A stretch of DNA of 64,000 bases from assembly GCA_003166865.1 (NCBI GenBank), contig PMUP01000071.1, positions 41,443 through 105,442 on the forward strand, in the 5' to 3' direction. Source of the DNA: Bryobacterales bacterium (GTDB lineage: Bacteria; Acidobacteriota; Terriglobia; Bryobacterales; Bryobacteraceae). The notes beneath the pieces were generated by a model. The model saw only the letters and a list, made by a program, of their open reading frames with translations. It searched no databases and was not told where the DNA came from. How positions within the stretch are numbered: position 1 is the stretch's first letter; each line of letters begins with the position of its first letter. Shown here piece after piece: positions 1-64,000 of the stretch. Both the position numbers and the translations under genes were made by a program.

Positions 1-17
1 TGAAAAGTTTCTGTTCC

Positions 18-94
18 GGGCGCGTAGCTCAGTTGGTTAGAGCGCCTGCTTCACACGCAGGAGGTCGCAGGTTCGAGTCCTGCCGCGCCCACCA
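18..94 (+). tRNA. tRNA-Val (anticodon CAC)
   Basis: Cloverleaf readable: acceptor GGGCGCG/CGCGCCC, anticodon stem-loop CCTGC-TTCACAC-GCAGG, GGTTCGAGTCC T-arm, encoded CCA at 92-94. Confidence 0.96.
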
Positions 95-254
95 AATCTT
101 ACCCTGGAAGCGATTTAGCAGTCACAGCCCCTCCAATTTTTTTCCCCCGCGTCTTTCAAGCCTTTCCGCCCTTTCGCCCCGTCGCCGCGCCACTCCCGGT
201 TTTAGACTTTTCTCGTAAGCCAAGCTGCGAGCAAACGCTGCAAGGAGAAGAATC

Positions 255-1178
255 TTGAATCCAACTAATCCCACCATCCCCGTCAACGTCCAGCAAGCGT
301 TTAATGTCGCCTACGTCGCGAGTCTTCCAACGCCCGTGCAGGCTCTTTTTACTTTTGTGTACATAGGTAACCCCGGTGTACTCACGCTAGTCAGTAACAT
401 GCCATTTCCGCAGTACTTGGCCCAGTTCCAATCGCTCATTGCCCGGGGATACGGCGCTTTTTTGCTTTCGGTCGGTATCGGAGGAGATCCGTATTCGGTC
501 TTCTCAACCTTGTCCGCCACCGGCGAAACCTGGGCTCCAAACGCGACTCAGATTCCGTTGGGAGCACAGGGTCAGTATTCGTTGCCAGGTATCACGCCAT
601 ACCCCGGATACAGTTTGGGGCCCTACCCCACCACAAAACCCGCGGGCTGGATCACGGTGCCCCCCATGACGCAGCTCCTCGCTCCGGGGGCGAATGTGTC
701 CGCGCTGCTCGCCGCATGGTATCCGCCATTCAATCCACCAGCACCGCCTCCACCACCCGCACCACCCGCTCCCACAGACCCCGTCGGTGCGCAGATGACC
801 GGAACGCCCGACTATTACGATGCGCCGGGAGCCAACGAAACGCCCTACCCCAATGGCGCCGAGTACACCGATTCGCGTGGGACTTTCATCCACAATGTTG
901 TCGCAACGCCCTTTGGTACCGTCAGCTATTGGGCGCTTATCGCCGCCGCATTTCCTGGGTTCACGATTACGCTTCCGGTCACTACCGACGCCAACGATTC
1001 GCTTGCGGCGCTAGTGAGCATCAATGGGGGGACACCCGAGAAACTCGCTGTGATTCAGACCAACGCGCAAGCCTATAATGCCAGCGGCGTGAATGTGACG
1101 GCGACCTTCACCGCTGCCGGGGTGAGCGTTCCTGCATTGCTGACTGCGATGCAGGCGCTGTATGCGGCGCAGAGCTAG
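255..1178 (+). CDS. Hypothetical protein with central Pro-rich linker ([13 protein letters not shown])
   Basis: 307-codon ORF with TTG start and AAGGAGAAG-like RBS just upstream; no family recognised. Confidence 0.7.
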   Translation: MNPTNPTIPVNVQQAFNVAYVASLPTPVQALFTFVYIGNPGVLTLVSNMPFPQYLAQFQSLIARGYGAFLLSVGIGGDPYSVFSTLSATGETWAPNATQIPLGAQGQYSLPGITPYPGYSLGPYPTTKPAGWITVPPMTQLLAPGANVSALLAAWYPPFNPPAPPPPPAPPAPTDPVGAQMTGTPDYYDAPGANETPYPNGAEYTDSRGTFIHNVVATPFGTVSYWALIAAAFPGFTITLPVTTDANDSLAALVSINGGTPEKLAVIQTNAQAYNASGVNVTATFTAAGVSVPALLTAMQALYAAQS

Positions 1179-1459
1179 ACGTTGGAATCCGGGCGTGCCA
1201 ACCAACGCGTATTCGTGGCATCCAACGTCCGGCCTGTGGCGTTGGCGTCCCCAGTTCCGTTCGCATGCGAGTCGAGCGCCATCAACAACGCGCGCAGGCC
1301 CAGCGGCTTAAACAAATAGAACCGGCGGCGGCATAGATGGCAACGATGGAGATTGAAGCCAAGCTTGCGCAGAATTGAATCCTTGAAGCTCCGGTGAGAC
1401 GACCGACGAAAAGAGATGGAGCCGCACCGTGAGCATCCAAAGATAAGTCGTATCTTCAT
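1175..1459 (-). CDS. Small putative zinc-ribbon protein (CxxC...CxxC)
   Basis: 94-aa ORF with FGCSRCGS...RCHLCRRRFY; convergent with the preceding ORF; AAGGTG upstream of the ATG. Confidence 0.5.
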   Translation of the reverse strand: MKIRLIFGCSRCGSISFRRSSHRSFKDSILRKLGFNLHRCHLCRRRFYLFKPLGLRALLMALDSHANGTGDANATGRTLDATNTRWLARPDSNV

Positions 1460-1616
1460 CGCTTAAGCGTTCACCTTAACAACGATTTCCCTGCAATACC
1501 TCAAGCCTCTCCTGAACCCAGTCTGCGAACACGTTCAATATAGTACTAGAAGTCCTGATACTAAAGCAATCCCCCTAGCCGGCGACACAGCCCGTGAGAT
1601 CTAATAATAATAGCAG

Positions 1617-4600
1617 GTGACACCCGAATCGCAAATGACAACTGTATCACTCGCGGGCTTCGATCCGCTGGTGGCGGAGTGGTTCAGTTCGCGCTTTGCC
1701 GGCCCGACTGAGCCGCAAATCCTGGGATGGCCCGAGATTCGCGCGGGGCGCGACGTGCTTATTTCCGCGCCCACGGGATCAGGCAAAACGCTGGCTGCGT
1801 TCCTGATCTGTCTCGACAGACTGGTGCGCGCTGCCCGCGCCGGCGCGCTTGCGAATGAAACCGAGGTCGTATATGTTTCTCCGTTGAAGGCGCTGAGCAA
1901 CGATGTTCACAAGAATCTCGAGGTTCCGCTTCGGGAGATCTCGGAGCTAGCTGTGCAACGAGGTATCCCGTTTTCGCCGATTCGCACTGCGGTTCGCACC
2001 GGCGACACGCCGGCTTCCGAGCGCCAAAAAATGGGCAAGCGGCGCCCGCACATCCTGGTGACCACGCCTGAGTCGCTGTACATCCTGCTTACGGCCGCCA
2101 AGTCGCGCGAGATGCTGAAGACCGTCCGAACCGTGATCGTGGATGAGATCCACGCCGTCGCCGACGACAAACGCGGATCGCACTTGGCTCTATCGCTGGC
2201 GCGGCTGGATGCACTTATGGAGAGCGACGCCAAGCCACAGCGTATCGGGCTTTCGGCGACCGTGAAGCCCATTGAAGAAGTTGCCGCGTTCCTGTCGCCG
2301 CACGCGCGCGTAATCGATATCGGCCATCGCCGCGCGATGGATCTGGCTGTGGAGGTTCCGCGCGACGAGCTCGGCCCGATAGCCAGCAACGAGATGTGGG
2401 CCGAGATTTACGATCGCGTGGCTGAGCTGATCCTCGCCCATCGCACCACTCTGGTATTCGTGAACACGCGGAGGCTGTCGGAGCGCGTCACGCATGCCTT
2501 GAGGGAACGCCTGGGCGACAATATCGTGCTGCCCCATCATGGCAGTCTGTCGCGTGCTTTGCGCCTCGATGCCGAAGCGCGGCTCAAGAGTGGCGATCTG
2601 CGGGCGGTGGTGGCCACCGCTTCGCTCGAGCTCGGCATCGATATCGGATCGGTGGACTTGGTGTGCCAGATTGGATCGCCGCGGTCGATCGCCGTGGGTC
2701 TTCAGCGCGTGGGCCGTTCCGGGCACTGGATCGGCGCCATGCCCAAAGGCCGGTTCTTCGCCACCACTCGCGATGAGTTGATCGAGTGCGCTGCCCTGGT
2801 GCGCGCGATTCGCTCGGGGCAATTAGATCGCCTGGAAATTCCCACAGCTCCGCTCGATATCCTGGCCCAACAGATCGTGGCCGAGTGCGCAGCGCGTGAT
2901 TGGCAGGAAGATGAACTGTACGCTCTGATTCGCAGCACCTACCCGTATCGCGATCTCGATCGCAAGCACTTCGAAGCGATCATCGCGATGCTGTCGGATG
3001 GCATCGCTACCCAGCGCGGCCGAAGCGGAGCGTACCTGCATCGCGACCAGGTGAACCACCGTGTACGAGGCCGTAGGGGAGCCCGGCTGGCCGCCATCAC
3101 CTCGGGCGGGGCGATCCCGGACACCGCGAATTACTCTGTTGTAGCCGAACCGGACGGCAAAATCGTCGGAACGGTGGACGAAGACTTCGCGGTCGAGAGC
3201 CTGGCCGGTGACGTCTTTCTGCTCGGCACGGGTTCTTGGAGGATCAAACGCGTGGAGCCCGGACGCGTGCGTGTGGAGGATGCCCGCGGCGCGCCGCCAT
3301 CGGTGCCGTTCTGGAATGGCGAGGCGCCCGGGCGGACGCTCGAGCTGTCGGAAGCCGTGGGTAATGTGCGGGAGGAGATTGCCAGGCTGGGGGATGGTGC
3401 CACGCAATTTTTGGCGGACGAATGCGGCCTGGATGAGGGCGGCGCCAAGCAGGCCATCGCGTATGTAGTCGCGGGCGTGGCCTCTCTGAACGCGCTGCCG
3501 ACCCAGAAGACCGTGGTTGCCGAGCGCTTCTTCGATGAAGGCGGCGGGATGCAACTGGTGATCCACGCGCCGTTCGGATCGCGCATCAATCGGGCATGGG
3601 GATTGGCGCTTCGCAAGCGCTTCTGCCGTTCATTCAATTTCGAACTGCAAGCCGCGGCCACCGATAACGGCATCAACATCTCGCTGACCGAGCAGCACGC
3701 TTTTCCGCTCGAATTGGTGTTTGAGTTCTTAAAGCCCCAGACCGTCGAAGATGTTCTCACGCAGGCCATGCTGGATGCGCCGATGTTCACGGCCCGGTGG
3801 CGATGGAACGCCTCGCGCGCGCTGGCTCTTCCGCGATTCCTGGGTGGACGCAAAGTTCCACCGCCCATCCAGCGCATGCGGGCCGAGGATCTGCTGGCGG
3901 CTGTGTTCCCGGATCAAGTGGCTTGCGCGGAAAACCTGACCGGCGAGATTCGCATTCCCGACCATCCGCTAGTTGAGGAAACCATCGATAACTGCCTGCA
4001 CGAAGCGATGGACCTGGATGGTCTCAAACGTATCCTCGAAGGCATGGAATCGGGCGCCATCCGTAAAGTTGCGATCGACAACGCCGAGCCATCGCCCTTC
4101 TCGCACGAGATTCTCAACGCAAATCCTTACGCCTATCTCGACGATGCGCCGTTGGAGGAACGGCGAGCAAGAGCTGTCCAGTTGCGGCGCACGCTGCGGA
4201 CGGATGTATCGGGAGGCGCTGGCATATTGGATCCCGCCGCGATTGCGACAGTGGCCGCGGAATCGTGGCCGGATGTTCGCGACGCAGATGAACTGCACGA
4301 TGCTTTGCTCAGTCTGATCACGCTGCCGCCGGTGCAAGAGTGGCAGGAGTTTTTCATCGAGCTAGCGGCCACGGGCCGGGCCAGTGTGATGGAGCGGAGC
4401 GGGAAAAGTTTCTGGGTAGCCACCGAGCGGCTGCCCGTGATGAACGAAGTGCCACCGGTGGCGCGAGGCTGGATGGAGTCGCTCGGTCTTGTGACCGCGG
4501 CATCGCTGGCTGGAACGCTGGCCTTCCCGCTCGATGAGATCGAGGCCGCGCTGCTGAAGCTCGAATCGGAAGGGCAAGTGATGCGGGGCCGGTTCTCGCC

Positions 4601-5750
4601 TGAGTTAGCGGAGGGCCAAACAGAATGGTGCAATCGGCGCATTCTGGCTCGCATTCATCGCCTCACGCTTGGCCAGTTGCGCAAGGAAATCGAGCCTGTC
4701 ACCGCGGCGCAGTTTCAAAGCTTCCTGTTTCAGTGGCAGCATTTGATGCTGGGCAGCCGGCTGCATGGCGCGGACGGTACACTGCAAATCATCAAGCAAT
4801 TGCAGGGCTATGAGATCTCGGCCGCGGCTTGGGAATCGGAAGTGTTGTCGCGGCGCGTGGCTCGCTATGATCCGGAGTTTCTGGATCGGCTGTGCCTATC
4901 CGGCGAAGTAATGTGGGCGCGATTGTCTCCGCATCCGGCTTTTGAAGCGCTCGAACCCCGCCGTGTGCGGCCGACGCGAAGCGCGCCGATGGCGATCTTC
5001 CTGCGCGAGGACGCGGATTGGCTGGCGGGATCGCATCATGAATCCATGGTTCCGCAGCTTTCGCATGCCTCTCGCGAGGTCTTGACGCAAATCGAACAGC
5101 GTGGTGCGTCGTTCTTCACCGACTTGGTGCGCACTACCGGACGGCTGGCCAGCGAAGTGGAAGACGGGCTGTGGGAGTTGGTGGCCGCCGGTTTGGTGAC
5201 TGCCGACGGATTCGAGAATCTGCGCTCGTTGGTTGATCCCAAGAGACGACGCGGGGAAGGGCGGGGAAGGCTCGCTCGGCCCAGACATGCCGCCGGGCGT
5301 TGGGCGCTAGTACGGCATGCGTCCAACGTTGTGAAGAACGAGGCTCGCGCTATAGCATTCGCCGATCAGTTGCTGGCGCGTTGGGGCGTGCTGTTTCGCG
5401 ACCTGCTAGCGCGCGAGAGTTTAGCTCCGCCGTGGCGCGATCTGCTCACGGTATTGCGCCGCAAGGAGGCCCAAGGGGAAATCCGAGGCGGCCGCTTTGT
5501 CGCGGGTTTTAGCGGCGAACAGTTCGCGCGCCCCGAGGCTTTGGATTTGCTCCGGGCAATTCGCCGCGCTGGTCCCGACAGCGCCGCGCTCCCCGAGATC
5601 GCCAATTCCGATCCGCTGAACCTCGCCGGAATCATTCTTCCGGGCCCGCGCGTGAGCACTCTAACGCGCAGTGTCCTTGGACCACCGGTCTCTGGGAGTG
5701 CAGCCCATTCGACCTATGACAACGAACTCCGTGTTATCATAAAGCGATAG
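1617..5750 (+). CDS. lhr: Lhr-family DEAD/DEAH ATP-dependent helicase
   Basis: 1377 aa; SAPTGSGKTLAAF, VDEIHA, SATV, VATASLELGIDIGSVDLV, QRVGRSGH motifs; large-Lhr C-terminal region with GGRFVAGFSGEQFA. Confidence 0.93.
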   Translation: MTPESQMTTVSLAGFDPLVAEWFSSRFAGPTEPQILGWPEIRAGRDVLISAPTGSGKTLAAFLICLDRLVRAARAGALANETEVVYVSPLKALSNDVHKNLEVPLREISELAVQRGIPFSPIRTAVRTGDTPASERQKMGKRRPHILVTTPESLYILLTAAKSREMLKTVRTVIVDEIHAVADDKRGSHLALSLARLDALMESDAKPQRIGLSATVKPIEEVAAFLSPHARVIDIGHRRAMDLAVEVPRDELGPIASNEMWAEIYDRVAELILAHRTTLVFVNTRRLSERVTHALRERLGDNIVLPHHGSLSRALRLDAEARLKSGDLRAVVATASLELGIDIGSVDLVCQIGSPRSIAVGLQRVGRSGHWIGAMPKGRFFATTRDELIECAALVRAIRSGQLDRLEIPTAPLDILAQQIVAECAARDWQEDELYALIRSTYPYRDLDRKHFEAIIAMLSDGIATQRGRSGAYLHRDQVNHRVRGRRGARLAAITSGGAIPDTANYSVVAEPDGKIVGTVDEDFAVESLAGDVFLLGTGSWRIKRVEPGRVRVEDARGAPPSVPFWNGEAPGRTLELSEAVGNVREEIARLGDGATQFLADECGLDEGGAKQAIAYVVAGVASLNALPTQKTVVAERFFDEGGGMQLVIHAPFGSRINRAWGLALRKRFCRSFNFELQAAATDNGINISLTEQHAFPLELVFEFLKPQTVEDVLTQAMLDAPMFTARWRWNASRALALPRFLGGRKVPPPIQRMRAEDLLAAVFPDQVACAENLTGEIRIPDHPLVEETIDNCLHEAMDLDGLKRILEGMESGAIRKVAIDNAEPSPFSHEILNANPYAYLDDAPLEERRARAVQLRRTLRTDVSGGAGILDPAAIATVAAESWPDVRDADELHDALLSLITLPPVQEWQEFFIELAATGRASVMERSGKSFWVATERLPVMNEVPPVARGWMESLGLVTAASLAGTLAFPLDEIEAALLKLESEGQVMRGRFSPELAEGQTEWCNRRILARIHRLTLGQLRKEIEPVTAAQFQSFLFQWQHLMLGSRLHGADGTLQIIKQLQGYEISAAAWESEVLSRRVARYDPEFLDRLCLSGEVMWARLSPHPAFEALEPRRVRPTRSAPMAIFLREDADWLAGSHHESMVPQLSHASREVLTQIEQRGASFFTDLVRTTGRLASEVEDGLWELVAAGLVTADGFENLRSLVDPKRRRGEGRGRLARPRHAAGRWALVRHASNVVKNEARAIAFADQLLARWGVLFRDLLARESLAPPWRDLLTVLRRKEAQGEIRGGRFVAGFSGEQFARPEALDLLRAIRRAGPDSAALPEIANSDPLNLAGIILPGPRVSTLTRSVLGPPVSGSAAHSTYDNELRVIIKR

Positions 5751-5760
5751 AGTGATAACA
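5732..5760. promoter_or_regulatory. Inverted repeat TGTTATCA-N13-TGATAACA, candidate operator of the RHH-PIN module
   Basis: Perfect 8-bp arms with 21-bp centre-to-centre spacing; abuts the antitoxin ATG and overlaps the lhr stop. Confidence 0.5.
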
Positions 5761-5984
5761 TGATCAGAACCCAGGTGAGCTTAGACAAACAGGAGTACAC
5801 CCTCGCCAAGAAGGAAGCAAAGGCGCTTGGGATTTCGGTCGCCGAGTTCGTGCGCCGGGCCGTGCGCGACAGGTTGCCGATCTGTAAGGAACCGCCGTGG
5901 ATGCGTTATGCGGGCATGGTGGAATCGGGCGATCCACATTCGAGCGCATCCATCGACGAAATTGTCTATGGCTCAAAAGACTGA
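5760..5984 (+). CDS. Ribbon-helix-helix antitoxin
   Basis: 74 aa; MIRTQVSLDKQEYTLAKKEAKALGISVAEFVRRAVRDRL is typical RHH; overlaps the following PIN gene. Confidence 0.85.
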   Translation: MIRTQVSLDKQEYTLAKKEAKALGISVAEFVRRAVRDRLPICKEPPWMRYAGMVESGDPHSSASIDEIVYGSKD

Positions 5985-6369
5985 GAGCTATGTTGACACG
6001 TCGGCATTCATAGCGTTCCTAGATCGATCAGACAGTTACCACTCAAGCTTCCAGCGGCTATTTTCCGCTCCGCCCGCTCTCACCACGTCAGCGCTGGTGG
6101 TCGCGGAAGGACACGGCTGGTTTCTTCGACGCTACGATCAGCGCCGGGCCATATCTTTCTTGAACTTCATCCAGGAACTGCCAATTCGCATCATTGGTTT
6201 TGACGGATTGGAGCTAGGGAAGGCGCAAGCATTCGTCAAGAAATTCGCCGACCAGAAACTCACGCTCGCCGACGCGCACGGGCTGGCGGTAATGAAGGCC
6301 CAACGCATCGCAGCCTGCTGGTCCACGGACCGGCACCTCGGCTTAACAGGGGCGACTTTAGTTTGCTGA
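5968..6369 (+). CDS. PIN-domain toxin ribonuclease (VapC-like)
   Basis: In-frame ATG at 5968 inside ORF 5827..6369; YVDTSAFIAFLDRSD, ALVVAE, LTLADAHGLAVM and STDRHL match PIN acidic motifs. Confidence 0.88.
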   Translation: MAQKTESYVDTSAFIAFLDRSDSYHSSFQRLFSAPPALTTSALVVAEGHGWFLRRYDQRRAISFLNFIQELPIRIIGFDGLELGKAQAFVKKFADQKLTLADAHGLAVMKAQRIAACWSTDRHLGLTGATLVC

Positions 6370-6371
6370 CA

Positions 6372-8819
6372 TCACATCAGCGTCAGCGGATCCACGTCAA
6401 TAACCAGCGCTGTCGCTGGCCACTTCTGTTCCCGCGCGAAGCGTTGCAAATCGCGCAGCGTCTCGTTCAACCGCTTGCGATCGGCTGCCTTCAGCAAAAG
6501 CTGATATCGAAACTCGCTCTTCAATTTCGGCACTGGCGCTTCGGCCGGCCCCAGGACCTTCACTCCCTCGGGCGCCGGATCGAGGACGCGGCCCAGCTCC
6601 ACGCTCATCGCGAACGCATCCTCCTGCTTCGGACTCCGCACCAGCACATTTGCCAGCGCGGCGAACGGCGGATAGCGCATCAGTTTGCGGAATTGGATCT
6701 CCTTCAGATAAAAGCCATCGTAGTTTTGCTCTGACGCGAGACGGACAGCGTAGTGCTCGGGATTGATGGTCTGGATCAGCACGATTCCGGGCAAGCTGCC
6801 GCGTCCGGCGCGCCCGGCGGCCTGCGTCAGAAGCTGGAATGTTCGCTCGGCCGCGCGAAAGTCCGGAAGCCCGAGCCCCACGTCCGCCGACACAATGCCG
6901 ACCAGCGTGACGTTGGGAATGTCGTGTCCCTTGGCGATCATCTGCGTGCCCACCAGAATGTCGAAATCACCGTCGCGAAACCCATGTAAGATGCTTTCAA
7001 AGTGCCGCTTGCCGCTGACAGTGTCGCGATCCATCCGGGCGATTCGTGCTCGCGGAAAATCGCGATGTAGCTCCTCTTCCACTTTTTCCGAACCGGTGCC
7101 GACGAAATTCAGATACTCGCTGCCGCACTTCGGACAAACCGACGGAATCTTCTCGGCATAGTTGCAGTAGTGGCACAGCATGCGGCGATCGCGCCGGTGA
7201 TAGGTGAGCGTGACCGCGCAGTTGACGCACTCCAGGCGTTCGCCACAGGCACGGCACGCGACGAAGCTCGAAAATCCGCGGCGATTGAGCAGCAGCATGG
7301 TTTGTTCGCCATGCTCCAGGCGCTCGTCGATGGTCTCCACCAGGCGCCGCGAAAACGTGGCGAGCTTGCGGGTTTCGAGAAATTCCTGGCGCATGTCGAT
7401 CACTTCGACATCCGGCATCGGTCTTTGTTCGATGCGCTCCGGGAGCTTGATCAGCGTATATTTGCCGCGCTCCGCGTTATAGCGGCTCTCGAGGCTGGGA
7501 GTGGCCGAACCAAGCACGACAACCGCGCCCGCTTCCTTTGCGCGCACGATGGCAACGTCGCGGCCGTTGTAGCGCGGCGTCTCCTGCTGCTTATAGCTCT
7601 GGTCGTGTTCCTCGTCGATCACCACTAATCCCAAGTTCTGGACCGGCGCGAATACACCCGAGCGCGTCCCGACCACTACGGTGGCGAGACCGGAGCGGAT
7701 GCGGCGCCATTGCTCGGCGCGTTCGGCGTCGTGAAAGGCCGAATGGAGAATCGCCACGCGGTCTCCGAAACGGTGTAAGAATTGTCCAGCCACGGCGGGC
7801 GTCAGCGCGATTTCAGGGACCAGCAGCAGAGCGCTGCGGCCCAACGCAATCGTCGCGTCGATCGACTTCAAATACACCTCGGTCTTCCCCGATCCGGTGA
7901 CGCCCTCCAGCAGAAAGGTATGAAACCGCCCGGCACGCAGCTCTGCTTCGATCTGCTGATAGGCCTCCAATTGATGAGGATTGAGTGTCCGCGGCGGAGC
8001 TTCGGAGGTGAAGACGCCGGTGGGCGCCTCAGGCTCGAGTGTGATCAGATTGCGGCGCGCCAGCGAACGCGCGGCCTGGCTTGCGCCTTTCACCGAAGCC
8101 TCCAATTGCTCCAGGTTGTGCGTGCCCGGATGCAGTTCGAGAAAGGCGTGCAGCTCGCGCTCGCGTTTGTTAAGCTTGAGGCCCTCCTGGGCCGATCCAA
8201 GAAATGACGCGCGCAGCCTGGTCGCCGATGCCCGCAGCGGATCGCGCTGCGCTTCTAAATCCTCCATCGCGACGAAGCCCTTCTTTTCGAGCGAGCGAAT
8301 CACGGAGAGCGCGTTCGGCAGCTTCTTTTGCAAGTACGAGGCTGACAGCGGCCGGACTTCCAGCAACCGCATGATCGTGAGCGCCGGATCTTCTTCGTCA
8401 GCGCCCAACAGCAGTTGTCGTGCGGTATCGCGCCCCGCGTCGGTGAGCGAATAGAGCTTGGTCTTGCGGACCTCGCCGCTGAGGGGCGTCATGCTCCGCA
8501 AAACCTCGCCGAGCGGTGCGCAATAGTACTGCGCGATCCAACGGCCCAGCGAAAGCAGCTCGGCATCCAGCACGGGCTCCTCGTCGAGCAGCCGCAAGGC
8601 TTCTCTTACCGGCCCCTCCGGGGCTTCCGCATGAAGGGCGAGGACCATCCCCGTGAGTTTTCTTGCCCCGAACGGAACCAAAAGCCGGCAACCCGGCCGC
8701 ACACGCGGTTGCATGGTTTCAGGCAACCTATAGGTGAACGCCTGATCCAGCGGCACCGGAAGGCTCACATCGCAATACATCATCATCGTGAAGTTCTGTA
8801 CATGAAGCCCTGTACACAA
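6372..8819 (-). CDS. priA: Primosomal protein N' (PriA helicase)
   Basis: 815 aa; LEGVTGSGKTEVY, VIDEEHDQSYKQ, LGSATPS, zinc-binding CRACGERLECVNC...LCHYC...CPKCGS, GTQMIAKGHD. Confidence 0.97.
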   Translation of the reverse strand: MCTGLHVQNFTMMMYCDVSLPVPLDQAFTYRLPETMQPRVRPGCRLLVPFGARKLTGMVLALHAEAPEGPVREALRLLDEEPVLDAELLSLGRWIAQYYCAPLGEVLRSMTPLSGEVRKTKLYSLTDAGRDTARQLLLGADEEDPALTIMRLLEVRPLSASYLQKKLPNALSVIRSLEKKGFVAMEDLEAQRDPLRASATRLRASFLGSAQEGLKLNKRERELHAFLELHPGTHNLEQLEASVKGASQAARSLARRNLITLEPEAPTGVFTSEAPPRTLNPHQLEAYQQIEAELRAGRFHTFLLEGVTGSGKTEVYLKSIDATIALGRSALLLVPEIALTPAVAGQFLHRFGDRVAILHSAFHDAERAEQWRRIRSGLATVVVGTRSGVFAPVQNLGLVVIDEEHDQSYKQQETPRYNGRDVAIVRAKEAGAVVVLGSATPSLESRYNAERGKYTLIKLPERIEQRPMPDVEVIDMRQEFLETRKLATFSRRLVETIDERLEHGEQTMLLLNRRGFSSFVACRACGERLECVNCAVTLTYHRRDRRMLCHYCNYAEKIPSVCPKCGSEYLNFVGTGSEKVEEELHRDFPRARIARMDRDTVSGKRHFESILHGFRDGDFDILVGTQMIAKGHDIPNVTLVGIVSADVGLGLPDFRAAERTFQLLTQAAGRAGRGSLPGIVLIQTINPEHYAVRLASEQNYDGFYLKEIQFRKLMRYPPFAALANVLVRSPKQEDAFAMSVELGRVLDPAPEGVKVLGPAEAPVPKLKSEFRYQLLLKAADRKRLNETLRDLQRFAREQKWPATALVIDVDPLTLM

Positions 8820-9030
8820 AAGCCCTGTACCGGAAAGCCGAATTGTAGCGCAGGGACCTAAGTACCATCGATACCCCCTTTACAAGCAGCAACAAATCTT
8901 GCAGAATTGTTCTTACTTGATGTGCTCGTTCCGCCTGAGCCGGTGCCCTTTGGTAACGGGTGACTCGCGGCGGGCGTCATATAGATGCAGCTTTACGACC
9001 TAGTTGTCGATAAGGAGATTGGGTCGTTGT

Positions 9031-9672
9031 ATGGATATAGTCGGAGACAGAAAGTTCGTAGAGGTACCGGGCGAGAAGACTCACGAACTGCCCCCGCTCT
9101 TGGTTCGCACCACCCCCAACGTCAGACGGCTGGATCGCGTGGTTGACATGGCCAATAACCTGATCGACGCCGAAGACATGATCGCCGCGCCCGCTTTCGA
9201 TGGACCGGCTGCCGGTTTCGAAGTGGATCGCCGCAAGATGGATTTGGCCATCAACTTGACGGATCAGTATTTGCGATTCGTCACGCAATGGCAGTGGGGC
9301 GATAGCATTCTCGAATGGATCCGTCAGTGCGAGATGACTTTCGGCATGCGTCTGGAGCTTCGCAACCTGCTCCGGCCCGACGTCTGGCCACACGCCGGAC
9401 GCTCCAGTTTCGTGATGCTGCTGGAGGACAAGGCGGTCCCGAGCGCTGGGAGCACAGAAAAACGCGTCGAGTTCGAGAAGGCAGTCGGGATGCGGCTCAC
9501 GTTTCGCCAGCCACCACCGATTTCCTGCTTCTCCAACCAGTTTCTGTTTTATCTGAACTCGAGCGTCGCCACCACGGCGTTTGAGACCTGGGCGCACATG
9601 AGTCCCGCGCCGCTCTCCTGCCTGCCGCCGGAGCGCTTCACTTTCGACATCATCGACATGTCGCTAAGCTGA
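9031..9672 (+). CDS. Hypothetical protein
   Basis: ORF 9004..9672 with plausible internal ATG at 9031; no family recognised. Confidence 0.65.
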   Translation: MDIVGDRKFVEVPGEKTHELPPLLVRTTPNVRRLDRVVDMANNLIDAEDMIAAPAFDGPAAGFEVDRRKMDLAINLTDQYLRFVTQWQWGDSILEWIRQCEMTFGMRLELRNLLRPDVWPHAGRSSFVMLLEDKAVPSAGSTEKRVEFEKAVGMRLTFRQPPPISCFSNQFLFYLNSSVATTAFETWAHMSPAPLSCLPPERFTFDIIDMSLS

Positions 9673-9676
9673 CGCG

Positions 9677-9701
9677 CCGCTCCCTCACGGTCACGGTTCA
9701 G
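9677..9701 (+). repeat. 25-nt post-stop-codon element, copy A
   Basis: CCGCTCCCTCACGGTCACGGTTCAG, 4 nt after the stop of 9031..9672. Confidence 0.65.
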
Positions 9702-10903
9702 AATCCGCTCACCGCGCGCGGACGCCGCGCCAGCAAGTCAATCTGTTCCGGAGCTTCTGGTTCTTCGCCGCTGGCCACGCCCAATTCGCGCATCTTGCGC
9801 AGCGCGGGTACCAGGCGCTGGTCCCACGATCCCACGGACCGGTTGTACGCCTCCACGGTTTTCTCCAAAAACCGGCCCGTTTCGGAGTAGTGCTCCTGCA
9901 CCAGTTGCACGCGATCGTACATCTCCGAAGCTACGCGCCGGATCTCCTCGGCGTTCTCGGCGAGCTGCTCCTGATTCCATCCGTACGCGATGCCCTTCAG
10001 CACCGAGATGAGCGTCACCGGCGTGGCGATCACAACCTTGCGCGCCAGCGCTTCCTCGATCAAATCGGGGCGGCATTCCAGCGCCGCGCTGAAGAAATGG
10101 TCGCCGGGGAGGAACAGCACCACCAACTCCGGCGCCGGCTGAAATTGATTCCAATATTGTTTGCTCGCGAGCTGCCGGACGTGCTCGGCAACTTGCTGGC
10201 CGTGACGCTGGAGTGCGGCCTTCCGCGATGTTTCATCTGGTGCGCTGACGGCGTCGAGGTACGCGGTGAGTGGAACCTTGGCGTCTACGACTATTGAGCG
10301 GCCACCGGGCAATCGAACGATCATGTCCGGGCGGATACGTACGCCGTCGCCCTCGCGCGTTTCCTGCTCCTGAAAGTCGCAATTGGGAACCATGCCAGCG
10401 AGCTCGGCCACGCGACGCAGCGTCACCTCACCCCAGCGTCCACGAATGTGCGGCGAGCGCAGAGCGGTGGAGAGCGTGGCGGTTTCGCGTGCCAGCATTT
10501 GCACCTGTTCGCCCAGACTGCCGAAGGCCTTCTCGCGAGCTCGCTCCAGTTCTCGGACCTGTGTCTCCAAGCGGCCGAGCGAATCGGCGAGCGGCTGGAC
10601 CATGCCTCCTATGGCGTCTTCAATCGCGCTTTGTTTTTGCGCCAGGTCGCCCGACATTTCTACACGCGTGGTTTCGAGTGTGCTTCGAGCAGCATCTAGG
10701 AACGCGCCTTGGTTGGAACGCAGCGCGGCGTCGGCCAGCGCTTGAAAGGTGTCGGTCAGTTTCGTGACACCCGCTTCAGCAAAGTGCCGAGCGGCTTCGA
10801 GACGCGCCACACGCGCCCGCATCCAAAGACCGGCAATCAGGGCGCCAGCAAGCAAACCGGCGATGAAAGTAAACCAAGGGATCACGCCACCAGGATAGAT
10901 CAT
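9698..10903 (-). CDS. rmuC: DNA recombination protein RmuC
   Basis: N-terminal TM, coiled coil, then RGRWGEVTLRRVAELAGM, DAKVPLTAYLDA, LFLPGDHFFSAAL, VIATPVTLISVLKGIAYGW. ATG chosen at 10903 (MIYPGGV). Confidence 0.93.
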   Translation of the reverse strand: MIYPGGVIPWFTFIAGLLAGALIAGLWMRARVARLEAARHFAEAGVTKLTDTFQALADAALRSNQGAFLDAARSTLETTRVEMSGDLAQKQSAIEDAIGGMVQPLADSLGRLETQVRELERAREKAFGSLGEQVQMLARETATLSTALRSPHIRGRWGEVTLRRVAELAGMVPNCDFQEQETREGDGVRIRPDMIVRLPGGRSIVVDAKVPLTAYLDAVSAPDETSRKAALQRHGQQVAEHVRQLASKQYWNQFQPAPELVVLFLPGDHFFSAALECRPDLIEEALARKVVIATPVTLISVLKGIAYGWNQEQLAENAEEIRRVASEMYDRVQLVQEHYSETGRFLEKTVEAYNRSVGSWDQRLVPALRKMRELGVASGEEPEAPEQIDLLARRPRAVSGF

Positions 10904-10940
10904 TTTGATGGAGAAATGTTTGGAAGCGAACGGCAGGAAG

Positions 10941-11759
10941 CTACGCGCCCAGCCGGCTATACCAGTTGAAAACCACTTCCCCGAAGAAGCCGACGCCCAG
11001 GGCAGCCACGCCAAGAAATGTGCCGAAGGGCAACTCATAAGTCGAGGCATCCTTGCCGGTGAACCAGATGTAGGCCAGTCCGACGATTGCGCCCAACAGC
11101 GATCCGGCGATCAGCGTGAGCAGCGCTCCCTGCACGCCCAGGAAAGCGCCGACCATAGCGATCATTTTGACGTCGCCCAATCCCAATCCTTCGCGATGCC
11201 GGAGCTTTTGATAGAGCGCGCCCACGCCCCACAGCGCTCCGGCGCAAAACGCCGCGGCGAACAGCGCATCCGCCACCGAGAGCAGGCGTTCGTTCTTGGG
11301 AGACATGAGCATCAGCCGCAGAATCCCGCTCTTCAAAGGCACCAGCGCGGCGAAGATCACACCGAGCGCCGTGCCGCCGAGGGTGAACTCGTCGGGCAAG
11401 ATGCGCTCTTCCAGATCCGAAAACACCAGCGCGATCAAGATGGCGCCGAACACGCAATATTTGAGCGCCGCGAGCGTGAGCCCGAGGTACCGCACGGACC
11501 AAAAAAACGCGGCGGCGGTGAGCAGTTCCACGATCGGATAACGCGCTGAGATGCGATGCCCGCAGCGGCGGCAGCGCCCCGCCAGCACCATATAGCTGAT
11601 GACCGGAATGTTGTCGAACCAGGCAATCATCTGATTGCATTGCGGGCAAAATGAGCGCGGCTTCACCACCGAAAGATCGCGCGGCATGCGGTAAATGCAG
11701 ACGTTGAGAAAGCTGCCGATGAGCAAACCGGCGAGCGCGGCCAGCAGGGCTTCCATCAT
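10941..11759 (-). CDS. pilD: Type IV prepilin peptidase (A24 family)
   Basis: IGSFLNVCIYRMPR, CPQCNQMIAWFDNIPVISY, CRRCGHRISARYPIVE, GLGLGDVKMIAMVGAFLG. Confidence 0.95.
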   Translation of the reverse strand: MMEALLAALAGLLIGSFLNVCIYRMPRDLSVVKPRSFCPQCNQMIAWFDNIPVISYMVLAGRCRRCGHRISARYPIVELLTAAAFFWSVRYLGLTLAALKYCVFGAILIALVFSDLEERILPDEFTLGGTALGVIFAALVPLKSGILRLMLMSPKNERLLSVADALFAAAFCAGALWGVGALYQKLRHREGLGLGDVKMIAMVGAFLGVQGALLTLIAGSLLGAIVGLAYIWFTGKDASTYELPFGTFLGVAALGVGFFGEVVFNWYSRLGA

Positions 11760-12502
11760 CTCCGTGGGCTCATGTTCTTGGCTTTGGCGTACTTTAAGAA
11801 ATTGTACAGTGCCGCCATGTGGGCGATGGCGAGACCCTCGGCGCCGTCGAGAAACCCGCGTTGCACAACGTACGTTTTGAAGAACGTCCAGGGAGGGTCC
11901 AGGGCGAGCTGTGTCCAACCAACCGGGGTCTTCTGCTCGACCAGTTGCTCGGCCGCCAGCGTGGTGTAACGATCCATGGTCTTCAAATGCTCCGACAGCG
12001 AGTTGCAGGTGAAGTGCAGAAGGTTGGATTTGAGATGCCCGACGTTGCCCTCGACGGCCACGGATTCGTGGACGTAGTTGCCCACCCACTTTGCGCGCCG
12101 CCGGTCGAATAGGCGGATCTTGCGATCGGGATACCAGCCCGAGTGCAGAATCCAGCGGCCCAAATACTGCGCCAGACGCGGCATCGTGTAGGCGTCAACC
12201 TCCGGACCGTTTTTCTTGATCTGCCAGATCTCGCCTTCCAGCGCCTCGCTCAAGGCCTCGTCGGCGTCGAGTGAAAGCACCCAATCGTGCTCGCACTGGC
12301 CGGAGGCGTAATTCTTCTGTTCGGCGTAGCCGCGCCAGTTGCTGTCGATCACGCGCGCGCCCAGCTTGGTGGCCAACTCCACCGTCCGGTCCGTTGATCC
12401 GCTGTCGACTACCACCACTTCGTCGCAGCACCGCAGGCTTTCCAGCGCCCGCGGGATGTTGCGCTCTTCATTGTAGGTGATGATCGCGGCCGAGATCTTC
12501 AT
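11756..12502 (-). CDS. Family 2 glycosyltransferase (WaaE/KdtX-like)
   Basis: MKISAAIITYNEERNIPRALESL, VVVDSGSTDRTVELA, WVLSLDADEALS; overlaps the prepilin peptidase start. Confidence 0.9.
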   Translation of the reverse strand: MKISAAIITYNEERNIPRALESLRCCDEVVVVDSGSTDRTVELATKLGARVIDSNWRGYAEQKNYASGQCEHDWVLSLDADEALSEALEGEIWQIKKNGPEVDAYTMPRLAQYLGRWILHSGWYPDRKIRLFDRRRAKWVGNYVHESVAVEGNVGHLKSNLLHFTCNSLSEHLKTMDRYTTLAAEQLVEQKTPVGWTQLALDPPWTFFKTYVVQRGFLDGAEGLAIAHMAALYNFLKYAKAKNMSPRR

Positions 12503-12611
12503 TCCCAAGGCAGTCCGGAGGACTGATGATAGTGTAGCGTGGGATCGCGAAAGGACGATGACGAAGGAGGCCGAGTGTGGCTCAGGACCGCAACCAGGCA
12601 CGCGCGTCGCG

Positions 12612-12639
12612 TTGACGACCATACATATATACGTATAAT
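12612..12639 (+). promoter_or_regulatory. Near-consensus sigma70-type promoter TTGACG-N16-TATAAT
   Basis: -35 at 12612-12617, -10 at 12634-12639, spacer 16 bp; ACCAT/ATGGT imperfect palindrome spans 12618-12642. Confidence 0.6.
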
Positions 12640-12645
12640 GGTATC

Positions 12646-12935
12646 GTGGCTGGCGAGCAGCTGAAGCCGGTCCGTTGCGTTGGATCATCCCAGAAGGATC
12701 TCCGGTCGTTTCCGGAAGCGGTTAGGCGTGGGGTCGGCCATGCTCTCTATGCGGCACAGAAGGGCGAAACTGACCCAGATGCGAAGCCGCTCAAAGGCTT
12801 TCGAGGGAGCAGTGTGATGGCTTCCAGAAGAAATCCAAGTCCGGCATCGCCACGCCGAAGAACGGCATTGATCTAATCAAACAGCGGCTTAGCGTCGCCG
12901 AACATGACCATAGAGGAAGCAGAACTGAGAATTAA
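12646..12935 (+). pseudogene. HigB/RelE-type toxin pseudogene (internal deletion and frame change)
   Basis: Frame 1 reads MAGEQLKPVRCVGSSQKDLRSFPEAVRRGVGHALYAAQKGETDPDAKPLKGFRGSSV. From 12822 the family-like C-terminus FQKKSKSGIATPKNGIDLIKQRL continues in another frame to a TAA at 12933-12935. The middle of the domain is missing. Confidence 0.75.
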
Positions 12936-13278
12936 AACTAAGCTCCCTAGGTCCTCCCGCTCCTCCAAGCGCGTAATGGAAGCCAGTGGCAATGTGTTCG
13001 CCGATCTCGGACTGCCCAACGCCGATCAGGAACTGCTGAAGGCCCGGTTAACGCTGCAGATCTATCGAATCGTCAAACAACGTGGCTTAACTCAAACTCA
13101 GGCCGCCAAAGCGCTGGGCGTAAAGCAGCCGCACGTGTCTTTGCTCATGCGCAATCGGGCCGGAACATTCTCGATTGGCCGCCTGATCGATTTCTTGACG
13201 GCCCTCGGTCAGGACGTCGAAATCACCGTGCGCCCTACGCGCAAGGAGCACGGGGAAATGTCGGTTGCGTTGTTCTGA
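12904..13278 (+). CDS. XRE/HigA-type antitoxin
   Basis: 124 aa; VFADLGLPNADQELLKARLTLQIYRIVKQRGLTQTQAAKALGVKQPHVSLLMR helix-turn-helix. Confidence 0.88.
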   Translation: MTIEEAELRIKTKLPRSSRSSKRVMEASGNVFADLGLPNADQELLKARLTLQIYRIVKQRGLTQTQAAKALGVKQPHVSLLMRNRAGTFSIGRLIDFLTALGQDVEITVRPTRKEHGEMSVALF

Positions 13279-13305
13279 CTTTCCATTTGACAACCGGCTC
13301 CCCAG

Positions 13306-13339
13306 TGTGTAATTATTCACTTAGGTGAATAAACATTCA
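13306..13339. promoter_or_regulatory. Two ARG-box-like palindromes upstream of argF
   Basis: TGTGTAATTATTCA (13306-13319) and TGAATAAACATTCA (13326-13339). The second has perfect TGAAT/ATTCA half-sites. 20-bp spacing. ArgR is encoded at the end of the operon. Confidence 0.7.
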
Positions 13340-13368
13340 ATCCCGAGAGAGAAAGGAGCCTGACGACC

Positions 13369-14343
13369 ATGCCGTCGGTTGGATCTTCGCTCAAGCCGGT
13401 CAAGAGAATGCCAGCGCCCAAGACGCTCCCCAGGATCGCCGCGACCGATTTCATCCGCGACCTCGATATCTCTCAGGATGAATTACTTGCACTGTTGGAC
13501 CTTACCCATCAATTGAAGGCGAACCCCGGCCGTTTCGCGACGGCTCTGGCGGGCCGATACATCACGCTCCTGTTCGAGAAGCCCTCCCTCCGTACCCGAT
13601 TCACGTTCGAACTGGCCATCAAGCAGCTCGGCGGCGATGCCGTGCTCGCCGTCGGCCCTATCGCCGATCGCGAGCCCTTGAAGGACGTCGCCCGCAACTT
13701 CGACCGCTGGACCAACGCGATTGTGGCTCGCACGTTTTCGCAACAGACCATCGACGATTTAGCGCACTGGTCGAGCGTGCCTGTGATCAACGCGCTGAGC
13801 GACCGCTTCCATCCTTGCCAGGCGCTGGCGGATGTCTTCACGCTGCAGGAACGGTTCGGCGACGTGCGCGGCCTGAAGCTGGCCTTCGTAGGCGATGGAA
13901 ATAACGTGGCGCACTCGCTGATGCTCGCGTCGCTGCGGCTCGGAATGAGTTTCTCGCTCGCGACTCCCGTTGGATATGAGCCGGACGCCGAGATCGTCGC
14001 GCAGGCTGAGGCTTTGGCTGCTGTCGCCGGCGGGCAACTTGTAATCACCAACAATGCGCGCGAGGCCGTTGACGGTGCGCAGGCGGTCTACACGGATGTA
14101 TGGGCCAGCATGGGCCAAGAGCACGAGAAGGAAAAGCGCCTAGCTGATTTCGCTCCCTACCAAGTGAACGCGGGGTTGTTCCAGCACGCTGCGCCCGAAG
14201 CCATCTTCTTACATTGTCTGCCGGCCAAACGCGGCGAGGAGGTGCATGACGACGTCATCGAATCCTCGCAATCGGCCGTCTTCGATCAGGCGGAAAACCG
14301 CTTGCACGTACAGAAGGCGCTCCTGTTGATGCTGCTTGGCTAA
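13369..14343 (+). CDS. argF: Ornithine carbamoyltransferase
   Basis: FEKPSLRTRFTFE (STRT-like motif), FHPCQALADVFT, HCLPAKRGEEV. Confidence 0.95.
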   Translation: MPSVGSSLKPVKRMPAPKTLPRIAATDFIRDLDISQDELLALLDLTHQLKANPGRFATALAGRYITLLFEKPSLRTRFTFELAIKQLGGDAVLAVGPIADREPLKDVARNFDRWTNAIVARTFSQQTIDDLAHWSSVPVINALSDRFHPCQALADVFTLQERFGDVRGLKLAFVGDGNNVAHSLMLASLRLGMSFSLATPVGYEPDAEIVAQAEALAAVAGGQLVITNNAREAVDGAQAVYTDVWASMGQEHEKEKRLADFAPYQVNAGLFQHAAPEAIFLHCLPAKRGEEVHDDVIESSQSAVFDQAENRLHVQKALLLMLLG

Positions 14344-14365
14344 TCCCGAATCCCCCCAATCCCCA

Positions 14366-15586
14366 ATGACCAAGCCCAAGCCCAAAAAGGTGGCCCTGGC
14401 CTACTCTGGCGGCCTCGATACATCCATCATCATTCCCTGGCTGAAGGAAAACTATCAGTGCGAAGTGGTAGCGGTGTGCGGCGATATCGGCCAAGGGGAT
14501 GACGAGCTAAAGGGCCTCGAAGAGAAGGCGCTGAAGACGGGTGCGTCGGAAGTCCACGTGGCCGACATGCGCGAGGAGTTCGTCACTGAATATTTGTGGC
14601 GCATGGTGCGCGCGGGTGGTATCTACGAGCACAAGTATTTGCTAGGCACTTCTATTGCTCGACCCCTGCTAGCCAAACGCCAAGTGGAGGTCGCGCTCGC
14701 AACCGGATGCGACGGGTTGGCGCACGGCTGCACGGGGAAGGGAAACGACCAGGTCCGGTTTGAGCTGACCTACAAGGCGCTCGCGCCGCAGCTCACCGTG
14801 ATTGCTCCGTGGCGCGAATGGGATATCGTGTCGCGCGAGGACGCCATCGAGTACGCGGCCAAGCACAACGTGCCGATCTCGCAGACCACCACGAAAATCT
14901 ACAGCCGCGATCGCAACATTTGGCACATTTCGCACGAAGGCGGAGCGCTCGAAGACCCGGCCAACGCGGCGCCCGACGATATCTGGATGCTGACGCGCAG
15001 TCCCAAGGACGCGCCCGACAAACCAGTGGAGGTGACCATCGGTTTCGAGAAAGGCCGGCCGGTGTCGCTAAACGGAAAGCGCGGATCGGCGGTAAGTCTG
15101 CTCGAGGCGCTGAACAAAATCGGCGGTGAGCACGGCATCGGCCGCGTCGATCTGGTGGAGAACCGGTTCGTCGGCATGAAGTCGCGCGGATGCTATGAGA
15201 CGCCCGGCGGCACGCTGATCATGTACGCGCATCGGGAGCTCGAATCGCTCACGCTGGATAAGAACACGCTGCACTACAAGCAGAAGCTGGCGCTCGATTA
15301 CGCGGAGATGGTCTACAACGGCCTGTGGTTCGTGCCGCTTCGCGAAGCGCTGGACGCGTTCTTCGAGGCTACCAGCCAATCGACTACGGGTGAAGTTACG
15401 CTGCGGTTGTACAAAGGCAATATCGAGCCGATCAGCCGCAAGTCGCCATATTCGCTGTATTCGCTCAATATCGCGAGCTTCACCATGGGCGCCGAGTACG
15501 ATCAAAAGGACGCCCAGGGATTCATCAACCTGATTGGCCTGCCGATTCGGGTGCGCGCGCAGGCTGCAGCAGCCAAACATTCTTGA
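14366..15586 (+). CDS. argG: Argininosuccinate synthase
   Basis: KVALAYSGGLDTSIIIPWL, GTSIARPLLAK, GCTGKGNDQVRFE, YETPGGTLI. Confidence 0.97.
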   Translation: MTKPKPKKVALAYSGGLDTSIIIPWLKENYQCEVVAVCGDIGQGDDELKGLEEKALKTGASEVHVADMREEFVTEYLWRMVRAGGIYEHKYLLGTSIARPLLAKRQVEVALATGCDGLAHGCTGKGNDQVRFELTYKALAPQLTVIAPWREWDIVSREDAIEYAAKHNVPISQTTTKIYSRDRNIWHISHEGGALEDPANAAPDDIWMLTRSPKDAPDKPVEVTIGFEKGRPVSLNGKRGSAVSLLEALNKIGGEHGIGRVDLVENRFVGMKSRGCYETPGGTLIMYAHRELESLTLDKNTLHYKQKLALDYAEMVYNGLWFVPLREALDAFFEATSQSTTGEVTLRLYKGNIEPISRKSPYSLYSLNIASFTMGAEYDQKDAQGFINLIGLPIRVRAQAAAAKHS

Positions 15587-15602
15587 GGACGCCGTGGCCG
15601 AG

Positions 15603-16985
15603 ATGAAACTGTGGGGCGGCCGATTCGAGTCCGGACCCTCGGAAGTCTTCGAGCGATTCTCGGGCTCGCTGCAATTCGACAAGAAGCTGCTGGACGCCGA
15701 TTGCCGCGGATCGCAGGCGTTCGCCCGAGCCTTGGAACGCGCCGGCATCTTGACTGCGGACGAGCGCGAGCGATTGGTGGCTGCATTCGAGCAGATTCGA
15801 ACCGAGGCACGCGATCCAAAGTATCTGGAAGGCGCAGCGGACGAGGACGTTCACACCTTCGTGATCCGCAAACTGAAAGACCGCGTGGGCGGTCTCGCCG
15901 ACAAAATCCACACCGGGCGCAGCCGCAACGAGCAAGTCTCGCTGGATGTCCGGCTATGGCTGCGAGAGCGGATCGACGTCGATCTTGAGCTGCTTGTAAA
16001 TTTGATGGGCGCGCTGGTCGAGATGGCGCGCAAATATCCGAACGCGATCGTGCCGGGTTATACGCATCTGCGCCGGGCGCAGGCGGTGCCTTGGGCGCAC
16101 TACCTGCTGGCTTATTTTGAAATGTTCGCGCGCGACCACGAACGTCTCAGCCAGGCGCGGGCGCGCGTGGACCTGATGCCGCTGGGCTCGGGCGCGCTGG
16201 CCGGCAGCGGTTTCCCGTTCGACCGCGATGAGATGGCCCGGGACCTCGGCTTCGCCGCGATCACTCGCAACAGCATGGATGTTTCGGGCGACCGCGACTT
16301 CGCTCTCGACTTCCTGTACGCCGCCTCCGTCAGCATGCTGCACTTGAGCCGCTTGGCCGAGGATTGGATTCTGTACTCGAGCGAGGAATTCGGCTGGCTC
16401 GAATTAGGCGACGGCGTTACCAGCGGATCCAGCTTGATGCCGCAAAAGAAGAATCCGGATTCGCTCGAACTGATTCGCGGCAAAAGCGGACGCGTCTTTG
16501 GCGATTTCACGTCGCTGTTCGTCACCATGAAGGGGCTTCCGATGACCTACAATCGCGACATGCAGGAAGACAAGGAGCCCCTGTTCGACGCGGCGGCGCA
16601 GTTGACCTCGGCGCTCGAAATGTCGGCGGCGGTGATCGAAACTACGGAACTACACGCGAGCGCGCCGCTGGAAGCGGCTAAAAAAAGCTGGGTAGTGGCC
16701 ACCGATCTTGCGGAAGCTTTGGCGCGCTCGGGAACGCCGTTTCATCGAGCTCACCAGATTGTTGGCAAACTCGTGCTCGAAAGCATTCAGCAGGGCAAGC
16801 AGCCGCTGGATTGGACCGCCGAACAGCTCACCGCCTTCGCGCCCGAGTTCACCGCCGACATGGCGCGCCTGCTTCAGCCCACCGAAGGCATGAAGACCCG
16901 CGATCTTCCGGGCGGGGCTGGACCCGCCGCGGTCGCTAAGGCACTCGAAGACGCTGAAGCCCGGCTTCGTAACTGGCGGCCATGA
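15603..16985 (+). CDS. argH: Argininosuccinate lyase
   Basis: MKLWGGRFESGPSEVFERFSGSLQFDKKLL, IHTGRSRNEQVSLD, GSSLMPQKKNPDSLELIRGKSGR signature. Confidence 0.97.
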   Translation: MKLWGGRFESGPSEVFERFSGSLQFDKKLLDADCRGSQAFARALERAGILTADERERLVAAFEQIRTEARDPKYLEGAADEDVHTFVIRKLKDRVGGLADKIHTGRSRNEQVSLDVRLWLRERIDVDLELLVNLMGALVEMARKYPNAIVPGYTHLRRAQAVPWAHYLLAYFEMFARDHERLSQARARVDLMPLGSGALAGSGFPFDRDEMARDLGFAAITRNSMDVSGDRDFALDFLYAASVSMLHLSRLAEDWILYSSEEFGWLELGDGVTSGSSLMPQKKNPDSLELIRGKSGRVFGDFTSLFVTMKGLPMTYNRDMQEDKEPLFDAAAQLTSALEMSAAVIETTELHASAPLEAAKKSWVVATDLAEALARSGTPFHRAHQIVGKLVLESIQQGKQPLDWTAEQLTAFAPEFTADMARLLQPTEGMKTRDLPGGAGPAAVAKALEDAEARLRNWRP

Positions 16986-17410
16986 ATAAGGCGTTCCGCC
17001 AAGGGCAGATCCTGAAGGTCATCCGCAACAAACGGATCCTGACGCAGGAGGACCTGGCGCGCGAGCTGAAGCAAAGCTTTGGGCTGGACACAACGCAAGT
17101 TACTCTATCGCGCGATGTGCGCGAACTGGGCTTGCTGAAAACGCCCGAGGGCTATCGCCAGGTGAGCGCCGCCGTTGGGCCGGCTATTGCGATGGTCGTG
17201 GCTGAGTTTCTGCAGGATGTGCGCGCGGCTCAGAATCTGATTGTGCTCCGAACGTCGCCGGGCAACGCCAACGCGCTCGCGGTGGCTCTCGATAAAGCAA
17301 ACTGGCCCGAGATTGTGGGAACCATCGCGGGCGATGACACGGTGCTGATTGTCGCGCCCGATAGCGCCACAGCCGACAAGCTGCGCAAGAAGCTGCTGAG
17401 CTTTGAGTAA
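16982..17410 (+). CDS. argR: Arginine repressor ArgR
   Basis: 142 aa; ILTQEDLARELKQSFGLDTTQVTLSRDVRELGL winged helix and GTIAGDDTVLIVAPD hexamerisation region; 4-nt overlap with argH. Confidence 0.94.
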   Translation: MNKAFRQGQILKVIRNKRILTQEDLARELKQSFGLDTTQVTLSRDVRELGLLKTPEGYRQVSAAVGPAIAMVVAEFLQDVRAAQNLIVLRTSPGNANALAVALDKANWPEIVGTIAGDDTVLIVAPDSATADKLRKKLLSFE

Positions 17411-17433
17411 CGCTAGCCTCTACTTAGCGTTGA

Positions 17434-17796
17434 TCACTTAGCGTTGAACAACAGCCAGACGGCGACTCCGATGGCTGCGGGGAGCAAAAACTCCGCCCAA
17501 TCCTGCCACAGGCTGGACCATGTGATCGCCGGCTTTTGCTCGGCGCGCGGCGTCTCATCGCGGACCGCGGTGGAGATTCGCGACCGCAGGTTGGATGGCA
17601 AGCCGCGAATGGCTCGCACGATCTCTTCCTTGCCCTTGCGATCCGCGATCAGAATGGTGGCCGAATTGATGCTGTTGGTGGACTGCTCCAACTTCTTCCG
17701 CAGCGGAGGCGGAACATCAGCCACTGACCGGTACACTTCCGTCTTATCTCCGACGGAAATGAAAATCGTAGAACTCTTCAGCGTGACGCGGGACAT
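17434..17796 (-). CDS. Hypothetical protein with C-terminal TM segment
   Basis: 120 aa; C-terminal FLLPAAIGVAVWLLFNAK; no family recognised. Confidence 0.65.
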   Translation of the reverse strand: MSRVTLKSSTIFISVGDKTEVYRSVADVPPPLRKKLEQSTNSINSATILIADRKGKEEIVRAIRGLPSNLRSRISTAVRDETPRAEQKPAITWSSLWQDWAEFLLPAAIGVAVWLLFNAK

Positions 17797-17814
17797 GCTG
17801 CTTCTCTCCGTCTG

Positions 17815-18747
17815 TTAAGGCGATACCACTTCGGGCACCTTGGACCGATCCGCCCCGGGGATCTCAGTCCCCGCATGCTCTAATATAACCTGAATGAAAC
17901 CCAAAGCGGCTTTCGACAGCGCTTTATCTTTTCGATAAATCAACCCCACCTTCCGGATCAGCGGTTCCGGCCCGAGCGACACGGCCGAAAGCTTCCCGGA
18001 GGCCACTTCCTCGCGGCAATTGGAGGCTGCCAGGAACGAAAGGCCCAGCCCGGCCATTACGAAACGTTTGATCATTTCGGTGGAGTCGAGCTCCATGGAA
18101 ATGTGGATCTGGTCTTCCACCGGCTCGAGCCAGGAATTCAGGCGCGCGCGCGTGGTTCCGGACTTTGGCAGCAGCAGCGGGTGATCCATGAGGTCGCGGG
18201 CGGTCACGAAGCGCCGGTTCGCCAGGGGGTGTTTCCCCGGCAACAACAGGATAATCTCGTCGGAGTGGATGCGCGCCACTTGCAGTTTTTTTTCTTGAAC
18301 GGGCAACTGGGTGATGCCGAAGTCGGCTAGGTTTTCGAGTACTGCTTCCACCACGCGCGAACCGTAGGCGCGGTCCACCGACAGTTGGACGTTGGGGAAT
18401 TTCTTCTGGTACTCGGAAAAGACCCACGGCAGCACGTAGATGCAGGTGGCTTCGTTGGCGGCGATGACCACTTCGCCGCGCGGGACGCGGTCCAGTTCGT
18501 TGATGGTGTCCTGGGCGCGCCGGCGCAGCTCCAGGATCTGCTCGGCGTATTCGGCGAAAATCTTGCCGGCCGTGGTAAGCGAGATCTTGGTTCCCAGCCG
18601 TTCAAATAGCGTGGTATTCAGCTCTTGCTCGAGTTGACGCACCTGGGCGCTGATGGCCGGTTGCGTGCGGTAACACGTCTGCGCCGCTTTCGAGAAACTC
18701 TTCAAGCGGACGATTTCGAGAAACGTGTGAAGCTGATCCAAATCCAT
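17815..18747 (-). CDS. LysR-family transcriptional regulator
   Basis: MDLDQLHTFLEIVRLKSFSKAAQTCYRTQPAISAQVRQLEQELNTTLFERLG HTH plus periplasmic-binding-like effector domain. Confidence 0.95.
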   Translation of the reverse strand: MDLDQLHTFLEIVRLKSFSKAAQTCYRTQPAISAQVRQLEQELNTTLFERLGTKISLTTAGKIFAEYAEQILELRRRAQDTINELDRVPRGEVVIAANEATCIYVLPWVFSEYQKKFPNVQLSVDRAYGSRVVEAVLENLADFGITQLPVQEKKLQVARIHSDEIILLLPGKHPLANRRFVTARDLMDHPLLLPKSGTTRARLNSWLEPVEDQIHISMELDSTEMIKRFVMAGLGLSFLAASNCREEVASGKLSAVSLGPEPLIRKVGLIYRKDKALSKAALGFIQVILEHAGTEIPGADRSKVPEVVSP

Positions 18748-18907
18748 GACACGCTCGGCCAGCGACTGTAATCCAGTCCCTAAAGGGGTGAATCAATTGT
18801 ATCAGGATGCCCCAGTTCGATTGTAAGGGCCCAGTTGTAACGGAGCCGTTGCGTAGTCCCAGCTAAGGTTGGTCGGGGGCTGGTGCGGTTTAAGTTCTCC
18901 GCTTAGT

Positions 18908-19438
18908 ATGAGATTGAGAGGAAATACGATGCGGCCGGTGATGTTTATAGCTCTATTGGGAACCACTTTCTCCCTGAGTCCCGCGCGGGCCCAGAATTCG
19001 CCGGAACAACCAGCCTCTGGCACGGCGGAGTCGCATCAGAGGCATGGCGGTCCGCTCTTCGAGGGTGGGCCGGCGCGGCCGAGTGCGCTGGCGGAAGCTC
19101 GCCGTACAGAGTCCCGGCGTACACCAGGGGCGGGAACAGTTCCGGACTCCGCGCATGCAACCCCGCCGGCAGCAGCGCCAGCCCTCGTAACGGTTCAGGC
19201 CGTTCCACCCGGTCCTCCGCAGAAGAACCTGACCGGCGAAGAGTTTGCGTTCATCCGTGTTGGCTCCACTGCGAAAGAGCTACTCGAGGTGCTTGGCCCG
19301 CCGTCATCCCGTGTCATAGTTCCGGACGACGACGGTCATTTGCGCGAAAGCCTTCAATACTGGGTGAAAGGCAGCCCGATGGGAACTGTTCGCCTGGACA
19401 ATGGCCGCGTGGTTCAAATCGAGACCAAGGGTAAGTAA
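18908..19438 (+). CDS. Secreted protein with C-terminal BamE/SmpA-OmlA-like domain (cassette copy 1)
   Basis: Signal peptide, Pro-rich middle, LTGEEFAFIRVGSTAKELLEVLGPPSSRV...ESLQYWVKGSPMGTVRLDNGRVVQIE. Confidence 0.75.
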   Translation: MRLRGNTMRPVMFIALLGTTFSLSPARAQNSPEQPASGTAESHQRHGGPLFEGGPARPSALAEARRTESRRTPGAGTVPDSAHATPPAAAPALVTVQAVPPGPPQKNLTGEEFAFIRVGSTAKELLEVLGPPSSRVIVPDDDGHLRESLQYWVKGSPMGTVRLDNGRVVQIETKGK

Positions 19439-19473
19439 TCCGCTCGGGCCCGTCCGCGGCCGACGTAGTTCTC

Positions 19474-21171
19474 CTAGTGGCTCAAGCGCAAGATCTGCGA
19501 TGAAATCGCCAGGAATGCCTGGCCAAGCTGCGCGGAAGTGGGCGCATAGATGAACGTGCCCTGTGGCTGGTTGGGGTAGCTGATGCAAGTGGGTTCGGCG
19601 GAGCAAGCGGAATACACCGGAGGATTGTTGAACTGATCTTCGTTTGGATCGTTTGCCATCCGCTGCAGCAAGATGGGATCCGGGGGATTTCCGTCGTTGC
19701 CGCCCAACCCAATCGTGAAAACGTAAGCCGGGAGGGTAGGATTCGTACGAACATTGTAGGCCGAGTTGTCGGCGGCGTTCAGCGCCGCTGAGTGTGCGTT
19801 TGGCCAATCGGTGGAAGCGGTTCCCGTTAGGTTGAGGTACCCGCTAGTGAGAGCAAGGGATTGATATTCGTTGGACGGCGCAATTTGATTCCCGAAGACA
19901 TCCTGCCCCGGAAGCCAGTTGAAATCGGAATACACCGTAGTCTCTGGCTTTGCGGAGTTGGTTGTGCTGGGGAAAGTGCACCCTGGGGAATTGGTGACAG
20001 AGATGCTATTGGTGCCGCCGCTGTCGCTGGTTTGCGCGGGGTTGAACAAAACGATCATATAGGGGCCGTTCTGAGCCTCCTGCGCGGGGTCCGCGGAATA
20101 AAACGCCCCGATCGCGCCAGTGGGAACATTCGCCATATATCCCGCGCCACCTGTATTCATGCCGATTCCGGTGGTCCACGATGGCACCGATGCCGCTGTC
20201 CTCCATCCGCCGGCATTCCACGTCTTCCCGCTGGCGTCCTGACAGGCGCTGGTGGTGTTCAGCGCCCAGGTGCTGGTGGTCCCTGGCGTTGCATAAAAAT
20301 TGTAGATCAGAGTATTGGGCAATCCGTCCGTCTCCAGCATGATGATGTTCATCGCGCCAGGCTCGTTAATTTGGAATAGCTGGTTGTATGCCATGGAAAC
20401 CGCCGCCGCCGTTCCCGTGCCTCCGTTGCAGTCGATGTTGTCGATGGTCCCGTTGCTGGAGCCGGAGGCATTGGTATAACCCAGCACAGTCTGAAAATTA
20501 CTGGTTGGTTTCGACTCCAGGTAGTAACCGTCGGCGAAGGTAAGCAGTCCGATTTGATCCCGCCCCTCAGCGAAGGCGCCGGTAAAGTTCTTGGCATCAA
20601 TGATCATGGACGAGCAAGGAGTAGTCGTATTGCTCTTATTGCATGGGGGATTCGCCGTGGCGCCGTTGACGGAGCACATCGATCCGGAACGGTCCAGGAC
20701 CAGCATGGCGACAATGTCCTTGCGGGAAGCTTGACCACTGCCTGTGAGGGTGGTGGCGCTGAAGCCGAGGTACTTCATGAACCAAGTGGGAACGCTGGTG
20801 CTGGCGGTGACGGTGACTTGGCGGAGATTGGCATTGCTGGGAGAGTCGACAACGGTGACATTGGCGGTAGTCATTACGGTATTGGAGGTGGCCCAGTTTC
20901 CGTTCGGAAAGTTTGCATAGAACCAATTGACGGCATTCTGCTGGGCGGACACGGCCTGAGCCGTGGTAGTTTGGCCCAGATTGAGCGCCCGCGCCGCCGC
21001 CAAAGCCGCGCCGTCGATGGCCGCTTGCAGTCGCGCTTTCGCCGAGTAAAGGATTCCAAGATCGACAAACAAACCGAGCATCGGGATGATGACCCACACC
21101 AGCGCGGCGATGGCCACGAACAGAGACGCACCCTTCTCACCATTTCTGTGTTGTTGCATTTGCACCAGCAT
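19474..21171 (-). CDS. TadG-like pilus-assembly protein with vWA domain (copy 1)
   Basis: N-terminal GEKGASLFVAIAALVWVIIPMLGLFVDLG...ARLQAAIDGAALAAARAL (Tad domain); MLVLDRSGSM MIDAS motif. Confidence 0.9.
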   Translation of the reverse strand: MLVQMQQHRNGEKGASLFVAIAALVWVIIPMLGLFVDLGILYSAKARLQAAIDGAALAAARALNLGQTTTAQAVSAQQNAVNWFYANFPNGNWATSNTVMTTANVTVVDSPSNANLRQVTVTASTSVPTWFMKYLGFSATTLTGSGQASRKDIVAMLVLDRSGSMCSVNGATANPPCNKSNTTTPCSSMIIDAKNFTGAFAEGRDQIGLLTFADGYYLESKPTSNFQTVLGYTNASGSSNGTIDNIDCNGGTGTAAAVSMAYNQLFQINEPGAMNIIMLETDGLPNTLIYNFYATPGTTSTWALNTTSACQDASGKTWNAGGWRTAASVPSWTTGIGMNTGGAGYMANVPTGAIGAFYSADPAQEAQNGPYMIVLFNPAQTSDSGGTNSISVTNSPGCTFPSTTNSAKPETTVYSDFNWLPGQDVFGNQIAPSNEYQSLALTSGYLNLTGTASTDWPNAHSAALNAADNSAYNVRTNPTLPAYVFTIGLGGNDGNPPDPILLQRMANDPNEDQFNNPPVYSACSAEPTCISYPNQPQGTFIYAPTSAQLGQAFLAISSQILRLSH

Positions 21172-21177
21172 GTCCTC

Positions 21178-21924
21178 CTAGAAGAAGTAGCGCGCGAAGA
21201 CGCCATTGCCCGACAGGCTTCCGACGCTCAAGTCCGGCGATTGAAAATACGTTTCCACAATGTAGACTACTTGCCCGTCGGTCAGCGGAGTGGTTGTCCC
21301 GTTGCCCACTTGCCAGAGGCTTTGCAGGTTGGCCTGAGCGCTGCCCGCAATCTGCGCTTGGGCGTTGGTGACGTAATCCTGCACAACTCCGGAGGTGTTC
21401 ATGATGGCAGCGGGGCACTGCCCCAAAGTCACGGTGCTCGAGTTGGCCAGCGTGCCATTGCCAAATTGAATCTGCTGCGTGTAGACGAAGCTGTTCGCAT
21501 TGGTGCACTTGGCGGCTGTCACAGCCACGCAGTTGGCCGACGTGGTCGATCCGATCCACATGATCTGCGTCACCGTCACCAAGCCATTGCCCGCATTGGC
21601 CGCGTTGGATTGCTGGTTTCCGGCGAAGGAACCTCCGATCTGAAGATTCAATCCCTGCGCCAGCCGCTGCGCCTCTTGCTGCAGCGGGTAAGTGGAAAAG
21701 TCACCACCGTGGATGTACATGCTGTCCAAATCCCGGCACACCTGGTTACATTGAATGCTCCGGATCAGATTCATGCCGACCACGAAGGCCCCGATCAGCA
21801 TGGGCACAAGCAAGACCGCCACCAAAGCGAACTCCACCATTTCCTGGCCGCTTTGCGTCCTTCTTCGCCGCGCTGTCACGCGCCTGCTTCGCGCTATTGC
21901 GCCCGGCGCTGCTGCCATTCTCAT
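21178..21924 (-). CDS. TadE-like protein (copy 1)
   Basis: RRRTQSGQEMVEFALVAVLLVPMLIGAFVVGMNLIR; ATG at 21924 or 21918 inside ORF 21178..22590. Confidence 0.85.
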   Translation of the reverse strand: MRMAAAPGAIARSRRVTARRRRTQSGQEMVEFALVAVLLVPMLIGAFVVGMNLIRSIQCNQVCRDLDSMYIHGGDFSTYPLQQEAQRLAQGLNLQIGGSFAGNQQSNAANAGNGLVTVTQIMWIGSTTSANCVAVTAAKCTNANSFVYTQQIQFGNGTLANSSTVTLGQCPAAIMNTSGVVQDYVTNAQAQIAGSAQANLQSLWQVGNGTTTPLTDGQVVYIVETYFQSPDLSVGSLSGNGVFARYFF

Positions 21925-22460
21925 TCCTGCACCGAATTGACGCCGGCCGGGTAGCCACCGAGGATGTCCGATGAGTAGACGCCGAGAGTGATCGGCGTCT
22001 GATCGCGGTAGGCGTTGGCTCCAAAGGTGCCGCTGAGCGGCGCCAGCCATGCCCAGGAAATGTTTTGAACCGACACTTGGACGATATTGCCGGGCACATT
22101 GCCACCCGAGGCAATGGGTGTATTCAAATTCCCGACCGAGTAGTAATTTACAAAAATGTGCTGGGGATTGTCGGTGGGCGTCACCAATCCCATCCCGTAC
22201 TGCTGGACGACGGACTCGATGGAGGCGTTCTGGCCCAACCCGGTGGCGGTCTGAAACGTGATCGCGTAGCGGCAGCCCTCCCGCACAGCCTCCTGCAGGG
22301 TGGCCCAACGAAACAGCAGCAAGCCGAAATCGATGAAGGCGAAGATCAGCGCAAACGTCGGCAACAGAGTAAAGACGGTCTCGAGAAGGGCGTTGCCAGT
22401 ACGCCTCCGGTTTCTCCGGCTCGAAGATGTTCTCTGGATTGGTATGGTCTTTTCTCCCAA
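21921..22460 (-). CDS. TadE-like protein (copy 1, second paralog)
   Basis: RRRTGNALLETVFTLLPTFALIFAFIDFGLLLFRWATLQEAVREGCRYA. Confidence 0.88.
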   Translation of the reverse strand: MGEKTIPIQRTSSSRRNRRRTGNALLETVFTLLPTFALIFAFIDFGLLLFRWATLQEAVREGCRYAITFQTATGLGQNASIESVVQQYGMGLVTPTDNPQHIFVNYYSVGNLNTPIASGGNVPGNIVQVSVQNISWAWLAPLSGTFGANAYRDQTPITLGVYSSDILGGYPAGVNSVQE

Positions 22461-22625
22461 TGCGGTTCTCCACCTTCATGGTGGAAGCGCGGCATGGGAA
22501 CCCCAATAGGGGAAGGACCCTACTTCGCGCTCTGCTCAATCGGCGGCCGGTACGGACTAAGGTGGTTAGTTTAAAACTAAGGTCTTTCACGGCTGGTGCG
22601 CGTCATGTTCTCTGCTTAGTATGAG

Positions 22626-23162
22626 ATGAGGGGGAATGCGATGCGGCCATTGACGATGCGAGTACCACTAGGCGCAGCTTTGCTCGGAACTGTTTTATCC
22701 ATGAATCCCGCAGGGGCCCAAAGTGCGCCCGAACAAGCGCCAGCGCCGGAGTCGCACCACTGGCACAGCCATTCGCTTTTCGAGGGCGCGCCGCCGAAGC
22801 GGAGCCCGCCTGCGGAAACGCGCCACGAAACGTCGCATCGTGCACCGGAAACGACCCAAGACCCGGCCGTCGCGAAGTCAGCGGTGCCCGCGCCGCCGGC
22901 TCCGGCCCTCCCAACGGTGCAAGCGGTTCCACCGGGCCCTCCACAGAAAAACCTCACCGGCGAAGAGTTCGCGCTCATCCGCGTTGGCTCCACCGAAAAA
23001 GAGGTCCTCGCGGTGCTTGGGCCGCCGTCATCCCAGGTCGTTGTTCCGGATGACGATGGTCATCTGCGCGAGAGCCTTCAATACTGGGTGAAGGGCAGCC
23101 CGATGGGAACTGTTCGTCTGGACAACGGCCGGGTAGTTCAAATCGAGACCAAGCCGAAGTAA
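22626..23162 (+). CDS. Secreted protein with C-terminal BamE/SmpA-OmlA-like domain (copy 2)
   Basis: C-terminal ~80 aa almost identical to 18908..19438; middle divergent. Confidence 0.75.
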   Translation: MRGNAMRPLTMRVPLGAALLGTVLSMNPAGAQSAPEQAPAPESHHWHSHSLFEGAPPKRSPPAETRHETSHRAPETTQDPAVAKSAVPAPPAPALPTVQAVPPGPPQKNLTGEEFALIRVGSTEKEVLAVLGPPSSQVVVPDDDGHLRESLQYWVKGSPMGTVRLDNGRVVQIETKPK

Positions 23163-23188
23163 ATCAACTTGGTCCCGTCTTCTGGGCC

Positions 23189-24916
23189 CTAGTGGCTTAA
23201 GCGCAGGATCTGCGACGAAATCGCTAGGAACGCCTGGCCAAGCTCCGCCGAAGTAGGCGAATAAATGAATACGCCCTGTGGCTGGTTGGCGTAGGAGATG
23301 CAAGTAGCTTCCGAAGAGCAGGCGTTAAAGACCGGAGGATTGTTGTACTGATCCTCGTTTGGATCGTTTGCCATCCGTTGCAGCAATACAGGATCGGGAG
23401 GATTTCCGTCGTTGCCGCCCAGCCCAATCGCAAAAACGTAGACCGGTAGTGTGGCGTTGCTGCGAGCATTGTAAGCCGCATTGTCGGTGGCGTTCAAAGA
23501 AGCGGCGTGAGTGGCAGTCCAGTCGTTCGATGAATAGAAACCGCCCTGATTGGTCGGTCCTACCAATATGTTTTCGTTACCCATGAGAGCGAGCGCCTGA
23601 TATTCGTTAGTTGGAGCAACTTGATTTCCGAAGACATCCTGGCTCGGTAGCCAGTGGAAATCGGAGTAATTCGTGTCCTGGTCGTTGTTGTTGCTGAAAG
23701 CGCATCCGTTGGCGGGCGGAGTCGGATTGCCGCTGCTGGCGATCATGATGCTATTGTTGTCGGTGCTGTCGCTGGTTTGCCTCGGATCGAACAACACGAT
23801 TGTATAGGGACCGTCTTGCGCGACCTGCGCGGGGTCAGCCGTATAAAACGCTCCGATGGCGCCGGGTGGGACATCGGACATGTATCCCGTGCCATTCGTA
23901 TTCATGGAGATTCCTGAGATCCACGAGGGAACCGATGCGGACGTCGTCCAGCCTCCCTGGGCGATTGTCTTGCCGTTTTTGTCCTGGCAGCCGCTGCCGG
24001 CGTTCAGCGCTAACGTGCTGGTGTTCCCCGGCGTCGAATAATAATTGTAGACCAGCGTGTTGGGCAATCCGTCCGTTTCGAGCATGATGAGATTCATCGC
24101 GCCCGGCTCGGCCAGTTTATACAGTTCGTTGTAGGCCATGGAAACTGCGGCGGCAGTTCCCGTGCCTCCATTGCAGTCGATGTTGTCGATGGTCCCGGTG
24201 CCGGAGCCGGCGGCATTGGAATAACCAAGCACGGACTGAAAATTAGTGGTTGGAGCGGACTCCAGGTAGTAACCGTCGGCAAAGGTAAGCAGGCCGATTT
24301 GATCCCGCCCCTCGGCGAAGGCGCCGGTGAAGTTTTTCGCCGCCGTGATCATGGCGGCGCAAGGAGTATTCGCATTGTTTTTGTTGCACGGGGGATTGGC
24401 GCTGCCCCCGTTGACGGAACACATGGATCCGGAACGGTCCAGCACCAGCATGGCGACAACGTCGCGGCGGGAAGCTTGACCAGTGACCGTGAGATTGGTG
24501 GAGTTGAAGCCGAGGTACTTCATGAACCAGGTGGGGACGGCGGTGCTGGCCGTGACGGTAACTTGCCTGAGATTGGCTTGGCTGGGAGAGTTGGCTACAG
24601 TTACGTTGGCCGTAGTCATGACAGTGTTGAATGTCGCCCAGTTTCCGTTCGGGAAATTTGCATAGAACCAATTGACGGCATTCTGCTGGGCCGAGACGGC
24701 CTGAGCCGACGTAGTTTGGCCCAGGTTCAAGGCGCGCGCCGCCGCCAAAGCCGCGCCATCCACGGCCGCTTGCAGCCGTGCTTTCACCGAATAGAGAATT
24801 CCCAGATCGACAAACAGACCCAGCATCGGGATGACGATCCACACCAACGCAGCGACCGTCACGAACAGAGAAGCGCCCTTCTCACCATTTCTGTGTTGTC
24901 GCATTTGCAAGAACAT
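23189..24916 (-). CDS. TadG-like pilus-assembly protein with vWA domain (copy 2)
   Basis: Paralog of 19474..21171; MLVLDRSGSMCSVNGGSANPPCNKNN; near-identical termini. Confidence 0.9.
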   Translation of the reverse strand: MFLQMRQHRNGEKGASLFVTVAALVWIVIPMLGLFVDLGILYSVKARLQAAVDGAALAAARALNLGQTTSAQAVSAQQNAVNWFYANFPNGNWATFNTVMTTANVTVANSPSQANLRQVTVTASTAVPTWFMKYLGFNSTNLTVTGQASRRDVVAMLVLDRSGSMCSVNGGSANPPCNKNNANTPCAAMITAAKNFTGAFAEGRDQIGLLTFADGYYLESAPTTNFQSVLGYSNAAGSGTGTIDNIDCNGGTGTAAAVSMAYNELYKLAEPGAMNLIMLETDGLPNTLVYNYYSTPGNTSTLALNAGSGCQDKNGKTIAQGGWTTSASVPSWISGISMNTNGTGYMSDVPPGAIGAFYTADPAQVAQDGPYTIVLFDPRQTSDSTDNNSIMIASSGNPTPPANGCAFSNNNDQDTNYSDFHWLPSQDVFGNQVAPTNEYQALALMGNENILVGPTNQGGFYSSNDWTATHAASLNATDNAAYNARSNATLPVYVFAIGLGGNDGNPPDPVLLQRMANDPNEDQYNNPPVFNACSSEATCISYANQPQGVFIYSPTSAELGQAFLAISSQILRLSH

Positions 24917-24922
24917 CTCCTC

Positions 24923-25657
24923 CTAGAAAAAGTAGCGCGCGTAGACGCCGTTGCCCGCAAGGCTTCCGACGCTCAAGTCCGGCGATTGAAAATACGTTTC
25001 CACAATGTAAGCTACTTGCCCGTCGGTCAGCGGAGTCGCGGTACCGCCGGTCACCGCGCTACTCGATTGCCACAGGGCTTGCATGTTGGTCTGGGCGGCG
25101 CCGGCCAGCGCCGCGCGCGAATCGGTAATGTAATTCTGCACCACGCCGGAGCTGTTGATGATCGCCGTCGGACACTGCCCCACGGTAACGGTGTTGGCAT
25201 TCTCAAGCGTCCCGTTGCCAAATTGAATTTGCTGCGTGTAGACGAAGCTGTCCTGATTGGTGCAATTGGCGGATCCGCCCACCGCGATGCAACTGGCCGA
25301 CGTCGGCCCTCCGATCCACATGATCTGCGTGACCGTCACTATCCCATTGCCCGCATTCCCAGTATTGGATTGCTCGTTTCCGGCAAACGAAGCTCCGACT
25401 TGAAGATTCAATCCCTGCGCCAGCTTGGATGCCTCTTGCTGCAGCGGGTAAGTGGAAAAGTCGCCGCCATGGATGTACATGCTGTCCAAATCACGGCACA
25501 CCTGGTTACACTGAATGCTTCGGATCAGGTTCATGCCCACCACGAAGGAGCCAATCAGCATGGGCACCAGCAATACCGCCGCCAGGCCGAACTCCATAAT
25601 CTCCTGGCCGCTTTGCGTCCTTCTTCGCCGCGCTGTAGCCCCCGTCGACATGTTCAT
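24923..25657 (-). CDS. TadE-like protein (copy 2)
   Basis: RRRRTQSGQEIMEFGLAAVLLVPMLIGSFVVGMNLIRSIQCNQVCRDLDSMYIHGGDFSTYPLQQEA, as in copy 1. Confidence 0.85.
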   Translation of the reverse strand: MNMSTGATARRRRTQSGQEIMEFGLAAVLLVPMLIGSFVVGMNLIRSIQCNQVCRDLDSMYIHGGDFSTYPLQQEASKLAQGLNLQVGASFAGNEQSNTGNAGNGIVTVTQIMWIGGPTSASCIAVGGSANCTNQDSFVYTQQIQFGNGTLENANTVTVGQCPTAIINSSGVVQNYITDSRAALAGAAQTNMQALWQSSSAVTGGTATPLTDGQVAYIVETYFQSPDLSVGSLAGNGVYARYFF

Positions 25658-26193
25658 TCCTGCACCGAATTGACGCCCACCGGATAGCCGCCCAAAATGT
25701 CCGATGAATACACCGCGAGAGTGATCGGTGTTGTGTTGCGGAACGCGTTGGATCCGAAACTGCCGCTGAGCGGCGCCAGCCACGCCCAGGAAATGTTTTG
25801 AACGGATACTTCCACGATGTTACCCGGCACATTCCCGCCCGACGCAATGGGTGTATTCAAATTCGAGACCGAGTAGTAATTTACGAAAATGTGCTGGGGA
25901 CTATCCGTGGTGGTCACGAGTCCCATCGCGTACTGCTGGACGATAGCCCCGATGGATGCGTCCTGGCCCAACCCCGTGGCCGTCTGAAACGTGATCGCGT
26001 ACCGGCAGCCCTCGCGAACGGCTTCCTGGAGCGTGGCCCAGCGAAACAGCAGTAATCCGAAATCAACGAAGGCGAATACCAGCGCAAACGTCGGCAAAAT
26101 TGTAAAAACGCTTTCAAGAAGCGCATTGCCTCTACGCCTGCGGTTTCTCTGGCTCAAAGGTTTGTCTTGGATTTGCTTTGCGGAATCAGCCAT
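25654..26193 (-). CDS. TadE-like protein (copy 2, second paralog)
   Basis: RRRRGNALLESVFTILPTFALVFAFVDFGLLLFRWATLQEAVREGCRYA; ATG at 26193 (MADSAKQ) preferred over 26232. Confidence 0.87.
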   Translation of the reverse strand: MADSAKQIQDKPLSQRNRRRRGNALLESVFTILPTFALVFAFVDFGLLLFRWATLQEAVREGCRYAITFQTATGLGQDASIGAIVQQYAMGLVTTTDSPQHIFVNYYSVSNLNTPIASGGNVPGNIVEVSVQNISWAWLAPLSGSFGSNAFRNTTPITLAVYSSDILGGYPVGVNSVQE

Positions 26194-26386
26194 TTGTGTT
26201 CCCCAGGCGAGCCCTAATACCCCACTCAACACTTGGAGTAGGCTGTACTAACCCAACCTGTCGGTTATCCTTCGGCGGCTATACCGATTTACTTTAGGCC
26301 GGGAGGGAATACAGACCGGAGGGAATAGAGATGGGGGGACACAACACCGCTTGCTACGCGCGCGGCTCAGTAGATTCAGCGCGTTA

Positions 26387-26411
26387 CCGAGCCGTGACGG
26401 TGAGGCAGCGG
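26387..26411 (-). repeat. 25-nt post-stop-codon element, copy B
   Basis: Minus strand CCGCTGCCTCACCGTCACGGCTCGG, 4 nt after the stop of htrA; 21/25 to copy A. Confidence 0.65.
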
Positions 26412-26415
26412 TACC

Positions 26416-28053
26416 TTATTCTTTCGGCAGCGCCCCGGACACGAAAGTCGAAGTCCACTGTGGCGCATGACCACGCCCGCCCGGAGCGGGACGCATGATG
26501 TGGAAGGCGACTGCGTCACCCGGCTTCAGCGTGCCTTGGATCTTGCGGACCTCATCCACGTTCTCGACCGGCTGCCGGTTGATGGATAGGATGACGTCCT
26601 TCTCGGCCAGGCCGATGTCCTCGGCGAAAGAGTCCGAATCGACGCTCTGGATCAGCAGGCCGCCCTTGGCGTCCAGGCCCATGGCGCTGCGCTCGTTATC
26701 GGTGAGCGCGTGCAGCTTTACGCCGAACTTATATTGCCGGGGCTCGTCGGGCTTGACGGGGTTAATGGACGCCTCGGGTTCGGACTGCTCGCGGAGCGCC
26801 GCAAAACGCGAATCGTCCTTGAATACCTCGGCACGATCGAGAACTGTCAGGTTGAAATCCATGTGCTTGCTGTCGCGATCCACCGTCACTGCCACCGTGG
26901 CGCCGACGGACGTCTCGGAAACACGCGCCACCAGATCATCGCCGTTCTTGACCGGCTTGCCGTTCAACGCGATGATGATGTCGTCCGCCTTCAGGCCGGC
27001 CTTATCTGCTGGTCCGCCCTTGTGGACCGTTCTGATCAGCACACCGGGGCTGGTGCCCAACCCTTTGAACAGCTCAGGCTTGTCGTCGCCCGGGTACCAT
27101 TCAATTCCAATCGACCCGCGAGTGACCCGGCCAGTCCGGATAATATCGTTATAAACACGCGCCACCATGTTGATGGGAAGCGCGAAGCCGATGCCCTGAT
27201 AACCGCCGCTTTGCGTCGCGATCATGGTGTTGACGCCGATCACCTCGCCGCGAATATTCAGCAGCGGTCCGCCGCTGTTGCCAGGATTGATGGCGGCGTC
27301 GGTTTGGATGAAACGCTGCAACTGCAGCGGGCCGCCAATGTTGCGGCCAAGTGCGCTCACGATACCCGCCGTCACGGAAGCCTCCAGGCCAAACGGAGAG
27401 CCGATCGCTACCGCCCAATCGCCCACTTGCACGGCATCCGAATTCCCGATACTTACCGGAACCAGCGGGCTCTTGGGGTCAATCTTTATCACCGCCAAGT
27501 CCGTTTCCGGATCGATGCCGACCACGCGCGCGCGATATTCCGTGCTGTCGTCGCCATGCAGCTTTACTTTGATGTGATCCACCTTTGCAATCACATGCTG
27601 GTTGGTGATGATGTATCCGTTCTTATCGACTACGAAGCCGGTGCCCGACTGTTCCTGCTTGAAGGCTCTCTGTGGCGGTTCCTCGCCGGAGGGTCCATTG
27701 CGGAAGAATCGCTTGAACAGATCCAGGCCTTCGTCCTTGCCGTTGCCCTGGCCCGGTTCCTCCTCTTCCTCATGGCCGCGCGCATGCGGATTATCGGCCA
27801 CCTTGGGCGTGTAATCAGCCGTGATGTAGACCACCGACGGCTCCAGCCTTTGGGCGAGCTTGCTGAACTCGTTTCCAAGCTGGACGGCGCTCGGCACCAC
27901 CAGCGGCGACGCATCGGGAGCGGCAACCTGACCGCGGGCCGCATGGACGCCAGTGTTGATCAGCGTCCCGATGACGATCCCGATTGAGAGCGTGACGAGC
28001 AGGAGACTCAATGACAACAGCTTCTGCTGTCGCATCACCTTAAACCACCGCAT
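26416..28053 (-). CDS. htrA: Do/HtrA-family periplasmic serine protease with two PDZ domains
   Basis: GTGFVVDKNGYIITNQHV, TDLAVIKID, NPGNSGGPLLNIRGEVIGVNT, PDZ GVLIRTVHKGGPADKAGLKADDIIIALNG. Confidence 0.96.
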   Translation of the reverse strand: MRWFKVMRQQKLLSLSLLLVTLSIGIVIGTLINTGVHAARGQVAAPDASPLVVPSAVQLGNEFSKLAQRLEPSVVYITADYTPKVADNPHARGHEEEEEPGQGNGKDEGLDLFKRFFRNGPSGEEPPQRAFKQEQSGTGFVVDKNGYIITNQHVIAKVDHIKVKLHGDDSTEYRARVVGIDPETDLAVIKIDPKSPLVPVSIGNSDAVQVGDWAVAIGSPFGLEASVTAGIVSALGRNIGGPLQLQRFIQTDAAINPGNSGGPLLNIRGEVIGVNTMIATQSGGYQGIGFALPINMVARVYNDIIRTGRVTRGSIGIEWYPGDDKPELFKGLGTSPGVLIRTVHKGGPADKAGLKADDIIIALNGKPVKNGDDLVARVSETSVGATVAVTVDRDSKHMDFNLTVLDRAEVFKDDSRFAALREQSEPEASINPVKPDEPRQYKFGVKLHALTDNERSAMGLDAKGGLLIQSVDSDSFAEDIGLAEKDVILSINRQPVENVDEVRKIQGTLKPGDAVAFHIMRPAPGGRGHAPQWTSTFVSGALPKE

Positions 28054-28159
28054 GGCTTGTTTCGCCTTTCTCGGTTCAAAGAACCCTTGTACTCACTATA
28101 TCTGAATCGGCCGTAAAGGTGCGTGTAGTTATGTCAAAAGCTGGAAGGGTGCTGCGCGC

Positions 28160-29677
28160 CTACATCGTAAGAAGAGCCGCCATGAGTTCAATGCCGTCCC
28201 ACAGGTTCTGCAGCCGCAAGTTCTCGTTGTAGCTGTGCTGGTTGTTGTCGTGATTCCCGATGGGGATACCAATGCTCGGCATCCCAAGCACCCGTCCCGC
28301 CACATCCGGACCGGTGCCGCCTGAGTTCGGAATCTTCACCGCCGGCCCCCGCGCGCTTTCCACCACCCGAATCACCTCTTGCGAAATGGGCAGGTCCATG
28401 GGCGTTCGAACCGCAGGTTCACCTTTGCCGGACACCACGATCGCCACCTTCGGATGGGCCATGCGCACCGCCGCGCCGGGTTCCCGATCCACCACAAAAA
28501 ATCCCTGCTTGCGGATGTGATCGATCACCAGGTTGGCCGTCTTTTGCGGGTCCATGCCCTTGACCAGCCGTACATCCAGCGATGCGGTGGCGGATGCCGG
28601 AATCACGTTAGAAGCCTGATTGCCGACCCGCGAACTCGCCATCCCGCGGATATTGAGCGATGGCAGCGTAATCAGCTCGCTCAGCTTCTTTCCGCCACCT
28701 TCGGTGGAACCTAGCCAGAACTCGCGCATCAGTTGAGGATCAATGTCGGGCGCGTCGGCTACAGCTCGCTTTTCGATCGCGCTCAGCGGCTCTATATCGT
28801 CGTAGAAATGCTCTACCAGCACATGCCCGTTATCGTCCTTCATGGAAGCCAGCAGTTTCGCCAGCAGGAACGCGGGATTGGGCGCCCAGTTTCCGTAGTG
28901 GCCGCTATGCAGTTCGCCTCGCGGCCCAAGCACTGTTATGTCCACTTGGACGATCCCGCGCCCGCCGAACTGGATCAGTTGCCGCCGCGTCCGGTGCAGC
29001 GGTCCATCGCAAACCAGCCATAGATCGCCCGCAAATAATTGTTTATTGGCGGCCAGCGTTTTCGCCAGATTCGGCGACCCGGCTTCCTCTTCTCCTTCAA
29101 AAGCGAACTTGATGTTCGATTTCGTGTTCAACCCGGCTGTGCGGATCGCATCCACTGCCGCGAGCATCGCGATGATCGGAGCCTTGTCATCGGCCGCGGC
29201 GCGAGCGTATAGACGCCACTCCGGATCGAACGGCTGGCCGGGCGGCGGCAGGGGAATTACCTGCCCATCGCGTTCGAGCTGTTTATCGCGCAGGGTCGGC
29301 GTGAACGGCGGTGTCGCCCACTCCTTGGGATCCAGCGGCTGGCCGTCATAGTGAGCGTAGAAGACGATGGTGCGCGTCGCCCCGGGCGTCCTGATTTCGC
29401 CAAAGACCACTGGATTCCCTTCCGGGACGCTGACGAGCTTAGCCGCGATGCCGCGCTTCTCCAGCATCGCGGCGATCGTCTCGGCATTGCGTTGGATATT
29501 CGCGCGGTCGGCGGCAATGTCGGGGATCGCAAGCAGCGCGACAAACTCGTCCACAATGGCCCGTTCGTGATGCTCGCGCCATCCCCGCGCGGCCAATGCA
29601 GCGGGATTCGTTGGTGTGAAGGTCTGAGCGGCTAGACCTGCCGCCAGCACATTCAGCACGATGAAGAAGCGCTTCAT
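28160..29677 (-). CDS. M20-family metallopeptidase, secreted
   Basis: Signal peptide; YAHYDGQP, DDKAPI, FEGEEEAGSPNL, NSGGTGPDV. Confidence 0.9.
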   Translation of the reverse strand: MKRFFIVLNVLAAGLAAQTFTPTNPAALAARGWREHHERAIVDEFVALLAIPDIAADRANIQRNAETIAAMLEKRGIAAKLVSVPEGNPVVFGEIRTPGATRTIVFYAHYDGQPLDPKEWATPPFTPTLRDKQLERDGQVIPLPPPGQPFDPEWRLYARAAADDKAPIIAMLAAVDAIRTAGLNTKSNIKFAFEGEEEAGSPNLAKTLAANKQLFAGDLWLVCDGPLHRTRRQLIQFGGRGIVQVDITVLGPRGELHSGHYGNWAPNPAFLLAKLLASMKDDNGHVLVEHFYDDIEPLSAIEKRAVADAPDIDPQLMREFWLGSTEGGGKKLSELITLPSLNIRGMASSRVGNQASNVIPASATASLDVRLVKGMDPQKTANLVIDHIRKQGFFVVDREPGAAVRMAHPKVAIVVSGKGEPAVRTPMDLPISQEVIRVVESARGPAVKIPNSGGTGPDVAGRVLGMPSIGIPIGNHDNNQHSYNENLRLQNLWDGIELMAALLTM

Positions 29678-31275
29678 CGCGTGGACTTGATTTCCACGTT
29701 CTCCACCGCCCGCGAGTAGAAGCCGGCCAGATCGCTCTTCAACTGCTTCAGTGCATCCACGTTGAGGTAAATCATGTGGCCGGACGGATAATACGCGAAT
29801 TCGATGTTGCCGCGCAATTTCGGGTCAAGCTCGATGTGGGCCAGATCATATTCGGTAATGAAGAACGGCGTGGCAAGATCGAACAATCCGTTCACGGAGA
29901 ATACTCGGAGCCGGGGATTTTTTCGGATGGCATCGGCGAGATCGCCGGCGACGTAGGCATCCCGCATGGGCTGGCCTCCTCCACCCCCGCCGCCCGCAAT
30001 CGGAATGGCGGATCCCAGGCGATGGGAGTGATCCCAGGCTTGATTGATTCCCGGTCCGCTCGGAAAATAGGTCTCATTCGAGGAGTACTTCAACTCGCGG
30101 TCCAGATAATCGTGCAGCTGGGAAACAAACGCGCCCGTGATACCCGCGTCGGATGGATCGTAGCCTGGATTTTCACCCGCGGCATCCACGTCGGTACCTT
30201 CGAAGCGAGCGTCGTAGCGGCCGACAATTTCGCGCTTGTCGCGCAGCAGTTCTTTGCGGAACCGACCCGGACTCACGCGCAGATTCGATTCTTTGATGTA
30301 CGCCACGCTGAGGCCGGTATAGCTGGATAGCTTGGCCGCGATGGCATCCACCTGCGCCTGCGGCAGGTTATGTCCCTGCGCGAGCGCTTCCGCATACGGG
30401 CCGCGGGCAAACGCGCGTACTTCATCGAGGAACGCTTTTTCATCCTTGCCCTTGTGCGTGACCTTTTCGTAGTGCGACGCAATCGCGGCGTAGGACGGCA
30501 GGTTGCCGATGAACACGACGTCCAATCCGGGAGCTTGTACGAAATAATTGAGGATCGAAGACATCAGGATCACGCCGTTGAAGTACATACCGCTGTTTTG
30601 GAGCGCGTCCACCAAAGCCGCCGAGCGAGTGGTCCCATAGGATTCGCCGAACAGGAACTTGGGCGAGTTCCAGCGATGATTGAGCTCCACGTATTCATAG
30701 ATGAATTTCTGGAACGCGCGCACATCCTGGTCGGTGCCGGCGAAATCTTTAATAGTTCCTTTCCCCACGGGTCTCGAATAGCCGGCGCCCACGGCGTCCA
30801 CAAATACGAGGTCGCTGGTGTCCAGCAGGCTGTAGTCATTCGGAACAATTTGGTAAGGACCGGCGCCGGTGGTTTCCGGACTCGACGTCACTACGCGGAC
30901 CGGACCTACCGACCCCATGTGAAGCCACATGCTGGCCGAACCCGGACCGCCGTTGTAGAGGAACGTGACCGGCCTGGTTCGAAGGTCCGTGACACCGGAC
31001 TGCGCGTAAGCCACATAGAAGACGCTCGCGTTGGGCTGCTCGTCTTCGCCCCCGATCAGAAGGTTACCAGCGGTGGCGGTGTAGCGGATCACTTTGCCGC
31101 CGAGCGAAATCTCATGTTCCGTGACGGAACTCTTCACCGGCGGGATGGGGTTCAGTGGCTTTTCCGCGTTGGCCGGACTCACGGGAGGAGTGCTGCCGGG
31201 AATTTGTTGGCCATTCGCGGAAAGTGCAGCGAAAAGCATAAGCGAGAGTGCCGGAAGAAAGGTGTGTCGCGCCAT
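29674..31275 (-). CDS. Serine carboxypeptidase-like protein (S10 family)
   Basis: NGGPGSASMWLHMGSVGPVRV and FLFGESYGTTRSAAL nucleophile region; overlaps the M20 gene by 4 nt. Confidence 0.92.
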   Translation of the reverse strand: MARHTFLPALSLMLFAALSANGQQIPGSTPPVSPANAEKPLNPIPPVKSSVTEHEISLGGKVIRYTATAGNLLIGGEDEQPNASVFYVAYAQSGVTDLRTRPVTFLYNGGPGSASMWLHMGSVGPVRVVTSSPETTGAGPYQIVPNDYSLLDTSDLVFVDAVGAGYSRPVGKGTIKDFAGTDQDVRAFQKFIYEYVELNHRWNSPKFLFGESYGTTRSAALVDALQNSGMYFNGVILMSSILNYFVQAPGLDVVFIGNLPSYAAIASHYEKVTHKGKDEKAFLDEVRAFARGPYAEALAQGHNLPQAQVDAIAAKLSSYTGLSVAYIKESNLRVSPGRFRKELLRDKREIVGRYDARFEGTDVDAAGENPGYDPSDAGITGAFVSQLHDYLDRELKYSSNETYFPSGPGINQAWDHSHRLGSAIPIAGGGGGGGQPMRDAYVAGDLADAIRKNPRLRVFSVNGLFDLATPFFITEYDLAHIELDPKLRGNIEFAYYPSGHMIYLNVDALKQLKSDLAGFYSRAVENVEIKSTR

Positions 31276-31290
31276 ATACGGTGCAGTATC

Positions 31291-32202
31291 TCACGGCTGA
31301 GACGTTGTACGGAAGGGCTTCAATTCAACGATCAAAATGCCGGCCAGTATCAGCGCCGCCCCGGCCATGCCACGGTGGGAAAGCACCTCGCCGGCGACAA
31401 GATACGACGTCAGCCAAGCAAACACCGGCTCCAGCGAAAATATCAGGGCCGTGCGCGTCGGACTCGACCAGCGCTGCGCCCAGGTCTGGATAAGAAATGC
31501 CAGCGCGGTAGCCAGCAGGCTGGTGACTGCGAGCGCAACCCAAACGTTGACGGACCAATGGAGCTGCACTGGCTCTACCCACCAGAACGTTGCGGCGCCT
31601 AGCAGCGCGCCGGTCGCGATCTGCGCCACGGTGAGCACGCCCAGGTTGCTCGTAGGCGCGAAGCGGCCGAGAATCACAATATGACATGCAAAGGCGGCGG
31701 CGCACCCGGCCACCAGAAGGTCGCCACCCGCGATATTAAGAATGTCCTTTTGAACCGTTAGCAAGATCGTGCCAGCGACGGCGATCGCGACCCCCATCAG
31801 CTCGGAAATCTGCGGCAGCTTTCGATAGGCCAGTCCGCCGATCAGCGGGACCAGCGGAACGTATAGACCGGTGATGAAGCCGGCCTTCGACGCTGACGTG
31901 AACTTCAAGCCAGCGGTCTGCAGGACGTATCCTGCAAAAAGGAAGATGCCGGCCAATACGCCCCGGCGCAGGCTGGCGGAGGCATTGGGCGCGCGGAATT
32001 CCTTGCGGAAAATGACCGCCAGGGCAACGGCCGCGATCGAGAAGCGCAGCGTGAGGAACAGGAGCGTCGAGACATCGGCCAGCGCCTGCTTCACCAGCAC
32101 GAAGGTGGCGCCCCAGATGACGGTGACGGCCACCAGGCTGCCGTCTACTTTCCAGCTCGCGGGTCGCTCGACTTTCCAGCCCGCCGGGGGTCGCTCGTTC
32201 AT
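31291..32202 (-). CDS. EamA/DMT-superfamily transporter
   Basis: Multi-TM protein; VTVIWGATFVLVKQAL and ALIFSLEPVFAWLTSYLVAGEVLSHRGMAGAALILAGI. ATG at 32202. Confidence 0.9.
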   Translation of the reverse strand: MNERPPAGWKVERPASWKVDGSLVAVTVIWGATFVLVKQALADVSTLLFLTLRFSIAAVALAVIFRKEFRAPNASASLRRGVLAGIFLFAGYVLQTAGLKFTSASKAGFITGLYVPLVPLIGGLAYRKLPQISELMGVAIAVAGTILLTVQKDILNIAGGDLLVAGCAAAFACHIVILGRFAPTSNLGVLTVAQIATGALLGAATFWWVEPVQLHWSVNVWVALAVTSLLATALAFLIQTWAQRWSSPTRTALIFSLEPVFAWLTSYLVAGEVLSHRGMAGAALILAGILIVELKPFRTTSQP

Positions 32203-33644
32203 CCGTCCAGGTCGCGGAGCAGCAAGAACAACATGAGAAGAATACGTTTCAGACCCAGCTCGCGGCCGTCGGGATGGAACCACTCCTGCGGAGTGTGCGC
32301 GCCGCCTCCATGTCCGCCGGCGCCGATGGAGATGGCAGGCAGGCCCATGGAGAGCGGAACATTGGCGTCGGTGGAAGCGCAATCGAGATGCGAGCGGATG
32401 CCCAGGTGCGAATCCACCGCGCGAACGGCCTGCAAAATGTGGGCGTCGTCCGGAAGGCGTCCGCCGGGCCGCGATCCGATTTCCTTGATCTTGGCGGTCA
32501 CTTTGCCGCCGGTGGCGCGCTCGTTTTCCGCTTCCAGCGCTTGCTCCACGGTGCTGGTCAACAGCGCGGCGATCTCATCCAGCTTGAGCGGGCTCTCCGA
32601 TCGGATGTCCACTTTAGTGCGAGCTAGCGTGGGAATCGAGTTGATGCTGGACCCGCCTTCGATGATGCCGAAGTTGTAGGACGAGCGCGGGCTGCCGGTG
32701 CTCGGCAAGCGTTGTTCGGAGAAGGAAACGATGGCGCGGGCCAGCGCGTGTATGGGATTGGCGAAGCCGTAGTCGCTCCAGCTATGCCCGCCGGGGCCGC
32801 TGATGGTGACATCGAAGCGTCTGCTGGCGAGAGCTTGCGAAGTGACGTGATCGACGTTCGGGCCATCCAGAATCAGGAAGGATTGAATGCGCCCCCCGGT
32901 GGAGGACTGCCGGCACAAATAGCGCATGCCGCTCAGGTTGCCCTCGCCTTCCTCGCCGACGTTGGCGACGAAGACCAGATTGCGAAAGTCATCGCTGAGA
33001 TCGGGGAACGAGGTGATCACGCGAGCGATTGCGAGCAATGCAGCGAGTCCCGCGCCGTTGTCCGCTGTGCCCGGACCGTGCAGGCGGCCGTCGGGCGTTG
33101 TATAGACCTCTTCATCCTTGCGCGGCGCCAGCACCGTGTCGAGATGGGCGGTGAGAGCGATGTAAGGTCCGGTGCGGTTCTCTTGCGGATGTGCGATGAC
33201 GTTGCCGCCGCGATCGATGCGTGCCACACACCCCAGCGCGCGAAACTGCGCCAGCATCCATTCGGCGCGGCGCTGTTCGAAGAACGTGGAGGCTGGAACG
33301 CGGCAGAGCTGAAGATGCTGCTCGTTGATCCATTGCTTCTGCCGGACGAACCATTGCAGCGCGTCGCGCAGGGGCGGCGTACCGGCCAATTCCGCGGCTA
33401 TTTTCGAGAGCGGCGGGTCCGCGGGTAGGGCAACGGATTTGATGGAAGCTGCCAAATGCCAGTTTAGCAGGGGTTTCTGTTGCGCTCTTGAGAATCGCTG
33501 ATGGCCGGGGGTGGTTAGGGAGCTTACGGAAAAGGGGCGAGCAGGTGGCGCAAGTGGGTGTGTCTTGTGTATGCGGCAGCGCATTTTTTCAAATTTGGCG
33601 AAACGAACCCACGTTTTACGCGCGAATTGGTGTTTGTTTCGCAT
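32199..33644 (-). CDS. M20-family peptidase (peptidase T-like)
   Basis: LTAHLDTVL, HGPGTADNGAGLAALL, NVGEEGEGNL. Start uncertain; a TTG near 33450 is possible. Confidence 0.85.
   Translation of the reverse strand: MRNKHQFARKTWVRFAKFEKMRCRIHKTHPLAPPARPFSVSSLTTPGHQRFSRAQQKPLLNWHLAASIKSVALPADPPLSKIAAELAGTPPLRDALQWFVRQKQWINEQHLQLCRVPASTFFEQRRAEWMLAQFRALGCVARIDRGGNVIAHPQENRTGPYIALTAHLDTVLAPRKDEEVYTTPDGRLHGPGTADNGAGLAALLAIARVITSFPDLSDDFRNLVFVANVGEEGEGNLSGMRYLCRQSSTGGRIQSFLILDGPNVDHVTSQALASRRFDVTISGPGGHSWSDYGFANPIHALARAIVSFSEQRLPSTGSPRSSYNFGIIEGGSSINSIPTLARTKVDIRSESPLKLDEIAALLTSTVEQALEAENERATGGKVTAKIKEIGSRPGGRLPDDAHILQAVRAVDSHLGIRSHLDCASTDANVPLSMGLPAISIGAGGHGGGAHTPQEWFHPDGRELGLKRILLMLFLLLRDLDG
33417..33468. 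repeat. Direct repeat copy 1 (5' coding end of the M20 gene)
   Basis: GTCCGCGGGTAGGGCAACGGATTTGATGGAAGCTGCCAAATGCCAGTTTAGC; matches 33854-33902 with 2 substitutions and a 3-nt gap. Confidence 0.9.
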
Positions 33645-33699
33645 CGGGTCCAGAATATCGCGAGAAAAGCCCGCTGGAGTGCGATGCGCGGGCTAAGTG

Positions 33700-33850
33700 G
33701 GCGGAGGGGGAGGAAATCGAGTTGAGAGTGACACGTGAATCGGCGATCAAGTTGGCGGCGGCCGTAACTATTGTGAGGGCTTGCCCTCGACCTGAGAGCC
33801 CGCGACGGTGACCTGGTCGCCGATTTTCAGCGAGTCGTGACACCAGCCGA
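33700..33850 (-). pseudogene. Possible 3' remnant of a small secreted-protein gene (DUF6152-like)
   Basis: Minus-strand reading WCHDSLKIGDQVTVAGSQVEGKPSQ without an intact ORF; assignment from memory of the motif. Confidence 0.3.
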
Positions 33851-33853
33851 GAC

Positions 33854-33902
33854 GTCCGCGGGAAGGGCAACGGATTTGATAGAAGCTGCCAAATAGTTTA
33901 GC
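33854..33902. repeat. Direct repeat copy 2, running into the stop codon of the STAND gene
   Basis: GTCCGCGGGAAGGGCAACGGATTTGATAGAAGCTGCCAAATAGTTTAGC. Confidence 0.9.
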
Positions 33903-36258
33903 TCAGGCGGGCGAGAAGCTTCTCGGCTTCGGCGTGGCGGTCGAGCTTTCGGAGGAGTTCGGCGTAGTTGCGGATGCAGGTGATAGTGTCGGGGTGTTCG
34001 GGTCCGAGCGCCTTTTCGTAGATGGCGGCAGCGCGACGAAAGAGCGGCTCAGCCTCCGCGTAGCGGCCCTGGTTGTAGTAGCTCCACGCCAGGTTGTGGA
34101 GGCTAGTGGCCGTATCGGGATGTTCGGGTCCGAGCACCTTTTCGGAGATGTCGAGGTCCCGGCGGTGGAGCGGCTCGGCTTCGGCGTGCCGGCCCTGTTC
34201 GCCGAAGAATGACGCGAGGTTGTTGAGGCTGGTGGCGGTGTGGGGGTGTTCTGGGCCAAGCGCTTTTTCGCAGATGGCGAGGGAGCGCTGTAGGAGCGGC
34301 TCGGCCTCGGCGTCGCGGCCCTGCGCACGATACAGAGACGCCAGGTTACCGAGGTTGATGGCGGTGGAAGGGTGTTCGGGGCCTAGCGTCTTTTCTTTGA
34401 TTGCGAGGGCGCGCTGATAGAGCGGCTCGGCATCCGTGTAGCGGCCTTGGTTGTAATAAAGCAGCGCAAGGTTGTTGAGGTAGACGGACGTGGACGGGTG
34501 CTCGGGCCCGCGTGCCTTTTCGTAAATGTCGACGGCGCGGCGGTACAACGGCTCGGCCTCGGCGTATCGCGCGCGGCCGTCGAGATAGCAGCCAATTCGG
34601 TTGAGAAGACGGGCTGCCTCTGCGGAGCCCAATCCCAGCTCTTCCACAAGGCGAGCCGCCAGTTTGGCATGCGGAAGTAACCGCTCGCATTGAGGCCAAT
34701 TCGCGAACTCCGGGAAAGGGAAAACGTTGTTTAGCGCACGTACCGCACGCCCGGCCAACGCGCGGCACTCCTCCGTGCTCATTCCGTCCTTGACCACTTC
34801 TTGCACCAAGCGATGAATGTAGAGGTTCTTGTTTTCGGCATCGCGATGGATCAGAGCGAACCTCCCCGCTTCCGCAATTGCCTCAACCCAAGCCAGCGGT
34901 TTGGAAACCAGCGTCTCAATCGGCTCACGCCATTCCTTTCCCGCCTGCGTGAAGACTTCCTCTGGGATGTCATCCGGCGCGAGAAACGCACAGCCACGCA
35001 CCACGTCGGCCGCCGCTGGATTCGCGGTAGCCAATTTGTCGAAGGCCAGAGAAAACGTGATAGTTACCGACTTATGTTCCGTCGCCAGTTTGCCCCGTCG
35101 AGCGCGTAACGCCGCACCTTCCTTGCGATAGAGTTCCAGATATTCCTCGAATGTGGAAGGCGTTTCCTCTATGAACGCCCCAGCCTGATCCAGCGCCAGA
35201 GGAAGGCCGTCCACTTCGACGGAGATTTCTCGAGCCATCGCAAGCCCAGCCTCCCTCTTTGCGCGCCGCAGCAGGAACGAAGCGCCTTCCTCGGGATCCA
35301 TCTCCCCCAGCTCAACCAGTTCGGCAATCCCTCCAGTAGCCTGCAACCGCGTCGTGATCAGCACGTGACCGCCCACGGCAACGGGCGCGAATTCGCGAAC
35401 CAGTAGAAGATCTTCGATCGTGTCGACGTTATCAAGGATCAGCAGCCATCCTGAATTCGACTCCAGCCAGACGCTCACCGCCGCCGCCACAACGCTCAGG
35501 TCCTTCTCGTCCTTCTGCGGAAGGTCCAGAATCTGTGCGAGAGCGGCGAACCCGGAAACAAGCGCATCGCGCGAGTCAGCTACGCTCCACAACACAACCT
35601 TGTATTCGCCGCGATAAACGTAAGCGTACTCGACCGCAGTTTGCGTCTTGCCCATCCCACCGATCCCGCTGATAGCGGCTGCCCCTTTTGTCAGGGCCTT
35701 CCGAACGTCCTCCAGTTGCTTTGCGCGCCCAGTAAAGAAGGGATTGCGCGGCGGTACGTTCCAAATCGCGTTTCGAAAGTCCGGTCTCGCCTCCCGACGT
35801 GGCAACGCGGGAGCTTTGGTCTCACCGCTCAGAAACCGGCGGAGTGTTTCATACCCACCTTCGAGCAGGAAGTTCGAATACTTGCGGAGTTCCAGCGGTA
35901 TGTGCTGGCGGTCGCCCTCCTCCAGCAACACTGGGATGATCCGGTCATTCACACCCCCGGCTTCGTAAAGCTGCTGCAGAAATGTCTGGCTTTCGTAGGC
36001 GACGCCGTGCCCTACACCGATCTCTTCCTCGCCGTCCCATCGTCGCCGATAAGTCTCCGTGCACACCACCAGGACAAACTGCGCATCCCGAACCTGATCC
36101 TTCATCCACTGAATCCAGCCACGAGCCGGAAAGCTCTCATACTGATCCAGCACCGCATCGATGCCGTTGCTTCGCAGCCGGTTGGCGAGCGCCAGAACCT
36201 TGGCTTCGTGCGCGGGCGAGTCGTGGCTATAGCTGATGAAGACTTTCGGGGTCGGCAC
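33898..36258 (-). CDS. SEFIR/TIR-like + NB-ARC (STAND NTPase) + TPR protein
   Basis: N-terminal KVFISYSHDSPAHEAKVLALANRLRSNGIDAVLDQYE...FVLVVCTETYRRR; P-loop GIGGMGKTQTAVEYAY, Walker B GWLLILDNVD; five 42-aa TPR units marked by GPEHP. Confidence 0.92.
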   Translation of the reverse strand: MPTPKVFISYSHDSPAHEAKVLALANRLRSNGIDAVLDQYESFPARGWIQWMKDQVRDAQFVLVVCTETYRRRWDGEEEIGVGHGVAYESQTFLQQLYEAGGVNDRIIPVLLEEGDRQHIPLELRKYSNFLLEGGYETLRRFLSGETKAPALPRREARPDFRNAIWNVPPRNPFFTGRAKQLEDVRKALTKGAAAISGIGGMGKTQTAVEYAYVYRGEYKVVLWSVADSRDALVSGFAALAQILDLPQKDEKDLSVVAAAVSVWLESNSGWLLILDNVDTIEDLLLVREFAPVAVGGHVLITTRLQATGGIAELVELGEMDPEEGASFLLRRAKREAGLAMAREISVEVDGLPLALDQAGAFIEETPSTFEEYLELYRKEGAALRARRGKLATEHKSVTITFSLAFDKLATANPAAADVVRGCAFLAPDDIPEEVFTQAGKEWREPIETLVSKPLAWVEAIAEAGRFALIHRDAENKNLYIHRLVQEVVKDGMSTEECRALAGRAVRALNNVFPFPEFANWPQCERLLPHAKLAARLVEELGLGSAEAARLLNRIGCYLDGRARYAEAEPLYRRAVDIYEKARGPEHPSTSVYLNNLALLYYNQGRYTDAEPLYQRALAIKEKTLGPEHPSTAINLGNLASLYRAQGRDAEAEPLLQRSLAICEKALGPEHPHTATSLNNLASFFGEQGRHAEAEPLHRRDLDISEKVLGPEHPDTATSLHNLAWSYYNQGRYAEAEPLFRRAAAIYEKALGPEHPDTITCIRNYAELLRKLDRHAEAEKLLARLS

Positions 36259-36263
36259 CGCAT

Positions 36264-37574
36264 CTATTCTAAGGCCTTACCGAGCATAAGGACGAGATTT
36301 TCCTCGAAAGGCCGCGCGATTATTTGCAGCCCGATCGGCAGCCCGTTCGAAGACAATCCACACGGCATCGACAGGGCGGGGAAGCCGAGCACGTTGAACC
36401 CGCGAACGAAACGCGTGGTCAGCATCCGACTGTCGTGCGCCACGCCGTCGAGGGTGATCTCGGTCTGCCCGATTCGCGGCGCAGTGATTGGCGTGGTGGG
36501 CGTGAGCAGGCAATCGATGCCGCGGAACAGCGCGTGGAACTCGGTGAGCAGCAGCTTGCGGAGACGCTGCGCATTCACGTAGTCGGCGGCGGGAATCAGC
36601 GAGCCCTGGTCGAGCAGCGCTAGCACGTCGGAGCCGAAGTCGCCACGCCGATGCAGATGCGCCTGATGCACGGCAGCGGCCTCGGACAACAGAATCACCA
36701 AGCCGGCCCGGTTCAGAGCTTCGATGTCCGGCACCTGCACCGGGACCACTCGAGCGCCCAACTCCTCGGCTCGATGGGCCGCGTTCAGAACAGCCGCTTT
36801 CACCTCAGGAGCGACCGTGTCGAAATAGAAATTCTCCGGCAGCCCAATTCGGATCTCGCGAATCGACGCCGGCCCTGGCTTGCGGCGATCGAGATCGGAC
36901 ATGGCGTCCAGCGCGATGCGGATGTCGTCAACCGTCCGCGCCAGCGGTCCCACGTGATCCAGACTCAAGCCCAATGGCTGGACTCCGGCGCGGTCGACTA
37001 GGCCGTAAGTCGGTTTCAATCCCGCAACGCCACAGAACGACGCCGGAACGCGAATCGAGCCCCCGGTGTCGGTTCCGGCCGCGACGAACGCCATCCCGGT
37101 TGCCACTGCCACGGCCGAGCCTCCGCTCGATCCGCCCGGCGAATGTTCCGGATTGCAAGGGTTTCGAATGGTCCCGAAGTGCGGGTTGTCGGAAGTGATG
37201 CCGTACGCCAGCTCGTGCAGCCCGGCTTTTCCGACCATGATCGCGCCAGCCTCAGCCAGCTTCTCTACCACCGCGGCATCCCTGTCGGGCACGAAATCCG
37301 CGAAGATCTTCGATCCGGATGTCGTGCGGATGCCCTTGGTCCACATCAGGTCTTTGTGCGCGATCGGAATGCCGTGGAGCGACCCGCGGTCGGTACCCTG
37401 GGCGAGTTCGCGATCCAAGTCTTGAGCGCGGGCCAGCGCCGATTCGCCGGTTACCGTAATGAAGGCGTTCAGGACAGGATTCAGCTTGGCGATCTGATCC
37501 AGGCATTGCTTGGTCAGCTCCACCGAGGAGACCCGCCGGGACCGCAACGCTTGAGCAGCTTCGGCGATGGTCAT
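36264..37574 (-). CDS. Amidase-signature family protein (GatA-like)
   Basis: GIPIAHKDL, PGGSSGGSAVAVATG, GTDTGGSIRVPASFCGVAGLKPTYG. Confidence 0.94.
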   Translation of the reverse strand: MTIAEAAQALRSRRVSSVELTKQCLDQIAKLNPVLNAFITVTGESALARAQDLDRELAQGTDRGSLHGIPIAHKDLMWTKGIRTTSGSKIFADFVPDRDAAVVEKLAEAGAIMVGKAGLHELAYGITSDNPHFGTIRNPCNPEHSPGGSSGGSAVAVATGMAFVAAGTDTGGSIRVPASFCGVAGLKPTYGLVDRAGVQPLGLSLDHVGPLARTVDDIRIALDAMSDLDRRKPGPASIREIRIGLPENFYFDTVAPEVKAAVLNAAHRAEELGARVVPVQVPDIEALNRAGLVILLSEAAAVHQAHLHRRGDFGSDVLALLDQGSLIPAADYVNAQRLRKLLLTEFHALFRGIDCLLTPTTPITAPRIGQTEITLDGVAHDSRMLTTRFVRGFNVLGFPALSMPCGLSSNGLPIGLQIIARPFEENLVLMLGKALE

Positions 37575-37837
37575 TCGGACTGCCCGGAATCAGGCCGGAA
37601 CGTAAGAGCCGAATCGGCCTCGGGCCCAAGATGTTGGGTCTCGCGGCGTAAGGCATCCAAGAGTTGGCTAACCCTGGCCTGGGCGCCTGCAAGCTGGGCA
37701 CCCTCAGGTCGAGCGGGCGGAATGTTAGGTTCCAAACTGATAACCTCCCCTAGAGCTTGAGTTTAGCTAACCTATACCTCCGTGTCAGGCTAACATTTCA
37801 CGCTCGACCTGCCGATATCTTAACCGGCGAATACCTT

Positions 37838-38719
37838 ATGTCAGAAGTGTCTGAACGCCGCAGGAAGGCGCGCCTAAAACCAGTTCGGAACCCGCACGAG
37901 GTCACGTTGCTGAACGTGCCGGGATCGGCTGGTGAAATACAGGCCAAGGTCCTGGATATGAACGAGATCGGCCTGGGCGTGGAGACGGACTGCGTGCTCG
38001 AGCTCAATGCCGTCATCATAGTGAAAGGACAACTGGGGCAGGACGGGGCCACCAGCAAAGCAAGGGCCCGGGTGGTGCGCTGTGATGCGATTCCAGGTGG
38101 GTACCGGACTGGATTGGCCCTTGAAAATGGGCCGGGGCAAAACGGCAAGGCGGGTGAAGCGGTCCCGGATCACTATGAGGTGTTGCAAATCAGCCCCAAC
38201 GCAGACCCGGACATGATTCATCGCGTGTACCGATTGCTTGCGCAGCGCTACCATCCCGACAATACAAGCTCTGGAGACGAGAAGGCGTTCCGCGCCATCA
38301 CCGACGCCTATGAGACGTTGAGCGAACCAGAAAAGCGCGCCGCTTACGATGTGCATCTGCATGCCTACCGGCAGGTCCGTTGGCGCATTTTCGATCAGCG
38401 GCAGGCGGCCATCGGGAAGATCGCCGAAAAATCCAAGCGGCGGGGACTCCTGGAGTTGCTGTACACGCAGCGCTGCAATGAGCCCGAGAAGCCTTCCATG
38501 AACCTGCACGAATTGGAAGACCTCCTGGGCTGCCCGCGCGAGCATCTCGAATTCAGTCTTTGGTACCTCAAGGAAAACGGCCTGGTGGTTCGCATGGACA
38601 ATGGCCGCTTCGCCGTCACAGCCAAGGGCGTGGATTGGGCCGAAAAGGAAGAAGCTTCCGAGCGCCTGCGTGAGGACCGCCTGCTGCCGGCGTCGCCGGG
38701 CGCTGACGCCCGCCACTGA
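37838..38719 (+). CDS. PilZ-like + DnaJ J-domain + C-terminal winged-helix-like fusion protein
   Basis: RRKARLKPVRNP...VLDMNEIGLGVET (PilZ-like) and DHYEVLQISPNADPDMIHRVYRLLAQRYHPDN...AYETLSEPEKRAAYD (J domain with HPD). Confidence 0.85.
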   Translation: MSEVSERRRKARLKPVRNPHEVTLLNVPGSAGEIQAKVLDMNEIGLGVETDCVLELNAVIIVKGQLGQDGATSKARARVVRCDAIPGGYRTGLALENGPGQNGKAGEAVPDHYEVLQISPNADPDMIHRVYRLLAQRYHPDNTSSGDEKAFRAITDAYETLSEPEKRAAYDVHLHAYRQVRWRIFDQRQAAIGKIAEKSKRRGLLELLYTQRCNEPEKPSMNLHELEDLLGCPREHLEFSLWYLKENGLVVRMDNGRFAVTAKGVDWAEKEEASERLREDRLLPASPGADARH

Positions 38720-38761
38720 TCTGAACGAATTTCGGCGGATCGCGCCAGGCGTCACGGTACA

Positions 38762-39721
38762 ATGGCAATGATGGTTGCGGCCCCGGTGACGCTCTCCAAG
38801 TTGAATGAATTGGAGGTGTCGCTAAACTCCATCATTCGTGGCAAGGCCGAAGTGGTCCGGCTCTCGGTAGTGTGTTTGCTGGCCCGCGGGCATCTGTTGA
38901 TCGAGGACGTTCCGGGCGTGGGAAAAACCACGCTGGCGCAGGCTCTGGCGCGCTCCGTGCATTGCCGTTTTCACCGGCTCCAGTTCACTAGCGACATGCT
39001 TCCCAGCGACGTTTTGGGCGTCACCATTTACAACGCGCACAGCCAGGAATTCCAGTTCAAGCGCGGTCCGGTCTTCACGAATTTTCTCTTGGCGGATGAA
39101 ATCAATCGCGCTACGCCCAAGACGCAGTCGGCGTTGCTGGAGGCGATGAACGAAGTACAGGTCACCATCGAGGGACGGTCGCACGCTCTGGAGCAGCCCT
39201 TCATGGTTGTGGCGACTCAGAATCCGGTGGAGCACCATGGCACCTATCCGCTCCCGGAGAGCCAACTGGACCGCTTTCTGATGCGCATTCGCATTGGCTA
39301 TCCCGAGCGCGACGCGGAACGGGAAATCGTTCGCGGGCCCGATGCCCTGCACGCCGAAAACGCGGCGGCGGTCCTGTCCGCACCGGAGCTTTTGCGATTG
39401 CAGGAACAAGCGGCGCAAGTGGTGATCGACGATAGCTTGGTGGACTACATGCTGGCCATCGTCGAAAAAACGCGCAATCACGAATCGCTGGCGTTGGGCG
39501 TAAGCCCGCGCGGATCCCAAGCCTTGTACCGGGCCGCGCAAGCGCTGGCGCTGATGGAAGGACGCGAATACGCGATTCCGGACGATATCAAGCGGCTGGT
39601 GATTCCGGTGTTCGCGCATCGCATCGCGATCAACGCCCGTACGTCGCTGGCGCAACGCAGCACCGAACTGAGCGAACGGATTCTGCAAGAAATCATGACG
39701 CTCGTTGAGGTACCCTTGTAG
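38762..39721 (+). CDS. MoxR-family AAA+ ATPase
   Basis: IEDVPGVGKTTLAQALARS, FLLADEINRATPKTQSALLEAMNE, ATQNPVEHHGTYPLPESQLDRFLM. Confidence 0.95.
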   Translation: MAMMVAAPVTLSKLNELEVSLNSIIRGKAEVVRLSVVCLLARGHLLIEDVPGVGKTTLAQALARSVHCRFHRLQFTSDMLPSDVLGVTIYNAHSQEFQFKRGPVFTNFLLADEINRATPKTQSALLEAMNEVQVTIEGRSHALEQPFMVVATQNPVEHHGTYPLPESQLDRFLMRIRIGYPERDAEREIVRGPDALHAENAAAVLSAPELLRLQEQAAQVVIDDSLVDYMLAIVEKTRNHESLALGVSPRGSQALYRAAQALALMEGREYAIPDDIKRLVIPVFAHRIAINARTSLAQRSTELSERILQEIMTLVEVPL

Positions 39722-39738
39722 CGCACGTGCCCTGTGGC

Positions 39739-39779
39739 GCACGCACTCATGCGTGCCGCGCGGGCACTCGTGCCTGCGC
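39739..39779. repeat. Tandem REP-like hairpins between moxR and ychF
   Basis: GCACGCA-CTCA-TGCGTGC (39739-39756) and GCGCGGGCAC-TC-GTGCCTGCGC (39758-39779); both contain GCACTC[A/G]TGC[G/C]TGC. Confidence 0.65.
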
Positions 39780-39789
39780 ATATAAATAA

Positions 39790-40863
39790 ATGAAAACAGC
39801 AATTATCGGCCTGCCCATGGTAGGCAAGACATCGTTATTCACTATCCTGACGGGCGTGCATGAAGCCACGCGCGTCGGTTTGATGGAAGCTCGAATTGGG
39901 ATGACCCAGGTTCCGGACGCTAGGCTGGACGAGCTGGCCAAGATCTTTGAGCCGCCCAAAATCACGCACGCCACGGTTGAGTATCTCGACTTTCCCGCCG
40001 TTTCCAAAGAGGCTTTGCGCGACCCGAGTTATCTGGCGAGCATGCGTGTAGCGGACGCGCTGGCCCATGTCTTGCGGCTGTTTCAAAGCGACACGGTGCC
40101 GCACGAGAAGGGATCGGTGGATCCGGTCCGCGATCTCGAAGACGTTGAGATCGAGCTGATCTTGAGCGACCTGGTGGTGGTGGAAAAACGGATGGAGCGC
40201 CTCGAAAAAGAACGCAAGAAGATCAAGAGCACAGAGCATGATCGGGAGTTCGCGCTTCTTGAACGCTGCAAGGCTACGCTAGAGCAGAACGTCGCGCTGC
40301 GCGCCCTCGAGCTCACGCCCGACGAAGAAAAACTGATTCGCGGCTTCCAGTTTCTCTCGCAGAAGCCCATGCTGTTCGTTCTGAATATCGGCGAGGAGGA
40401 CGCCGGGCGCTTGCACGAGATCGAAGAGCAGTACCGCAAAGGACCGCTCGCTGGGCGCACCAACACGGCTGTGACCGCGATCTGCGGCAAGATCGAAGCA
40501 GAACTCGCCGAGCTTTCGGCGGAAGAAGCCCGCGAGTATCTGGCGAGCTACGGCCTGAAGGAATCCGCTCTCGAGCGCCTGATCTCGGCGACCTACGCGC
40601 TGCTCGGCTTGATGAGCTTCCTCACGGCGGGCGAAACGGAAGTGCGCGCCTGGACCGTTCCCGCGCACAGCACGGCGCAGAAAGCCGCGGGAGCCATCCA
40701 CAGCGATTTTGAGAAGAAGTTCATTCGCGCCGAGGTGGTGAACTGGCAGGCTCTTATAGATCACCACGGCTATCCAGGCGTACGCGAAAAAGGTTTGCTG
40801 CGCCTGGAAGGGAAAGAATACATCGTCAAGGACGGCGACGTGCTGGTGATACGTCACGGTTGA
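39790..40863 (+). CDS. ychF: YchF-like GTPase/ATPase
   Basis: MKTAIIGLPMVGKTSLF, C-terminal TGS-like FLTAGETEVRAWTVPAHSTAQKAAGAIHSDFEKKFIRAEVV. Confidence 0.92.
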   Translation: MKTAIIGLPMVGKTSLFTILTGVHEATRVGLMEARIGMTQVPDARLDELAKIFEPPKITHATVEYLDFPAVSKEALRDPSYLASMRVADALAHVLRLFQSDTVPHEKGSVDPVRDLEDVEIELILSDLVVVEKRMERLEKERKKIKSTEHDREFALLERCKATLEQNVALRALELTPDEEKLIRGFQFLSQKPMLFVLNIGEEDAGRLHEIEEQYRKGPLAGRTNTAVTAICGKIEAELAELSAEEAREYLASYGLKESALERLISATYALLGLMSFLTAGETEVRAWTVPAHSTAQKAAGAIHSDFEKKFIRAEVVNWQALIDHHGYPGVREKGLLRLEGKEYIVKDGDVLVIRHG

Positions 40864-42355
40864 CCGAGGTGCCGGGCTCGTAGTGCGGCCTCTGCGACCA
40901 AAGCAGCGCGAATATCGCGGCTGCGAGACAACTCCACGCGAACCAGTCGCCATAATCCGTGTACACAGTGGTGCCGTCGCGAAACGCGAAATGCATCGCG
41001 GCCGTGGTTTCCTGGTACATCGGAAGCCGCTCATCGACCCTGCCGGCCGGATCGATCACCGCGGTAATGCCATCGTTGGTGGACCGGATCAGCCAGCGGC
41101 GATTTTCCACCGCGCGCATGCGGGCGACCTCCAGGTGTTGCTGGCGCGCGGCGCTGTGCCCGAAATAGCCGTCATTGGAAATATTCACCAGCAGGTTCGC
41201 GCCGCCTTTGACGAACTTGCGCACCTCATTGGGAAACACCGATTCGTAGCAGATGAATACCGCGAGCCGATGCATGTCCATTGGAAATACAACGATGCGG
41301 TTTCCTGGGACGAAGTCGCTGATTTCTTGCGTGATGCGGTTCACGAAGCCGAAGAATGGGGGTACGTACTCACCAAAGGGCACCAGGTTGATTTTGTCGT
41401 AACGGTCCACCAGCGCGCCGTCGGGGGCCAGCAAGACGGCCGAATTCAGCGGGGCGCCTTCCGGCGTGTCCGCAACCGTGCCAAACAGAAAATACGCGTG
41501 CGTCTGTTGCGCCAACTGCATGGCTTCCTGATGAAACGTGGGATCGCGATAGTAATAGAGCGGGCCAGGGCTTTCCGGCCAAATGATGATTTGCGGGTTG
41601 CTCCGCTCGGCCGCCTCCAGCGATTCGCGGATGATGTGGTCGCGTTCGGCGGCGGCGGAGGCCGACGTCCATTGCTCCTCTTCGGACATGTTGGGTTGCA
41701 ACACCAGCGCGGTTTCGGTAGGCGTTTCGCGGGCGGGCAGGTCAGGGAGAAGCAGCAGGCCGGGAACGATGGCCAGCCAATACAGATGCTTGCGCCCGCG
41801 CCGCAGAATCAGAAGCGCCACCACCGCCGACATCAGCGCAAAAACGAACGAAATACCGTAGACCCCGGCGAACGGGGCAACGCGCAGCGGCAGCGGCATA
41901 TCGATTCCCGCGTTACCGAGAGTGAGCCACGCGAACCCGAACGTTCCGTGCGTCCGCTCGATGCCCGTCCAAAGCGCCGCGATGGCCGGAATCGCGTAGC
42001 GTGTCTTGAGCAGCACCGCCGCCAGCAAGCTGAAGATGGCCAAGTGCATCGCCTTGGCAACGCAGAAGAGCGCGAAAGTGGCCCAACTGCCCCAACGTCC
42101 CATCCCGCCATGCACCTCCAGCACGAATTGGATCCAGTAACAGATGGCGAACCAATAAACCATACCCGCGAACTCGCCCAGCAGGAAGCGCCACAGCGGC
42201 CGGGGCTCCAACGCAAGAGCAATCAGCAGCGGGACCAGCGCAACCGGAGCCAGCCACGGCAGGCCGAAGCCCGGAAAGATGAGGTTCGGATACAGCAGAA
42301 TGAGAAGCATTGCCGAGAGCAATGCCAGGGTGAAGTTACGGATGGAATTTTTCAA
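40826..42355 (-). CDS. lnt: Apolipoprotein N-acyltransferase
   Basis: Multi-TM N-terminus, IIWPESPG, KINLVPFGEYVP, ICYESVFP, LVNISNDGYFG nitrilase motifs. Confidence 0.95.
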   Translation of the reverse strand: MKNSIRNFTLALLSAMLLILLYPNLIFPGFGLPWLAPVALVPLLIALALEPRPLWRFLLGEFAGMVYWFAICYWIQFVLEVHGGMGRWGSWATFALFCVAKAMHLAIFSLLAAVLLKTRYAIPAIAALWTGIERTHGTFGFAWLTLGNAGIDMPLPLRVAPFAGVYGISFVFALMSAVVALLILRRGRKHLYWLAIVPGLLLLPDLPARETPTETALVLQPNMSEEEQWTSASAAAERDHIIRESLEAAERSNPQIIIWPESPGPLYYYRDPTFHQEAMQLAQQTHAYFLFGTVADTPEGAPLNSAVLLAPDGALVDRYDKINLVPFGEYVPPFFGFVNRITQEISDFVPGNRIVVFPMDMHRLAVFICYESVFPNEVRKFVKGGANLLVNISNDGYFGHSAARQQHLEVARMRAVENRRWLIRSTNDGITAVIDPAGRVDERLPMYQETTAAMHFAFRDGTTVYTDYGDWFAWSCLAAAIFALLWSQRPHYEPGTSVNRDVSPARRRP

Positions 42356-43014
42356 TACTTCCGCATGATCGGATTCTTGAAGCCCGCGGCTTCGAGGTTG
42401 GTGCGCGTCTGGGCCTGTGTGGGAGCATCCGCGAGCGGTCCAACCAGAACACGGAACACGCCGTCCTTGGGCGCGGGAGCGAGCACTGCGTGGAAGCCCT
42501 TCCGGGCCAGCGCTTCGGCGATGATTTCGGCATCCGGCCGCGTGGTCGCCACCACTTGCCAGTATTGGCCACCGGCGAGTTGGCCTGGCAGGGCACGCTC
42601 GGGAGGGGGACTCGCGTCACGTTCGGGAAACGGCTTGGGCTTGGCTTCCCTCGCCGAAGCAGGCGTGGGTTTTGCCGCCGGAGGAGCCGCGGCGGGTCGT
42701 TCCGGTTGTGTAACGGACGGGGGCTTTTGAGCGCGAGCCGAATCGTCCGCTCCAGCGCCGGTCGCGGACGGTTGGGCCGGCGCGTCGGAGGGCACGGGGG
42801 AACTCGAACTGTCGGCGGGCGCGGACTCCGCCGGATGCGCCTCGCTGTTGGATTTCGCCGCCTCCGCGGCACCGGCCACCGGCGAAGAATTCCGCCCCAC
42901 GATGTAGCCCATCGAGAAAAACACGCCCAGCAAAGCCACCACGATCACGAATACGCTGATGAGCTGGCGGTTTCCTAGTACAAGTTCAAATTCGCCTTCG
43001 TCGTTCTTGGGCAA
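42352..43014 (-). CDS. SPOR-domain protein, single TM
   Basis: N-terminal TM, Pro/Ala-rich linker, C-terminal YWQVVATTRPDAEIIAEALARKGFHAVL...FRVLVGPL. Confidence 0.85.
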   Translation of the reverse strand: MPKNDEGEFELVLGNRQLISVFVIVVALLGVFFSMGYIVGRNSSPVAGAAEAAKSNSEAHPAESAPADSSSSPVPSDAPAQPSATGAGADDSARAQKPPSVTQPERPAAAPPAAKPTPASAREAKPKPFPERDASPPPERALPGQLAGGQYWQVVATTRPDAEIIAEALARKGFHAVLAPAPKDGVFRVLVGPLADAPTQAQTRTNLEAAGFKNPIMRKY

Positions 43015-43021
43015 GTTGGAT

Positions 43022-43816
43022 TTAGCCTTCCAGTTTCTTCTCCGGTGGTTTCTTCCCCGCCAGGTGATCGATCGCCCCAGCTAAAGACGAGAATATATCG
43101 ATCGGCAGTGGGAATACAACCGTCGTGTTCTTATCGGAGCCGATCTCCACCAGCGTTTGCAGGTAGCGCAGTGTGAGAGCCGCAGGCTGTTTCTGGATTA
43201 ACTCGGCCGCCATCGCGAGTTTCTCCGCCGCCATGTACTCGCCCTCGGCGTGAATGATCTTGGCGCGCCGGTCGCGCTCGGCCTCTGCCTGCCTACCAAT
43301 CGCCCGGATCATTTGCTCCGGCAGATCCACTTGTTTCACCTCAACCACCGTCACCTTCACCCCCCAGGGTCCGGTGTGCGCATCCAACACCGTTTGGAGG
43401 CGCAGATTTAATTTCTCGCGCTGGCTCAGCAACTCATCGAGTTCTACCTCACCGAGAGCGCTGCGCAGAGTGGTTTGCGACACTTGCGATGTTGCGTACA
43501 GAAAATTTGAGACTTCGAGCACGGCTTTGGTCGGATCCACGACGCGGAAATAGACCACGGCGTTTACCTTCACCGTGACGTTGTCGCGCGTGATGACGTC
43601 CTGCGCGGGCACTTCCATGGCTTCAATTCGGAGCGAGATGCGCACGATGCGGTCGATCGGAGCGAATACCAGGATGACGCCTGGTCCTTTGGGCTGCGGC
43701 AGCACGCGGCCCAGGCGGAAGATCACGCCGCGCTCATATTCAGCCAGAATCTTGATGGAGGACAGCAGGTAGATTACGACAATCAGAAGGGGAATCAGGA
43801 TAGTCAAATCGGGCAT
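43022..43816 (-). CDS. SPFH/stomatin-family slipin
   Basis: [36 protein letters not shown]-like core, [36 protein letters not shown]. Confidence 0.94.
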
Positions 43817-43893
43817 GGATACCTCGCAGAGGCCATTTCACTATACACCGCGCTACGATTGCATGCCCGTCGCTGCCCTGAGGCATTTCAGAT

Positions 43894-46584
43894 TTACTCC
43901 GCCTTGAGAGCCTCCACTGGATCCACCGCCGATGCCCGCCGCGCGGGAAGATAACTCGCCAGCACCGCGGCCATTACCAGAATGAGCGGGACGGCGGCAT
44001 AGGTCAGAGGATCGAGCGGACTGATCCCGAACAGCAGGGACTTCATCAGCCGCATCAGCACGACTGCCGCCCCCAACCCGACCACAACACCGATTCCGGC
44101 CAGCACTAGTCCGTATCGCACGAACATCCGCCGTAGCTCGCTTTGTTGCGCCCCAAGCGCCAACCGAATCCCGATCTCGCGCGTCCGTTGCGATACAGCG
44201 TAGGAGATCACACCATAGATGCCGATGATCCCGAGCACCAGCGCCATCCCGCCCGCGATCCCCAGCATCACCAGCGTGAAGGAGGTTCGCGCGAGCGATT
44301 CACCGTAGACCTCTTGCATCGTCCGCACCGACGCCACCGGCAGATTGGAATTCACCGACCAAACGGCTTGCTGGACCTGGTTGAGAAAACTTTCGGTGCC
44401 TGCCCGATCGCTCCGGACCACGAATGTTACGGTGCGAATGGCGCCCAACGATGAAGGGCCAAAGAGATTGTTCATCATAGGCGGCCAGTACACGATTTCA
44501 GGCGCCCGCTCCTGAACTCCATTCTCGCGAACGTCTTGTATTACGCCGATCACCTCGGACCAAGGCATTGACGGAAACTCGCGAATTCGCTTTCCGACGG
44601 CAGCGGATGGCGTGCCCCACAACTCGCGGGCCAGATTCTCGGAGAGCATCACCACTGGTCTGAGCCCGTAAATCTCAGTCCATGTAATCTCGCGGCCTGC
44701 AACGATTCGTGTGCCTGCGGCGTGGAAGAACTCGGGTGAGACGTACTTAAAGAAGCGGAGCGGAGGGATTTCATTGGCCGGATAGGTCTTGTCCTCGGCA
44801 AAGATACAATCCCACATCGAGCCGAACCCCTCCATGGGCATTTCGCTCGCGAACCCAACCGAGCTCACACCCGGAATCACCGCCAGCCTTTCCAGGATGC
44901 TGTTCTGTGTCCGGATCACTTGTTCCGGTTTCGCGATCAGGGACTCGGGAATGGAGCTTCGCATGGTTTGAAGATGCTCCGCTTGCGTGAATCCCGGCTC
45001 GACTGTTCGCAAGGCCTGGAACGTGCGAATCATCAGCCCGGCGCTGACCATCAGGACCAGCGCCAACGCGACCTGAGCGACCACCAATACATTTCGGGCG
45101 CGATGGCGCTCCCGGCTCACACTCGAAGTTCGCCCCGCGCTTCGGAGAACGATCGCAATCCGAGGCCCGGCGTATTTCAGGGCTGGGATCAATCCGAACA
45201 GTAGACCCGAGACCAGCGAGAGAGCCAGGGTGAACCCGAGGGTCCACGCGTCCATCGAGATTTCGCTCAAGCGCGGCAGATTCGCCGGACCGATTGCCAC
45301 CAGAAGACGCAGGCCCTCGTGCGCGAGGCCGAGACCGAGCACGCCGCCCATGAGTCCGATCAAGCTGCTTTCGAGCAGCAGTTCCCGGACGATTCGGCCT
45401 CTCCCGGCGCCGAGTGCGGCGCGAACGGCAAACTCCTGCTGCCGCGCTTCCGCCCGCACCAGCAACAGATTCGTCACGTTAGCGCAGGCGATCAGCATCA
45501 CCAGGCCGATGGTCGCCATCACCACCCACAGTACGTCGTTGACGTTGCCCACCACTTCTTGTTTCAGCGGACGAATGGCCGGTGTGATTTTCCAGGTCTC
45601 ATAAATTCGCGGATCGGTACCGGGTCCGTTCGACCAGGAGTCCATCCACACCGAGACCATGCGCTGCATGTCGGCATTGGCTTGCGCGATTGCGACCCCG
45701 GGCTTGAGCCGGGCAATGCCCTGAAATCCAAAGCCGGCTAGGATCAGCTTGCCGCGATCGAAGGCCAGCGGCACGATCAGGTCGAACTCTGCGTTAACGA
45801 GCCGGAACCCCTGGGGCATGACGCCGACGATTTCCCGAGGACGCGAATCGACTGAAATGTTACGCCCGATCACCGACCGGTCGCCACCGAAGCGCCGCTG
45901 CCAATAGCCGTAGCTGAGCATCACGGTTTCCCGGCCGCGGGGGGCCTGGTCGGCGGCTGAGAGCCAACGGCCGGCTACCGGTGGAACGCCGAGAACCTGA
46001 AGCACACCGTCGCTGACCGCCACGGTGCGGACCTGTTCGGGCTCCGCCAGGCCTGTGACGTTCGCCGAGCCGTTCGTCCACACGCCCAACGTTTGAAAGG
46101 TCCGGTTGTGCTCGGCGTAGGTGAAATACATGGATGGCGAGAGAAGGAGGCCGTCGGCGAAGCTGGCCAATCCCGCGGCGCCGGGAGCGACTTGACGGAG
46201 CGACACCAGTTGCTCCGATTTTGGATAGGGCAACGGCTTGAGCAGGACGCTGTTGACGACACTAAAAACCGCCGTATTCGCGCCGATTCCGATCGCGATC
46301 GTCAGCAAGGCAGCAGCGGTGAACACGGGATTGTGGCGCAACATGCGCAGCCCGTAGCGGAGATCGCGGGCGAGCGTATCAAGAAAGGCGATCGTGTTCA
46401 TCGTATAAATCTCCTCTCGGATTAGCGTGCTGTTCCCAAGTTTTCGGCGGGCTGCGGCACGGGCCTCGCCATGCGGCATTCCACGGGCGATGTTTTCATC
46501 CGTCTCGATCTGCACATGCGACTCGATCTCTTCGAGCCGCTCTCGATCCCATTTCGCCCGTCGAAAAAAACGTCCCAACCCCAT
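43894..46584 (-). CDS. MacB/FtsX-type ABC permease, acidobacterial ADOP type
   Basis: DLRYGLRMLRHNPVFTAAALLTIAIGIGANTAVFSVVNSVLLKPLPY; duplicated FtsX domains; ATG at 46584. Confidence 0.92.
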   Translation of the reverse strand: MGLGRFFRRAKWDRERLEEIESHVQIETDENIARGMPHGEARAAARRKLGNSTLIREEIYTMNTIAFLDTLARDLRYGLRMLRHNPVFTAAALLTIAIGIGANTAVFSVVNSVLLKPLPYPKSEQLVSLRQVAPGAAGLASFADGLLLSPSMYFTYAEHNRTFQTLGVWTNGSANVTGLAEPEQVRTVAVSDGVLQVLGVPPVAGRWLSAADQAPRGRETVMLSYGYWQRRFGGDRSVIGRNISVDSRPREIVGVMPQGFRLVNAEFDLIVPLAFDRGKLILAGFGFQGIARLKPGVAIAQANADMQRMVSVWMDSWSNGPGTDPRIYETWKITPAIRPLKQEVVGNVNDVLWVVMATIGLVMLIACANVTNLLLVRAEARQQEFAVRAALGAGRGRIVRELLLESSLIGLMGGVLGLGLAHEGLRLLVAIGPANLPRLSEISMDAWTLGFTLALSLVSGLLFGLIPALKYAGPRIAIVLRSAGRTSSVSRERHRARNVLVVAQVALALVLMVSAGLMIRTFQALRTVEPGFTQAEHLQTMRSSIPESLIAKPEQVIRTQNSILERLAVIPGVSSVGFASEMPMEGFGSMWDCIFAEDKTYPANEIPPLRFFKYVSPEFFHAAGTRIVAGREITWTEIYGLRPVVMLSENLARELWGTPSAAVGKRIREFPSMPWSEVIGVIQDVRENGVQERAPEIVYWPPMMNNLFGPSSLGAIRTVTFVVRSDRAGTESFLNQVQQAVWSVNSNLPVASVRTMQEVYGESLARTSFTLVMLGIAGGMALVLGIIGIYGVISYAVSQRTREIGIRLALGAQQSELRRMFVRYGLVLAGIGVVVGLGAAVVLMRLMKSLLFGISPLDPLTYAAVPLILVMAAVLASYLPARRASAVDPVEALKAE

Positions 46585-46589
46585 CGCGT

Positions 46590-46940
46590 TTACTCCGAGG
46601 CCGGTTTCAGGATGCGGCCAATCGCTCGAACCATTTGGTCCCAACGCGTCGTTTGCGCAATCAACTGTTTTCGGCCAGCCTGCGTCAGCCGGTAGTACCT
46701 GGCCTTGCGATTGTTGTCCGAAGTTCCCCAGAACGATGCAATCCAGCCACGATCCTCGAGTCGATGCAAGGCCGGATACAGGGACCCGTGTTCAATCTGG
46801 AGGACTTCCTCCGAACCATGCTCGATGGCATGCGCGATGGTGTGACCGTGTGCCGGGCCAAGGACTAGCGTCTGAAGGACCAACATATCGAGGGTTCCTT
46901 GCAGCATCTCACTTTGAAGGGGGGATTCGCGACTCGGCAT
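46590..46940 (-). CDS. PadR-family transcriptional regulator
   Basis: [24 protein letters not shown]...[18 protein letters not shown]...[14 protein letters not shown]; adjacent to the ADOP permease. Confidence 0.94.
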
Positions 46941-47137
46941 GTGTTTCAGTATACTCCACTCGATCGTCTACCTAAAGAGCATAACCGTTATACGCTGCAG
47001 ATTGGATTTGGTTCCGAAATGGTTCAAGAGAACATCTACTGGTAGCGACCTCCACGGTCCGGGGTGGCTGCGGACCGTCTGACGAGCTGGATCTATCTGT
47101 AACGCCGCTGTAATATGCAAGATATAGAATGCTCCCC

Positions 47138-47506
47138 ATGGACGAAATCCAAATCCAGCGGACCCCCGGCTCAGCCAGCGACGTCACCATCCTGACGCTG
47201 ACGGGCCCTCTCACGATCGCGACGTTGTTCGACTTTCAAACCGCTCTACGCGTGCCCGATTTGAAGAGCACAATTATCGATTTTTCGGGCGTGCCTTACA
47301 TCGATTCCGCCGGCTTGGGCGTGGTGCTCAGCCATTGGGCGCACACTCAGAGAATCGGCGCAAAGTTCGCCGTGGTTGCCATGTCCGAGAAGGTGCGCGT
47401 GCTCCTGGAAATGACCAGAGTCGACACTCTTCTGCCCATATTTCCGACCGCGGCCGACGCTGAGCGTAGCTTTGCAGGCGCGCCGCAAATTGCGCTTAAA
47501 CCGTAA
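47138..47506 (+). CDS. STAS-domain anti-sigma-factor antagonist-like protein
   Basis: VTILTLTGPLTIATLFDFQTAL and FSGVPYIDSAGLGVVLSH with phosphoacceptor-like Ser. Confidence 0.87.
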   Translation: MDEIQIQRTPGSASDVTILTLTGPLTIATLFDFQTALRVPDLKSTIIDFSGVPYIDSAGLGVVLSHWAHTQRIGAKFAVVAMSEKVRVLLEMTRVDTLLPIFPTAADAERSFAGAPQIALKP

Positions 47507-47521
47507 AATATCCTGCCCGAC

Positions 47522-47530
47522 TGCTATAAT
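47522..47530 (+). promoter_or_regulatory. Extended -10 promoter element TGCTATAAT upstream of ctaB
   Basis: Perfect TATAAT with TGN extension, 43 nt before the TTG start; no clear -35. Confidence 0.4.
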
Positions 47531-47572
47531 TCTGTGGTACGTTAGTAGATCGAGCGGTCGCCGAGCAAGCCT

Positions 47573-48424
47573 TTGATCAAGGACTACATCGCGTTAACCA
47601 AGCCGCGAATCACTTGGCTCATCCTCATGAGCACGGGTGTCGGTTACTTCTTTGGCGCGCAAAATGGCTGGCATCTCGTAACACTGATTCACACCATTAT
47701 TGGAACCGGATTGATTGCTTCCGGAACTGCGGCGCTCAATCAATGGTATGAACGCGAGGCCGACGCCAAAATGCGGCGCACGCAGGCTCGGCCGCTGCCG
47801 GCGGGGCGATTGGATGCGTGGAAGGCGCTGGTTTTCGCCATTCTGATTTCGATGGCAGGATTCGCCGAGCTTTGGATTGGCGCGAACGCCTTGTCGGCGC
47901 TGCTCGGGCTCTTCACGCTGCTCAGCTATTTGTTTGTCTATACGCCGCTGAAGCAGCGTTCTCCGCACTCGACAACGATTGGATCGATTCCAGGCGCAAT
48001 GCCGCCGTTGATTGGCTTTGCCGCCGCCAGCGGCACGTTGACCTGGCAAGCATGGGTGCTGTTCGCGATTCTGTTCTTGTGGCAGTTTCCCCATTTTTAC
48101 GCCATCGCTTGGATGTACAAGGAAGACTACGCTCGGGCGGGGATACGCATGCTGCCGGTGGTGGAGCCTGACGGCAAGTCGACGGCGCGCCGCATTTTGC
48201 TGTGCTCGATCGCGCTGATTCCCATAAGCCTGATGCCGAAGTTCTTTGCGATGGCCGGCAATGTGTACCTGTATGGGGCGCTCGCGCTGGGCCTCGCGTT
48301 CCTCTACGCTGGGCTGCGCATTCGCACGGACCGCTCGCGTCAGCAGGCGCGGCGGGTTTTGCTCGCGTCGGTGGTCTACCTGCCAGTGCTGTTCAGCCTG
48401 ATGTTGTTTGACCGTCCCGCATGA
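47573..48424 (+). CDS. ctaB: Protoheme IX farnesyltransferase
   Basis: YIALTKPRITWLILMSTGVGYF, LNQWYEREADAKMRRTQARPLPAGR. Confidence 0.95.
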   Translation: MIKDYIALTKPRITWLILMSTGVGYFFGAQNGWHLVTLIHTIIGTGLIASGTAALNQWYEREADAKMRRTQARPLPAGRLDAWKALVFAILISMAGFAELWIGANALSALLGLFTLLSYLFVYTPLKQRSPHSTTIGSIPGAMPPLIGFAAASGTLTWQAWVLFAILFLWQFPHFYAIAWMYKEDYARAGIRMLPVVEPDGKSTARRILLCSIALIPISLMPKFFAMAGNVYLYGALALGLAFLYAGLRIRTDRSRQQARRVLLASVVYLPVLFSLMLFDRPA

Positions 48425-48990
48425 AGCTGTTGGCTGTTCTCGCGTTGGTTGTTGCCTTGACGGCGTGTCGGCAGCACACTGCATCGCTCGAAGTGCTCGG
48501 CGAAGTTCCCCAATTCGAATTGATCTCGCAGGACGGGCAGCCATTTCACAGCCAGACGCTGGCGGGCAAAATCTGGGTCGCGGATTTCATTTACACCACC
48601 TGCCCCGGACCGTGCCCGCGCATGACCTCCGAAATGCGGGAAGTGCAGGACGCCGTATTGAAAGTCCCCGCCATATCCAGCAATGTGCGTCTGGTGTCGT
48701 TCACGGTCGACCCGGCGCAAGATACGCCGCCGGTGCTGGCCGCCTATGCCAAGACGCATGGCGCCTCGTCTGCGATGTGGTATTTCCTCACCGGACCGGT
48801 TCCGGTATTACAGACGCTGGATCGCGACGCGTTCAAGCTCGGCAACATCGACGCGAGCATGCAGCACAGCACGCGCTTCGTGCTGGTGGATCGGCAGGGG
48901 CGCATTCGAAGCTACTACGACACGTCGGAATCGTCGGCGATTCCCAGGGTAATTTCGGACATTTACGCGCTGGTGCGGGAACGCGGCTGA
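48421..48990 (+). CDS. SCO1/SenC family copper chaperone
   Basis: Lipobox-like start; VADFIYTTCPGPCPRMTSEM, SFTVDPAQDTP. Confidence 0.93.
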   Translation: MKLLAVLALVVALTACRQHTASLEVLGEVPQFELISQDGQPFHSQTLAGKIWVADFIYTTCPGPCPRMTSEMREVQDAVLKVPAISSNVRLVSFTVDPAQDTPPVLAAYAKTHGASSAMWYFLTGPVPVLQTLDRDAFKLGNIDASMQHSTRFVLVDRQGRIRSYYDTSESSAIPRVISDIYALVRERG

Positions 48991-49403
48991 TGGACGTCCA
49001 CTCGCTTCCGGCGGTGAACGCGACACTGAACGGCATCGCGGCGGTGTTGCTCGGGATCGGCTACACGTTCATGCGCAAGGGCCGGATTCAGGCGCACAAG
49101 CGCGTGATGTTGACCGCGTTTTCGGTATCGGTGGTGTTCCTGGCTTGTTATCTCATTTACCACTTCAACGCCGGCCTTGTGTATTACCAAAAGACCGGTC
49201 TGCTTCGCTATGTCTATTTAACGATCCTGACCACGCACACGAGCCTGGCGGTGATCACTCCGGTGCTCGCGATCATCACGCTGCGGCGCGGGCTCCGGAT
49301 GGATGTCGAGCGGCATCGCGCCATCGCGCGCTGGACGTTTCCCATTTGGATGTATGTGAGTGTGACGGGAGTGGTCGTGTACCTTATGTTGTACCGGTTT
49401 TAG
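48990..49403 (+). CDS. DUF420-family membrane protein
   Basis: MDVHSLPAVNATLNGIAAVLLGIGYTFMRKGRIQAHKRVM, TTHTSLAVITPVLAIITL; downstream of SCO1. Confidence 0.9.
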   Translation: MDVHSLPAVNATLNGIAAVLLGIGYTFMRKGRIQAHKRVMLTAFSVSVVFLACYLIYHFNAGLVYYQKTGLLRYVYLTILTTHTSLAVITPVLAIITLRRGLRMDVERHRAIARWTFPIWMYVSVTGVVVYLMLYRF

Positions 49404-49782
49404 GTGGGAAGGAATACGAGGGAGACAAGGAATACAAGGAATGGCAGTAAGCGTCCAGGAAGCGGCTGGTCTCATCTAGCAAAATCAAGAGTGAGTCCGT
49501 GCTGGCATAGCCGAGATCTTTAGCGAGGATCAGGAAATAGCGGCACTCTTCCAATGACGCTTGCCCGATATTCAGGAAACGGGCCTTGTCAGCTCGTCCC
49601 CGGCGTTTGAAGCCCTCTGCAATGTTCGCAGGCACGGAAACCGCGGCGCGTTGCATCTGCGAGCACAGCCCGAACGTCTCATGCTTGGGAAAGCTTGCAG
49701 TTGTCCGATAGATGCCTAGCACCAATGCACGCGCCTTCTGCCAAACCAACAGGTCTTGAAAGGTTTTTGCCGGGGCCTGCAC
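49384..49782 (-). CDS. Four-helix-bundle protein (S23 rRNA intervening-sequence protein / Avd-like)
   Basis: TFQDLLVWQKARALVLGIYRTTASFPKHETFGLCSQMQRAAVSVPANIAEGFKRRG...SLEECRYFLILAKDLGY. Confidence 0.93.
   Translation of the reverse strand: MQAPAKTFQDLLVWQKARALVLGIYRTTASFPKHETFGLCSQMQRAAVSVPANIAEGFKRRGRADKARFLNIGQASLEECRYFLILAKDLGYASTDSLLILLDETSRFLDAYCHSLYSLSPSYSFPPKTGTT
49409..49443. repeat. Left inverted repeat of the four-helix-bundle cassette
   Basis: AAGGAATACGAGGGAGACAAGGAATACAAGGAATG; reverse complement matches 49794-49828 at 34/35. Confidence 0.95.
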
Positions 49783-49793
49783 GCAACTGAGTG

Positions 49794-49828
49794 CATTCCT
49801 CGTATTCCTTGTCTCCCTCGTATTCCTT
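49794..49828. repeat. Right inverted repeat of the four-helix-bundle cassette
   Basis: CATTCCTCGTATTCCTTGTCTCCCTCGTATTCCTT. Confidence 0.95.
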
Positions 49829-49841
49829 GTACTCTATTCTC

Positions 49842-50858
49842 GTGCCCCCCACCAAAGGTCACCTGACCTCCCAAACCTCCGCCGGCGGTTGCGCCTCGAA
49901 ACTGAGTCCCAAGATTCTGGACCAAGTGCTCGCCCGGATCCCGCGCTGGGCGAACGAAAACGTGCTGGTCGGGTACGACACGGCCGACGACGCGGGCGTG
50001 TACTGGCTGACGCCGGAGCTTGCCCTGGTGCAGACCGTCGACTTCTTTACTCCGATGGTGGATGACGCCTACACATTTGGCGCGATCGCCGCGGCCAACG
50101 CGCTGAGCGACGTTTACGCGATGGGAGGGAAGCCGATCTCGGCTCTTTCCATTCTGGCGTTCCCCGCCAAAGGCGATCTGGACGAGTTGGCGGAGATCCT
50201 CAAGGGCGGCGCGGAGAAGATCCATGAAGCCGGCTGCGTATTGCTGGGCGGCCACAGCGTCAAGGACGACGAGATGAAGTTCGGCTATGCCGTCACCGGC
50301 ACGATCCATCCGGATCGCGTCAAAACCAACGCAGGCGCGCGTCCCGGCGATGCGCTGCTGTTTACGAAGCGCATAGGCACGGGCGTGATCTCGACGGCGC
50401 TGAAACGCGGAATCGCGCGCGAATCCGATGTTCAGGCCGCAGTGGACTCCATGCTGAAACTCAACCGTGAAACCTGTGAAGTGATGCTTGGATTCGACGT
50501 GCATGGCTGCACGGATGTGACTGGCTTCGGCCTGATCGGCCATGCGCGCGAGGTGGCCCTAGCGAGTAAAGTTACGCTGGAAATCGATCCGCGGAAGATT
50601 CAGTTCTTGCCGGGTGCAGTGGAATATGCCGAGCAAGGCGCGATTCCAGGCGGCTTGATTAACAATCGGGAGTTTGCGTCGTCATGCGTGGAGGGAAGCT
50701 GGGAACTTGAAGTGCTGCTGTATGATCCCCAGACATCGGGAGGCCTGCTGATTGCGCTGCCGGAGCGCGATGCTGCGCTCCTTGAAACGAAACTGCCCGA
50801 TGCTTACCGCATCGGGCAGGTGACCGAAAGGCAGAATAAACCGATCAGGTTGCTTTGA
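49842..50858 (+). CDS. selD: Selenide, water dikinase (SelD), Cys form
   Basis: LTSQTSAGGCASKLSPKILDQVL, DDAGVYWL, DFFTPMVDDAYTFGAIAAANALSDVYAMGGKPI, DVTGFGLIGHARE, DPQTSGGLLIA; GTG start at 49842 proposed. Confidence 0.93.
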   Translation: MPPTKGHLTSQTSAGGCASKLSPKILDQVLARIPRWANENVLVGYDTADDAGVYWLTPELALVQTVDFFTPMVDDAYTFGAIAAANALSDVYAMGGKPISALSILAFPAKGDLDELAEILKGGAEKIHEAGCVLLGGHSVKDDEMKFGYAVTGTIHPDRVKTNAGARPGDALLFTKRIGTGVISTALKRGIARESDVQAAVDSMLKLNRETCEVMLGFDVHGCTDVTGFGLIGHAREVALASKVTLEIDPRKIQFLPGAVEYAEQGAIPGGLINNREFASSCVEGSWELEVLLYDPQTSGGLLIALPERDAALLETKLPDAYRIGQVTERQNKPIRLL

Positions 50859-50883
50859 CCGCTTCCTCGCGGTCGCGGCTCGG
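50859..50883 (+). repeat. 25-nt post-stop-codon element, copy C
   Basis: CCGCTTCCTCGCGGTCGCGGCTCGG directly after the selD stop; 20/25 to A, 21/25 to B; GACCGC-TTCCTC-GCGGTC hairpin. Confidence 0.65.
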
Positions 50884-50901
50884 CTTGATCGCGGCTCGGC
50901 T

Positions 50902-51750
50902 TTACTTAGCTTCTTCCGCCGTGATGCCGCCCTGGGCTGCCGCCTCTGCGGCTTTCTTGGCCTTGGCCTTCTTGGTGTCGAGCGCCTTTTGCACCCACTT
51001 GTCGGCGGTCTCGATGTCGGCCTTGTACTGATCCGGCGAGTCGTCCAGATCGGCTTTTTCGCGGACCAATAGGTTCATGTAGGCCATCGCGTCGTCGTAG
51101 TTCGGATCGATATCCAGGGCCTTCTGCAAGTTCTTGATGCCGTCGTCAATAACGGCGCTGTATTGCGTCTGCAAATCTTCCTTGACCTTTTTGTCCTTCA
51201 GTGGACCGGGTTCTTCAGGTTTCAACCCCAGGTCGGCCCGCGCTCTCATCCACGCGGAGTACCACTTCACCCAATCAATCACGGCCAGGCTATAGAAGCC
51301 TTCCTTGTTTCGCGGATCGGCCGCGATTAGCTTGAGGTACCACTCCTTGGCATCGTCCAGCTTCTTGAGCTTCTGATCGAGGTCCGGCATGCTTTGGGCC
51401 TGCTGATAGCTCAGCGACGCCAGCGACGCGAGAGCGGTGGTGTCCGACGGGTTCTTTTCCAGGACCTTGAGGAATTCCTCTTTGGCCTCTTTAGCAAGCT
51501 GCACGTTCTCCGGTGACACGGCGCCCGGGATGTACTGGCTCATGTACGCGGTGGCCAGGTACAAGCGAGGCATGGTGTTGTCCGGATCAAGCTGCACCGC
51601 GGTCTTGAAATAATCCACGGCTTCCGTGTAGTGCGCGCCTTTATAGGCCTGGACTCCGTGGTTCAGGGCGTCGCGCGACCTGAGTTTGTCGCAGCCCGTT
51701 GCGAAGAGAATCAGCACTCCGATTCCCGCTACCAGTAATGTGCTCTTCAT
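50902..51750 (-). CDS. TPR-repeat lipoprotein
   Basis: Lipobox LFATGC; TPR HYTEAVDYFKTAVQLDPDN, GIKNLQKALDIDPNYDDAMAYM. Confidence 0.88.
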   Translation of the reverse strand: MKSTLLVAGIGVLILFATGCDKLRSRDALNHGVQAYKGAHYTEAVDYFKTAVQLDPDNTMPRLYLATAYMSQYIPGAVSPENVQLAKEAKEEFLKVLEKNPSDTTALASLASLSYQQAQSMPDLDQKLKKLDDAKEWYLKLIAADPRNKEGFYSLAVIDWVKWYSAWMRARADLGLKPEEPGPLKDKKVKEDLQTQYSAVIDDGIKNLQKALDIDPNYDDAMAYMNLLVREKADLDDSPDQYKADIETADKWVQKALDTKKAKAKKAAEAAAQGGITAEEAK

Positions 51751-51796
51751 GACGTTAACCTTGAACATTCTGAATTCTGAGTTCTGAATTCTTGAA

Positions 51797-52225
51797 TTAG
51801 TTTCCAGCCTCCACCTTGGGCGTCATTAGACCGACCTTGTCGATCTGTGCACCTTTGGCGATGTCGATGGCGCGAGCCACGGTCTGGTACTCCAGATCGG
51901 GGTCGCCCTTCACGAACACCACCCGTTCGGCGCGAGTTTTGAAGATCTGTTCGAGCCGCGGACCCAGCTTGTCCATGTCGGTGTCTTCGTTGTTGATTTT
52001 CATGCTCTTGTCTTTATCGATGACGATCACCACCGTGCGGTCCTGATCGGGTGGCGGCTGATTCTTCTTGTCGGGAGGTTCAGGCGCCAAGGCTTCCAGG
52101 CCGTGCGGCGTTAGGGGCGTGATGACCATGAAGATGATCAGCAGCACCAGCAGAATGTCGATCATGGGCGTCATGTTGATGTCGCATCTTGGTCCGCTCT
52201 TGGGACCGCCAACTGCCATTGCCAT
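51797..52225 (-). CDS. exbD: ExbD/TolR-family biopolymer transport protein
   Basis: CDINMTPMIDILLVLLIIFMVITPLTPHGLEALAPEPP. Confidence 0.93.
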   Translation of the reverse strand: MAMAVGGPKSGPRCDINMTPMIDILLVLLIIFMVITPLTPHGLEALAPEPPDKKNQPPPDQDRTVVIVIDKDKSMKINNEDTDMDKLGPRLEQIFKTRAERVVFVKGDPDLEYQTVARAIDIAKGAQIDKVGLMTPKVEAGN

Positions 52226-52270
52226 AGTTCGTTACCTCGCTTGTTGGGGCTAAATCTTGCTAATTCAATC

Positions 52271-52732
52271 TTACTGAGCAGGGGCGGTTCCCGCCGCCGG
52301 CGCCTGCGGTCTGTTCTCGTGAGGCTCCTCGGTAATGAGGCCGATTTCGCTGGTGCCGGCCGCGCGCAGGTTATCGACGACGTCCTCCACCGACGAGTAC
52401 TTGGCGCGGGCATCGGCTCGGATGAAAACCGTCTTGTCGATCTTGTTGGTGAGCAGATCGCGTACTCTTTCGGGGAGTTGATCGGCGGTGAGCTTGATGT
52501 TACCCGGACTCAGGAAAACACCTCCGTTGCGGGTAACCGAAATGAGTATCGCGTCTTCCTTGTCGGCGGCTTGCATGGTGATAGGATTCTTGGTCTTTAC
52601 CAGATCCACGCTAACGCCTTTGGTGAGCATGGGCGTGATGACCATGAAAATGATGAGCAGCACCAGCATGACGTCCACCATGGGCGTCACGTTGATGTCG
52701 GCAACGGGCGGAGGAGCTTTCTTCTTTTCCAT
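52271..52732 (-). CDS. exbD: ExbD/TolR-family biopolymer transport protein
   Basis: ADINVTPMVDVMLVLLIIFMVITPMLTKGVSVDLVKT. Confidence 0.93.
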   Translation of the reverse strand: MEKKKAPPPVADINVTPMVDVMLVLLIIFMVITPMLTKGVSVDLVKTKNPITMQAADKEDAILISVTRNGGVFLSPGNIKLTADQLPERVRDLLTNKIDKTVFIRADARAKYSSVEDVVDNLRAAGTSEIGLITEEPHENRPQAPAAGTAPAQ

Positions 52733-52810
52733 TCCAAAATCCTTTCGGCGGAGAGGCGCGGAACCTAAGCCGCGCCCCTTCCGAATTCAACTCGCGAATC
52801 TTCTCGAACC

Positions 52811-53542
52811 TTACTTCGTGGCGCCGACGCGCTGCACGCGCTTCAGGAAGTAGTCCAGAAGCTCGGAGCTGGAGTTGCCCATCTCCACGTCGAACGCGTC
52901 AATGCGATTGGTGAAGTAGTTGAACGCCCAAACCGCGGGGACCGCCACGAACAGACCGATGGCCGTGGTGACCAAGGCTTCCGAAATACCGCCGGCGACC
53001 GCACCGAGACCGGTGGACTTCTGCGTCGAAATGCCCTGGAACGCGTGAATGATGCCGACCACCGTGCCGAACAAGCCCACAAAGGGGGCCGTCGAACCGA
53101 TGGTCGCCAAGCCGCTAACGCCGCGCTTCAGTTCGGCATGCACGATGGCTTCGGCGCGCTCCAGTGCGCGCTTGGAAGCTTCGATTTCTTCACCCGAGAT
53201 TTCCGAGCTGAGCTGATGCGCGCGGAATTCCTGCAAGCCAGCCACCACAACCTTCGCCAGATGGCTCTTGCTGTAGCGGTCGGCGATCTTGATCGCTTCA
53301 TCCAGTTTGCCTTCGCGCAGAGCGCCCGCCACGGCGGGTGCAAACTGCCGCGATTGCTTGCGAGCGCCGTTGTAGGCGATGGCGCGATCGATCATGACAC
53401 CGATCGACCAGGCGGACATGAAGAACAGCAGGATCACGACCAGCTTGGCCGCCCATCCCATGTTCTCCCACATGCCCACCACATCGAAATTGACCGTTTC
53501 CTGCAAAAGCATCAAAGAGAAAACGTGTAGTTGTAGAAACAT
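52811..53542 (-). CDS. exbB: MotA/TolQ/ExbB proton-channel family protein
   Basis: [29 protein letters not shown]...[26 protein letters not shown]. Confidence 0.95.
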
Positions 53543-53573
53543 CTGATTCTCCTGCGAGTTGAATTTTAGACTT

Positions 53574-54320
53574 CTAAGAGCTTAACGTAAAATTGACTTC
53601 AATCGTGGTGACAACTTCCACCGGCTCTCCGTTCAGGAGTGTCGGCTTGTACTGCCACTGCGAAACCGCTTGTTTGGCTGCTTCCACCAGCAGCGGATGG
53701 CCGCTCACCAGCTGCAGATTCTGTATGGAGCCGTCCTTGCCGATGATGGCTGTGAACCGCACCACGCCCTGAATGCGGGCTTGCTTGGCCAGCGGCGGGT
53801 AGAGCGGAGTGACCTTGCGGATCAGGTTGGCTTGCTGCACGTTGCCGCCCACGCGGATGCGCTGCGGCGTGGCGGCCTTCTCTTTCACCGGCGGCGGAGG
53901 AGGAGCAGCGCTGGCAACGCCGCCCAGGATTCCACCGAGCACGCCGCCCGGCGCTCCACCGGGCATTCCGCCAACCACTCCACCCACCACACCGGAACTG
54001 GAGGGAGGAGGAAGCTCTTCTTCCTTGATGTTGGCGATATCTTTCGGAATGGTCTTGGGCGCCATCAGCTTGCCGGCGTCGAACTGGCGGGGAATGATCT
54101 TGACAACCTTCGGCGGCGCGGGCGGAGGGGGCGGCGGCGGGGGCGGGGGTGGCGGCGGGGCCACTAAGAAACTGGTTAACTGAGCGCGCGGCAACGTGTC
54201 CGTGTAGATCAGCGGAATCAGGATAATAACCAGAATGACTGCAACCTGCCCCCCGAACGTCACGAACACCGACCAGGTCTTGTGCGTTTTCGCGGTGCCT
54301 ACAAAAGTTTGCTCAAACAT
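53574..54320 (-). CDS. tonB: TonB-family energy transducer
   Basis: N-terminal TM, polyproline ([16 protein letters not shown]), C-terminal [56 protein letters not shown]. Confidence 0.93.
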
Positions 54321-54386
54321 GCCTCACCTCGTTCCCAAAAGTACCTTCCTGATTTGCGCAGAAATCATCATACATGCTCTCGGCCG

Positions 54387-55673
54387 CTATTTCACCTTCG
54401 CCCGGCCCCGCCCCGGGAGCGCGCCTTTGCTGGATCGCGCGCCTGACGTTGGGGCGGGCGCCGTGGATAGCTTAGCCGCGGGCACTGGAGCATCGGGCCC
54501 CTTACGAGGTGCGGCGACAGGGCCCCCGCCTCTCGAACTCCGCTTGCGTCCCTCCAGGAAATTATGCCAGACAATCAGGATCGGACTGGCAATAAAAACC
54601 GACGAATAAGTACCAGCGATAATGCCGCACACCAGCGCGAAGGCGAAACCGTTCAGTACCTGCCCGCCGAACAGGAATAGCGCCAGGGCCGTGAGCAGGG
54701 TCAACCCGGAGGTCAATACCGTGCGGCTCAGGGTCTGGTTCACGCTCTTGTTGATGAGGGGCTCCAGCTCTTCGCGGCGCAGGAGCTTCAGGTTCTCGCG
54801 GATGCGGTCGAAAGTGACGATAGTATCGTTCATCGAATAGCCGACCAACGTTAACAGCGCCGCCACCACCGTCAGCGTGATCTCCTTGTTGAACAACGAG
54901 AATAGACCGATGGTAATGAGAGTATCGTGAAAGACCGCGATCACCGCGGCCGCGCCGTAGATCCATTCAAAGCGGAACGCGATGTAGACCAGCATTCCAC
55001 CCAACGCGTATAGCACGGCGAGCACCGCCTTGCGCTGCAGCTCCGCGCCGATCTTGGGGCCCACCACTTCAGTACCCACCACCGCCACCGTATCGGGGTA
55101 GGTCTGCTGTTTAAGTACGTTCAGGACCTGGGGTGTTACGCCCGGTACTGAACGAAGGTCATCCAAATTGTGAATCAGACCGGAATGCTGTTTCCGGTAG
55201 TCCAGGATGTTCGCCGCGAGCGTGTTGAGCTGTTGCTCCGAGGTTGGAACACTGGCGGTGGCCAGAGCATCCCGGAGACGATCCGCCAGTCCCTGGGCGC
55301 CACCCGCGTTGATGTTGTATTTGCCATTACCCGGCTGTCCGAACGCCGCGGTGAGGCGCTCAACAATCCTCTGCCGGGCGGCTTGCAGCGCGGTATCTTC
55401 CTGGGCGTCGATGCCGATAATGTCATCCGGCTTGCCGGAGACTTCCTGCACCTCCACCGGAGTGCCGGAAAGAGCCGCGCGAACCTTGTCGACGGGCGGG
55501 CGGTTAGCGAAAGTGACAGTAATCAGCGCTCCACCCCGGAAGTCGATGCCGTAGCGCGGCCCCCCTCTGATCGCCAAACTCACGAAGCCGGCCGCCGTGA
55601 GAACGAGAGACAGGCCGATGAACAGCCACTTCTTGCCGAGAAAGTCAAAGTCGGTATGCTTGAATAATTCCAT
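54387..55673 (-). CDS. secF: Protein translocase subunit SecF
   Basis: GIDFRGGALITVTF, GYSMNDTIVTFDRIREN, LSRTVLTSGLTLLTALALFLFGG. Confidence 0.95.
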   Translation of the reverse strand: MELFKHTDFDFLGKKWLFIGLSLVLTAAGFVSLAIRGGPRYGIDFRGGALITVTFANRPPVDKVRAALSGTPVEVQEVSGKPDDIIGIDAQEDTALQAARQRIVERLTAAFGQPGNGKYNINAGGAQGLADRLRDALATASVPTSEQQLNTLAANILDYRKQHSGLIHNLDDLRSVPGVTPQVLNVLKQQTYPDTVAVVGTEVVGPKIGAELQRKAVLAVLYALGGMLVYIAFRFEWIYGAAAVIAVFHDTLITIGLFSLFNKEITLTVVAALLTLVGYSMNDTIVTFDRIRENLKLLRREELEPLINKSVNQTLSRTVLTSGLTLLTALALFLFGGQVLNGFAFALVCGIIAGTYSSVFIASPILIVWHNFLEGRKRSSRGGGPVAAPRKGPDAPVPAAKLSTAPAPTSGARSSKGALPGRGRAKVK

Positions 55674-55754
55674 GTAACCAGTCGCAGCGCCAGCATCCAG
55701 TAAATTTAGACACCGGCTGGCGGGAAACAGTTCCCGCCGTTCAATTCCAACGAA

Positions 55755-57371
55755 TCAAATACTCAATACCGCTATCTGCCGCTTGCCGGACAACTCAAAA
55801 TCGAAGATGGTCCGCGACACGAAGACGGCTGTAAACAGGTTAGCGACGAGGCCGATCACCAGGGTTACCGCGAAGCCCTTCACGGGGCCGGTCCCGAAGA
55901 TGAACAGAAACGCACAAGATACCACGGTTGTGACGTGCGTGTCGATAATTGTCAAAAACGCCTTGGAGAAGCCCGCGTCCACGGCGGCTGCCACGGCCTT
56001 GCCGGCCCGCAGCTCCTCGCGGATACGTTCAAAGATCAGGACGTTGCTGTCCACCGCCATACCGATGGTCAGAATGATGCCGGCGATGCCGGGCAGGGTC
56101 AACGTGGCGTCGAAGTAACTCAAGGCGGCAATCAAGATGACCGCGTTTAAAATCAGGGCGAGCGTGGCGTTGATGCCGGAGCGCCGGTAGTAGATCAACA
56201 TCCAGAGCACCACCGCCACCAGGCCCGCGATACCCGCGCGGTAGCCTTCCCGAATCGAATCGGCGCCCAACGACGGGCCCACGGTCCGTTCTTCCTCGTA
56301 TTTCACGCCGGCCGGGAGGGATCCGGCGCGGAGGTTCAACGACAGGTCGGCGGCCTCTTCCTGTGAGCTGGCGCCGGTAATGCGGCCGGTGTCGCTGATT
56401 TTGCTTTGAATGGTAGGCGCGCTGATCACCACACCGTCCACGACGATGGCGGCCCGGTTGCCGATGTTGGATGACGTATAGCGCTCGAACCGCTTGGCGG
56501 CTTCCTGGGTCAGGACGAAATTTGTTTCCCAGCGATTCAGCTCGCCTTGCGCCGCGCTGGCGTCACGAATGTCGGTGCCGTAGACGATCGCGCTGCGCGA
56601 CACCAGGTACCACTCCTGCTGGCCTCCGCGCACGGCGGTCGGCACCAGCTTGGTGTTCAAGGGCAGAATGCCCCCGTGCTTGGTGAGCGCTTCTTCCCGA
56701 GAGTTGAACGGACCGTCCTTCACTTCATCCCATTCCAGGACCGCTTGAGTCTGCAGCAATTGCTTGACGTGCGCGGAATCGTCGACGCCGGGAAGCTGCA
56801 CCAGCAACTCCGCCTCGGCGTCGCTACGCCCGGTGGGCTGCACCGACGATTCGGCCAAGCCCAAGGCGTTGATCTTGCGCTCGATGGTGGCCATGGTCTG
56901 GGTCATCGTGTCCTGCTTGAGCTTCAGGGCCTCGGTGGCCTTCATGGTCAGTTTGTAGTCGCTGGAATTCAGCGCCGTCGCGACCCAGTCGCCGAACTGA
57001 TTGTTTACGATGCCGCGAAATGCGCTGCTTTTGTCGCTCGGAATTCCCTTGACGTCGATCTCGATCTTGTCGGCGTCCTCCAGCGTCATCGGATCATTGC
57101 GCGTGAGGTCGCCGGAAGTGCTGATGCCGTCTTTTTGAAGCTCCAGCCTCAGGCGCTCAATGGTGTTGTCGGCGAAGGCCTTGAAGGCGTCCTGGAGCTG
57201 GACCTGCATGACCAGCTGGGTGCCGCCGCTCAGATCGAGCCCGAGATGGATGTTCTTATGCCAGTTGGCGACCAGCTCATCTTTAGACTTGGGAATTCCG
57301 ATGATGCCGTACAGGCATACCAGGATGACCGCGGCGATGATACCGGCCTTGATCTTGACGTTGCGATTCAT
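55755..57371 (-). CDS. secD: Protein translocase subunit SecD
   Basis: LGLDLSGGTQLVMQV, TLPGIAGIILTIGMAVDSNVLIFERIREELR. Confidence 0.96.
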   Translation of the reverse strand: MNRNVKIKAGIIAAVILVCLYGIIGIPKSKDELVANWHKNIHLGLDLSGGTQLVMQVQLQDAFKAFADNTIERLRLELQKDGISTSGDLTRNDPMTLEDADKIEIDVKGIPSDKSSAFRGIVNNQFGDWVATALNSSDYKLTMKATEALKLKQDTMTQTMATIERKINALGLAESSVQPTGRSDAEAELLVQLPGVDDSAHVKQLLQTQAVLEWDEVKDGPFNSREEALTKHGGILPLNTKLVPTAVRGGQQEWYLVSRSAIVYGTDIRDASAAQGELNRWETNFVLTQEAAKRFERYTSSNIGNRAAIVVDGVVISAPTIQSKISDTGRITGASSQEEAADLSLNLRAGSLPAGVKYEEERTVGPSLGADSIREGYRAGIAGLVAVVLWMLIYYRRSGINATLALILNAVILIAALSYFDATLTLPGIAGIILTIGMAVDSNVLIFERIREELRAGKAVAAAVDAGFSKAFLTIIDTHVTTVVSCAFLFIFGTGPVKGFAVTLVIGLVANLFTAVFVSRTIFDFELSGKRQIAVLSI

Positions 57372-57381
57372 ATGTGTGGTT

Positions 57382-57714
57382 TTACTTCTCGGTTTTCACT
57401 TCAGAGACCAAACTCGACACGGCACTGCGCGCCACCTGCAATTTTACGTTGTCGGGCTTTACCCGCAGTATCAGGGTATCATCCTCGTTCACACTGACTA
57501 TCGTCCCCACAATGCCGCCCGTGGTCACCACGACCTTGCCGTTTTCGAGCGTCTTCAGCATCTGTTGTTGCTGGCGCTTCTGCCGTTGCATCGGCATGAA
57601 CACCAACAGGTAGAAAATGGCCACTAGCGCCAGGGGCAACAGCAGACCCATGATGGGGTTGCTCCCTGAAGAAGTTGCTTGCAATAGCAAAAATGCCAAA
57701 AATGTCATGATCAC
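57382..57714 (-). CDS. yajC: Preprotein translocase accessory subunit YajC
   Basis: LVFMPMQRQKRQQQQMLKTLENGKVVVTTGGIVGTIVSV; upstream of secD. Confidence 0.94.
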   Translation of the reverse strand: MIMTFLAFLLLQATSSGSNPIMGLLLPLALVAIFYLLVFMPMQRQKRQQQQMLKTLENGKVVVTTGGIVGTIVSVNEDDTLILRVKPDNVKLQVARSAVSSLVSEVKTEK

Positions 57715-57794
57715 CGGCGACCGTTCCGACTCCGAGCCTCACACTAGCTAATCATCATTGAAGAATGGAATCAAGGAGTACGGCAGCGGAAGAA

Positions 57795-58943
57795 CTAACT
57801 AGATTCTACCGCCGGGTTGCGGACGCTGTCCAAGTAGGCCCGAAATCTCCCAAGCAGTATAGCCTGCCTCATTTGGCGCATCATGTCAAGGTAGTACTTC
57901 AAATTGTGGATCGTCGCGAGCGTGGAGAATAGCATTTCGCCGGCCTGGAACAGGTGGCGGAGGTAGGCGCGGGAGTAAGTGCGACACGTGATGCACTGGC
58001 AGTTGGGATCCAGCGGCGCAGGGTCGCGGCGGTAGCGGGCCTGCTTGATGATCACCCGGCCGCCCGACGACGTAAACAGGCAGCCGTTGCGGGCGTTGCG
58101 GGATGGCAGCACGCAATCCATCATGTCGACGCCACGGGCGACGTACTCGGCGAGCTCCTCCGGCATCCCGACGCCCATGACATAGCGCGGGCGGTCGCTG
58201 GGCAGCAGCGGCGTGGTGGCCTCGGTCATCTCCAGGCTCAGCGAGCGGGGCTCTCCAACCGAGAGTCCGCCGATCGCATACCCGGGCGCGTCTAAATCGA
58301 GAAGCTCGGTGGCGCAATCGCGGCGCAAGTCGGCGAACATGGAGCCTTGGACAATCGGGAACAAGGCGGGGGGGAACAACGCGGAAGCCGAGCCGGTCTC
58401 CTGCGCCCGGCGCTCGAAGTGCCGGTAGGCCGCGTGTGCCCAGCGCACGGTGCGGCGCATGGCCTGATTGGCCGCTTCGTGACTGGCCGGGTACTCCAAA
58501 CACTCATCCAGCGCCATCATGATGTCGCTGCCAAGCGCAAGTTGGACGTCCACGGTGGATTCCGGCGTGAACATGTGCGCGTCGCCATCCAGGTGCGAAC
58601 GGAACAGCACGCCGTCTTCTGTGATCTTGCGCAGATGGCTCAAGCTGAAAACCTGGAAGCCGCCCGAGTCCGTCAGAATCGCACGCGGCCACGACATGAA
58701 GCGGTGCAATCCTCCGAGTTCTTGGATCGCCTGGTGACCGGGACGCAGAAACAGGTGGTACGTATTCGCGAGAATGATTTTGGCGTCCAACTCTCCGGCC
58801 AGGTCGCTCTGCATCACGCCCTTCACCGTGGCTTGCGTGCCTACCGGCATGAAGGCGGGAGTTTCGATGGTTCCATGCGCGGTGTGGATCAGGCCGGCGC
58901 GCGCGCCAGTATCGGGGCACTCGGCTTCGAGTTCGAAACGCAC
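57795..58943 (-). CDS. tgt: Queuine tRNA-ribosyltransferase
   Basis: TPAFMPVGTQATVKGV, ILTDSGGFQVFSL, YAIGGLSVGEP, CQCITCRTYSRAYLRHLF zinc site. Confidence 0.97.
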   Translation of the reverse strand: MRFELEAECPDTGARAGLIHTAHGTIETPAFMPVGTQATVKGVMQSDLAGELDAKIILANTYHLFLRPGHQAIQELGGLHRFMSWPRAILTDSGGFQVFSLSHLRKITEDGVLFRSHLDGDAHMFTPESTVDVQLALGSDIMMALDECLEYPASHEAANQAMRRTVRWAHAAYRHFERRAQETGSASALFPPALFPIVQGSMFADLRRDCATELLDLDAPGYAIGGLSVGEPRSLSLEMTEATTPLLPSDRPRYVMGVGMPEELAEYVARGVDMMDCVLPSRNARNGCLFTSSGGRVIIKQARYRRDPAPLDPNCQCITCRTYSRAYLRHLFQAGEMLFSTLATIHNLKYYLDMMRQMRQAILLGRFRAYLDSVRNPAVESS

Positions 58944-58977
58944 TATTTCACTGTAAGCAAGAAGCGCAGGACGGTGG

Positions 58978-59287
58978 TTATTCTCTGCCTCTGAGAATCG
59001 CGGCCATCACGCGCGGGCTGCGCCTTCCGTGCGTCACCGCGACAACCCAGAGGGGCCTTTCCTCCGGCGCGTAAGCAATCAGGTAGTCGTGTAGGACCGT
59101 GAAGCGCAGGGTACGCGAGGTTAGGTCGGGACGTTTATGGCCTCGGTTAGGGAAGGGCACCAATGCTTCGATGCGAGCCACAATATCCCCGCTCACCTTG
59201 TCGGCTGCCTCCAAACTGTCCGGCGATAAAATCCCAAATCTGCGCAAGGTCAAGTGCAGCTTCAGGATGGAAATCGTAGCGTGTCAC
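58978..59287 (-). pseudogene. ParE/RelE-type toxin pseudogene (frameshift)
   Basis: GTG at 59287: VTRYDFHPEAALDLAQIWDFIA in one frame; DSLEAADKVSGDIVARIEALVPFPNRGHKRPDLTSRTLRFTVLHDYLIAYAPEERPLWVVAVTHGRRSPRVMAAILRGRE in another. Junction about 59218-59226. Confidence 0.8.
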
Positions 59288-59535
59288 GAACCCCGTGTCG
59301 ATCTCCGCCTAGCGCTCTTCTCGCGCAAACGAGCTACGACCTCGTCGCCGGGGATCGGTTTCACCCTGCCGCTTTTCAAATCGTCATAACGGCTGCTGAG
59401 CATTTCGCGCGTCTGCGCGAGGTCGGCAAAGTATCCGGCCATGGCGTCCTCAATCAGCTTCTAGGGCGCACATCCAGTCTCGATGACAAACTGGTCAATC
59501 TTGGCTTGCAGTTCGGGCGTGAAATGTACGTCCAT
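59284..59535 (-). pseudogene. Antitoxin pseudogene paired with the ParE-like toxin (in-frame TAG at codon 25)
   Basis: MDVHFTPELQAKIDQFVIETGCAP*KLIEDAMAGYFADLAQTREMLSSRYDDLKSGRVKPIPGDEVVARLREKSARRRSTRGS*; TAG is plus-strand CTA 59461-59463. Confidence 0.75.
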
Positions 59536-59557
59536 GGCTTCAGAGTACGAGAAAGCT

Positions 59558-59765
59558 CTAGCTGAGGCAAGTTGCGCGATGGGCCCTTGGTGAAGCTAGT
59601 GACGCGCGACGTGACGGAACCGCGACGACCTTGAGGGCAGGCGTTTCCGGCCGATAAACCAAGGTGAAATTGGGATATCGGGTCAACGTCCAGAAGCGGA
59701 GCGAGCGGGTTGTAGGGTCAGGTCGGAAATGGCCGCGCAAGAGGCGTGAGAGCATACGCGCTCAT
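59558..59765 (-). pseudogene. ParE/RelE-type toxin pseudogene (large internal deletion)
   Basis: ATG at 59765 MSAYALTPLAR, then joined out of frame to GHFRPDPTTRSLRFWTLTRYPNFTLVYRPETPALKVVAV; the middle of the toxin domain is absent. Confidence 0.7.
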
Positions 59766-60040
59766 CGTCAGGAGTTGCAGGCGATTGGATAATCGCCAGC
59801 CGTCTTTCATCGCCTGAATTTCACGGCGGGCCTGCTCACTGTCGATCAGCTCGCCGCGCTCGGCCTGTAGCTTTCCTCGATATGAGCTGACAACTCCCGG
59901 CGTTCCTCCTCGGTCCAGCTTTCCTCGGCGTCCTGCGCTTCAAGGGCGCGGCGCAACACATCCTCGACGCTCTCATAACCGCTACTGGAAAGGCGTTTGT
60001 TGATAAACGTCTCAAGATCGGGCGGGACGTTCAATTGCAT
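59762..60040 (-). pseudogene. RHH/ParD-like antitoxin pseudogene (1-nt frameshift)
   Basis: MQLNVPPDLETFINKRLSSSGYESVEDVLRRALEAQDAEESWTEEERRELSAHIEESYR, then AERGELIDSEQARREIQAMKDGW in another frame; shift near 59870. Confidence 0.7.
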
Positions 60041-60157
60041 GGCCGGCTCTCCATTCTCGCTTTCGTCGTAGCCTTTCAGCGTGATTCGCCGCTGTCCGCC
60101 ATCCAGTGTACGAGGGAACGCTGGACTTGCCGTGAAGCTCTGGGAGAAACTTTATCG

Positions 60158-61540
60158 ATGGTCCCGCAGCCGCACGCCGCCCAGAGCCACCGATTCCCTG
60201 CGGCCGCGCTAGTCATTTGCTATGGCTTAGTGGTTTTGGCTGCCCTAACCATACGACCGCTCTGGCTGGACGAGGTCATCCAGTTGACCGGTACCACCTC
60301 TCCATCGGTCGAGTCCATGATTCGCTGGGTGCCCGACGTCAATGTGGGTGGCGTACCACTTGGGTTCTTAACGCAGCGCCCTTTCGTCCTGGCAGGCGGC
60401 CCCTCGGCATTCTGGGCGCGGCTTCCTTCCGCCTTGTTCAGCGTAGCGTCGTGCTGGTTGCTCGTCCTGCTTTGCAGTGAGCTGAAGGTTCCTCGATCCC
60501 TAACCACGCTGGCCGCTGGAATCTTCATGATTGTTCCCGCTCAGTTCCGATATGCGACGGAAGCTCGGCCGTATTCGGAAGCTCTATGGTTCACCCTCCT
60601 ATCTATGGTTGCCATCGTGAAGTGGGCGAATCTGCCGAGCCTCAGCATGCTGTCGCTCTGTCTCCTGGCGACGGTCGCCGGGCTTTACACGCAGCCCTAC
60701 ATGGCCCTGGCCGTGTGCGGCTGGTGTGCCTGGAGCATCCTGTCAGGCTTCCGGCGAGGAGACTGGCTGCGAGCAGCTACTCCGGCGGCTTGTCTATGCA
60801 TCTCCTCGCTGCTATTCCTCCCCTGGTACCTGTGGTCAAGCCCTCAGTGGGACGCTAACATCCAGCGCAGTGAACTTCCGAAATTTCACTGGACGGGCGG
60901 CCTGGGGCTGGATGTGTTCAAGGGGATCTCGGGAGGCAGTTTCCTGTGCAGCGCAGCATTCCTGGTGTTGGTACTGACGGGAGTCTGGTGCAGCAGCGTT
61001 GCCATCCGGGGCCTGCTCTTATGCAGCGCCTCATTTGTTATCGTGGGCGCTCTCGCCGTGGATTCCTGGAGGGATTATTTCTTCGCTTCTCGCCAATTCC
61101 TGTTCGCACTTCCGGCTCTATCGATCTTGGCGGCGATCGGATTGGAGGCCGCATGGCGAAGAAATAAGCTCATGGGCGGCGCGATTGCCTGTGCGTTCTC
61201 GATTGCCGCGCTCACCAACAACGTCACGACGCAAATGAACGCCAAAGAGGACTGGCCGGCTGCGGCGCGCGCCTTGGCGCAAGTTTCACGGGGCGGCTAC
61301 TGCGTTCAAATGGCCGAGAGCCATGGGGCAGGAGTGAATCTGTACAGTGTTTTTGTGCCACGGCTGGAATCCGGAGTCTGTGGCAACCTCCGCACTCAAT
61401 CCCGAGTTGCCCTGGTGTCGAACCTGGCGACGCAGGCCAAGACGCTGAGCACTTCGGAGGAAGAACTGCGGAGGCTGGGATTTGCGCTCAGAAAGACGAT
61501 TGCCGTGGGCGGTACCACGATAGAGATGGAACACCGCTAG
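60158..61540 (+). CDS. Membrane glycosyltransferase (GT39/ArnT-like)
   Basis: Multi-TM; PLWLDEVIQL, FWARLPSALFSVASCWLLVLLCSE, ATEARPYSEALWFTLL; ATG at 60158. Confidence 0.82.
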   Translation: MVPQPHAAQSHRFPAAALVICYGLVVLAALTIRPLWLDEVIQLTGTTSPSVESMIRWVPDVNVGGVPLGFLTQRPFVLAGGPSAFWARLPSALFSVASCWLLVLLCSELKVPRSLTTLAAGIFMIVPAQFRYATEARPYSEALWFTLLSMVAIVKWANLPSLSMLSLCLLATVAGLYTQPYMALAVCGWCAWSILSGFRRGDWLRAATPAACLCISSLLFLPWYLWSSPQWDANIQRSELPKFHWTGGLGLDVFKGISGGSFLCSAAFLVLVLTGVWCSSVAIRGLLLCSASFVIVGALAVDSWRDYFFASRQFLFALPALSILAAIGLEAAWRRNKLMGGAIACAFSIAALTNNVTTQMNAKEDWPAAARALAQVSRGGYCVQMAESHGAGVNLYSVFVPRLESGVCGNLRTQSRVALVSNLATQAKTLSTSEEELRRLGFALRKTIAVGGTTIEMEHR

Positions 61541-61586
61541 GAGGGCCAATAACAAGCCTGGGGTACCATGAGAGTTCCAACTTTCA

Positions 61587-62987
61587 ATGGCCCTTCGTTT
61601 CTACAACACTCTCACCCAGCAGGTAGAGCCGTTTACACTGCTGGAAGGCAACACAGTGCGGATGTACACCTGCGGTCCGACGGTTTACAACTACGCTCAC
61701 ATCGGCAACTTCCGCACGTTCACGTTCGAGGACATTCTGCGGCGCTGGCTGCTCTATCGCGGATTCGAGCTCGATCACGTCATGAACATCACCGACGTGG
61801 ACGACAAGATCATCCGCAACGCCGTAGCCGAGCATAAGACTCTGGCCGAGTACACCGCGACCTACACCGAGGCCTTCCTCGAAGACACCGCGGCGCTGCG
61901 TCTGCAACGGCCGGAACGGATGGTGAAAGCCACCGAGCACATTCCGGAAATGGTGCGGGCAATCGAGCAGCTTGCCGAACGCGGCTTCACCTACCAAAGC
62001 GACGGATCAATTTATTACCGCATTGCGAAGTTCCCGGGTTACGGCAAACTCTCGCACAACGATTTCAGCGGCATCCGATCGGGCGCGCGAGTGGACGTGG
62101 ACGAATACGACAAAGCCAACGCCCGCGACTTCGTGCTGTGGAAGGCGCCCAAGGACGGCGAAATCTTTTGGGAAAGCGCGATCGGGCCGGGACGCCCCGG
62201 CTGGCACATCGAGTGCTCCGCCATGGCGATGAAGTATCTGGGCGAAACGCTGGATATTCACGCCGGCGGCGTGGATCTGATCTTTCCGCATCACGAGAAT
62301 GAAATCGCGCAGTCGGAGGCCATCACGTCGAAGCCCTTCGTGCGCTTCTGGCTGCATTCGGAATTCCTCAACGTCGAATCGCAGAAGATGTCCAAGTCGG
62401 CGGGCAATTTCTATACGCTGCGGGATCTGCAGCAGGAGGGCTATCAACCGGATGTGGTGCGGTATCTGCTGGCGTCGGTGCCCTACCGGAAGAAGCTCAA
62501 CTTCAGCGCCGACGGATTGAAGGCCGCGGCGACCGCGATCGACCGGCTGCGCAATTTCAAGCTGCGATTGGAAACCGACAAGTACCCCGAGGGCGCAAAC
62601 GAAAAGATCCTGGAGCGGACCCGCCTGGCCGTCCGCCAGTTCGAAGATAGCCTGGATGACGACCTGAACACCGCCGAGGCATTGGCCGCGCTGTTTGAAT
62701 TCGTGCGCGACGCCAACACCGCCATGGACGCCGGTGAGTTTCGGGCGGGGAATACGGCGCCGGCGCTCGATTTCCTGGATCGATTCGACCGCGTCTTCGA
62801 CGTGCTGCGACCGGCGCAAACCGAAGGCGGGCTGTCCGACGCGCGCGTGGAGGAGCTGATCCAAGAGCGCAACGCCGCCAAGAAGGCACGCAACTTCGCG
62901 CGGGCCGATCAGATCCGGCAGGAGCTGCTCGACGCCGGGATTATCTTGGAAGACACTAAAGAGGGCACGCGCTGGAAGAGGAAGTGA
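61587..62987 (+). CDS. cysS: Cysteinyl-tRNA synthetase
   Basis: MYTCGPTVYNYAHIGNFRTFTFEDIL, DVDDKII, GRPGWHIECSAMAMKYLG, HHENEIAQSEA, KMSKSAGNF. Confidence 0.97.
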   Translation: MALRFYNTLTQQVEPFTLLEGNTVRMYTCGPTVYNYAHIGNFRTFTFEDILRRWLLYRGFELDHVMNITDVDDKIIRNAVAEHKTLAEYTATYTEAFLEDTAALRLQRPERMVKATEHIPEMVRAIEQLAERGFTYQSDGSIYYRIAKFPGYGKLSHNDFSGIRSGARVDVDEYDKANARDFVLWKAPKDGEIFWESAIGPGRPGWHIECSAMAMKYLGETLDIHAGGVDLIFPHHENEIAQSEAITSKPFVRFWLHSEFLNVESQKMSKSAGNFYTLRDLQQEGYQPDVVRYLLASVPYRKKLNFSADGLKAAATAIDRLRNFKLRLETDKYPEGANEKILERTRLAVRQFEDSLDDDLNTAEALAALFEFVRDANTAMDAGEFRAGNTAPALDFLDRFDRVFDVLRPAQTEGGLSDARVEELIQERNAAKKARNFARADQIRQELLDAGIILEDTKEGTRWKRK

Positions 62988-63009
62988 GACGGCAGGCTGG
63001 ATGTGAATC

Positions 63010-64000
63010 ATGAAGATTGAAACCAAGGTGGTGCACGCGGGCGACCGGAAAAAGGATCCCGGCCGGCCCGGAGCTTTTGTTCCATCGTCGACGCCGATCT
63101 ACACGGCAACTACGTACCTCTACGAAAACACGGCCAAGCTCGACCGAGTGCTGGGCCTCGAAGAGCCGGGCTTCTGCTACGGCCGGTACGACAATCCGAC
63201 GCGCAGCGCGCTGGAAGAATTGATGACCGCGCTCGAAGCCGGACACAGCGCTCAGGTTTGCTCGTCGGGGATGATGGCGATCCATGTGTCGTTGCTGGCC
63301 GCGTTGACGGATCGGCGTAAGTCGGTGCTGGCGGCGAATGCGCTGTACGGCGCGACGACAACACTGCTGACTCAGGTGCTGGAGCCAATGGGAGTGTCTG
63401 TCGATTTCGTCGACATGTGCGATCTGGCGGCGGTGGAACGAAAGATCGCGGAATCCAAGCCCGGCTGCATCGTGATGGAGACCATCTCAAATCCGCTGCT
63501 GCGGGTGGCGGATTTGGATCGGATCGCGGAACTCGCGCGTGCGGCTGGCTCGGCACTGCTGGTGGACAACACTTTCGCAACGCCGCTGCTGATCCGGCCG
63601 CTCGAGCACGGCGCGAACTTTGCGGTTCACAGCTTGACGAAATTTTTGGCTGGGCATGGCGATGTTCTGGGCGGCGTGGTGGTCACCGATGAAGCGCACG
63701 CCGAGGTTATGAGAACGCTTTCGCGGACGATGGGTCCGGTGCTGGGACCTTTCGAAAGCTATTTGTCGATGCGCGGCATCAAAACCTTCGCGCTTCGCAT
63801 GGAGCGCCAATGCGCGAACGCTTGCCGCATCGCGAGTTGGCTCCAGTCCCATCCGCGGATAGCGCGGGTGCATTATCTGGCCGACCCGAATCATCCCGAC
63901 GCCGCCGTGATTCGCCGTCTTCTGCCCGAAGGGCTCTATGGCGCGCTGGTCCCGTTCGAAATCAAGGATGCCACCAAGGACGACGTGTTCCGCTTCATGG
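63010..64000 (+). CDS. Cystathionine gamma-synthase/lyase-type PLP enzyme (3' end outside window)
   Basis: MKIETKVVHAGDRKKDPGRPGAFVPSSTPIYTATTYLY, GRYDNPTRSALE, VDNTFATPLLIRPLEHGANFAVHSLTKFLAGHGDVLGG; no stop before the window end. Confidence 0.92.
   Translation, partial: MKIETKVVHAGDRKKDPGRPGAFVPSSTPIYTATTYLYENTAKLDRVLGLEEPGFCYGRYDNPTRSALEELMTALEAGHSAQVCSSGMMAIHVSLLAALTDRRKSVLAANALYGATTTLLTQVLEPMGVSVDFVDMCDLAAVERKIAESKPGCIVMETISNPLLRVADLDRIAELARAAGSALLVDNTFATPLLIRPLEHGANFAVHSLTKFLAGHGDVLGGVVVTDEAHAEVMRTLSRTMGPVLGPFESYLSMRGIKTFALRMERQCANACRIASWLQSHPRIARVHYLADPNHPDAAVIRRLLPEGLYGALVPFEIKDATKDDVFRFM

Follow-up and report, generated by a model that had tools for sequence, protein, structure and literature searches.

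Tandem and dispersed units of Tad minor pilin genes as candidate alternative pilus tips in a Bryobacterales bacterium

Introduction

That one pilus can have several Tad tips was reported in 2025 for a predatory myxobacterium (PMC12075869). The Kil pilus of Myxococcus xanthus has four tips, whose role as alternatives is supported genetically (PMC12075869). In Caulobacter crescentus, the proteins CpaJ, CpaK and CpaL have been modelled as a trimer at the pilus tip (PMC12607857), and multiple flp ATPase paralogues had already been noted in a Solibacter genome related to the one studied here (PMC3174227).

Here, we analysed a stretch of 64,000 nucleotides (the window) of a Bryobacterales genome. 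An earlier note on this DNA had described a duplicated vWA adhesin/pseudopilin set, possibly diversifying or undergoing gene conversion. A duplicated set of this kind is supported by our data, and each of its units is likely to encode a tip for a Tad (type IVc) pilus, as one of several alternatives served by a single machine.

Results

Two adjacent four-gene units

The window contains two adjacent units, A and B (Table 1). Each unit spans 3.6 to 3.7 kb and consists of a bamE-like gene on the plus strand that is convergent with a tadE1-tadE2-tadG(vWA) operon on the minus strand. The nucleotide identity of A and B is 80.3% (3,494 aligned columns), and the encoded proteins are 77% (TadG), 78% (TadE2), 82% (TadE1) and 68% (BamE-like) identical, with a dS of about 0.5 to 0.7 and a dN/dS of about 0.2 to 0.3 per gene. 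Indeed, a tandem duplication with the four genes in identical order had been recognized in the earlier note. The common orientation stated there applies to the gene order but not to the strands within a unit, where the bamE-like gene lies opposite to the tad operon. Homology between A and B extends from about 70 bp before the bamE-like start to the start of tadE1. Thus, the similar flanking DNA that had been claimed exists on the left, as a bamE-like leader, but not on the right, and the operon promoters are not common to A and B.

Since the assembly is a draft of 107 contigs, a tandem pair could in principle be an assembly artefact. However, A and B differ at about 20% of their sites with every gene intact, both copies are on one 221-kb contig, and the LysR and DegQ genes that flank them are also neighbours in a congener (G001); the probability of an artefact is negligible. 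In that congener, the LysR-DegQ interval contains two unrelated genes and no tad unit, and we therefore dismissed the idea that tad genes occupied this site ancestrally. For the remaining three congeners (G002 to G004), the interval was not readable, since its flanks are on separate contigs. A search for transposon-like ends revealed no inverted repeats of 25 bp or more, and the only RNA element found was a tRNA at positions 18-91. The window also encodes a 786-aa protein with SEFIR/TIR-like, NB-ARC and TPR parts (33898-36258), a candidate for STAND-type signalling or defence.

Table 1. Features of the tad units (window coordinates unless stated otherwise)
Feature	Coordinates	Strand	Description and basis
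Unit A	18863-22443		Span homologous to unit C; blastn versus C27, 82.3% over 3647 columns
bamE-like, unit A	18929-19438	+	Predicted signal peptide, Pro-rich linker, BamE/BLIP-like C-terminal domain; assigned by ORF, family alignment and fold of the unit B homologue
tadG, unit A	19474-21171	-	565 aa; minor pilin plus vWA; Pfam Tad (PF13400) and VWA_2 (PF13519) above cut-off
tadE2, unit A	21178-21924	-	Minor pilin; Pfam TadE; prepilin motif GQEMVE; start placed by homology
tadE1, unit A	21921-22460	-	Minor pilin; Pfam TadE; prepilin motif GNALLE; TTG start
Unit B	22575-26201		Span homologous to unit C; blastn versus C27, 77.3% over 3723 columns
bamE-like, unit B	22626-23162	+	ORF; weak, sub-cut-off BamE Pfam match; AF2 fold
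tadG, unit B	23189-24916	-	575 aa; Pfam, AF2 model, PDB fold match PilB; pilin half, residues ~12-151; vWA from 153; insert, ~292-462
tadE2, unit B	24923-25657	-	Prepilin motif GQEIME; no Pfam hit of its own; homology to tadE2 of A (78%)
tadE1, unit B	25654-26193	-	Pfam TadE; prepilin motif GNALLE; ATG at 26193; longer ORF from 26232
Gene-conversion tract	25308-25492	-	Identical to L046 11131-11315 (unit C, C27)
Shared bamE-like leader	18862-18929; 22577-22626; L046 8417-8480; L067 upstream of 8389		Candidate promoter

Minor pilins and the vWA insert

The Pfam cut-off was passed by TadE1 of both units, by TadE2 of unit A and by both TadGs of the window. The prepilin peptidase motif G|xxxxE was present in every TadE1 and TadE2 checked (A, B, the third unit C described below and relatives); TadG lacks the Glu of this motif. 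The MIDAS residues D160, S162, S164, T252 and D282 of TadG were invariant among 23 homologues, as were the cysteines C310 and C405 (23 sequences), which lie in an insert of about 170 residues. In an AF2 model of TadG of unit B (23 sequences; pLDDT 80.5, pTM 0.79), a pilin-like N-terminal half is followed by a vWA fold, and the insert separates the strand that leads to D282 from the next helix of this fold. The best fold match in the PDB was the vWA minor pilin PilB of Streptococcus sanguinis, with a low whole-length TM-score.

Residues 291 to 490 of TadG are 62 to 73% identical among the copies, with 18 to 22 gapped positions, versus 82 to 92% for the remainder of the protein. All indels fall into this region, together with most of the amino acid change; for A and B, it is 62% identical and both ends are 82 to 87% identical. 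The internal divergence of the two TadGs and their lengths had thus been described correctly. That the vWA central region is the fastest-evolving part was also confirmed, with the restriction that the insert is still constrained (dN/dS of 0.19 to 0.30). For the copies overall, dN/dS was about 0.1 to 0.3, which is purifying selection. Positive selection on the TadG loops was sought by dN/dS but not found, and the idea of a "diversifying" set in the sense of positive selection is thus not supported.

If the copies were redundant or served gene dosage only, all of them would produce the same tip, and the differences in the insert would be drift of a surface loop without functional divergence. This would agree with purifying selection that extends into the insert and with the conserved cysteines and MIDAS, but not with the accumulation of indels and amino acid changes next to the MIDAS or with the separate promoters of the operons. 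Therefore, we consider redundancy rather unlikely.

A complete Tad machine elsewhere in the genome

As noted earlier, tadA, tadB, tadC, a secretin and Flp are not encoded in the window. Nevertheless, the set does not lack a machinery: elsewhere in the genome, we found TadV, RcpC, a secretin, TadZ, TadA, TadB and TadC encoded in one run on contig C1, which amounts to a complete Tad core. TadA was found in this single place of the genome. Two Flp-like pilins with a GQDxIEY motif, whose scores were below the Pfam cut-off, are encoded on contigs C104 and C38. In three relatives (G011, G016, G019), homologous triads are inside complete or near-complete tad loci. Among 101 genomes, TadG was present in 67 of the 81 that contain TadA and in none of the 20 without it, although relatedness inflates the p-value of this association. 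These findings bear on the idea that the units encode orphan vWA proteins of the surface or periplasm that are exported without a Tad machine. Such orphans would explain why the units are not beside tad core genes in the present genome, but the prepilin motifs of both TadEs, the homologues inside tad loci and the absence of TadG from genomes without TadA make them very unlikely.

The genome also encodes a shorter TadG-TadE-TadE trio without vWA on contig C79. On three public MAG contigs (L077, L080, L084), homologues of this short trio adjoin a vWA trio, and L077 has a Flp-like pilin next to the trios as well (73% to the pilin on C104). A Bryobacterales-type trio is also found on a MAG contig titled Bordetella parapertussis (L078, CALQCC020000011.1), a title that looks wrong.

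A third unit beside DNA-transfer genes

The tandem pair described earlier stands, but it is not the whole set. A whole-genome search revealed one further close TadG, on contig C27, as part of a third complete unit, C, with all four genes arranged as in A and B and a nucleotide identity of 82% to A and 77% to B. The TadE1 of unit C (L046 11504-12028) lacks five N-terminal pilin-helix residues (LLLFR) present in A and B and may be impaired by this loss. C27 also encodes a MobQ relaxase, a VirD4-type coupling protein, a tyrosine integrase and IS3-type transposases, about 11 to 22 kb from unit C. Because of these genes, C27 looks like a mobilisable element or a contig that includes one, and unit C itself may move with it. 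Ends of a mobile element around unit C were sought on C27 but not found, and known plasmids contained no close relative of TadG (best matches, 29 to 36% over about 30% of the query). A GGDEF-EAL block of 4 kb is duplicated between C27 (L046 13545-17890) and contig C2 (G000:C2 27062-31117), with 88.6% nucleotide identity.

C27 was assigned to the present genome by binning. If this was an error, the third copy would come from another organism, and the identical tract that it shares with unit B (see below) would result from transfer between genomes. Mobile genes bin poorly, the GC content of C27 is 58% versus 60%, and its tetranucleotide correlation to the window (0.977) is lower than that of C2 (0.991). 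However, the correlations of genus mates to the window are in a similar range, and composition is thus not decisive either way. Moreover, the matches of a 10-kb query from C27 to the rest of the genome were all short, unlike what is expected of a co-binned congener chromosome; this argues against such a chromosome but is not proof of linkage. Taken together, a binning error appears improbable.

Independent expansions and gene conversion

In a TadG tree, A, B and C form one group with full support, and the tandem pair of RH384, the three copies of G018 and the two of G032 form separate groups. Since the copies of each lineage group separately, the triads expanded independently in at least four lineages, the present one included.

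When A, B and C were aligned by codons, the sites that pair two copies against the third were distributed non-randomly. Within tadE2, an uninterrupted run of 26 informative sites pairs B with C (scan LLR of 35 versus a permuted maximum of 17), and the chance of such a run is roughly estimated at 1.5e-12. Indeed, a 185-bp stretch of tadE2 shows no difference at all between B and C, against a background identity of 80%, and the longest identity run in 2,000 permutations was at most 63. No clear A/B tract of this kind was found by the codon-alignment scan or among the identity runs. Thus, gene conversion as suspected in the earlier note does occur, but not between the tandem copies: judged from the alignments, the tract is ectopic gene conversion of B with the dispersed unit C. 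For the tandem sets of RH384 and G018 and for the two copies of G032, all identity runs stayed within the permutation range. Downstream of tadG on contig C22 of G032 (L054 11117-11702), a sequence of about 257 bp is repeated in tandem two to three times, almost unchanged; the repeats match the 3' end of tadG (residues about 461 to 575) and resemble partial silent copies.

The bamE-like gene

The bamE-like products missed the Pfam BamE cut-off, with 13.8 versus 23.2 bits for unit B and no hit for unit A. The top Foldseek matches of the C-terminal domain were BamE and BLIP (E of 2e-3 and weaker), and the protein is predicted to be exported and to have a C-terminal domain resembling BamE/BLIP. 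A lipobox was sought in the products of A, B and C, but there was no Cys at the end of the signal peptide; without a lipobox, the protein is not a standard BamE. The family has a stand-alone member on contig C53, with counterparts in congeners; its leader and the leader of the unit genes are similar (AACTAAGGT...). The leaders and the stand-alone paralogue share AACTAAGGTYTTT and a TAGTAT/TAGCAT-like box, and the shared leader may be a promoter.

A bamE-like gene as a standard partner of the triad was rejected, since none was found in any of the relatives' triad loci scanned. Because the bamE-like gene was found next to the triad in no other genome, assembly of the four-gene unit probably took place in the present lineage, and the unit was then copied as a block. 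In the simplest reading, a bamE-like copy together with its leader would have landed beside a triad, and the four-gene block would then have been copied twice.

Discussion

We favour a model in which every unit encodes one alternative tip. TadE1 and TadE2 would be minor pilins processed via their prepilin peptidase motif, and TadG would be a third, long minor pilin that ends in a vWA adhesin domain, with its MIDAS intact and the variable insert alongside. A TadE1-TadE2-TadG heterotrimer would cap the Flp filament, which the single Tad core (C1) would build. The BamE-like protein would be an exported accessory that the present lineage recruited as a neighbour of the triad. The four-gene unit would have been block-copied into the tandem pair and onto C27 with its DNA-transfer genes, and the copies have exchanged sequence by gene conversion. 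Tip assembly, sharing of the machine, a binding role of the insert and the role of the BamE-like protein are what we infer from the following evidence. The model is supported by the Pfam domains, the prepilin motifs, the invariant MIDAS, the AF2 model of a pilin plus vWA and the match to PilB, by the complete Tad core, the Flp-like pilins, the triads within tad loci of relatives and the occurrence of TadG only together with TadA, and by the location of unit C with transfer genes, the B/C tract, the independent expansions and the precedents of Kil and CpaL. It is weakened by the missing Glu in the prepilin motif of TadG, by the sub-cut-off scores of the Flp-like pilins, by the relatedness that confounds the association of TadG with TadA and, as the chief reservation, by the assignment of C27 through binning.

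More tentatively, and with considerable doubt, the units could form a pool of exchangeable tip cassettes that are copied as blocks, carried in one case on a transferable element and reshuffled with the chromosomal copies by gene conversion. If so, this would be a slow system of tip variation with an outcome comparable to pilin antigenic variation.

If the tip model is true, a single pilus machine could present several tips, each exchangeable for another. A Kil-like arrangement would then be present in soil Bryobacterales (Acidobacteriota) as well, with repeated independent expansions and a copy beside DNA-transfer genes. The three candidate vWA tips are a natural set that differs mainly in one loop region. 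With them, one can ask directly whether it is the vWA insert that determines the specificity of a Tad tip, and whether recombination exchanges the tips.

Among the closest described systems is KilLMN Tip1 to Tip4 of the Tad-like Kil pilus of M. xanthus, with several paralogous TadE/TadF/TadG-like trios per genome that are largely encoded apart from the machine and are thought to be interchangeable tips of one pilus (PMC12075869). The distal domain of KilN4 has no known fold (PMC12075869), whereas the Bryobacterales units have a vWA domain. The candidate tip trios of the Bryobacterales genome further differ in that two of them form a tandem and the third has transfer genes nearby, and in the conversion tract and the extra bamE-like gene. 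CpaJ/CpaK/CpaL likewise comprise two minor pilins and a pilin-vWA protein with a MIDAS (PMC12607857), but a single set was described in the Caulobacter work; the Bryobacterales genome has three close sets with a different, variable insert. The BamE-like product may share the topology of its C-terminal domain with the BamE/SmpA and BLIP folds but differs from these proteins in the missing lipobox, the long Pro-rich linker and the sub-cut-off Pfam score. PilB of S. sanguinis (PDB 7b7p, 7ba2) also has a pilin module fused to a vWA adhesin but belongs to the type IVa pilus of a monoderm and is only 12 to 13% identical to TadG in sequence.

What the first reader, a model, noticed from the sequence alone, without database searches (positions are those of the whole stretch)
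49384..49828. Four-helix-bundle (S23/Avd-like) gene enclosed by 35-bp inverted repeats: an IVS-like element outside rRNA, upstream of selD
Seen: AAGGAATACGAGGGAGACAAGGAATACAAGGAATG (49409-49443) is the reverse complement of 49794-49828 at 34/35 positions. Between them lies a gene for a four-helix-bundle protein of the 23S rRNA intervening-sequence family. Known: IVSs in 23S rRNA genes of e.g. Leptospira and Coxiella have complementary ends forming an RNase III-cleaved stem, and some encode S23 proteins; Avd of diversity-generating retroelements has the same fold. Inference: this is an IVS-like or MITE-like cassette inserted between a DUF420 gene and selD. A transcript across it could fold into a ~35-bp duplex. 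The bundle ORF reads through the left repeat and stops inside the DUF420 3' end, consistent with insertion. Each repeat reads as SLSPSYS outward (minus strand on the left, plus on the right).
Basis: partly seen in the sequence, partly recalled or inferred. Interest (0 to 1): 0.8.

Follow-up and report, generated by a model that had tools for sequence, protein, structure and literature searches.

The report
Tiny mobile element with repeat-array ends
A small gene for a four-helix-bundle protein sits between two mirror-image arrays of a 9-letter repeat; the same design (mostly 7-letter repeats, different at each locus) encloses this gene family across many bacterial phyla and, in cyanobacterial plasmids, is present at some sites and absent from near-identical ones, so it looks like a widespread, apparently undescribed mobile element related to the 'intervening sequences' of ribosomal RNA genes.

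Summary
In detail: 49409-49443 and 49794-49828 are complementary at 34/35, around a PF05635 (S23) gene on the minus strand. The arms are tandem arrays of a 9-bp unit that is dispersed in this genome.

The design is general. Among 119 S23 loci from many bacterial phyla and Methanophagales, 89 lie between inverted short tandem arrays (period 7 in 70, 8 in 15, 9 in 3). On loci with full flanks it is 83/108, against 2/142 matched windows in the same contigs. Units differ between loci. None of 40 loci scanned overlaps rRNA. Twelve of twelve plasmid loci show it too.

In cyanobacterial plasmids the unit from arm to arm is mobile: near-identical empty sites exist, one 416-bp family occupies three unrelated sites with homology ending at the arms, and S23-less versions exist. 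Luteimonas S23 arms match the GGGAATC heptamer published as a dispersed repeat in Xanthomonas.

In the window's genus the element is inherited at selD, the protein is under purifying selection, and the two arms change together.

Verdict: an IVS-like mobile S23 element outside rRNA. How it moves is unknown.

The parts
49409..49443 (+). left arm: array of a 9-bp unit (AAGGAATAC GAGGGAGAC AAGGAATAC AAGGAATG); it is the arm downstream of the S23 gene, whose C-terminus reads through it
49794..49828 (-). right arm: the same array inverted, 34/35 complementary; it is the purine-rich arm upstream of the S23 start on the S23 sense strand
49384..49782 (-). S23 / 23S_rRNA_IVP four-helix-bundle gene (132 aa, GTG start as listed); the last residues are arm-encoded and low-confidence in the model
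49404..49841 (.). the element with its few flanking bases, between the DUF420 stop codon and the likely selD start; exact ends are not known at this site
   Evidence: extent inferred from arm-to-arm boundaries in cyanobacterial copies
48990..49403 (+). DUF420 gene, left neighbour (stop codon 49401-49403)
49842..50858 (+). selD-like gene (AIRS/AIRS_C), right neighbour; the mechanical ORF from 49791 runs through the right arm
   Evidence: start codon inferred

Best explanation
This is one copy of a very compact mobile element of about 0.42 kb: an array of short (7-9 bp) degenerate tandem units, usually purine-rich, then a gene for an S23 four-helix-bundle protein, then the same array inverted. 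The unit arm to arm is what is present or absent (shown in cyanobacterial plasmids; inferred from shared anatomy for this copy). It often lies right beside a neighbour's stop codon, shows no visible target duplication, and a few to a few tens of bases differ at the target. In the window's genus it has been inherited upstream of selD through speciation, with the protein conserved and the two arms changing together. Proposed working (inferred): the S23 protein (a pentameric ring in a solved relative, same fold as the reverse-transcriptase partner Avd) recognises the array; the element moves as a hairpin-forming single strand of RNA or DNA with enzymes supplied in trans; one arm is re-copied from or corrected by the other; solo arrays and short-loop hairpins of the same unit are S23-less relatives. 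In a transcript the arms form a long stem, which within rRNA would act as an IVS cut by RNase III.
For: Generality: 83/108 S23 loci versus 2/142 matched windows, 30/40 in relatives versus 0/19 DUF420 controls, 59/80 across phyla, 12/12 plasmid loci. Near-exclusive in about 840 kb of the own genome. Empty/filled pairs at 85-96% identity and about 91%. One family at three unrelated sites with homology ending at the arms, and an S23-deleted 179-bp version at a fourth. S23-less array element at the same Nostoc site. Dispersed own-unit hits 102 versus 11 for other units. dN/dS 0.12-0.16. Arms match each other but not those of the ortholog.
Against: No movement was seen for the window copy itself, and its junction has no empty counterpart. 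At least part of its history is vertical (selD locus in G000, G002, G003). About a quarter of S23 loci lack a clear inverted array; many of these still show arrays on both sides, some in direct orientation. No nuclease or polymerase is encoded. Mismatches between arms do not follow sense-RNA G-U tolerance. For single empty/filled pairs, loss cannot be told from gain.
Confidence: 0.75

Rival explanations
1. The arrays are independent dispersed repeats of the host (like cyanobacterial STRRs or Xanthomonas heptamers), and S23 genes merely insert into or survive in the loops of array hairpins: the arrays belong to the target, not to the element.
For: Solo arrays and short-loop hairpins far outnumber S23 copies. 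Xanthomonas arrays were published without a linked gene (PMC4692102).
Against: Empty sites in cyanobacteria carry no array. Copies of one family at unrelated sites share arms and gene as one homologous block.
Confidence: 0.12
2. A fixed regulatory structure: the arms form an mRNA hairpin that controls S23 or the neighbouring genes, and there is no mobility.
For: Strong predicted stem (z = -7.2 and -6.8). Protein under purifying selection and orthologous position in three congeners. Arms kept complementary while changing.
Against: Presence/absence at near-identical sites and copies at unrelated sites. No support for sense-RNA G-U tolerance. Neighbouring genes differ widely between loci.
Confidence: 0.07
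3. A transposon-derived cassette moved in trans by a conventional DNA transposase (IS-like or MITE-like), with S23 as passenger cargo.
For: Terminal inverted arms, small size and deletion derivatives resemble MITEs.
Against: No target duplication in the junctions read. End sequences differ at nearly every locus, unlike transposase ends. S23 is conserved rather than optional.
Confidence: 0.05
4. Chance inverted repeat.
For: None found.
Against: Shuffles, matched windows, and repetition of the pattern around homologous genes in many phyla.
Confidence: 0.01

Closest known systems
rRNA intervening sequences (IVS) with S23 ORF, e.g. the Coxiella burnetii IVS (PMC4990558)
   Same: Same gene family, same size (428-444 nt), complementary ends forming a long stem; the published Coxiella IVS has tandem heptamers GACAGAT just before the S23 start, with the RNase III cut at the first repeat.
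   Different: Here the element is intergenic, not in rRNA; the S23 gene is antisense to both neighbours; arms are 9-bp arrays dispersed in the genome; RNase III cutting not shown.
Dispersed heptamer arrays: Xanthomonas GGGAATC and Nostoc GGGGAYT (PMC4692102); Beggiatoaceae TAACTGA (PMC4679880)
   Same: Short degenerate tandem units, intergenic; in Xanthomonas often convergent inverted pairs. Luteimonas S23 arms carry the same heptamer type.
   Different: S23 is not mentioned in those texts. XCC0516 itself was not examined for flanking arrays here.
REP sequences and RAYT transposases
   Same: One protein gene between inverted copies of a repeat that is dispersed in the genome as solo and paired copies (analogy from general knowledge).
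   Different: S23 is a four-helix bundle, not a Y1 HUH transposase; the repeat is a tandem array, not a REP palindrome.
Diversity-generating retroelement protein Avd
   Same: Same fold; 4dwl and 8ub7 among the structural matches.
   Different: Scores well below the Avd family cut-offs (29 versus 80 and 26.8 versus 40 bits).
MITEs
   Same: Short, inverted ends, non-coding derivatives exist.
   Different: Codes for a conserved protein; no target duplication seen; ends not conserved in sequence.

Membership tests
S23 / 23S_rRNA_IVP protein family (PF05635, TIGR02436) | Profile match above the curated cut-off | tested here: met
   119.8 bits versus 33.8 and 110.6 versus 24
S23 / 23S_rRNA_IVP protein family (PF05635, TIGR02436) | Four-helix-bundle fold like 2gsc | tested here: met
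   AlphaFold model pLDDT 92.8, TM 0.77-0.94 to 2gsc chains
rRNA intervening sequence (IVS) | Lies within a 23S or 16S rRNA gene | tested here: not met
   Between DUF420 and selD; no Rfam match at 48900-50100
rRNA intervening sequence (IVS) | Complementary ends forming a stem | tested here: met
   34/35 complementary; predicted fold z = -7.2
rRNA intervening sequence (IVS) | ORF in the sense direction of the host transcript | tested here: not met
   S23 is on the minus strand, DUF420 and selD on the plus strand
rRNA intervening sequence (IVS) | Excised from the transcript by RNase III | not testable with these tools
   Needs RNA data
MITE | Terminal inverted repeats | tested here: met
MITE | Target-site duplication | tested here: not met
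   None seen in four filled/empty comparisons in cyanobacterial plasmids; not testable at the window site
MITE | No coding capacity | tested here: not met
   S23 gene under purifying selection in the genus
REP/RAYT system | Y1 (HUH) transposase between the repeats | tested here: not met
   The enclosed gene is PF05635 only apart from a sub-cut-off bAvd match
REP/RAYT system | Dispersed copies of the flanking repeat in the same genome | tested here: met
   31 hits, control 0
DGR accessory protein Avd | Match above the Avd family cut-off | tested here: not met
   DivGenRetAVD 29 versus 80 bits; bAvd 26.8 versus 40
DGR accessory protein Avd | Reverse transcriptase with template and variable repeats nearby | not tested
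   ORFs at 46-53 kb were listed but only some were scanned for families

The most novel reading that the evidence does not exclude
S23 elements are a distinct, widespread class of minimal mobile elements. Their single protein, a pentameric ring, reads short tandem arrays about one unit per protomer, and the element spreads through a hairpin intermediate in which one arm templates the other. That process also seeds the orphan 7-9 bp tandem arrays scattered through bacterial genomes, such as the Xanthomonas heptamers; rRNA IVSs are the copies that landed in rRNA.
Probability: 0.35. Interest if true: 0.93.

Novelty: new variant of a known kind. Interest (0 to 1): 0.85.

Why it matters
The S23 family has solved structures but no known function, and dispersed heptamer arrays have no agreed origin. 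Tying the two together gives both a testable role. It would turn the rRNA IVS from an oddity into a special case of a widespread element. It also offers a very small protein-coding mobile element (about 0.4 kb) with an apparently new kind of end: diverse tandem arrays that stay complementary while their sequence changes. It may also explain misleading gene associations, such as 23S rRNA IVP listed among proteins associated with CRISPR adaptation genes (PMC10910872), since copies sit inside cas operons.

Tried and rejected
Empty site at DUF420-selD: selD was not found beside DUF420 in the other fetched loci, so this could not be tested. Selection on sense-RNA pairing: mismatches go the opposite way to G-U tolerance (89 versus 145 in all, 22 versus 40 by locus), so not supported. 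Idea that S23 loci without a good inverted array are rRNA IVSs: no rRNA match in the 20 scanned, 16 from the phylum-wide set and 4 relatives. A periodic inverted repeat at G000:C12:91767-92245 enclosed no S23; one frame is largely open there and I took it as ordinary coding sequence with a weak chance repeat. The control for the GGTTGTT pattern was useless because the pattern read backwards is nearly itself. Literature searches for an earlier description of S23 genes in inverted tandem arrays found none in the held open-access library; subscription papers were not covered. The junction query was shortened when typed, so only three of the eight prepared junctions were searched.

Full report
What is there. 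The stretches at 49409-49443 and 49794-49828 are reverse complements at 34 of 35 positions. Between them, on the minus strand, is a 132-residue protein of PF05635 / TIGR02436. The AlphaFold model is a four-helix bundle (mean pLDDT 92.8); its nearest solved structures are XCC0516 of Xanthomonas campestris (2gsc) and BT_0352 (2rld), followed by Avd proteins of diversity-generating retroelements. The left arm starts 5 bp after the DUF420 stop codon and the right arm ends 13 bp before the likely selD start. Each arm is an array of a 9-bp unit.

The repeat is a genome family. The unit gives 31 hits in the same genome, against none for the reversed pattern; most are single arrays and a few are short-loop palindromes. 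The genome has three S23 genes, and all three lie between inverted short tandem arrays, each with a different unit: 9 bp at selD, GGTTGTT beside hpt, and a GGTGGGT-like unit at the third. In about 840 kb of this genome, strong inverted repeats with a 7-9 bp period are nearly confined to S23 genes (the third S23 copy fell below that ungapped threshold).

The pattern is general. In relatives 30 of 40 S23 loci have inverted arrays, against 3% for flanks paired across loci and 0 of 19 DUF420 controls. A scan of genome contigs returned 80 S23 loci from many bacterial phyla and Methanophagales, of which 59 pass the same threshold (2.5% for cross-paired flanks). The matched test, windows of the same size in the same contigs, gives 83/108 for S23 and 2/142 for controls (Fisher p about 1e-40). 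Twelve of twelve plasmid loci pass. Of 89 passing loci the period is 7 in 70, 8 in 15, 9 in 3 and 5 in 1; the arm before the S23 start is purine-rich in 74 and purine-poor in 13. Seven-base units share a loose theme GTGANNM. None of 40 loci scanned overlaps rRNA. The 80 loci are those most like XCC0516, many are metagenome bins, and neighbours in the set are not all independent.

The arms match the genome's own dispersed repeat. Arms of 16 S23 loci, searched together in their 16 genomes, gave 102 listed dispersed hits to the genome's own unit and 11 to all other units together; the two Luteimonas units were counted as one and the list was cut at its limit. All nine close opposite pairs have the polarity of the S23 element. 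Arms of Luteimonas S23 genes carry CGGGAAT and GTGATTC heptamers, and about 400 kb of one Luteimonas genome shows several short-loop hairpins of this family beside the S23 copy. In Xanthomonas, GGGAATC arrays (186 in one strain, 70 convergent pairs) were published without a linked gene (PMC4692102). I did not examine the flanks of XCC0516 itself.

It behaves as a unit. In Picosynechococcus PCC 7003 the element lies between cas10 and cmr3; PCC 7002 has the two genes 12 bp apart without it. Nostoc C052 and N. edaphicum carry it after a TraM-like gene; two plasmids of Nostoc C057 lack it at 95-96% identity, and ATCC 53789 has at the same place an inverted GGGAAC-array element without S23. In N. 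edaphicum a copy lies between nrdB and nrdA, which are adjacent in Calothrix NIES-4105. One 416-bp family is found at three unrelated places, with 78-82% identity that stops at the arms; a fourth place holds a 179-bp version that has lost most of S23. The empty counterpart of the Aulosira copy (Fremyella plasmid, about 91%) shows about 8 bp replaced and no duplication; the neighbouring ORF is shortened and ends at a stop codon at the element end. In ten of the plasmid copies checked an arm lies within a few bases of a neighbour's stop codon, as in the window. Gain or loss is not proven for each pair, but copies of one family at unrelated sites imply movement.

In the window's genus. G002 and G003 have the orthologous S23 (69 and 65% identical) upstream of selD; none was found at that place in G001. 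dN/dS is 0.12-0.16 for pairs where dS is not saturated. The arms pair 34/35 within the window element, but compared with the arms of G002 they are near background: the arms change together. At another site G003 has the full element, G002 a decayed copy and G004 none.

How it may work. Shown: the unit and its ends (in cyanobacteria), a selected protein, arms that stay complementary while changing, S23-less versions. Inferred: S23 binds its array. XCC0516 is a pentameric ring (PMC4990558) and arms have a median of 4.6 units, so one unit per protomer is a natural guess, no more. Movement by a hairpin-forming single strand with enzymes in trans is also a guess, prompted by the absence of target duplication and the re-matching of arms. 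A transcript through the element would form the stem (z = -7.2), so RNase III cleavage is plausible; selection on sense-RNA pairing is not supported by the mismatch pattern.

Relation to what is known. The Coxiella rRNA IVS has the same gene, size and complementary ends, and its published sequence has tandem heptamers GACAGAT at the S23 start with the RNase III cut at the first repeat; mobility of IVSs was proposed before. The window element works like an IVS but is not one by location or orientation. I file it as a new variant of a known kind, noting that a class defined by inverted short tandem arrays around S23 was not found described in the open literature searched.

Noticed in passing
L092 (G003:C168), about 4110-4200, beside the S23 gene: The selD-site element of G003 carries an extra partial copy of the S23 3' end with a second array next to it, as if the end of the element had been duplicated.
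   Followed up: no
L009 and L279 versus L276 (hpt-CDGSH junction): The small CDGSH-like gene next to hpt is inverted in the genomes that carry the S23 element there (G000, G002) relative to G001, which lacks it.
   Followed up: partly
L284, L287, L290 (cyanobacterial plasmids): S23 elements sit inside cas operons (cas6-cas4, cas10-cmr3), which could explain why 23S rRNA IVP is listed as associated with CRISPR adaptation genes in PMC10910872.
   Followed up: partly
L004, L028, L030 (G000): Next to some 9-bp arrays lies another dispersed repeat of the type TTCTGAATTCTGACTTCTGAATTC, a second array family without a known S23 gene in this genome.
   Followed up: no
L273 (G004:C179): At the site where G003 has an S23 element, G004 has a perfect short hairpin (AAGGTGAAAGAGGTG...CACCTCTTTCACCTT) between convergent genes; possibly elements land at terminator hairpins.
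   Followed up: no
L172 and L202: Very long arms: 155 identical bases of a perfect AGTTCTC heptamer array, and about 198 bases of GTGGACG-type array, suggesting recent expansion or re-copying of arms.
   Followed up: no
L150, L168: S23 genes flanked by arrays in direct rather than inverted orientation.
   Followed up: no
window 49791-49841: The selD ORF as called mechanically runs through the right arm; automatic annotation may give selD a spurious arm-encoded N-terminus.
   Followed up: partly
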